Assembly (NCBI GenBank): GCA_023143375.1
Contig: JAGLHQ010000046.1
Coordinates: 1-33,187 of the forward strand
Origin: Planctomycetota bacterium
Lineage (GTDB): Bacteria; Planctomycetota; Phycisphaerae; Sedimentisphaerales; Anaerohalosphaeraceae
Direction: 5' to 3'
Length of the DNA: 33,187 nucleotides
The notes beneath the pieces were generated by a model. That model saw only the letters and a program-made list of their open reading frames with translations, had not been told where the DNA came from and searched no databases. Numbering within the stretch: position 1 is the stretch's first letter; every line of letters starts with the position of its first letter. The translations under genes were made by a program, and so were the position numbers. Below, one piece after another: positions 1-33,187 of this stretch.

Positions 1-765
1 CGAGAGTCCTATGACGAGGAGAGGCTCAAGGGGTATCTCGGATTTGAAAAGCGTTATCCGAATAAATGGCGGCGTGGGATATCTTTCAGGGCCGAGACGG
101 TCGATGTTGAAGATATCGAGATTGACGCTCCGCAGGAGATCATAGACGTTAAAGGCTCTAACGATCTGTTTGGCGTTAAGGCATTTATCAGAAAAGACAC
201 TACCGACAGCCGATTTCTTCCGAGCGAGGGGTATAATTTTAACGCCAGTTACGAGCAAGTGGGCGGGGATCATACATTTGGAATATTAAGCGGTACGCAG
301 CGCTGGTATAAGACGCTGCGTGAAGATCTTGCCGAGAGAAAGACGATCCTTGAGACGAAGTTCAGCGCCTCGACGGTTGTAGGCGACGCTCCGCCGTTCG
401 AGAGGTTTTATGCTGGCGGGACGGGTTCTCTTCGAGGATTCGATTATCGCGGCGTAAGCACCCGCGGATGGACAACTTCCGGCGTACGAGAAAAGAAGGA
501 CCCGATAGGTTCGGACTGGGTAGTACTTGGTAACGTAGAAGTTGCGGTTCCTCTTACGACGAATGTTTTTTCGGCATTGTTCTTTGTCGATGCAGGAGCG
601 ATCGACAGCGGCGGGATACGTGCTTCGATAGGAACGGGTATCCAGATAATGCTGCCGCAGTGGTTCGGTCCGGTTCCAATGCGATTTGAGATCGCTACTC
701 CGATAGCCAAAGACGATGAGGACGATACGCAGGTATTCAGCTTCTCGATAGGAGCGTTGTTCTAA
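1..765 (+). CDS. bamA: Outer membrane protein assembly factor BamA/Omp85, C-terminal part (5' end outside window)
   Basis: Frame 1 is open from base 1 (RESYDEERLKGYLGFEKRYPNKW...). Contains FERFYAGGTGSLRGFDYRG, SIGTGIQIMLPQWFGPVPMRFEIATPI and C-terminal FSFSIGALF, typical of the Omp85 beta-barrel; followed by an OmpH-like gene. Confidence 0.9.
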   Translation, partial: RESYDEERLKGYLGFEKRYPNKWRRGISFRAETVDVEDIEIDAPQEIIDVKGSNDLFGVKAFIRKDTTDSRFLPSEGYNFNASYEQVGGDHTFGILSGTQRWYKTLREDLAERKTILETKFSASTVVGDAPPFERFYAGGTGSLRGFDYRGVSTRGWTTSGVREKKDPIGSDWVVLGNVEVAVPLTTNVFSALFFVDAGAIDSGGIRASIGTGIQIMLPQWFGPVPMRFEIATPIAKDDEDDTQVFSFSIGALF

Positions 766-878
766 GAAATAGCGTATAGCGTACATCGGGCAGGATGCCA
801 TAGGCATCTCCAGCCTGCGGGTGGTTAGGGTTTTGGCTGGGGTGTAATGTCGATAGAATAATTAGAAAGGTCGGTGAA

Positions 879-1469
879 ATGAGAATAAAAAATGTGATCG
901 TCCTGGCGGTATTATGTTCGCTGGTTTTGGGAGTTTTCGGTTATGAATATTCCTGGGCGAAGTCAGAGAAAGAAATTTCTTCTGTGAAGGTCGGCGTTAT
1001 CAGTATTCGCGGGGTGTTCGAGAATTCCAAGCGGAACGCTCAGTGGCAGGACGAGATGGAGCGTCATCGCAAGCAGATCGTAGGCGAACTTGAGAAACAG
1101 TCCGCTGTGATCAAGGCAGTTAGGGCTGATATGGAAACGCGTAAGCCTGATAGCGTCGATTACCTGAACCTGATGCGTGAGATGATGGAAAAGGCCGGTT
1201 CGCTTGAAGCGAAAGAGAAATTTCATCAGCAGGACCTTGCGATGAAAGAGCAGCGATGGACCGAGAAGCTTTATCTTGATATGGCCAAGGCAGTGGCGAA
1301 GGTTGCTAAATCGCAGGGTCTCGATATTGTCCTTGCAAAGGACGAAAACCAGTTTCCGGCAGCGACTGCTAACGAGCTTATGATGATCATCAAGACAAGC
1401 AAAATAATGTACAGCCGTGACGAACTCGATATAACTGACGAGGTCGTCAAAGTGTTGGATAACAAATAA
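879..1469 (+). CDS. OmpH/Skp-family periplasmic chaperone
   Basis: Signal-peptide-like N-terminus, then KVGVISIRGVFENSKRNAQWQDEMERHRKQIVGELEKQ coiled coil and GLDIVLAKDENQFPA; located between bamA and lpxD. Confidence 0.8.
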   Translation: MRIKNVIVLAVLCSLVLGVFGYEYSWAKSEKEISSVKVGVISIRGVFENSKRNAQWQDEMERHRKQIVGELEKQSAVIKAVRADMETRKPDSVDYLNLMREMMEKAGSLEAKEKFHQQDLAMKEQRWTEKLYLDMAKAVAKVAKSQGLDIVLAKDENQFPAATANELMMIIKTSKIMYSRDELDITDEVVKVLDNK

Positions 1470-1486
1470 CACCAATGGTGTTATTT
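1467..1486 (+). terminator. Short hairpin overlapping the ompH stop codon, possible weak terminator
   Basis: TAACACCA-a-TGGTGTTA perfect inverted repeat followed by TTT; T-tract is short. Confidence 0.35.
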
Positions 1487-1572
1487 TAGTTCGAAGTTGA
1501 TAGTTCGTAGTGTTGGAATATCGCCTTCGGCGATGCTATTATATGCAGTTGAGTAATTAAGAGAATTTGAAA

Positions 1573-2622
1573 ATGAAAGCTAAGCCAAAGACAATAATGA
1601 CATCCGAGCTTGCATCCGAGCTTGGCGCCGAGCTTTCGGGTTCCGGATCGGTTCAGATAACCGGCGCTAATTCGCTGGAAGCTGCGGGCGATAGTGAAGT
1701 AGCTTTTTTAAGCTCGGACAAATATGTATCGGCTCTTGCTAAGTCCGGCGCAGGCGCGGTGCTGGTAGCGAATAAAGTGGACGGCATTGAGACGGTACAG
1801 CTTATAGTCGAGGATGTAAACACGGCACTAATAAAGACGCTGGAGCTATTCGCGCCGAAGTTAAGGGTTGTTGCGGGTGTTCATCCGGGAGCGGTCGTCG
1901 AAGAAAGCGCTCAGCTTGGAGAAAATGTTTCCGTTGGCGCAGGCGTGTATATCGGTGCTTACGTCGAGATCGGAGACAACTGCATTATTTCGGCAGGGTG
2001 TGTCATTGAAGAGGGAACCAGAGTCGGCAATAACTGCAAGCTTTACGGTAATGTTGTGGTCTATCACGGATGCACGATCGGTAATAACTGCACGATCAGT
2101 GCCAATGCAACGATCGGTGCGACGGGTTTTGGATACAATTATATCGACGGGGAGCATAAACTTATTCCGCATAACGGCGGGGTAGTGCTTGAAGATGGTG
2201 TCGATATCGGCGCTAACAGTTGTGTAGATCGTGCGAAGTTCGGAAATACGATTATCGGGGCCGGGACAAAGATAGACAATCTTTGCCAGATAGCACATAA
2301 TGTTGTTATTGGGAAGTTTTGTCTTTTTGCGGCACATGTCGGTTTGTCGGGCAGCGTTCGGATAGGCAACGGAGTTGTTTTTGGCGGTATGTCGGGAGTA
2401 GCGGATCATATGACTGTCGGCGATGGAGCGATGATAGGAGGCAGGACCTCGGTGATAACGCATATCGCGGCTGGGAGCAAAGTGTTCGGTACGCCGCCTT
2501 ATGAGGTCAAGGAGCAGATGCGTATCATGGTCGCGTCGAGACGGCTTCCTGAGATGGCAAAAGATTTTAAGAAATTAGTTAAGCGAGTGGACAAGCTTGA
2601 GACTTCAAAAGACAATCGGTAA
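1573..2622 (+). CDS. lpxD: UDP-3-O-(3-hydroxyacyl)glucosamine N-acyltransferase LpxD
   Basis: Hexapeptide left-handed beta-helix ([32 protein letters not shown]..., [66 protein letters not shown]). ATG at 1573 preferred over TTG at 1567. Confidence 0.95.
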
Positions 2623-3907
2623 CGAGGCAAAGCTGGCGGGTAAGGGCCTGTTTTCCGGTAAGGATGTTCGCGTGACATTTCGTCCCGCCGACGTCGATAC
2701 CGGCGTGGTTTTTTTGCGTACCGATACCGAGGATCCTGTCAGGATAGCTGCGATAGCTGCCAATATTGCCGAGCGTGACAGGCGTACGGCGCTTAAGAAG
2801 GGCCCTGTCAGCATCGAGACTCCGGAGCATTGTCTTGCGGCGATAAACGCGTTGGAAATAAGCAATATAGTTATCGAGATCGAAGGTCAGGAGCTGCCGG
2901 GTTTTGACGGAAGCGCGGAGGAATATTTTAAGGCGCTTGGCAAGGCCGGTATAGTCGAGCAGCAGGCAGAGTGCAAAGAGTATGTTATAAACGAAGCGAT
3001 AAATTTGAGCGAGGGCGACAGCAGCATCTACGCTTTGCCTTATGAGACGGACAAGCTTTGCATAACTTACGATCTGGATTATACGCAGCATACGGGTATT
3101 GGCAGGCAGCTTTTTTCGTGTGAGCTTGGCAGGGAATTTTTCGAGAACAATCTTGCTGTGGCACGGACGTTCTGTCTCGAAGCAGAGGCGATGCAGATGC
3201 AGGCTCACGGGATAGGTGCCCATCTTACGCCGCGAAAGATATTGGTTATAAATTCTGACGGTCCGATCAAGAACAGTTTTAGATTTAGCGACGAGTGCGT
3301 TCGTCATAAGGTCGTAGATCTTATTGGCGATCTTGTGCTGGCGGGCAGGCCGATCGTCGGAAGGATCGTAGCTTACAAGAGCGGTCATTCGCTGAACCAG
3401 AGGCTTGCCAAGCGTTTGTCAGTTCTGGCAGAGCGTGCGGACAGGACCGCGTCGATGGGAACCGAGGCACTGCTTGACATAAGAAAGATACAGCGGATAC
3501 TCCCGCACAGGTATCCTTTCCTGCTTGTCGATAAGGTTATCGAGATCGACGGCGATCGTATGATCAAGGGCATCAAAAACGTTACGTTCAACGAGCAGTT
3601 TTTTCAGGGTCATTTTCCCGGCACGCCTATCATGCCGGGTGTATTGATCGTCGAGGCGCTTGCGCAGGTGTCCGGTTTGCTTTTCGCACAGAAGCTGGAA
3701 CATACCGGTAAGCTTGCGGTGCTGCTTACGATGGATAAGGTTAAGATACGAAAGGCGGTGCTTCCGGGCGATCAGTTGATATTGATCTCCGAGGCAGGCA
3801 AGGTTCGCAGCCGGTCGGCAGTTTGTAACTGTAGGGCGATGGTCGGCAACGATATTGCAGCAGAAGCAGAACTGAAGTTCATGCTTGTAGACGATGAAAT
3901 GGTGTAA
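2597..3907 (+). CDS. lpxC-fabZ: LpxC-FabZ fusion (UDP-3-O-acyl-GlcNAc deacetylase / 3-hydroxyacyl-ACP dehydratase)
   Basis: N-terminal [46 protein letters not shown] and KSGHSLN (LpxC zinc and catalytic motifs). C-terminal [21 protein letters not shown]...[20 protein letters not shown] (FabZ). TTG start overlaps the lpxD 3' end by 26 nt. Confidence 0.95.
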
Positions 3908-3943
3908 TAATAATATAGAATGGTTCAGGAGGTTTTTAGGTAA

Positions 3944-4750
3944 ATGAGTACTAACATACATCCAAGTGCGGTGATAGATGCGACTGTTCAGCTAGGCGAT
4001 AATGTAGTTGTCGGTCCTAACGTGGTGATAGATGCCGGTACGGTTATCGGTTCGGGCAATATCATCGATGCTAATATTGTCATAGGCGAGAACGTTAAGA
4101 TCGGTGACAACAATCGGTTTTTTGCGACTTGTACGATCGGTCGTCCGCCGCAATTATTGGGTCTCGATTCGGAGACGAAAGTCGGCAAACTTGAGATCGG
4201 TAATAACAATATTATCCGCGAGCAGGTTACGGTACACCCGAGCATGCACCCCGGCAAGCTTACAAAGATCGGCAACGATAATATGCTTATGGTCGGTGTT
4301 CACATCGGACACGATTGCGTTTTGGACGATAAGATCGTTATCAGCAACTATTCGCAGATAAGCGGTCACTGCAGGATCGAGACGGGCGTATGGCTTAGCG
4401 GCATGGTTGCGGTTCATCAGTTCGTGACTTTCGGCAGGTGGTGTTATGCGGCTGGGTTTAGCGGCATCAATCACGATGTTCCGCCATTCGTTATTATTAG
4501 CGGTCATTATCCGCCGGAAGTGAGATCGATAAACAAGCGCGGACTTGGCAGGGCAGGACTTAGCGAAGAAGAGCAAAAGAATATTATGGCCGGTTTCAAA
4601 CGGTTATACCGCGGCGGCGGCTCGTTGACCGATCGGCTGAAAGCCCTTGACAAAGACAAAGACCTTGACCTGAACGTAAGGGAGATGGTCGATGCTGTAC
4701 TGCGAAGCAACAAGCACAGGTTTGGAAGACATCTGGAACTTTATAGATAA
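3944..4750 (+). CDS. lpxA: Acyl-ACP--UDP-N-acetylglucosamine O-acyltransferase LpxA
   Basis: MSTNIHPSAVIDATVQLGDNVVVGPNVVIDAG, VHIGHDCVLDDKIVISNYSQISGHCRIETGVWLSGMVAVHQFVTFGRWCYAAGFSGINHDVPPFVIISGHYP; classic LpxA. Confidence 0.95.
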   Translation: MSTNIHPSAVIDATVQLGDNVVVGPNVVIDAGTVIGSGNIIDANIVIGENVKIGDNNRFFATCTIGRPPQLLGLDSETKVGKLEIGNNNIIREQVTVHPSMHPGKLTKIGNDNMLMVGVHIGHDCVLDDKIVISNYSQISGHCRIETGVWLSGMVAVHQFVTFGRWCYAAGFSGINHDVPPFVIISGHYPPEVRSINKRGLGRAGLSEEEQKNIMAGFKRLYRGGGSLTDRLKALDKDKDLDLNVREMVDAVLRSNKHRFGRHLELYR

Positions 4751-4775
4751 TTAGTAACCATTGACGGAAATTTTT

Positions 4776-5244
4776 GACAGGATAACAGGATAAAAAGACA
4801 GATAATAAAAAATCGTGTTAATCCAAAAGAAATCCTGCAACTTGCATAAGGTAATAAATGCTGCATAGCGAACTGACAGAAAAGATTATTGCCTGTGCCT
4901 ACGCGGTTTATAATAAAATGGGATATGGCTTTCTGGAGTCAGTTTACGAAAGATGTATGTTAATAGAGTTGGCAGATGCCGGCTTAAATGTTGAGGCCCA
5001 GAAAGCATTGAAAGTCCTTTATAAAGGACAGGTAGTTGGTGATTTTGTTGCCGATGTTATTGTCAACGATACTGTTATAGTTGAATTGAAATCAATTAGT
5101 AAAATTGTTAAGGCACATGAAATTCAATTAGTGAATTATCTAGTTAGTACCGGCAAGCCGGTTGGCCTGATTTTGAATTTTGCCAAAAATAAGGTAGAAG
5201 TAAAACGAAAAGTGAAAGAATTATAGTCATCCTGTTATCCTGTC
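4776..5244. repeat. Perfect 16-bp inverted repeat flanking the GxxExxY gene
   Basis: GACAGGATAACAGGAT at 4776-4791 and its exact reverse complement ATCCTGTTATCCTGTC at 5229-5244; outward TTTTT/AAAAA extends pairing with a 1-nt bulge. Confidence 0.9.
4858..5226 (+). CDS. GxxExxY family protein (PD-(D/E)XK-like fold)
   Basis: MLHSELTEKIIACAYAVYNKMGYGFLESVYERCMLIELADAGL...VGDFVADVIVNDTVIVELKSI; GYGFLESVYE is the GxxExxY signature and the D...ELK pair fits a PDDEXK-like core. Confidence 0.92.
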   Translation: MLHSELTEKIIACAYAVYNKMGYGFLESVYERCMLIELADAGLNVEAQKALKVLYKGQVVGDFVADVIVNDTVIVELKSISKIVKAHEIQLVNYLVSTGKPVGLILNFAKNKVEVKRKVKEL

Positions 5245-5311
5245 CAAAAAGAGAGTTTAGGATGATCAACAGGAAAAAACGATGAATGTTTACGAAAATA
5301 TAGGGGGTATT

Positions 5312-6316
5312 ATGGCAAAACAGAGAACGGCGGTAATCGGTGCCGGAAAAATGGGCGGGATACACGCGAAGGTTTATAGCAAGATCGAAAACTGCGAACT
5401 TGTCGCGGTAGTCGATACGCAGATCGAAAAGGCGGAAAGAATCGCCAAAGAATTCGGCTGTAAGGCTTTGACCGATTGCAAGGAATTGATCGGGCAGGTC
5501 GATGCGGTGACGATTTCGGCGCCGACGATATATCATCTTGAGCTGGCGGAGGATTTTATCAAAAACGGTATTGCTGTGATGATCGAAAAGCCCCTGGCAG
5601 CGAATGTCGAGCAGGGCAAAAGGATCGTCGAACTGGCTGAAAAGCATAATACGGTCGTAGCTGTCGGTCACTCGGAGCGTTGCAACCCTGTTGTTCAGGC
5701 GATGAAGCGTTTGGAGATCGAGCCGAAGTTTATCGAGGCTAATCGTATCAGCCCTTACCCGTTCCGCTCGAGCGATGTCGGTGTTGTTCTTGACGTTATG
5801 ATCCACGATATAGATATTATTCTTTCGCTGGCAGCAAGTAAGATCAAAAAGGTCGACGCGTGCGGCGTAAACGTTATCGGCGATCATGAAGACATTTGCA
5901 ATGCCAGGCTGGTTTTTGAGAACGGCTGTGTTGCTAATATTACTGCGTCGCGTCTTGCGATGAAGACCGAGCGTAAGCTTAGGGTTTTCAGCAGGCAGGC
6001 TTACCTTAGCCTTGACTATTTCAAGAAAGACGGGATCGTTATTCAGGCGGCGCCTAATGTCGATCTTATGAAATGGATCAAGGAGCACCAGGCCGATCCT
6101 GAGTTTGATTTTTCACAGGCCAACTGGGCTGAGATGCTGCACATCGAGCCATTAAATATCGAAGATGCAGAGCCACTTCTTGTAGAGCAGGAGTCGTTCT
6201 TGAAGGCAGTCGCCGAGCATGACGCGCGTCCGGAGGTGACAGCTAAAGAAGGGCTAAACGCAATGGAATGTGCCGAGATGATCCTTGAAAAGATCAAGGA
6301 GCATAAGTGGGACTGA
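5312..6316 (+). CDS. Gfo/Idh/MocA-family NAD(P)-dependent oxidoreductase
   Basis: TAVIGAGKMGGIHAKVYSKIENCELVAVVD Rossmann motif, MIEKPLAANVEQG, RISPYPFRSSDVGVVLDVMIHDIDIILSL. ATG at 5312 preceded by GGGGGT; ORF track start is 5282. Confidence 0.9.
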   Translation: MAKQRTAVIGAGKMGGIHAKVYSKIENCELVAVVDTQIEKAERIAKEFGCKALTDCKELIGQVDAVTISAPTIYHLELAEDFIKNGIAVMIEKPLAANVEQGKRIVELAEKHNTVVAVGHSERCNPVVQAMKRLEIEPKFIEANRISPYPFRSSDVGVVLDVMIHDIDIILSLAASKIKKVDACGVNVIGDHEDICNARLVFENGCVANITASRLAMKTERKLRVFSRQAYLSLDYFKKDGIVIQAAPNVDLMKWIKEHQADPEFDFSQANWAEMLHIEPLNIEDAEPLLVEQESFLKAVAEHDARPEVTAKEGLNAMECAEMILEKIKEHKWD

Positions 6317-6428
6317 ACAGTAAATTAAAAAATCAAAATTTAAAATGAAAAATTAAGGAATCCCGACAGGCCGGGACGGCTTGTTTACGGTTTTGGTTTA
6401 CATCGGCAACTTATTGGGGCAATACAAG

Positions 6429-6457
6429 GGCAGGTTTAATAGACCTGTCTTTTTTTT
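6429..6457 (+). terminator. Intrinsic terminator after the lipid A/Gfo-Idh block
   Basis: GGCAGGT-ttaatag-ACCTGTC-type stem (7 bp, one G-T) followed by a run of 8 T. Confidence 0.8.
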
Positions 6458-6551
6458 GTGATTTTAGTATTAACACCGAGGCTTGTCGATATTCCAGTTG
6501 TCAAGAGAATGCGAATTTTTAAGCCTTAAACACGGTTTTCAAGAAAAGGCT

Positions 6552-6580
6552 TTTACTTTTTTCTGATAGTTTGGTACAAT
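6552..6580 (+). promoter_or_regulatory. Candidate sigma70-type promoter for uvrA
   Basis: TTTACT - 17 nt - TACAAT upstream of the TTG start at 6649. Confidence 0.45.
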
Positions 6581-6648
6581 GGCGCAATTGGTGTCTATCG
6601 CCTATTTGTAAATAAGTACTAGCATTCGGCAAGACGAGTTAAAAGAAA

Positions 6649-9501
6649 TTGCAAAAATCAATAAAGATATTCGGCGCAGCAGAGCACAACCTTAAAGGGT
6701 TCGATATTGAGATCCCTCGGGACAAGCTTGTTGTAATAACCGGTATAAGCGGTTCGGGCAAGAGCAGTCTTGCGTTCGATACGGTTTATGCCGAAGGTCA
6801 GCGAAAATATGTCGAATCACTTAGTGCTTACGCACGTCAGTTCCTCGCGCAAATGCAGAAGCCCCAGATCGAACACATCGAAGGGCTTCCTCCGACGATA
6901 GCGATCGAGCAGCGCGGCGCCAGCAGCAATCCGCGGTCAACAGTTGCGACGACGACGGAGATATACGATTATTGCAGGGTGCTGTTTGCACGGGCAGGCC
7001 AACCTCATTGCTGGAAATGCGGAGCGGAAATTACGAGCCAGCATTCATCGCAGATAGTGGACTCTATACTTACATATCCGGAAGAAACGAAGGTACAGAT
7101 ATGCGCGATGCTGATACGCGGGCAAAAGGGCGAACACAAAGACGTCTACGGCCAGGTGCTGCGAGAGGGGTTTGTGCGTGTACGGGTCAACGGAACCATT
7201 TACGATGTTAAAAATGCGCCGTCGCTGGATAAGAATAAAAAGCATGAGGTCGCGGTCGTTATCGACAGGCTTATCATCAAGAGTACGATACGGATTCGGC
7301 TGGCCGATTCTATTGAGACGGCGCTAAAGGTCGGTGACGGGTCGATCGTGGTAATGGTTCAAAGGCCCGGACAAAATAAAAACAACGGCGGTAACGGTAA
7401 ATGGAAGGACGTTGTCTATAGCGAAAAGTTTGCATGCACAAAGCACCCGGAAGCATCGCTTGAAGAGCTTTCGCCACGGCTGTTTAGTTTTAACAGTCCT
7501 TATGGGGCGTGCAGAAGCTGTGACGGGCTTGGGACGATACTCGAATTCGATCCGGATCTGATCGTTTCGGATAAAAAGCTTTCGCTTGAGAACGGCGCGG
7601 TCGAGGCTTGGCGCAAGGGCGGCAAGCGGATGAATATCTATTACAACCGCATGATCAAAAAGTTTTGCAAGAACTTCGGGATAAGCAAGTCGGCTGCCTA
7701 CGAAAAGATACCTGTCAAGGTAAGAAGGATATTGATGCACGGCACGACCGAAGCCGACGAAAAGAAATACGGCGCCTCTTTCGAGGGCGTTATACCGAAC
7801 CTTGGGCGCAGGTGGGAAAATACGACCAGCGAGTTTGTTAAAAAACGTTTGCACAGCTTTCTTTCGGAACAGCCGTGTGCGACGTGCTGCGGAACGCGGC
7901 TTCGTCCGGAGGCAACAGCGGTAACGATCGGCGGCAAAAGCGTTAGCGATGTAACGGGCATGAGTATCGAAAAAGCGATGCGGTTTTTCAGCAGGGTAAA
8001 GTTCGACGAGGAAAGAACGCTTATCGCCGTTCAGCCGATGAAAGAGATACGTGCCAGGTTGAAATTTATGTACGATGTAGGCCTTGGTTATCTTACGCTG
8101 GACAGAAAGTCCGGCACGCTGTCCGGCGGCGAAGCGCAGCGAATTCGTCTTGCTACGCAGGTTGGAAGCGGGCTTGTCGGATGCTGCTATGTACTCGACG
8201 AACCGACGATAGGTCTGCATCGGCGCGATAACGAAAGGCTGCTCGGTATACTTAGGCGGCTTACCGATATCGGCAACACGGTTATAGTTGTAGAACACGA
8301 TGAGGACGTTATAGAAAGTGCCGATCATATAATCGATATCGGCCCGGCTGCGGGGGCGCACGGCGGAGAGATCGTCGTTACCGGTTCGCTGAAAGATGTT
8401 TGCAATTGTAAGAAGTCGATTACGGGCAAATATTTAAGCGGCGATCTTAGCATAGAACTTCCTGCAAAACGGCGAAAGTACAGCATGAAGCGATGCCTGG
8501 AAGTTAAAGGGGCCTGCGAAAACAATTTAAAAGACATAAGCGTTAGGTTCCCGGTCGGCGTTTTTACGTGCGTGACAGGTGTATCCGGTTCCGGAAAGAG
8601 TACGCTTGTAACCGAGATACTTCTAAAGAGCCTAAAGCGGAAGATATACGGATCCCGCCAGAGGCCCGGCAAACATAAAAATGTAATCGGTGTTTCGCAC
8701 ATCGATAAGGTTATCGAGATCGACCAGTCGCCGATCGGCAGGACGCCGCGTAGCAACCCGGCGACGTATACCGGTGTGTTCGATCATATCCGTGCGCTGT
8801 TCGCGATGACGCGCGAGGCGAAGATACGCGGGTATAAGCCCGGCCGGTTCAGCTTTAATGTTAAGGGCGGAAGGTGCGAGCATTGCCAGGGGCAGGGGAC
8901 CAAAAAGATCGAGATGCATTTTTTGCCCGATGTGTATGTGGTTTGTCAGCAGTGTAAGGGCACGCGGTATAACCCGGAGACGCTGCAGATAACTTATAAG
9001 GGTAAGAATATTGCCGATGTTCTCGATATGCGTATCGACGAGGCGAAAGCGTTCTTTGCGAACTTCCCGAAGATACAAAGATTGATGAAGGCATTGTGTG
9101 ATGTGGGCCTTGGATACATGAAGGTCGGTCAATCGTCAACGACGCTTTCGGGCGGTGAAGCGCAGCGGGTAAAGCTTGCATCGGAGCTTGGCAAGCCGGG
9201 CACGGGCCATACGTTGTATCTGCTCGACGAGCCTACGACGGGATTGCACTTTGCAGATATTCATAACCTGATGAACGTGCTGCGCCGGCTTACCGATCTT
9301 GGCAACACGGTGATAGTTATCGAACATAACCTCGACGTTATCAAGATGGCCGATTATATAATTGACTTAGGCCCCGAAGGCGGCGATAAAGGGGGTCAGG
9401 TGATCGCGCAGGGTCCGCCCGAAAAGATCGTAGATGTAAAGGGCAGCTACACAGCTAAGTACCTCAGGGAAAGATTACAAGCAGATAGGGATAAGAATTA
9501 A
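6649..9501 (+). CDS. uvrA: Excinuclease ABC subunit A
   Basis: GISGSGKSSLAFDTVYAEGQRKYVESLSAYARQFL, LSGGEAQRIRLATQVGSGLVGCCYVLDEPTIGLHRRDN, CEHCQGQG, LSGGEAQRVKLASEL; full-length 950 aa, TTG start. Confidence 0.97.
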   Translation: MQKSIKIFGAAEHNLKGFDIEIPRDKLVVITGISGSGKSSLAFDTVYAEGQRKYVESLSAYARQFLAQMQKPQIEHIEGLPPTIAIEQRGASSNPRSTVATTTEIYDYCRVLFARAGQPHCWKCGAEITSQHSSQIVDSILTYPEETKVQICAMLIRGQKGEHKDVYGQVLREGFVRVRVNGTIYDVKNAPSLDKNKKHEVAVVIDRLIIKSTIRIRLADSIETALKVGDGSIVVMVQRPGQNKNNGGNGKWKDVVYSEKFACTKHPEASLEELSPRLFSFNSPYGACRSCDGLGTILEFDPDLIVSDKKLSLENGAVEAWRKGGKRMNIYYNRMIKKFCKNFGISKSAAYEKIPVKVRRILMHGTTEADEKKYGASFEGVIPNLGRRWENTTSEFVKKRLHSFLSEQPCATCCGTRLRPEATAVTIGGKSVSDVTGMSIEKAMRFFSRVKFDEERTLIAVQPMKEIRARLKFMYDVGLGYLTLDRKSGTLSGGEAQRIRLATQVGSGLVGCCYVLDEPTIGLHRRDNERLLGILRRLTDIGNTVIVVEHDEDVIESADHIIDIGPAAGAHGGEIVVTGSLKDVCNCKKSITGKYLSGDLSIELPAKRRKYSMKRCLEVKGACENNLKDISVRFPVGVFTCVTGVSGSGKSTLVTEILLKSLKRKIYGSRQRPGKHKNVIGVSHIDKVIEIDQSPIGRTPRSNPATYTGVFDHIRALFAMTREAKIRGYKPGRFSFNVKGGRCEHCQGQGTKKIEMHFLPDVYVVCQQCKGTRYNPETLQITYKGKNIADVLDMRIDEAKAFFANFPKIQRLMKALCDVGLGYMKVGQSSTTLSGGEAQRVKLASELGKPGTGHTLYLLDEPTTGLHFADIHNLMNVLRRLTDLGNTVIVIEHNLDVIKMADYIIDLGPEGGDKGGQVIAQGPPEKIVDVKGSYTAKYLRERLQADRDKN

Positions 9502-9510
9502 GGATCGCAG

Positions 9511-10593
9511 ATGGTTTTTGAAACTTTGGAATGGATCGGCGGGATCGACGGGCACCTGGAGCTTATCGATCAACGGTTGTTGCCCGGTGAGTTTACGAAG
9601 CTTAAATGCAAAACCGTCGCCCAGCTTTGGGATGCGATAAAGACGCTGGCGGTAAGAGGCGCACCTGCGATAGGAGTAGCGGCTGGGTATGGGATACCCC
9701 TTGCGATGCAGGCATACGACGGCAGCGAATTAAAAGCGGCGTACGCACACCTTGTTAAAAGTACCGAGCACCTTGCAGAGTCCAGGCCGACTGCGGTAAA
9801 TCTTTTCTGGGCTCTGGAAAGAATGAAAACTTATGCAAACAGCTTTATCGCAAACGATCCGAACTGTTCTATCGGCGAATTTAAAACAGCACTGCTTGGC
9901 GAGGCGCATGCCATCTGCCGCCAAGACAAGGAGATGTGCAAGGCCATCGGCGTTAACGGCGAAAAGTTTATAAAAGAAGGATCGGGCGTGCTTACGCATT
10001 GCAACGCAGGGGCCTTAGCTACAGCGGGGCAGGGGACAGCGCTGTCACCGATGTACGAAGCGCATGCCAACGGGAAAAAGTTCAAGGTTTATGTCGATGA
10101 AACCCGACCATTACTACAGGGAGCGAGGCTGACCGCGTGGGAGCTTACGCAGGCAAAGATCGACGCGACGCTTGTTTGCGATAACATGGCAGGCGTTGTG
10201 ATGAAGGCAGGCAAAGTCGATGCGATCATAACCGGTGCCGACCGGATAGCTGCCAACGGTGACGTTGCCAATAAGATCGGGACGTATACGCTTAGCATAC
10301 TTGCAAAAGCCCACGGCGTGCCGTTTTATATCGCCGCACCGTCGAGTACGTTCGATCTGGATATAAAAAGCGGTGACAAAATTCCCATCGAAGAAAGAGA
10401 TGCAGACGAGATATGCGAGTTTGGTGCAAGGCGTACAGCGCCGGAGGGAATGAAGGTTTTTAACCCGGCGTTCGATGTAACCTGTGCCGAGAACATAACG
10501 GCAATAATTACCGAAAAAGGTGTCATAGAAAAACCGAATACTAAAAAAATTGCTGCGCATTTGAAAACTGACAAAATATTAAAGCTAAAATAG
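9511..10593 (+). CDS. mtnA: S-methyl-5-thioribose-1-phosphate isomerase
   Basis: VAQLWDAIKTLAVRGAPAIGVAAGYG, VLTHCNAGALAT, VYVDETRPLLQGARLTAWEL, DAIITGADRIAANGDVANKIGTY, IPIEERDADEI. Confidence 0.95.
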   Translation: MVFETLEWIGGIDGHLELIDQRLLPGEFTKLKCKTVAQLWDAIKTLAVRGAPAIGVAAGYGIPLAMQAYDGSELKAAYAHLVKSTEHLAESRPTAVNLFWALERMKTYANSFIANDPNCSIGEFKTALLGEAHAICRQDKEMCKAIGVNGEKFIKEGSGVLTHCNAGALATAGQGTALSPMYEAHANGKKFKVYVDETRPLLQGARLTAWELTQAKIDATLVCDNMAGVVMKAGKVDAIITGADRIAANGDVANKIGTYTLSILAKAHGVPFYIAAPSSTFDLDIKSGDKIPIEERDADEICEFGARRTAPEGMKVFNPAFDVTCAENITAIITEKGVIEKPNTKKIAAHLKTDKILKLK

Positions 10594-10608
10594 AAGGGGT
10601 CTGGCACA

Positions 10609-11256
10609 ATGGAAGATATTGTTATTATAGGCGCAGGGGGTTTTGCTCGTGAAGTGGCGTTTCTTATTGAGGAGATAAATAAGGACAAATTAACTTATAA
10701 TCTATTGGGTTTTGTAGACAAGACCTCTGATTCAATCGGTCAGGCTGTTGGGAAACACAAAATAATAGGTGACGATGAATGGTTAATCGACAAAAAGATA
10801 TGTGCTGTTTTGGGTACGGGCATCCCGCGGATTAATTCTCGGATAATTACTAAGTTCGGCGGACTAAGTAATATAAAGTTTCCAAATATTATTCACCCCG
10901 ATACTATTTGGGATAAAGATAAAATCAAAATGCGAAGAGGGAATATCATCTGTGCCGGGAATATTTTTACAACGGACATCGAGATAGGATCTTTTAATGT
11001 TTTTAATCTAAGCTCGACTTATGGGCATGATGTACGGATACAGGATGCTTCGGTTTTTAATCCTGGCTCAAATATTTCAGGAGCCGTAACTATCGGAACG
11101 GGATGTTTGATCGGAACCGGAGCCAATATCCTATCGCATATTTCTATTGGAGATGGGGCAACTGTCGGTGCCGGAGCCGTTGTAGTCAAAGATGTCGATG
11201 AAAATTGTGTCGTTGTTGGGGTTCCGGCTAAGCCCATGAAGCCTAAAAAGGGATGA
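10609..11256 (+). CDS. NeuD/PglD-family sugar acetyltransferase (candidate to supply LegH-type activity)
   Basis: N-terminal Rossmann-like IVIIGAGGFAREVAFLIEEIN; hexapeptide C-terminus with GHDVRI (putative catalytic His), IGTGANILSHISIGDGATVGAGAVVVKDVDENCVVVGVPAKPMK. Confidence 0.85.
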   Translation: MEDIVIIGAGGFAREVAFLIEEINKDKLTYNLLGFVDKTSDSIGQAVGKHKIIGDDEWLIDKKICAVLGTGIPRINSRIITKFGGLSNIKFPNIIHPDTIWDKDKIKMRRGNIICAGNIFTTDIEIGSFNVFNLSSTYGHDVRIQDASVFNPGSNISGAVTIGTGCLIGTGANILSHISIGDGATVGAGAVVVKDVDENCVVVGVPAKPMKPKKG

Positions 11257-11326
11257 GTTGCGTGACTTAAATTTAGATTATATATTATTGACATGCTATG
11301 AGAAGCCGAATTTATGAGGGAATACG

Positions 11327-12376
11327 ATGAAGGTGCTATTTGATTTTGTACACCCGGCCCAGGTGCATTTTTTTAAAAATGCGATTCGTTGCCTAAAGCA
11401 GCGTGGCGATGAGGTGGTGGTTACTGCGCGTCAGAAGGATGTAACTATCGAGCTTCTTAAGGCGTTGGACATAGAGCACACCTGCATCAGCGAGAAAGGT
11501 TCGAATATGCTGGCGATGGGTTTTGAGCTTTTGGCGCGAGACCTGAAACTTATCAAGATCGTCCGTAAGTTCAAGCCTGATGTTATGGTTGGCCGAGTCG
11601 GTGTTTCCATTGGTCCTGTCGGAAAACTACTCGGCGTTCCGACGGTTATCTATGACGATATGGAAAAGGCTCGGCTTCAGGCTGCAATAGGGATGACGTT
11701 TGCTACGTATATTTGTACGGGCCTTGGGTATTACCGTGATTTTGGCAAAAGGCATGTTAAGTTTGCCGGTTTGCATGTGCTTTCTTATCTCTCGCCCAAA
11801 TATTTTCGGCCCGATCCGGAACCGTTGAAAAAAGCGGGTCTTGATCCAGCCGATAAATATATTTTTGTGCGCACTGTTTCGTGGGGCGCAAGCCATGACG
11901 TCGGTAAGACGGGCAGCAGCGACGATCAGCTTAAAAAGATCATAGACCGGTTGTCGAAATTCGGAAGAGTCGTTATTAGCTCCGAAGAACCGCTCGGTGA
12001 GTCGTTGAAGCAATATGAAAATCCGGTTCCTGTCGATCAGATGCACAACCTTTTGGCGTATGCCGGTTTGTGTCTTGTCGAGGGCGGAACGATGGCTGCC
12101 GAAGCAGTTGCTTTGGGCGTCCCTACGATTTGTCTTGAAACTTATGATTTCGGATACCTTAATGCTCTCTGGAAAGATTACGAGATGATATCTATGCCTG
12201 ACTCATTCGATGCAGCCCTCGATGAGGCCGAGAGACTTTTAAGCAAGCCGGACCTAAAGCAGTTTTGGAAGCAAAAACAACAACGGCTGTTAGATGAAAG
12301 CGACGATGTTACGGAGTTTATGGTCGAGATGATAGATAGGGCCGCCCTGGAGTACCCGGTTGCTGGAAATGAGTAA
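11327..12376 (+). CDS. DUF354-family protein (GT-B-like)
   Basis: MKVLFDFVHPAQVHFFKNAIRCLKQRGDEVVVTAR, FKPDVMVGRVGVSIGPVGKLLGVPTVIYDD, CLVEGGTMAAEAVALGVPTICLE; characteristic DUF354 layout. Confidence 0.85.
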   Translation: MKVLFDFVHPAQVHFFKNAIRCLKQRGDEVVVTARQKDVTIELLKALDIEHTCISEKGSNMLAMGFELLARDLKLIKIVRKFKPDVMVGRVGVSIGPVGKLLGVPTVIYDDMEKARLQAAIGMTFATYICTGLGYYRDFGKRHVKFAGLHVLSYLSPKYFRPDPEPLKKAGLDPADKYIFVRTVSWGASHDVGKTGSSDDQLKKIIDRLSKFGRVVISSEEPLGESLKQYENPVPVDQMHNLLAYAGLCLVEGGTMAAEAVALGVPTICLETYDFGYLNALWKDYEMISMPDSFDAALDEAERLLSKPDLKQFWKQKQQRLLDESDDVTEFMVEMIDRAALEYPVAGNE

Positions 12377-12527
12377 AGTCATAGTCTCAAGGCGGTTTAA
12401 GCGATATCAAAAAAGATTTGCAAAATAAGTAAAATGGATTAAACTGAATGAATCTAAGCTCAGATTTTTTTGGTGCTCAAAAGGGCTCTCAAAAACCATG
12501 CAAAGTCTTTAAATGGAGGTTTGTATA

Positions 12528-13505
12528 ATGAAAGTTTTTGTAACAGGTGCAGGAGGCTTTATTGGTTCGCATCTTGTTGAGACGCTTGTCGAACGTGGAT
12601 ATGAAGTAAAGGCCTCTATTAAATATAATTCCAAAAACAGCTGGGGATGGCTCGAACAGATACAGGGTAAAGATAAAGTCGAGGTTGTTTCCGGCGATAT
12701 CCGCGATTATGATTTTGTGTCGGATTCGATAAAGGGGTGCAAAGGCGTTTTCCATCTGGCGGCCCTTATCGGTATCCCTTATTCATACGTTTCGCCTCTT
12801 GCTTATATTCAAACAAATATCGTCGGGACTTACAACATCCTTCAAGCTTCTAAAGAGCATGAGTTGGAAAATATCCTTATTACATCTACGAGTGAAACTT
12901 ATGGCACCGCGCAGTATGTTCCTATTGACGAGGATCATCCGAAAGTTGGTCAGTCGCCTTATTCTGCCACTAAGATATCCGCCGATCAGTTAGCTGTTAG
13001 CTATAATAAGTCATTTGGGTTACCGGTAAAAATCGTCAGACCCTTTAATACTTACGGTCCTCGCCAATCAGCCAGAGCGATCATTCCGACGATCATCACA
13101 CAGCTTTTGGCCGGGCAAAAGGAAATAAAGCTTGGCGAATTGTCCCCCACCCGGGACTTGCTGTTTGTAAAGGACACTGCCAACGGTTTTGTGGAAATAG
13201 CCGAGTCATCCGGGACCGTCGGAGAAGCAATCAACATAGCGACACAAAGTGAAATATCGATGGGCGATCTGGCCCAAAAATTAGTCAATATGATCAACCC
13301 AGAAGCGGTAGTGGTCAAAGATGCCGAACGGGTACGTCCTAAAAACAGCGAGGTTGAAAGATTGTTCGGTAAAAACGAGAAGATACAGAAACTAACTAAC
13401 TGGCGACAGCAATATGACATCGAAAGAGGTCTTAAGGAAACTGTCGACTGGTTTAGGAACGACGAAAATCTGCGGTTATATAAGCCGGATATTTATAATG
13501 TGTAG
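12528..13505 (+). CDS. legB: NAD-dependent sugar 4,6-dehydratase, LegB-like
   Basis: MKVFVTGAGGFIGSHLVETLVERGYEVKASIKYNSKNSWGWLE, SETYGTAQYVPIDEDHPKVGQSPYSATKISADQLA, RPFNTYGPRQSARAIIPTIITQLL. ATG 12528 with upstream GGAGGT. Confidence 0.88.
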   Translation: MKVFVTGAGGFIGSHLVETLVERGYEVKASIKYNSKNSWGWLEQIQGKDKVEVVSGDIRDYDFVSDSIKGCKGVFHLAALIGIPYSYVSPLAYIQTNIVGTYNILQASKEHELENILITSTSETYGTAQYVPIDEDHPKVGQSPYSATKISADQLAVSYNKSFGLPVKIVRPFNTYGPRQSARAIIPTIITQLLAGQKEIKLGELSPTRDLLFVKDTANGFVEIAESSGTVGEAINIATQSEISMGDLAQKLVNMINPEAVVVKDAERVRPKNSEVERLFGKNEKIQKLTNWRQQYDIERGLKETVDWFRNDENLRLYKPDIYNV

Positions 13506-14610
13506 AAATATTTATTTGGATGCTCCTAACGTCGGGCAGGCAGAAAAGGAACTGCTAAGCAAAGCAATAGATTCGACTTTTGTATCTACTGTCGGGCCAT
13601 TCGTTCCGGAATTCGAGCAAAGGTTGGCTCGTTATCTTGGAACGGAAGGAGCAGTCTCTACCCAAAGCGGAACCGCAGCGTTGCACGTTGCTCTTTATGA
13701 GCTGGGCATCGGCGAAGGTGACGAAGTAATCGTCCCGGCTCTTACGTTTATAGCTACGGTCAACCCCGTACTCTACGTTGGAGCAAAGCCGGTTTTTGTA
13801 GATTCGGATATTAATACGTGGAACGTTGACCCTGAAGATATTGAAAGACGCATCACGAAAAAGACTAAGGCTATAATACCGGTACATCTTTTCGGTAACC
13901 CTTGCGATATGGATGCGATCATGGATATTGCCCGCAGGCACGATCTATATGTTATTGAAGACGCAACGGAAAGTCTTGGAGCCCGGTATAAAGGAAGCAG
14001 GACAGGGGCGCTTGGAGATTATGGTTGTTTAAGTTTCAACGGTAATAAAGTTATCACTACCGGCGGCGGCGGAATGGTGGTAAGCAATGACAAAGATAGA
14101 TTAAAGCATGCCAGGTTTCTTGCAAACCAGGCAAGAGACGAGTCCAGAGGCTATTTCCATCCGGAGGTAGGTTTTAATTACAGGATGACAAACATAGAAG
14201 CGGCTATCGGACTTGCTCAAATAGAAAAGCTCGACGGTTTTCTGGAGATGAAAAAAACTTTCAATAAGATATACAAAGATGAATTGAGCGATTTCGGGTT
14301 TATTTCTTTCCAGAAAGAACACGAAGGCGCAGAAAGCTGTTGGTGGCTGACTTGTATTGTTTTTGACAATGAAACAGACATACCGGAGATGCAGGAAAAA
14401 TTGAAGGACCAGGGGGTCCCTACTCGAAGGATATTTGTACCTGCGACGGATTTCCCGCCATATAAAGATCACAAGGAAGGCAAACTTGAAAATTCTTTTT
14501 CCATATACGAAAGAGGGTTATGTTTGCCGAGCTCGACATTGAATACCGAAGATGACGTGCATTATGTTTGTGAAAAAATTAAAAAGCTTGTTAGCAGAAA
14601 CCGATCATGA
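13498..14610 (+). CDS. legC: DegT/DnrJ-family PLP aminotransferase, LegC-like
   Basis: TQSGTAALHVALYELGIGEGDEVIVPALTFIATVNPV, VHLFGNPCDMDAIMDIARRHDLYVIEDATESLGARYKG, CLSFNGNKVITTGGGGMVV. ATG 13498 overlaps the legB stop. Confidence 0.88.
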   Translation: MCRNIYLDAPNVGQAEKELLSKAIDSTFVSTVGPFVPEFEQRLARYLGTEGAVSTQSGTAALHVALYELGIGEGDEVIVPALTFIATVNPVLYVGAKPVFVDSDINTWNVDPEDIERRITKKTKAIIPVHLFGNPCDMDAIMDIARRHDLYVIEDATESLGARYKGSRTGALGDYGCLSFNGNKVITTGGGGMVVSNDKDRLKHARFLANQARDESRGYFHPEVGFNYRMTNIEAAIGLAQIEKLDGFLEMKKTFNKIYKDELSDFGFISFQKEHEGAESCWWLTCIVFDNETDIPEMQEKLKDQGVPTRRIFVPATDFPPYKDHKEGKLENSFSIYERGLCLPSSTLNTEDDVHYVCEKIKKLVSRNRS

Positions 14611-14801
14611 AAAAAGGAATTATTTTAATAGGCAGCGGTGTGCACTCAATCGGTGAGGCGACTTTTGCAGGCAGCAAAAGTGTTACCGCGCAAGACATTA
14701 TAATACGAAGCAACCCAGCCATCGGCGCAGGAGCTTTCGTAAGGGAGTTACTTCAAGAAAGCGGAACCAGTGCCGGGAACCCGGCGAAGAAGATCGGATA
14801 A
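14607..14801 (+). CDS. 64-aa remnant or mini-protein matching the C-terminus of a NeuD-type hexapeptide acetyltransferase
   Basis: VHSIGEATFAGSKSVTAQDIIIRSNPAIGAGAFVRELLQESGTSAGNPAKKIG reads like the last ~55 residues of NeuD proteins. ATGA overlap with legC and 2-nt gap to neuB. Confidence 0.65.
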   Translation: MKKGIILIGSGVHSIGEATFAGSKSVTAQDIIIRSNPAIGAGAFVRELLQESGTSAGNPAKKIG

Positions 14802-14803
14802 AC

Positions 14804-15808
14804 ATGAGCAAGGTGTTTATAATAGCTGAAGCGGGAGTTAACCATAACGGCAGTGTCAAGCTGGCTTTGGAGCTTATCGCCGTCGCTGCAGATGCCGGTG
14901 CCGACGCGGTTAAGTTTCAGACTTTTAAAGCCGAAAACGTGATAAGCGCACATGCTCCAAAGGCAGCTTATCAGGAAGAAACAACGGGCAAAGAAGAATC
15001 GCAACTCGAAATGGTCAAAAGGCTGGAGCTTGGTCCTGCCGAACACAAAGAACTGATCAAGCATTGTCAGGCAAAAGATATAATGTTCATGTCAGCACCA
15101 TTTGACTTAGAGAGCATAGACTTGCTTTGCGAGCTTGGCCTTGAGATAATGAAGATCCCTTCCGGGGAGATAACAAATTTGCCTTATCTAAGAAAAATAG
15201 GCGGATTAGGCACGCGTATTATTATGTCTACAGGGATGGCAGATCTAAAAGAAATAGAAGATGCGCTTAATATTTTGCTTCAATCCGGAACCGATAGAAC
15301 CGATATAACAATATTGCACTGTAACACAGAATACCCTTCGCCTTTTGAGGACGTGAATTTGTCGGCTATGCTTACTATCAAAGATGCGATGAATGTAGAC
15401 GTTGGCTATTCTGACCATACGCTTGGTATAGAAGTGCCGATCGCAGCGGCGGCATTGGGAGCTAAGGTGATAGAAAAGCATTTTACTCTCGATAAAAGTA
15501 TGGCCGGTCCCGACCACAAGGCGTCTTTGGAGCCGGGTGAGCTTAAAGCCATGGTGCAGGCAATAAGAAATGTTGAAAAAATCTCTGGAGACGGAGTAAA
15601 GAAACCAAGCGCGAGCGAATTAGATAATAAACAGATCGCAAGAAAAAGCATTGTTGCTAAGAAAAACATCAAGGAAGGCGAAACTTTTAGCCCGGACAAC
15701 ATTACGGCTAAACGGCCCGGTTCGGGAATCAGCCCGATGGAGTGGGATAATGTAATAGGAAAGATCGCAAAAAGAGATTTCCAGGAAGACGAGATAGTAG
15801 AAGTATGA
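14804..15808 (+). CDS. legI: Nonulosonic (sialic/legionaminic) acid synthase with C-terminal SAF domain
   Basis: FIIAEAGVNHNGSVKLALELIAVAADAGADAVKFQTFKAENV, EIMKIPSGEITNLPYL, MSTGMADLKEIEDAL, HCNTEYPSPFEDVNL, GYSDHTLG, EKHFTLDKSMAGPDHKASLEP, AKRPGSGISPMEW. Confidence 0.93.
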   Translation: MSKVFIIAEAGVNHNGSVKLALELIAVAADAGADAVKFQTFKAENVISAHAPKAAYQEETTGKEESQLEMVKRLELGPAEHKELIKHCQAKDIMFMSAPFDLESIDLLCELGLEIMKIPSGEITNLPYLRKIGGLGTRIIMSTGMADLKEIEDALNILLQSGTDRTDITILHCNTEYPSPFEDVNLSAMLTIKDAMNVDVGYSDHTLGIEVPIAAAALGAKVIEKHFTLDKSMAGPDHKASLEPGELKAMVQAIRNVEKISGDGVKKPSASELDNKQIARKSIVAKKNIKEGETFSPDNITAKRPGSGISPMEWDNVIGKIAKRDFQEDEIVEV

Positions 15809-16992
15809 AAAAGAAGATTTGTGTTATTACAGGTTCCAGAGCAGAGTATGGCCTTTTAAGGCCTTTGCTCGAACAGATCGGCGCCGATCCTGACTTGACA
15901 CTGCAGCTTATGGTAACAGGAACGCACCTTTCCCAGGAATACGGTTTGACGTACAAGGAAATAGAAAATGACGGGTTTGATATCGATGAAAAAATCGATA
16001 TTGGGCTCTGTTCGGATACACCTGTCGGGATCGCGGAGTCTATGTCGCTGGCTATCAGCGGATTTGCTAAGGGGTATGAATCCCTTCGGCCGGACGTTGT
16101 TGTGGTTCTGGGCGACAGATTCGAAATATTTACGGCTGTCGCAGCGGCGGCGATAAGCAGAATTCCTATTGCGCATCTGCACGGGGGAGAGAGCACCGAG
16201 GGAGTTGTTGATGAAGCATTCCGCCATTCCATTACAAAAATGAGTCACCTTCATTTTACTTCCGCGCAGGAGTATCGTAAGAGGGTTATTCAATTAGGAG
16301 AAGCCCCTGACAGAGTCTTTAATGTCGGTGCTATCGGGCTGGATAATATTAGAGAACTGAAGTTATTATCCAAAGAAGATTTGGAAAAAGAACTGAATTA
16401 TAAATTCGGTAAGAAAAACCTGCTAGTAACGTTTCATCCGGTTACACTTGAGGACAATACGTCGCAAGAGCAATTTCAAATATTGCTTGATACATTGAGC
16501 GGCATGGAAGAAACGAATATTATTTTTACCAAGTCAAACGCAGATGCCGGCGGAAGAGCCATCAATAAAATGATCGATGACTATGTATCATGTAATCCGG
16601 AAACCACTATATGCTTTACCTCTATGGGCCAGCTTCGTTATTTATCGACGTTACAGTTTGTAGATGCAATGGTAGGAAACTCATCAAGCGGCATCGCAGA
16701 GGCACCGAGCTTTAAGGTGGGAACAATTAATATTGGGGATAGACAAAAGGGACGGATCAAGGTAGAAAGTATAATCGACTGTCAACCCTTAAAAGAAGAT
16801 CTCAAAAAAGCGTTCGACAGGTTGTATTCCCAGGGATTTCAGAAAAGCCTTAAGGGTATTATAAATCCCTATGACCAGGGCGGTACTGCAAAGAAAATAA
16901 AAGAAACTCTAAAGAGCTATGACTTGTGCAATATACTAAAGAAAAGCTTCTTTGACGTTAAATTTGATATAGGAGATATAAATGTCACTTAA
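15805..16992 (+). CDS. legG: Hydrolysing NDP-GlcNAc-type 2-epimerase, NeuC/LegG-like
   Basis: KKKICVITGSRAEYGLLRPLLEQI, LQLMVTGTHLSQEYG, VVVLGDRFEIFTAVAAAAISRIPIAHLHGGESTEGVVDEAFRHSITKMSHLHF, MVGNSSSGIAEAPSFKVGTINIGDRQKGR. Confidence 0.93.
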   Translation: MKKKICVITGSRAEYGLLRPLLEQIGADPDLTLQLMVTGTHLSQEYGLTYKEIENDGFDIDEKIDIGLCSDTPVGIAESMSLAISGFAKGYESLRPDVVVVLGDRFEIFTAVAAAAISRIPIAHLHGGESTEGVVDEAFRHSITKMSHLHFTSAQEYRKRVIQLGEAPDRVFNVGAIGLDNIRELKLLSKEDLEKELNYKFGKKNLLVTFHPVTLEDNTSQEQFQILLDTLSGMEETNIIFTKSNADAGGRAINKMIDDYVSCNPETTICFTSMGQLRYLSTLQFVDAMVGNSSSGIAEAPSFKVGTINIGDRQKGRIKVESIIDCQPLKEDLKKAFDRLYSQGFQKSLKGIINPYDQGGTAKKIKETLKSYDLCNILKKSFFDVKFDIGDINVT

Positions 16993-18061
16993 AGACATTC
17001 TGATCTATGAGTCAGATTCCACAAAAGAAGCCTTAAAAAGGCTCGACAAAACCGCTGTAAAGGCATTGTTAGTTGTAGATCAGAGCAAGAAACTACTGGG
17101 GGCTATTAGTGACGGAGACATCAGGCGTCACATATTAAAAGGCGAAAGCCTGGAAGGCGACATCGGTGAAATATATAACAGAACTCCCGTTTGCATACAA
17201 AAAGACAAGTTCTCAATGGAGCGGGCTAAAGAACTGTTCCTTAAGTATAAAATCGAATTGATACCTGTAATAGATGGCGAACACCGGGTGATAGAGTATG
17301 TAACGTGGGATCAGTCTTTCCCCAGAACGGAACAGCCGCCGTATAAGAAAAGCCAAATAAGCGTTCCTGTTGTTATTATGGCTGGCGGAAAAGGCTCACG
17401 CATGGAACCGTTCACTAAGATACTCCCAAAGCCGTTGATACCGATCGGCGAAAAAACTATTATTGAAATGATCATAGATGAGTTTAAGCAGCAGGGTGCA
17501 GAAAAATTTTATCTGACACTAAACCATAAAAGCGAGATGATAAAAGCTTACTTTGAGGGCATAGAAAAAGACTATGAAGTAAACTTTATTAAGGAAAAAG
17601 ATTTTTATGGAACAGCAGGCAGTTTGAAACTGATCGAAAAGAAGATCAGCGAGACTTTTATTGTTTCAAATTGCGATATCATTGTTAAAGCAAATTTTGA
17701 AAATGTACTTGCCTTGCATGAAGAACAAAACGCCTCATTGACGATCATCTCTTCTGTTCAGCATTATGAAATTCCGTATGGGGTAATAAATTTTAAAGAT
17801 GGCGGAGAAGTAGTGAATATTCAGGAAAAACCGGAGTATACTTTCACGATCAATACCGGCGTATATATCCTAAATAAAGATGTCCTGGAATTTATACCGG
17901 CCGACACACATATGGATATGACCGATCTGATCAAGATACTGACCGAAAAGGGCAAAAAAGTTCTTACATATCCCGTCAATGAAAAAGAATATTTAGATAT
18001 TGGCCAATGGAAAGAATACAAAAAAGTAACACAACATTTTCACGAACAGGAAACAAACTGA
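16982..18061 (+). CDS. CBS-domain nucleotidyltransferase, PtmE/LegX-like
   Basis: N-terminal CBS pair (ALLVVDQSKKLLGAISDGDIRRHIL) followed by VPVVIMAGGKGSRMEPFTKILPKPLIPIGEKTIIEMIIDEF; overlaps the neuC-like 3' end. Confidence 0.88.
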   Translation: MSLKDILIYESDSTKEALKRLDKTAVKALLVVDQSKKLLGAISDGDIRRHILKGESLEGDIGEIYNRTPVCIQKDKFSMERAKELFLKYKIELIPVIDGEHRVIEYVTWDQSFPRTEQPPYKKSQISVPVVIMAGGKGSRMEPFTKILPKPLIPIGEKTIIEMIIDEFKQQGAEKFYLTLNHKSEMIKAYFEGIEKDYEVNFIKEKDFYGTAGSLKLIEKKISETFIVSNCDIIVKANFENVLALHEEQNASLTIISSVQHYEIPYGVINFKDGGEVVNIQEKPEYTFTINTGVYILNKDVLEFIPADTHMDMTDLIKILTEKGKKVLTYPVNEKEYLDIGQWKEYKKVTQHFHEQETN

Positions 18062-18085
18062 TTTGATAAAGGCAGGATCGTTTTT

Positions 18086-19162
18086 ATGAAACAAAAACAG
18101 AAACCATATATTATCGGGGAAACCGCATATAATCACGAGGGAGATATCGACTATCTTTACAGGATGATAGACGAGATAGCCGAAGTCGGCTTAAATGCGG
18201 TTAAATTCCATTTGTTATTGAACCCTGAAAGCTACATGCAGAAAACACATCCCGCGATCCCCGAGATCAAAAAATGGATCTTCGACGAAAACCAGTGGGA
18301 TGCAATTATCGATCATTCAAATAAAAAAGGGCTGGACGTAATCGCTTTATGCGATGATGTCGAGAGCCTGGAGTATATTAACAAAAGCAAATTGGATGTG
18401 TATGCAGTCGAGTTGCATGCCACAGGATTAAACGATTATTTTCTGCTTGAGGCGGCTGTTGAATTTGGCGAAACGATCATTTTAGGGGTCGGCGGTTCGA
18501 CAATTGGCGAGATCGAGTATGCAATAGAATTTTTAAAAACCAGGCAGAAGGACGATATTGTTTTAATATATGGCTTCCAGGATTACCCGACTGATTATGC
18601 AAAGATTAATTTGTCTAAGATGCTTAAGATAGCCGCTTTATTCGATCTGCCCGTAGGATATGCGGACCACACGGCATTTAACGATCCAAACAATGAGGTC
18701 GTTAGTGTAATGGCAGCTATGATGGGCTTTAACATTTTGGAAAAACATTACACCCCAGACTTTGGCGCCAAGCGCATAGACCACCACGCCGCAGTGGGAA
18801 AAGAACAGATGATCAAAATAAAGGGCTTGATGGAACTGGCATTGACGGTCCATGGCAGCGGCGGGATGAAAATGTCAAAGGCAGAGTTGGAATACGGTAA
18901 TACCGGGCCCATGAAAAAAGCTATTGTTGCCAGGAAAGACATCAAAAAAGGACAAAAGCTTTCGCCGGACGATCTTTGGTTTAAGAGAACCGAGCAGCAA
19001 AGCCCGATCAGGCAAAGTCAGTTTTTGCAACTGATCGGTCTTGAGGTGATCAGAGATATAGACGAAGACGAAATAATCGATTACTCCAATGTTCGTTACA
19101 ACTTCCAAAAAGCCGATATAGAAAGCTTTACGCATTTAGATAATACCGGAGATTCCCAATGA
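18086..19162 (+). CDS. Divergent NeuB/SpsE-family synthase with SAF domain (second paralog)
   Basis: IIGETAYNHEGDIDYLYRMIDEIAEVGLNAVKFHLL, GYADHTAF, ILEKHYTPDFGAKRIDHHAAVG, SAF-like KAIVARKDIKKGQKLSPDDLWFKRTEQQSPI; canonical PSGE and STGM motifs are replaced. Confidence 0.85.
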   Translation: MKQKQKPYIIGETAYNHEGDIDYLYRMIDEIAEVGLNAVKFHLLLNPESYMQKTHPAIPEIKKWIFDENQWDAIIDHSNKKGLDVIALCDDVESLEYINKSKLDVYAVELHATGLNDYFLLEAAVEFGETIILGVGGSTIGEIEYAIEFLKTRQKDDIVLIYGFQDYPTDYAKINLSKMLKIAALFDLPVGYADHTAFNDPNNEVVSVMAAMMGFNILEKHYTPDFGAKRIDHHAAVGKEQMIKIKGLMELALTVHGSGGMKMSKAELEYGNTGPMKKAIVARKDIKKGQKLSPDDLWFKRTEQQSPIRQSQFLQLIGLEVIRDIDEDEIIDYSNVRYNFQKADIESFTHLDNTGDSQ

Positions 19163-19959
19163 AAATAGGCTTCCTGATCACTGCAAGATTGAAATCTTCC
19201 AGGCTGCCATTTAAGATCGTTAAGGATTTAAATGGCAAAACGGTTGTTGAAAGAATAATAGAACGGGCAAAACAAATACATGATATTGCGGAGATCGTAC
19301 TCTGTACTTCGCCAAATCCTCAGGACAGTCCTTTAATAGAGATAGCAGATAAAAACGACATTTCATGGTTTTTAGGCGATGAGGACGATGTCCTGAAGAG
19401 GCTTTTAGATGCGGCAAAATTGCATGAGTTGGATTGTTTTTTGGGCATCACAGCCGATAATCCTTTGTTCTCAATTGATTATTCAAATAGGATAATTGAA
19501 CAAATAAAAACGGGAGGTCACGATTTTATAAAAGTCCACGGCCTGCCTCTTGGCGCCGCTACTTATGGAATGAACGTCAAGGCGCTCGAGACTGTCTGCG
19601 AAATTAAAACGGTTGTCGATACGGAAATCTGGGGATACCTTATTAATCGGCCGGAGCTTTTCGACATCGAAACGATCGAGGTGGAAAAGAAACTTGATCG
19701 GCCTGAATTAAGATTTACATTAGATTACCCGCAAGACTATGAATTTATTAAAAATATTTATGAAAACATTCCGTTTGAAAAACCGATCGGCCTTGGCAGC
19801 GTAATGGATTATCTGAATGCTAATCCCGAGGTTATCAAGATAAATCAAATGTGTGTTCAAAAAGATCTGGACGAAAAAACAAAAGATATGATAAACAGCT
19901 TTTATGTTGAAAAGGCCGACGAGATTAAAAAAATAAAAGCGAGAATCTACAAAAAATGA
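19159..19959 (+). CDS. SpsF-like cytidylyltransferase-family protein
   Basis: MKIGFLITARLKSSRLPFKIVKDLNGKTVVERIIERAK, WFLGDEDDVLKRLLDAAKLHELDCFLGITADNPLF; CTP_transf_3-type N-terminus, coupled to the NeuB-like gene. Confidence 0.82.
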   Translation: MKIGFLITARLKSSRLPFKIVKDLNGKTVVERIIERAKQIHDIAEIVLCTSPNPQDSPLIEIADKNDISWFLGDEDDVLKRLLDAAKLHELDCFLGITADNPLFSIDYSNRIIEQIKTGGHDFIKVHGLPLGAATYGMNVKALETVCEIKTVVDTEIWGYLINRPELFDIETIEVEKKLDRPELRFTLDYPQDYEFIKNIYENIPFEKPIGLGSVMDYLNANPEVIKINQMCVQKDLDEKTKDMINSFYVEKADEIKKIKARIYKK

Positions 19960-21218
19960 AACTAAGAATAGTTTTTATTCCTACCCACTGGTATTTATCC
20001 AAGCCTGTCTTTTTTAGTTTGGCCAGAGAGTGTAAAGACAAACATCACACGATTTATTTCGACACAAACGATAGGGTGTTTTCCAAATATAAAGGGAAAA
20101 ATATAAAAGAAGGGGCACTTAAATATTTTGACGAATATATAGAAATTGACGCGTCACCTTTTGTAGAAAAATACAAAGAAATAGAGGGATCGTCTGCTTT
20201 AAGCAAAAGACGCAGAACTATAAGGAAAATGTGCTGCTTTATAGCACAAAAACCCAGGCTGGAAAAACAATTGGCCGAAATCGCGCCGGACGTTATGATA
20301 ACAACAGGCGATGCCAGCGGGTATATAAATAAATACTGCAACATCTGGGCGGAGAAAAATGAAATACCATATATAGTAATTCAGCCGTCGTTCATAAGAA
20401 TGGAAAAAGTAAAGAACCCGTGGAAAGAACGTATAGGTTATCTGCTTTTTAATATATTATTACGCATGCCGTTCTGCCGAAAACAGACGGTTTTTGGCAA
20501 TGAGCGTCCGGGCAATCATCTTTTTGTATGGGGGGACTTTTATAAAAACTTTTACAAGGGTCTCCAGATCGAGAAAAATACTTTCGTTACGGGCAACCCG
20601 GCTTTTGACCAGATACTGAAAATGGCAGCCAATACCGAGCGCCCGAAAGACCTGGGCATCCAGATACCCGAAGGAAAAAAGGTGGTAATGATTTGCACCC
20701 AGCCGATGGAGCCGCTGCTCAGCGAAAGAGCATGCGGGTTGGTGAATGATTTCTACAGATGTGCCATCGAGGAAAATCAGGACCTGTTTTTTATCGTTAA
20801 GATACATCCAAGAGAAAATATAGAAAAATATAACACCATCTTAGAGGGTATAGACACAAATAATTACGTTATTACAAAGGACGTCAACTTGTATGATGTG
20901 TTTAAAGCGACGGATTTGCAGATATCGGTGTCATCATATTCTTCTTTTGAAGCGGTAGTTTTCGGAATCCCGATAGTTATTATCAATCCGGAAAACCTTG
21001 TAACGCTTCCGGATCAGTTTAATAACGAGATCGAGATGAAAGCAACTACGAAGGATGAATTAAAGAAAAATCTCTTAAAAGGTCTTACAAATGAATATAT
21101 TGAGGAGTTTAAAGTAAAAAGAGAGCAATATCTGAAACCAAGACTGGGTTACCTTGACGGCAATAGCGGAAGAAGAATAATAGAAAAAATAGAGGAAATT
21201 ATAGGGAATAGGAAATGA
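19956..21218 (+). CDS. GT-B-like glycosyltransferase (capsule/CDP-glycerophosphotransferase-like)
   Basis: IPYIVIQPSFIRMEKVKNPW, GKKVVMICTQPMEPLLSERACGLVNDFYRCAIEENQDLFFIVKIHPREN, DLQISVSSYSSFEAVVFGIPIVIINPENL. Confidence 0.65.
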   Translation: MKLRIVFIPTHWYLSKPVFFSLARECKDKHHTIYFDTNDRVFSKYKGKNIKEGALKYFDEYIEIDASPFVEKYKEIEGSSALSKRRRTIRKMCCFIAQKPRLEKQLAEIAPDVMITTGDASGYINKYCNIWAEKNEIPYIVIQPSFIRMEKVKNPWKERIGYLLFNILLRMPFCRKQTVFGNERPGNHLFVWGDFYKNFYKGLQIEKNTFVTGNPAFDQILKMAANTERPKDLGIQIPEGKKVVMICTQPMEPLLSERACGLVNDFYRCAIEENQDLFFIVKIHPRENIEKYNTILEGIDTNNYVITKDVNLYDVFKATDLQISVSSYSSFEAVVFGIPIVIINPENLVTLPDQFNNEIEMKATTKDELKKNLLKGLTNEYIEEFKVKREQYLKPRLGYLDGNSGRRIIEKIEEIIGNRK

Positions 21219-21310
21219 GTAAACTGCCACAGCGATAAAACAGCATACTCCGTCAATTCCCAAAAAGTTTTCCACAGCCAAATTGTATAGTGGCTAGCTT
21301 GCGGGCAGAA
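21212..21310 (-). pseudogene. Relic of the 5' end of a minus-strand glycosyltransferase gene (homologous to 26735-26830)
   Basis: Plus-strand CATACTCCGTCAATTCCC and flanks match 26768-26785 and surroundings; minus-strand translation ARKLATIQFGCGKLFGN resembles ARRLTTTKLDCGKTFRE of the intact gene, then frameshifts. Confidence 0.75.
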
Positions 21311-21316
21311 TGGGGC

Positions 21317-21359
21317 AAAAAAACAGCCGCAGGCTTATATTACTAAGATGCCCGCGGCT
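21317..21359 (-). terminator. Intrinsic terminator of the LamG gene (minus strand)
   Basis: AGCCGCAGGC / GCCCGCGGCT stem (10 bp, one mismatch) with a 7-A tract on the plus strand left side, i.e. a U-tract for minus-strand transcript. Confidence 0.75.
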
Positions 21360-21377
21360 ATTGACAGTGCCATTATA

Positions 21378-22442
21378 TTATTCCGAAGCAGAAACAGGAT
21401 CATAACCGAGTCTATTTAAAGCTTTATTCAAGTCATCAATACTTTTGAGCAACTCTTTTTTGAGTTTTTCCTGGCGATGGATAGCCTGCCTTATTTCCTG
21501 TTTGGCCTGATGGATAGCCTTTGGCTTCAGATCAATATTATCTCCGCATTCCACAAGCGCATCCAGCTCGGTAATCGCAGACTCTTCTTCTGCTATAGTT
21601 GTCTCTATGGTTATGATTAAGTTTTCTTTTTGCGCTATGGCATTATCAATCTTACTGACAGCCACTGCTTTATGATCATAAGGATAGCCCTGTCCTTCAA
21701 GGCCATCGACGTAACTTTGCCATATCTCCTCAGGCGATAAAACTCTGTCAAAAACCGCAACTTCATCGATCTTTCCATTGAAAAATCGGTCTGCAGGGGT
21801 TCCATTATAAGGCCTTGCAATATCCAGGGGAACAGAGTCGTCCCATACTCCTACAACAAAATTATCATAAGTGGTATTTTTTAGCTCTCCATCGAAATAT
21901 ACTCTGCCTTCAGTACTGGTCCCTGTCGCAACTACATAATGCCATTGGTCCTTATAAAACATTCCAGGATTATAACCTACCCAACTGTAGTTCCCAGCAG
22001 AGGTTTCATTCCACAATGTTAATCCATGGAGATAAAACTTAAGATGCCATGAATCAACCCTATAGGCTTCATCTCCGGTTTTTGAAAGTAATACCTTCAT
22101 AGAGGCTGTATTTGAAGTGTTGATCTCGATATCCTCATTTAGATTATACCACAGTGCGATCGTGTACTCGCTTGGTCCGCCTTCATAAGTTGTTCGAATG
22201 TAATCACCGTTGCCGTCAAACTCCAGCGCCCCGCCGATCTGGCCGCCGTTAGTATCCCAGAGCGGATCGCCAAATAGTGTCCCATCGTTATCGCCTCCTG
22301 AATCATAAGCGGTCGTCCCTGCTCCTTCGTCGAGATTCCATAGAGAAACCAAGCCGTCGATGTATCCCCCACATTCGGTTGCCATTAGCGGCCCGCCCGC
22401 CAACAACACGATCGCTATTAGTGCCAATAATACATTTCTCAT
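21378..22442 (-). CDS. Secreted LamG/concanavalin A-like domain protein with C-terminal coiled coil
   Basis: Signal peptide MRNVLLALIAIVLLAGGPLMA; GLVSLWNLDEGAGTTAYDSGGDNDGTLFGDPLW, GGALEFDGNGDYI, QWHYVVATGTSTEGRVYFDGEL, GKIDEVAVFDRVLSPEEI; then Glu/Lys-rich helix. Confidence 0.85.
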   Translation of the reverse strand: MRNVLLALIAIVLLAGGPLMATECGGYIDGLVSLWNLDEGAGTTAYDSGGDNDGTLFGDPLWDTNGGQIGGALEFDGNGDYIRTTYEGGPSEYTIALWYNLNEDIEINTSNTASMKVLLSKTGDEAYRVDSWHLKFYLHGLTLWNETSAGNYSWVGYNPGMFYKDQWHYVVATGTSTEGRVYFDGELKNTTYDNFVVGVWDDSVPLDIARPYNGTPADRFFNGKIDEVAVFDRVLSPEEIWQSYVDGLEGQGYPYDHKAVAVSKIDNAIAQKENLIITIETTIAEEESAITELDALVECGDNIDLKPKAIHQAKQEIRQAIHRQEKLKKELLKSIDDLNKALNRLGYDPVSASE

Positions 22443-22513
22443 TTTGCTACCCCTTTCTGTGCGATTATTTTACAAACAGCCGTATTACCAATTCCTTTTT
22501 GAAAGACTAGGAG

Positions 22514-22542
22514 AAAATACCATACTTAAATCAGTTTGTCAA
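22514..22542 (-). promoter_or_regulatory. Candidate sigma70-type promoter for the LamG gene
   Basis: Minus strand reads TTGACA - 17 nt - TATTTT upstream of the start at 22442. Confidence 0.5.
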
Positions 22543-22590
22543 GTAGTTTTTCCGCAGTTTTTAAGTTTACGCTTTCTAAAAGGCTAAACT

Positions 22591-22661
22591 GGTCTCAAAT
22601 AAACTTCTGGACGAGGAGTCTGCTGATTTTGTATAATGTCTTTAACTATAATATCTTAAAC
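22591..22661 (+). repeat. Intergenic repeat/promoter region, copy 1 (copy 2 at 26989-27170)
   Basis: GATTTTGTATAATGTCTTTAACTATAATATCTTAAAC (22624 on) matches 27134-27170 with 3 differences in 37; CTCAAATAAACTTCTGGACG matches CTCAAAATAAACTTCGGGACG; contains TATAAT. Confidence 0.75.
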
Positions 22662-22799
22662 CAAGACCGGATGTCTTGACGGCAATGGTAACCGAAGAAC
22701 ATAGAAAAATTGAGGAAATGCTGAAAAAGCCTTGAGGTAAGGGTGCCAGGCTCAGGCAAAGACCAGATTAAAGAAAAACGTACGGAAAAGAGAAGTCAA

Positions 22800-23675
22800 A
22801 TGAAAAAACTATTAGTTACGGGGTACATGAGATCAGGAACAACACTCTTGGCTAATTTCTTGAATTATCAGAAAGAATGTTTGGTTTATAGAGATTTTTT
22901 ACGACCTATTTTTATAACTTCTCGCCATTTAGGAATAACATCTTTTTTGTCTACATTAACCGATCAGCAAAAGAATGTATTGCTTTCGGAACTCAAAGCA
23001 GAATCGGGAATTCTTGGAAGCAAAATGATGGACGGTCTGGAAAAGGACTTTTCCAATCTAAAAGAATTATACGATAGAGCACTCTATGCCGTAAAAGGAA
23101 ATAATGATATCGAAATTGTAGGCTCTAAAGTGACGATGGTTGGAGACTGGCTCTTAAAAACCGTAGAAGAAACAGATGTTTACGTAATATATATTTATCG
23201 AGATGCCAGAGATGTTTTGTTGTCAGCAAAGAATAGATTTGCAAAATACAATCTTATGAAAGTAATGATAGATTTACAAAGAGACTTGGAAGTCGCATTA
23301 AATATCAAATCCGAAAGACTGATTTTGATTAAATATGAGGATCTGGTTTTGGACACAGATTCAGTTGCAAAACAACTGTCCGATTTTTTAGGTGTTAATA
23401 TTGTTAAAGACATTTCTACCGCAAAAGACAGGGAAATGGACTGGGTGGACAACTCCGCCTTCCATGATCTTGATAGGGTATTTGATCCGAAAGCATGTTA
23501 TAGATGGAAAAAAGATCAAAAGAGCAAAGAAGTGAAATCTTGCGAAATACTAATGGCCGGGTTTATTGACAGATTAGGCTATAATTGTATGGGCATGGAG
23601 GCATTTAGTGTATGGGATAAATTGTGTGCATATAGAGATTATTATGTTCAGAAATTTAAAAATGCTGCCAAATGA
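22800..23675 (+). CDS. Sulfotransferase-family protein
   Basis: KKLLVTGYMRSGTTLLANFLNYQKECLVYRDFLRP (5'-PSB-like loop), VYVIYIYRDARDVLLSAKNRF, ERLILIKYEDLVLDTDSVAKQLSDFLGV. ATG 22800 preferred over 22743. Confidence 0.85.
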   Translation: MKKLLVTGYMRSGTTLLANFLNYQKECLVYRDFLRPIFITSRHLGITSFLSTLTDQQKNVLLSELKAESGILGSKMMDGLEKDFSNLKELYDRALYAVKGNNDIEIVGSKVTMVGDWLLKTVEETDVYVIYIYRDARDVLLSAKNRFAKYNLMKVMIDLQRDLEVALNIKSERLILIKYEDLVLDTDSVAKQLSDFLGVNIVKDISTAKDREMDWVDNSAFHDLDRVFDPKACYRWKKDQKSKEVKSCEILMAGFIDRLGYNCMGMEAFSVWDKLCAYRDYYVQKFKNAAK

Positions 23676-23708
23676 AATTGTAATTTGTGTAAATAATGTT
23701 CGGCAAAA

Positions 23709-25154
23709 ATGATGGATAAACAGGTATTAAAACAAATTAAGAACTCCGATCTTTTTGAAACACTGAGGCACTCGAAGAATTACTTCTCTGCCAATGTTGC
23801 AATGAGGGCGATGGCGTTTATTTCTATCCCGATATTTACCCGTCTTCTTACAGAGGCTGATTACGGAGTTGTTGCGGTTTTTAGAAGCTATGTAGGCATC
23901 ATGGCCGTTCTTCTGTCCCTGAACTCATATTCCGCAGTGGGAAGATATTATTATGAAAAAACGGATGATTTTAACGAATTCCTTGGAACAACTCTGGTCT
24001 TTGTTGGGCTGATCTTCTGCGTTACTATCCCCGCATTTTTTATATTTTACGAGCAAATATCAAACGTAATACAACTTCCCGGGTTATTGCCCGCGTTCTT
24101 GTTATTTGCCGCTTTATTTGCCATTATAAATAGTGTTTATCAGCAGGTATTGATCCCTCAAAAGCGAAGCAAAGAAGCGGCTGTAATAAATGTAACAAAA
24201 GGCTACGCCGTCCTCATAGTAGCTATTTTGCTGACGTGGATATTGAAAGAAAACCGCTATTTAGGCCGGGTGTGGTCACTCCTGCTGATAGGCTGCGGGT
24301 TTTCGATCTATGTCCTGATAAAGCTTTCTAAATATGTGAAATTGTGTTTCAGGATCGAGCATATTAAATACATAGCTTCCTACTCCTTCCCACTTATTCC
24401 GTACGCCTTAAGCGGCGTTATTCTGGCACAATTTGACAGGATCATGATCAACAATACGATCGACACAAAATCCGCAGGCCTGTACAGCCTGGGGTACAAT
24501 ATCGCCATGCTTATACTTATTGTAATAACTTCGACTCGAACAGCCCTGATGCCGGATTTCTTCAAGTTCCTGGATAACAAAGAATATTCAAGGATAGAAG
24601 ATCTGTCAAAAAAGATCTTTTCGATCATAACTGTCGCTGCTTTGGGACTGATTTTTTTCGCCAAAGAAATAGTCATACTTTTGGCAGACAAGAAATTCCA
24701 TCCGGGCCTTAGCGTAGTTCCAGTCGTTGTAGTAGGATATCTTTTTTATGGAATGGCTACTGTCTATAACCGATATATCGCGTATGCCAAAAAGACTATT
24801 TATCTTTCTGTAATAGTGCTTGCCGCAGGCATTTTAAACATTGTTTTGAATCTTATATTTATACCGAAGTATGGTTATATTGCCGCTGCATATACTACTG
24901 TTGCTTCTTATTTTGTCATGTTTTTGCTGACATGGATCGTTTCTAAGGTATTTATAGAACAGAAAACTGTGCGGCTGTGGACGATTTGGAAACCGACGTT
25001 ATTGATGTTCGCTTTTATAGGATTAGTGTACTTAGTGGAAGCCTCTGGCGTTAACGCTGTTTGGTTCTTCTTGATAAAGGCGGCAATGCTGGCGACATTT
25101 TGCTGTATTGTCTTTCGCAAACAACTCAGAACTGTTTTAAGATTACGAAAATAA
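23709..25154 (+). CDS. Oligosaccharide flippase / polysaccharide biosynthesis membrane protein (Wzx-like)
   Basis: AMRAMAFISIPIFTRLLTEADYGVVAVFRSYVGIMAVLLSLN, multiple TM helices, FDRIMINNTIDTKSAGLYSLGYNIAML. Confidence 0.9.
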   Translation: MMDKQVLKQIKNSDLFETLRHSKNYFSANVAMRAMAFISIPIFTRLLTEADYGVVAVFRSYVGIMAVLLSLNSYSAVGRYYYEKTDDFNEFLGTTLVFVGLIFCVTIPAFFIFYEQISNVIQLPGLLPAFLLFAALFAIINSVYQQVLIPQKRSKEAAVINVTKGYAVLIVAILLTWILKENRYLGRVWSLLLIGCGFSIYVLIKLSKYVKLCFRIEHIKYIASYSFPLIPYALSGVILAQFDRIMINNTIDTKSAGLYSLGYNIAMLILIVITSTRTALMPDFFKFLDNKEYSRIEDLSKKIFSIITVAALGLIFFAKEIVILLADKKFHPGLSVVPVVVVGYLFYGMATVYNRYIAYAKKTIYLSVIVLAAGILNIVLNLIFIPKYGYIAAAYTTVASYFVMFLLTWIVSKVFIEQKTVRLWTIWKPTLLMFAFIGLVYLVEASGVNAVWFFLIKAAMLATFCCIVFRKQLRTVLRLRK

Positions 25155-25162
25155 AGCCCGAC

Positions 25163-26860
25163 TTAAACCGCAAGAATTTGTTTGATAACTTCTGTTGCCC
25201 TTTGTGTTGCATTACCGTCGATCTTGCAAAGATGCCGCTGAATATACGAGATTCGCTTTTCTATGAGTTCTGCGTCATTTCCCAGGCATTTTGAAATGGC
25301 CCGCCCAAGATCTTCGCTCTCATAAACTCCGATAGCCGCACCCTCATCGACATAACCAATAAGGTCTGCCTCGCCGCTCAGGTTTAAAATGATAACAGGT
25401 TTATCCAGTGCCAGTGCCTCGGACGCAGTCGTCGAGAACTTTGTGATCGTTACATCGCAGGCATAAAGTAAAGCCAATGTGTCTGCGGTTTTAGAAGCAA
25501 GAATGAATTTTTCGTTAGGCAGATTTAAGCAACTGCGAATCAATTGGCCATGCTCCTCTTCTTCTCTTGGATGTTGTTTGATAATCAAAACAGTGTTATC
25601 AAGTTTGTCCATTGTGTCACGAACAGCACGGAGATTTTTTTTGTTTTCTTCGTCGGATAGCACAAAGCATTGGGTAGTCCACAAGACAACCTTTTTGTTC
25701 TTATCTATGCCGTACTCAGCCAATATATCTTCCCTGCTGCAATGTTCTTTTATCGTGTTCAATACGTCATAGCCGGGCTGACCTGTTACAATTACACTTT
25801 CTTGCGAGTATGCGCTGACATGGGTAAGGACATCTTTGTAATGCTGCCCAAACACAAGCGTTTTATCCGGTATCGGACAGAAAGGAGCACCCGCGCTGCC
25901 GTCCGGCGAGATCTCATCTTTTGCATAAATATAACCGTTGGAGAATTTGGAAATATTGCCGTGTTGTATAGCCACAGTTGGGATGCCCTTCTTTTTACTG
26001 GCGATAAGCAAGGATCGCTCAAAGATGCCATATTCGTTTACCAAAAGCACCATGTCCGGCTGTTCCTTTTCAAGAAGTTCTTTTGACATCTCAATACGTT
26101 TAACAACATAGGGCAGAAGAACCATGAAATAAAACTTAAGCTTTCTGTAGATCAAGTCGAAGTCATCATCGTTTTTAAAACTGCATAAGCTGTGAAACTG
26201 GCGGTCAGTCGAAAGCGCCTTCCATACTTTGTTAAAGTGCCGGGCTGCCTGAAGTTCTTTCTTAGCGATGTTTACCGACCAATAAAGATTGAACGGCCGA
26301 TACGGAATGTCCCAGTTCTTTACTCTTTCGATCAGGATGCCAAGGCTTTTAATTGCGGACTTGAAAGGATAAATATATTTGACTAAAGGATAGGTGCCTA
26401 CAAGAGCCATGCCTTCTTTGTTTTGTAAATTCTCAAGCACCGAGTCTAAGAAAATATCGGTCTTTTTAATTTTACCCGTCTGGTAATCTTTAACTTCTCG
26501 CCACGTTATATCTCTGGTAGTAAATAAGATCTTCTTCTTATCGTCTTTGGGTTCCGGTTTTTTATTCGAAAGCAGGATCGACTTGACAACCACTTTCCTG
26601 CCCAGATCGAAACAAAAATTTAAGCCCCCAAAAACGCATGTCGGCAGCTTTGATACCCACCATTGAAATCGCAGGTTTTTGGGCATCTTGCTGCCCGGAT
26701 TTTCCGGAAGGGTCAATAAAAACATAAGAAAATCGAAATGAGCAAACCACCACAGCGACAAACCGTCATACTCCGTCAATTCCCGAAAGGTCTTTCCGCA
26801 GTCAAGTTTTGTAGTAGTGAGCCTGCGGGCAAAAGCTGATATCTTTTCATATTTACTCAT
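25163..26860 (-). CDS. GT-B-like glycosyltransferase (capsule/CDP-glycerophosphotransferase-like), 565 aa
   Basis: GIPTVAIQHGNISKFSNGYIYA, KTLVFGQHYKDVLTH, VIVTGQPGYDVL, VLIIKQHPREEEEHGQLI, DVTITKFSTTASEALALDKPVIILNLSGEADLI. Confidence 0.75.
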   Translation of the reverse strand: MSKYEKISAFARRLTTTKLDCGKTFRELTEYDGLSLWWFAHFDFLMFLLTLPENPGSKMPKNLRFQWWVSKLPTCVFGGLNFCFDLGRKVVVKSILLSNKKPEPKDDKKKILFTTRDITWREVKDYQTGKIKKTDIFLDSVLENLQNKEGMALVGTYPLVKYIYPFKSAIKSLGILIERVKNWDIPYRPFNLYWSVNIAKKELQAARHFNKVWKALSTDRQFHSLCSFKNDDDFDLIYRKLKFYFMVLLPYVVKRIEMSKELLEKEQPDMVLLVNEYGIFERSLLIASKKKGIPTVAIQHGNISKFSNGYIYAKDEISPDGSAGAPFCPIPDKTLVFGQHYKDVLTHVSAYSQESVIVTGQPGYDVLNTIKEHCSREDILAEYGIDKNKKVVLWTTQCFVLSDEENKKNLRAVRDTMDKLDNTVLIIKQHPREEEEHGQLIRSCLNLPNEKFILASKTADTLALLYACDVTITKFSTTASEALALDKPVIILNLSGEADLIGYVDEGAAIGVYESEDLGRAISKCLGNDAELIEKRISYIQRHLCKIDGNATQRATEVIKQILAV

Positions 26861-26988
26861 ACTATCGTTTTACATTTCCTTTAGATCGATTCAAATCAAA
26901 CCACGTCCTCGCGTATATATTCATTGCATTGAATTCATTTGTCAAGAGTTCATTCGCTGGAAATAATAAAATAGGACTCTGAAAAACC

Positions 26989-27170
26989 TCAAAATAAACT
27001 TCGGGACGCCGAGCTTGTTAATTTTGGTAGTGATAAGCTATGAAAATTATAATCCAGACACGACTTTTTATTCGTCAATTCCAGCAAAAAGAGATATTTG
27101 ACGCCTAAATTAATGTCTGGATTGATTTTAGTCGATTTTGTATAATGTCCTTGACGATAATATCTTAAAC
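26989..27170 (+). repeat. Intergenic repeat/promoter region, copy 2, with an extra ~110-bp segment
   Basis: Homologous to 22591-22661 at both ends; TATAAT at 27141-27146; extra segment includes the perfect 10-bp inverted repeat AATCCAGACA (27051-27060) / TGTCTGGATT (27114-27123). Confidence 0.7.
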
Positions 27171-27182
27171 GCAGGATCAGCC

Positions 27183-28139
27183 ATGAAACTTATAATTCAG
27201 ATACCTTGTTATAACGAAGAGAAAACCTTGCCTGAGGTCATAAACGACCTTCCAAACGAGTTGCCCGCCATCGATACAATTGAATACCTTGTCATCGATG
27301 ACGGAAGCAAGGACAAAACGACTCAAATTGCAAAACAGCTTGGCGTTCATCACGTACTAAGCCTGGGCTCAAACCGCGGGCTTGCTCATGCGTTTCTGGC
27401 AGGAATACAAAAATGCCTCGATCTAGGTGCCGATATAATCGTTAACACCGACGGTGACAATCAGTATAGCGGACATTGCATTGGTGATCTGATCGTACCG
27501 GTGGTCGAAGGCAAACTCGATATGGTTATCGGCGCCAGACCAATAGATGACATTGAACATTTTTCATGGCTCAAGAAAAAATTACAGCGAGCAGGAAGTA
27601 AAGTCGTTCGCCGGTTCTCAGGAACAAGGATACCGGATACGACCAGCGGGTTTAGAGCCTATTCGGCTGAGGCGGCAATGAGATTACACGTATTCAATCG
27701 ATACACATATACGCTTGAAACAATTATTCAGGCAGGTCACATGAATATGCGACTCGGACATGTTCCGATCAGGACCAACGCAAAGACAAGAGAATCACGG
27801 CTTATATCTTCCATACCTAAATATATTTCTAGATCAGTGAGCATTATTATCAGGTCGTATATAACTTATCAGCCGTTCAAAACATTTTTTTATTGCGCTC
27901 TTGTTCCCGGCGTTATCGGCACCATTTTATGCGCAAGATTTTTGTATTACTATTTCTCTGCCGCTTCTGCCGCAGGGCACATCCAGTCACTTATCCTCGC
28001 TGCTATAATGCTCATTATAGCGTTTTTGCTGATGGCCCTCGGGATACTCGCAGACCTCATAGGGGCCAATCGAAAGCTCATACAGGAAACTTTGTTTAAC
28101 GCAAGAAAGCAAATGTACAAGCAAAACAAGAACAAATAA
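27183..28139 (+). CDS. GT2-family glycosyltransferase, polyprenyl-phosphate sugar synthase-like (DPM1/ArnC-type)
   Basis: KLIIQIPCYNEEKTLPEVINDLPNEL, YLVIDDGSKDKT, IVNTDGDNQYSG, DTTSGFRAYS; two C-terminal TM helices. ATG 27183 preferred over 27138. Confidence 0.88.
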   Translation: MKLIIQIPCYNEEKTLPEVINDLPNELPAIDTIEYLVIDDGSKDKTTQIAKQLGVHHVLSLGSNRGLAHAFLAGIQKCLDLGADIIVNTDGDNQYSGHCIGDLIVPVVEGKLDMVIGARPIDDIEHFSWLKKKLQRAGSKVVRRFSGTRIPDTTSGFRAYSAEAAMRLHVFNRYTYTLETIIQAGHMNMRLGHVPIRTNAKTRESRLISSIPKYISRSVSIIIRSYITYQPFKTFFYCALVPGVIGTILCARFLYYYFSAASAAGHIQSLILAAIMLIIAFLLMALGILADLIGANRKLIQETLFNARKQMYKQNKNK

Positions 28140-28228
28140 TTTGAACGTAAGACTTTATCGCCGGGATGCTGAGTAAATAACAAATTAAGTGGCGAAGATT
28201 CAAAGTTTGAATTCCAAAAGGAAATTTC

Positions 28229-30067
28229 ATGGCAAGACGTGGAAGAAAACGAAAAAAAACAACTCTTCTCCAAAAACCGGTCGAGATTGATGTTGACTAT
28301 CAAAAAGCTCAACATAGATTCGAGATAATCGTTCTTGTGATTCTCCTTGCGTTTGGTGTGTACAAATCTATCAGGCTTTTCGGGGCCCTTCCTGTACCAA
28401 ATCCGGATTATTCAGGTTTCGTAAGGACAGGACAAGAATTGCTTGCTTTTAATATCCCATCTACCTTTAAGAGGGCTCCTGTTCTTGGAATATTGATTGT
28501 CACGCTTAGCAATTTTGTCGGTGGAGCGCATCCAATGCTCACAGCTGGCTGGTTGCTTAACGCGATTATGGGCGTTTTGAATACCGTTTTGCTATGGCAG
28601 ATCGCAAAAAAACTACTCGGAAACGCAGGGATATGGTTTGCCGTAGTGGCAGTGCTGAATCCATGGGTCATGCGATACCAGACTTCTCCAATTGCCGAAA
28701 CCTCTATGATATTTTTCACACTTGCAACCTTTTACTTTATTTTTAGACATTCTAAGTGGGCCTATCTCTTTGCTTCTATTGCATCGATGGTACGATACGA
28801 ATGTACAGTGCTTATTTTTATCGCATTCCTGATGGACATGGTGACCGGAAAAACAAAAAAACAACGGTGCAAGGCATTCTTATACGCAGCACTTGCTTCA
28901 CTGCCCTTTCTGCTATGGATGTTTGGAACATATTATTACAAAGACACGAAAACCGTACATTATATTGGACACTACAAAGTAAACGCAAGTGGAACCAGAA
29001 CAAGAACCGGCTTTCCGAAATATTTCCTCCTGCTCTGGAATACGATTTATGCACCCCTTTTTCAGTTACCGGCTGCAATAAAAGCAACATTTACTCCTCC
29101 GGCTACCCAACAACAGGCAGTTGCCATTGGCACTGCGATAACCAGCCTGCATCTTTACAGCAAAATAATAGCCGGCGCAAGTGCGGCATTGGCAATCATA
29201 TATTCTATTATAAAACGAAACTGGTATTTGCTGTCATTAGCGGTCTTTATGTTCTTTTACATAATGGCGCACTCTATGCGAATTAGCAGCCATACACGTT
29301 ACTGTGTCCCGGCGGTCTGGCTCGCACTGCTTATATCATGGTACGGATTTTACGTTTTATGGAAACTTTTCGATAAGGACAGCGGAAAGCTACGCATCAT
29401 TACCTTGATTTCACTTACAACTATCATGATTCCGGGACTTATTTACTTTTTTAAAATAGCACCAAGCATACCGAAAACAGCAAGAGCAGGCATAGCAGCT
29501 TACCCCGTAGTCTACGCAGCGATGATCACGATAGGCTTAATATTGTTGGCGGGATGCTGGCTGTTCAAATTCAAATTCTTTGCTCGATACTTTGTGCTTA
29601 GCATCTTAACATGCGCTATGATAGGATCGCAACATTTTATGGTTGCAAAAGCTATAGGACGCGGATCTTATAACTATGAATTCAAAATGCTTGCGGACTG
29701 GTATGCGGAAAACGCGAAGCCGGGAGAAAAAATGGGATGCACATGGTCGCCTCTATTAAAAATATTGCTCGACGGGCACGCAGATAACATAATAGAATTA
29801 AAAACAATGGCAAGCCCTACATTCGAGGGTTTCGTGGAAAATTGTTATGAAAATAATCTTACCTATGTCGCCTGTACCGCCAGAGGAAGCGCAAAAGTCA
29901 AAAAGGGCCTTTTGCCGGCACTTCGTAGACTTAGTGCTGAAAAAGACTATCCGCCCTTTAGATTTATCGAACGTTTTCGGGTTGGAACAGGAAGAAGCAG
30001 GTGGGTCAGTGTCTTCGAACTGATGCCGCGACAGGAACAGCAAGATCAAGATGAACTGAAAAAGTAA
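28229..30067 (+). CDS. GT-C family multi-TM glycosyltransferase (GT39/ArnT-like), paralog 1
   Basis: Polytopic; PNPDYSGFVRTGQELLAFNIPSTFKRAPVLGIL, HPMLTAGWLLNAIMG, ETSMIFFTLATFYFI, MVRYECTVLIF, soluble C-terminal domain. Confidence 0.75.
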   Translation: MARRGRKRKKTTLLQKPVEIDVDYQKAQHRFEIIVLVILLAFGVYKSIRLFGALPVPNPDYSGFVRTGQELLAFNIPSTFKRAPVLGILIVTLSNFVGGAHPMLTAGWLLNAIMGVLNTVLLWQIAKKLLGNAGIWFAVVAVLNPWVMRYQTSPIAETSMIFFTLATFYFIFRHSKWAYLFASIASMVRYECTVLIFIAFLMDMVTGKTKKQRCKAFLYAALASLPFLLWMFGTYYYKDTKTVHYIGHYKVNASGTRTRTGFPKYFLLLWNTIYAPLFQLPAAIKATFTPPATQQQAVAIGTAITSLHLYSKIIAGASAALAIIYSIIKRNWYLLSLAVFMFFYIMAHSMRISSHTRYCVPAVWLALLISWYGFYVLWKLFDKDSGKLRIITLISLTTIMIPGLIYFFKIAPSIPKTARAGIAAYPVVYAAMITIGLILLAGCWLFKFKFFARYFVLSILTCAMIGSQHFMVAKAIGRGSYNYEFKMLADWYAENAKPGEKMGCTWSPLLKILLDGHADNIIELKTMASPTFEGFVENCYENNLTYVACTARGSAKVKKGLLPALRRLSAEKDYPPFRFIERFRVGTGRSRWVSVFELMPRQEQQDQDELKK

Positions 30068-30101
30068 CTTTGCGATTATTTAAGCGTGTGGGAACAATAT
30101 A

Positions 30102-31910
30102 ATGGGATCGAGGAAGCGGAGACATAAAAACAAAAAATACGACAATATTTCGGTCAACGATATTTCAGTGAACGATGTCTCTGTTAATATCCAGAAGAGA
30201 TTCGAGCTATTTGCCATAGCAGTTCTTTTGATCTTCGGAATATATCAGTCGATACAGCTTTTCGGGTATACAAGTGTTCCAAATTCGGACTTCCCATTAT
30301 TTGTAAGAGTTGCCGAGAAGATAATTTCATTCGAGCTTCCCAGCAGTTTCAAAAGACTGCCAGGCCTTGGATTGCTGCAGATAGGTCTAAGCAAATTTAT
30401 CGGCGGAAACCACCCCGTACTCACTGCCGGCTGGTTGTTAAATGCAATAGTGCACCCTATAAGCCTGATCCTTCTCTATCTGATCGCCAGGAAATTCATA
30501 GGAAAAGCGGCATTCTGGCTCGTGATCGTTTTTGCCTTAAACCCGCAGGTGGCACTAATGCTCACTCAGCCGATGGCGGAAACAACGCTTATGTTTTTCA
30601 CTTTACTCACTTTATACCTGATACTTATAAGCTCGAAATATCGTTATCTCGTTGCATGTGCCGCAACCGTAATACGCTACGACGCCGCCGTCCTTATCGT
30701 CGCGGCAATGGCGGCAGATGTTTTCGAACGCAGAGATAAAAAAAATATACTTATCGCTCTGGCAAAAGGAGCACTGGTATTTGTTCCACTGGCGGTATGG
30801 ATCGCCTTCACAAAGATCACCTGGGAAAACTCCACAAAGGCGCATTACTTCGGACATTACATATACCGAAAGCCTATTGGACTCGGATACCTTGATCTGC
30901 TTTGGAACACTGCGATAGGAGGCCTGCTGCAGTTGCCCGCATGGATAAAGGCTATGTTTGTAGAACGACCATCGCAGGACGCTCTCAAATCGATACAGCA
31001 GGCAAACGAGATGCTTTTCGGTATAAGCAAGTTCTTAACCATGGCAGGATTCATCACCACTGCTGTTTACGCCGTGATTAAGAAAAATATTAAATTATTG
31101 CCGTGCTTCGTTTTCCTGGCTTGCAATTTAGCGGTACACATGATGCGAATGAAGAGTTCCCCGAGATATTGTTATATACTCGTGCCCATCGTCATGCTTT
31201 TGTGCTGTTATGGGTGGCAGACAATACTGAAAGCCATAAATAAAAAAATGCCCATCGCATTGTCGGCGATATTATGTGTGACCCTAATAATCATTTCGGT
31301 TGTGTGGATCTTCCGGCTTCTACCCGCCATGGATCGAGCAGCGATGCTAAGCCCCGTTTGCACCGGTTTGCTTACAGCTTCAATTATAGCGAGCATCGTC
31401 TTTGCAATAGCAGGCTTGCTCTTTAACAAAGGCAAAGGTGCCTTAGGCATCGTTACGATGACCGCCATTATGTCACTGATGATCTTTTCAAATCATTTCG
31501 AGTTGGCAAAAACTATTGGCAGCGGGAAAACCGATGCCGAGTTTAGAATGCTCGCCGAATGGTTCACAGCCAATACTGAACCCGGCGAAAAAATTGTGAC
31601 ATCGATGCCTGATATTGTTAAATTATTCGCACCGTCAAGGAAGGGAGACATCGTCCGAGTCTCTCACATCGACGGAAACAACGCTGATGAATTTGTTAAG
31701 AGTTGTTATCAAAAAGGTGTTAAATATGTTGCATGGGACTCACGCGTCGGGCTTTTACCGAAATACGTATATTATAAGAAGTGGAGGATAGACCGCATAG
31801 ATTTCATGAAAACACCACGCGACATCGGACCGTATGAGTTTGTCGAACCGCTAAAGCAGAGCAACAGGCGATATATACACGTATTCCGTTTGAAGCAACA
31901 GGTTAAATAG
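30102..31910 (+). CDS. GT-C family multi-TM glycosyltransferase (GT39/ArnT-like), paralog 2
   Basis: Aligns throughout with the preceding gene: PNSDFPLFVRVAEKIISFELPSSFKRLPGLGLL, HPVLTAGWLLNAIVH, ETTLMFFTLLTLYLI, VIRYDAAVLIV. Confidence 0.75.
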   Translation: MGSRKRRHKNKKYDNISVNDISVNDVSVNIQKRFELFAIAVLLIFGIYQSIQLFGYTSVPNSDFPLFVRVAEKIISFELPSSFKRLPGLGLLQIGLSKFIGGNHPVLTAGWLLNAIVHPISLILLYLIARKFIGKAAFWLVIVFALNPQVALMLTQPMAETTLMFFTLLTLYLILISSKYRYLVACAATVIRYDAAVLIVAAMAADVFERRDKKNILIALAKGALVFVPLAVWIAFTKITWENSTKAHYFGHYIYRKPIGLGYLDLLWNTAIGGLLQLPAWIKAMFVERPSQDALKSIQQANEMLFGISKFLTMAGFITTAVYAVIKKNIKLLPCFVFLACNLAVHMMRMKSSPRYCYILVPIVMLLCCYGWQTILKAINKKMPIALSAILCVTLIIISVVWIFRLLPAMDRAAMLSPVCTGLLTASIIASIVFAIAGLLFNKGKGALGIVTMTAIMSLMIFSNHFELAKTIGSGKTDAEFRMLAEWFTANTEPGEKIVTSMPDIVKLFAPSRKGDIVRVSHIDGNNADEFVKSCYQKGVKYVAWDSRVGLLPKYVYYKKWRIDRIDFMKTPRDIGPYEFVEPLKQSNRRYIHVFRLKQQVK

Positions 31911-31920
31911 CCGCAACGTA

Positions 31921-32181
31921 TTACTCTACGGCGATAACGGTTTTAACTTCAGGTATCTTTTCCTGAAGGATCCTCTGGACGCCCATCTTAAGCGTCATCT
32001 GTGCACCCGGACAACCCTTGCAAGCGCCCTGCAATCGCACACGAACGGTCTTGTCATCGTCAACGCCCACCAATTGAATATCGCCGCCATCGTTTTGAAG
32101 CATCGGACGGATCGTTTCTATAACTTCCGCGACCTTGTTTTCAAAATCATGTTCGCTGCCGCAACCACATGCATCACACAT
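31921..32181 (-). CDS. NifU-like C-terminal domain (Nfu) Fe-S scaffold
   Basis: VIETIRPMLQNDGGDIQLVGVDDDKTVRVRLQGACKGCPGAQMTLKMGVQRILQEKIPEV; CxxC in ACKGCPGA; extra Cys-rich N-terminus MCDACGCGS. Confidence 0.92.
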   Translation of the reverse strand: MCDACGCGSEHDFENKVAEVIETIRPMLQNDGGDIQLVGVDDDKTVRVRLQGACKGCPGAQMTLKMGVQRILQEKIPEVKTVIAVE

Positions 32182-32306
32182 ACTGTATCTCCTGATAAAT
32201 AATAGTTATAAACCTATTATACAATTATATCATTCATTTCGCAAGGCGTTTTATAGCCACACTGTAATCCCTGTTTCCATTTCGTCACGCTTATGCGATC
32301 CAGGGA

Positions 32307-32792
32307 TCAAGAATCTCCCTGCCTAAAGGCAGTTCTTGACCGGTCTTTTTTGATCTCTGACCTCTGCTTTTTGGCCTTTAGACGTCTTTCCTTAGACGCC
32401 CGCGTCGGTTTTGTTTTTCTCCGTGCTTTTTGTACTTTCAACGCCCCCGCCAGCAACACGGCGAGCCTTCCAACGGCATCCTCCTTATTGGCCGACTGAG
32501 AACGCGACTTTTGCGAAACCACCATGATCTCGCCAGCCTTATTGATACGCGAACTCAGCCGATCTGTTATCCGTTTTTTCTGATACGCGCTAAGACTTTC
32601 CGACCCAGCGACATTAAACACCAGCGTCACCTTCGTGTTAAGCTTGTTTACATTCTGCCCGCCCGGCCCGCTGGAACGGTCATACCTGAATACCAACTCC
32701 ACTCTGGCTATCTCTACTTCCTTGTTGATCGAGATGTTCTCAGGGATCGTCATAATTTTTGTATCCGCACGCCTGTTAACCATGCGGGACAA
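32307..32792 (-). CDS. arfB: Alternative ribosome-rescue factor ArfB/YaeJ-type peptidyl-tRNA hydrolase
   Basis: RVELVFRYDRSSGPGGQNVNKLNTKVTLVFNV (GGQ motif), Lys/Arg-rich C-terminal tail KARRKTKPTRASKERRLKAKKQRSEIKK. Confidence 0.9.
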   Translation of the reverse strand: MSRMVNRRADTKIMTIPENISINKEVEIARVELVFRYDRSSGPGGQNVNKLNTKVTLVFNVAGSESLSAYQKKRITDRLSSRINKAGEIMVVSQKSRSQSANKEDAVGRLAVLLAGALKVQKARRKTKPTRASKERRLKAKKQRSEIKKDRSRTAFRQGDS

Positions 32793-32822
32793 AGGCCTCC
32801 GAAAAACAGGGCATCAAAACAT

Positions 32823-33053
32823 TTATTTGGTTCCTTTGCGCCAATTGCTAAGCAGTATCGTTGCGTTTACAAAGAAGACAATGTGAAAGGCAGCCATCGG
32901 CCAAAAGCTGACTCGTAACATTTCCCATTGCACCAGACGATCTCCCTGACCGTTCCAGATGTCCGTCCCAACCTGATAGCTAAGAACAAGACACCCGGCA
33001 GAGATAATACCCAGAATTACCGTTACCAGAAAGGATACATTTTTAGTTTTCAT
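32823..33053 (-). CDS. Small two-TM hypothetical membrane protein
   Basis: VSFLVTVILGIISAGCLVLSYQVG and FWPMAAFHIVFFVNATILLSNW hydrophobic segments; upstream of arfB on the same strand. Confidence 0.6.
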   Translation of the reverse strand: MKTKNVSFLVTVILGIISAGCLVLSYQVGTDIWNGQGDRLVQWEMLRVSFWPMAAFHIVFFVNATILLSNWRKGTK

Positions 33054-33187
33054 TGAAAAACCCCTTTAATAGCGCGATCAGATACCTTGAAATGGGTCGA
33101 TTTTTCCCGAAATAAACCCTTCATGGAAACTGAATTACCATAAAACGCCACGATAGTCAAGAATTCAAACTATTCCTAAAGCGACCG

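Follow-up and report, generated by a model that had tools for sequence, protein, structure and literature searches.

Gene content of the locus

The analysed stretch of DNA, called the window in the following, comprises 33,187 nucleotides from a Planctomycetota bacterium and carries an operon for legionaminic acid (Leg) on its forward strand. The gene order starts with the NAD-dependent 4,6-dehydratase LegB (12513..13505; TIGR04180, 475.5 bits) and the aminotransferase LegC (13414..14610; TIGR04181, 427.8 bits), followed by the canonical NeuB-family synthase LegI (14804..15808), the LegG/NeuC-like hydrolysing 2-epimerase (15805..16992; TIGR03568, 482.5 bits) and a PtmE-like CBS and nucleotidyltransferase protein (16982..18061), which was assigned by a profile match. 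A NeuD/PglD-type acetyltransferase at 10609..11256 on the same strand (TIGR03570, 167.6 bits) is a candidate for LegH. After PtmE, three further forward-strand genes encode a divergent protein with a NeuB TIM barrel and a SAF domain, here named NeuB2 (18086..19162, 358 aa), an SpsF-like cytidylyltransferase (19159..19959, 266 aa) and a GT-B-like glycosyltransferase (19956..21218, 420 aa). All three open reading frames start with ATG and are connected by 4-nt ATGA overlaps at 19159-19162 and 19956-19959. These reading frames had been described in an earlier note on this DNA, and their coordinates, overlaps and quoted motifs are all present in the sequence.

The SpsF-like protein reached 60.1 bits against PF02348. 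Its CTP_transf_3 domain contains the N-terminal RLPxK motif and the acidic residues, and the motifs ARxxSxRLPxK, ADNP and LDxxxDY are kept. The glycosyltransferase showed 25.1 bits against PF04464 (cut-off 22.1), and its C-terminal half matched the C-terminal part of the BFO_1060 glycosyltransferase family with 82 bits (cut-off 200). Together with the KIHPRE motif, these similarities would be compatible with the use of a CMP-sugar donor. The structure model of this protein, with a pLDDT of 46.6, was too poor for use.

Further genes were observed 3' of the operon. A sulfotransferase-domain protein (22743-23675, forward strand) suggests that the glycan may be sulfated, and it is followed by a Wzx-type flippase (23709-25154, forward strand). 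The reverse strand of this cluster carries another GT-B protein of the 19956 type at 25163-26860, with 25% identity, the HPRE motif and a BFO_1060 domain of 102.5 bits. Two forward-strand reading frames of 612 and 602 aa (28229-30067 and 30102-31910) showed no match to any Pfam family; another 602 aa reading frame without Pfam match lies near the distant dyad of genome G820 described below (L080, 6553-8361).

Fold and pocket of NeuB2

In the profile search, NeuB2 matched PF03102 with 112.6 bits (E=2.8e-32) and SAF with 41.3 bits, both above the cut-off. Its scores lie below the equivalog cut-offs of NeuB_NnaB (TIGR03569; 160.9 vs 399.65) and PseI (TIGR03586; 105.6 vs 340.25), whereas LegI exceeds the former with 515 bits. 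The identity between NeuB2 and canonical synthases, LegI included, amounts to 26-29%. An AlphaFold model based on an 18-sequence alignment (pLDDT 87) comprises a TIM barrel and an antifreeze-like domain. The superposition on NmNeuB that the earlier note had proposed gave a TM of 0.81 to 1xuu, so that the fold is kept, and a TM of 0.77-0.82 was determined for CjPseI. The closest solved structure is the synthase of Leptospira borgpetersenii (6ncs), which, unlike NeuB2, keeps the canonical pocket residues over the aligned part. NeuB2 is a genuine NeuB homologue with TIM barrel and SAF domain.

For the pocket, NeuB2 and its orthologue from Aerophobetes (see below) were aligned with 24 canonical synthases, NmNeuB, CjPseI, BsSpsE and LegI among them, and the residues were numbered according to NmNeuB. 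At thirteen mapped pocket positions, at least 90% of the canonical synthases carry the same residue; each canonical synthase has 12 or 13 of these residues, and LegI has all 13. NeuB2 keeps E25, K53, Y186, H215, E234, H236 and D247, while six of the 13 positions are altered (Q55H, K129E, S132A, S154G, C182G and S213A). R314, which is present in 20 of the 24 canonical synthases, is kept as well, and further pocket changes are T110L, F112D, G131H, E134G and N184Q. This combination is absent from all 47 canonical rows.

At aa 109-114 (ELHATG, 18410..18427), the canonical K-I-x-S-x-E of Nm positions 129-134 is replaced by K129E, G131H, S132A and E134G. The STGM loop is replaced at aa 134-139 (GVGGST, 18485..18502; S154G, T155V) and the HCxN motif at aa 162-165 (YGFQ, 18569..18580; C182G, N184Q), where Y162, G163 and Q165 are common to the three dyad NeuBs discussed below. 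The stretch of aa 193-203 (ADHTAFNDPNN, 18662..18694) comprises S213A, the conserved metal ligand H215 and, just after this histidine, a five-residue insertion (aa 199-203) which is likewise common to the three; all four stretches are on the forward strand. Misalignment was ruled out as the source of K129E by the agreement of HMMER, two MAFFT alignments and the predicted strand that precedes the motif.

In the NmNeuB structure, K53, S154 and S213 serve as PEP ligands. Based on the alignment, the whole PEP-pocket set of T110, K129, S132, S154, C182 and S213 is absent from NeuB2. According to a published comparison of NeuB homologues (PMC7371886), positions 110, 129, 131, 132, 182 and 184 surround PEP, with 132, 182 and 184 being less conserved, and it is the PEP/C1 region that Neu, Leg and Pse synthases have conserved; contacts of NmNeuB are also listed in PMC6795526. 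It had been proposed in the earlier note that the residues for PEP condensation are retained and that NeuB2 differs on the substrate side only. While the metal and catalytic set is indeed kept, much of the PEP side is replaced, and since these positions are rebuilt, it appears doubtful that NeuB2 is an ordinary PEP-dependent synthase. Compared to the NeuB/LegI/PseI/SpsE synthases (PF03102 and SAF), NeuB2 shares the fold, the metal ligands, E25, K53, Y186, R314 and the SAF domain, but differs in the PEP-side residues, the insertion after the metal histidine and the scores below the TIGR03569 and TIGR03586 cut-offs.

NeuB2 and its orthologue have all 19 mapped pocket residues in common, although the two proteins share 71% identity overall (hypergeometric p about 1e-3). 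In the codon comparison of both genes, third positions have reached saturation and second positions retain 85% identity, which indicates purifying selection on NeuB2. Taken together, the identical pocket and the purifying selection suggest that the new pocket is maintained, and judging from these comparisons the motif replacements are not due to chance. Another non-canonical pocket was observed in a NeuB subgroup (L097, L098) with R314 and S132 to Ala and F112 to Glu.

Recurrence of the NeuB2-SpsF dyad

One orthologue of NeuB2 was found in the genome collection, located on contig JAGGXI010000093.1 of a Candidatus Aerophobetes MAG. The gene order there is LegC, NeuD-type acetyltransferase, LegG, LegI, PtmE, NeuB2 and SpsF, with the contig end falling inside SpsF. 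Compared to the window, NeuB2 and SpsF both showed an identity of 71%, whereas the other genes showed 62% (LegC), 54% (LegI), 44% (PtmE), 39% (LegG), 33% (acetyltransferase) and 25% (LegB position). This difference sets NeuB2 and SpsF apart as a separate unit. An assembly or frameshift artefact is ruled out by the occurrence of the same NeuB2-SpsF order on an independent contig from another phylum.

A more distant dyad was observed in G820, a genome of the same phylum as the window, where NeuBa (29% identity to NeuB2) and SpsF (38%) are joined by an ATGA overlap and followed by a canonical NeuB and then a CBS-LegC fusion; a separate NeuB-NeuA pair adjoins this dyad. The pocket of NeuBa comprises K53Q, T110C, C182G, N184Q, Y186F and S213Q, while K129, H215, E234, H236, D247 and R314 are kept. 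E25, H215, E234, H236, D247 and R314 are retained in all three dyad NeuBs. Since the dyad occurs in three genomes of two phyla, each time adjoined by a canonical NeuB, it is real and recurrent. The stretch around NeuBa (L079) contains three NeuB genes; the fusion of a PtmE-like CBS region to a LegC-type aminotransferase lies at 18279-19742 (forward strand), two genes after the NeuB trailing NeuBa-SpsF, and a xylose-isomerase-like TIM barrel (17401-18243) is situated between that NeuB and the fusion.

In the tree, the three dyad NeuBs form one clade with a support of 100/98. They have ten rare residues in common, compared to six in the best canonical row. In the SpsF tree, their three partners are found together at 88/86. 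The stem of NeuB2 is very long, with 2.5 changes per column, and the grouping of NeuB2 with NeuBa could be helped by long-branch attraction. An origin of NeuB2 by duplication of LegI was not rejected (AU p=0.24). As the earlier note had supposed, NeuB2 is deeply divergent, and the tree places it in no tight group with a characterised NeuB, LegI, PseI or SpsE.

Tandems of NeuB and SpsF were also found outside the dyad clade, with pockets that are fully canonical (G145, G249) or nearly so (G107, G840). An SpsF beside a NeuB is common, and the altered pocket is the rare part. A co-occurring triad including the glycosyltransferase had been suggested as well. The NeuB2-SpsF part of this triad does recur, whereas searches of 161 genomes of the order, of plasmids and of the DNA available for the other dyad loci, of which the Aerophobetes contig ends within SpsF, revealed no homologue of the glycosyltransferase. 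The conserved module therefore comprises NeuB2 and SpsF only, and the glycosyltransferase should not be counted in it.

At E<=1e-35, no further members of NeuB2 were found in 294 genomes of the phylum and 397 genomes of the class, by which inheritance of the gene within the lineage is ruled out. Scans of viral contigs with NeuB2, with NeuB2 plus NeuBa and with the glycosyltransferase revealed no relatives, and the plasmid and phage matches to NeuB2 did not exceed about 30% identity; three of these (L021, L022, L023) have canonical pockets. A plasmid of Methylomagnum ishizawai (L106, 4014-10459) carries NeuB, an SpsF-like gene, split transketolase-like genes, a class III aminotransferase, an SDR and a HAD-IIIA hydrolase, which looks like a pathway for a different 2-keto acid sugar.

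Possible roles of SpsF and NeuB2

In G009, a genome of the same family as the window, NeuA/LegF directly follows PtmE, the place which is taken by NeuB2-SpsF in the window. The window genome (85.6% complete) yielded only two PF02348 proteins, KdsB and the SpsF of the dyad. The Aerophobetes genome showed the SpsF orthologue, an SpsF-PseG fusion, a weak match of 24.7 bits and IspD, which was recognised by eye from its sequence and gene context; the fusion (L062, 6787-8586, reverse strand, genome G345) adjoins a NeuB gene. NeuA/LegF was seen among the PF02348 matches of neither genome, both being draft MAGs with a full leg operon in which the gene could be unassembled. Together with the position of LegF in G009, this points to SpsF as probably a CMP-nonulosonate synthetase standing in for LegF. 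An SpsF-like domain in place of NeuA has been proposed before (PMC7371886), and in Bacillus subtilis spsF is required for the transfer of Leg to the spore surface but dispensable for Leg synthesis (PMC7439481).

The earlier note had interpreted the genes as a separate line for making, activating and transferring a second sugar. This part is not supported, as the operon showed no second precursor pathway, and apart from KdsB the genome yielded no CTP_transf_3 protein other than SpsF; more simply, SpsF would activate the operon's own legionaminate. The underlying view of NeuB2 as a second PEP-dependent synthase, whose own acceptor yields a second 2-keto acid sugar for SpsF, is possible but appears rather doubtful to us. 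Retention of the fold, the metal site, K53, E25 and R314 would fit this view, and a re-engineered pocket could possibly still use PEP. Since the NeuB directly before SpsF is usually fully canonical elsewhere (nearly so in G107 and G840), the tandem can also be read as a synthase/activator layout, and the separate NeuB-NeuA pair beside the dyad of G820 points in the same direction. However, T110L, K129E, S132A, S154G, C182G and S213A remove contacts which are invariant or nearly invariant in the 24 canonical synthases, and for two of the three genomes this view would mean that SpsF handles two sugars or that Leg stays unactivated. That NeuB2 is just a duplicate of LegI with a slightly different acceptor and no new chemistry is highly improbable: although the common operon and fold and the AU test agree with such an origin, the identity of 26-29% to LegI and pocket changes which never occur together in 47 canonical rows argue against it.

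A loss of catalysis has to be considered as well. NeuB2 could be a non-catalytic subunit that binds LegI, SpsF or a sugar for regulation or channelling, leaving the chemistry of the dyad to SpsF alone. The two branches have lost different pocket residues, K129 on the side of NeuB2 and K53 on that of NeuBa, as would be expected from relaxed catalytic constraint, and the dyad NeuB is always located beside a canonical NeuB and usually overlaps SpsF. Nonetheless, the metal ligands H215 and H236 as well as E25, E234, D247 and R314 persist in all three dyad NeuBs, and the identity of all mapped pocket residues in both orthologues suggests a working site, which makes this explanation unlikely. Somewhat further down in our estimate stands a neofunctionalised enzyme with the NeuB fold that would not use PEP at all, carrying out another reaction on the finished nonulosonate and passing the product to SpsF. 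Catalysis would then be carried by the metal centre and the new residues E109, H111, D90 and Q165, for example as a metal-dependent C4 epimerisation by retro-aldol/aldol reaction or as a condensation with another enol donor.

Altogether, the explanation preferred here, with a probability of roughly 0.4, is that NeuB2 is a metal-dependent enzyme with altered chemistry which precedes SpsF in the Leg pathway. An altered function is favoured since the residues surrounding PEP were lost, while the metal ligands and the sugar-side arginine R314 stayed within a preserved NeuB fold. NeuB2 and SpsF would form a two-gene module in the LegF position of the operon: LegI would produce a nonulosonate with PEP, and NeuB2 may act on this product, or on another sugar of the pathway, via the retained metal site. 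The reaction would be a remodelling step before activation, other than the standard PEP condensation. SpsF would convert the product to a CMP-sugar, replacing the missing LegF, and a glycosyltransferase, possibly the one encoded at 19956, would transfer the activated sugar.

Related arrangements are known from other bacteria. B. subtilis (PMC7439481) also combines a synthase-fold protein, SpsE, with an SpsF cytidylyltransferase in one Leg pathway, but SpsE has all 13 invariant pocket residues, and the operon of the window adds a separate canonical LegI. The nonulosonate cluster of Leptospira interrogans (PMC3438082), with two synthases and two CMP-synthetases, likewise contains a Leg pathway and a second divergent synthase, which in contrast to NeuB2 carries a fused C-terminal phosphatase domain. 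The nab clusters of Vibrio B9-25K2 (PMC7371886) share the use of SpsF instead of NeuA, while an altered NeuB was not reported for them.

In the literature, the PEP side of NeuB-type synthases is treated as conserved, and NeuB sequences are used in genome surveys to predict the sugar product. A recurrent clade in which the PEP side is replaced while the metal site is intact would show that a NeuB match is not always a PEP-dependent synthase. Furthermore, the dyad would explain leg operons without LegF, and LegI, NeuB2 and SpsF would provide a defined trio of proteins for testing a possibly new step of nonulosonate biosynthesis.
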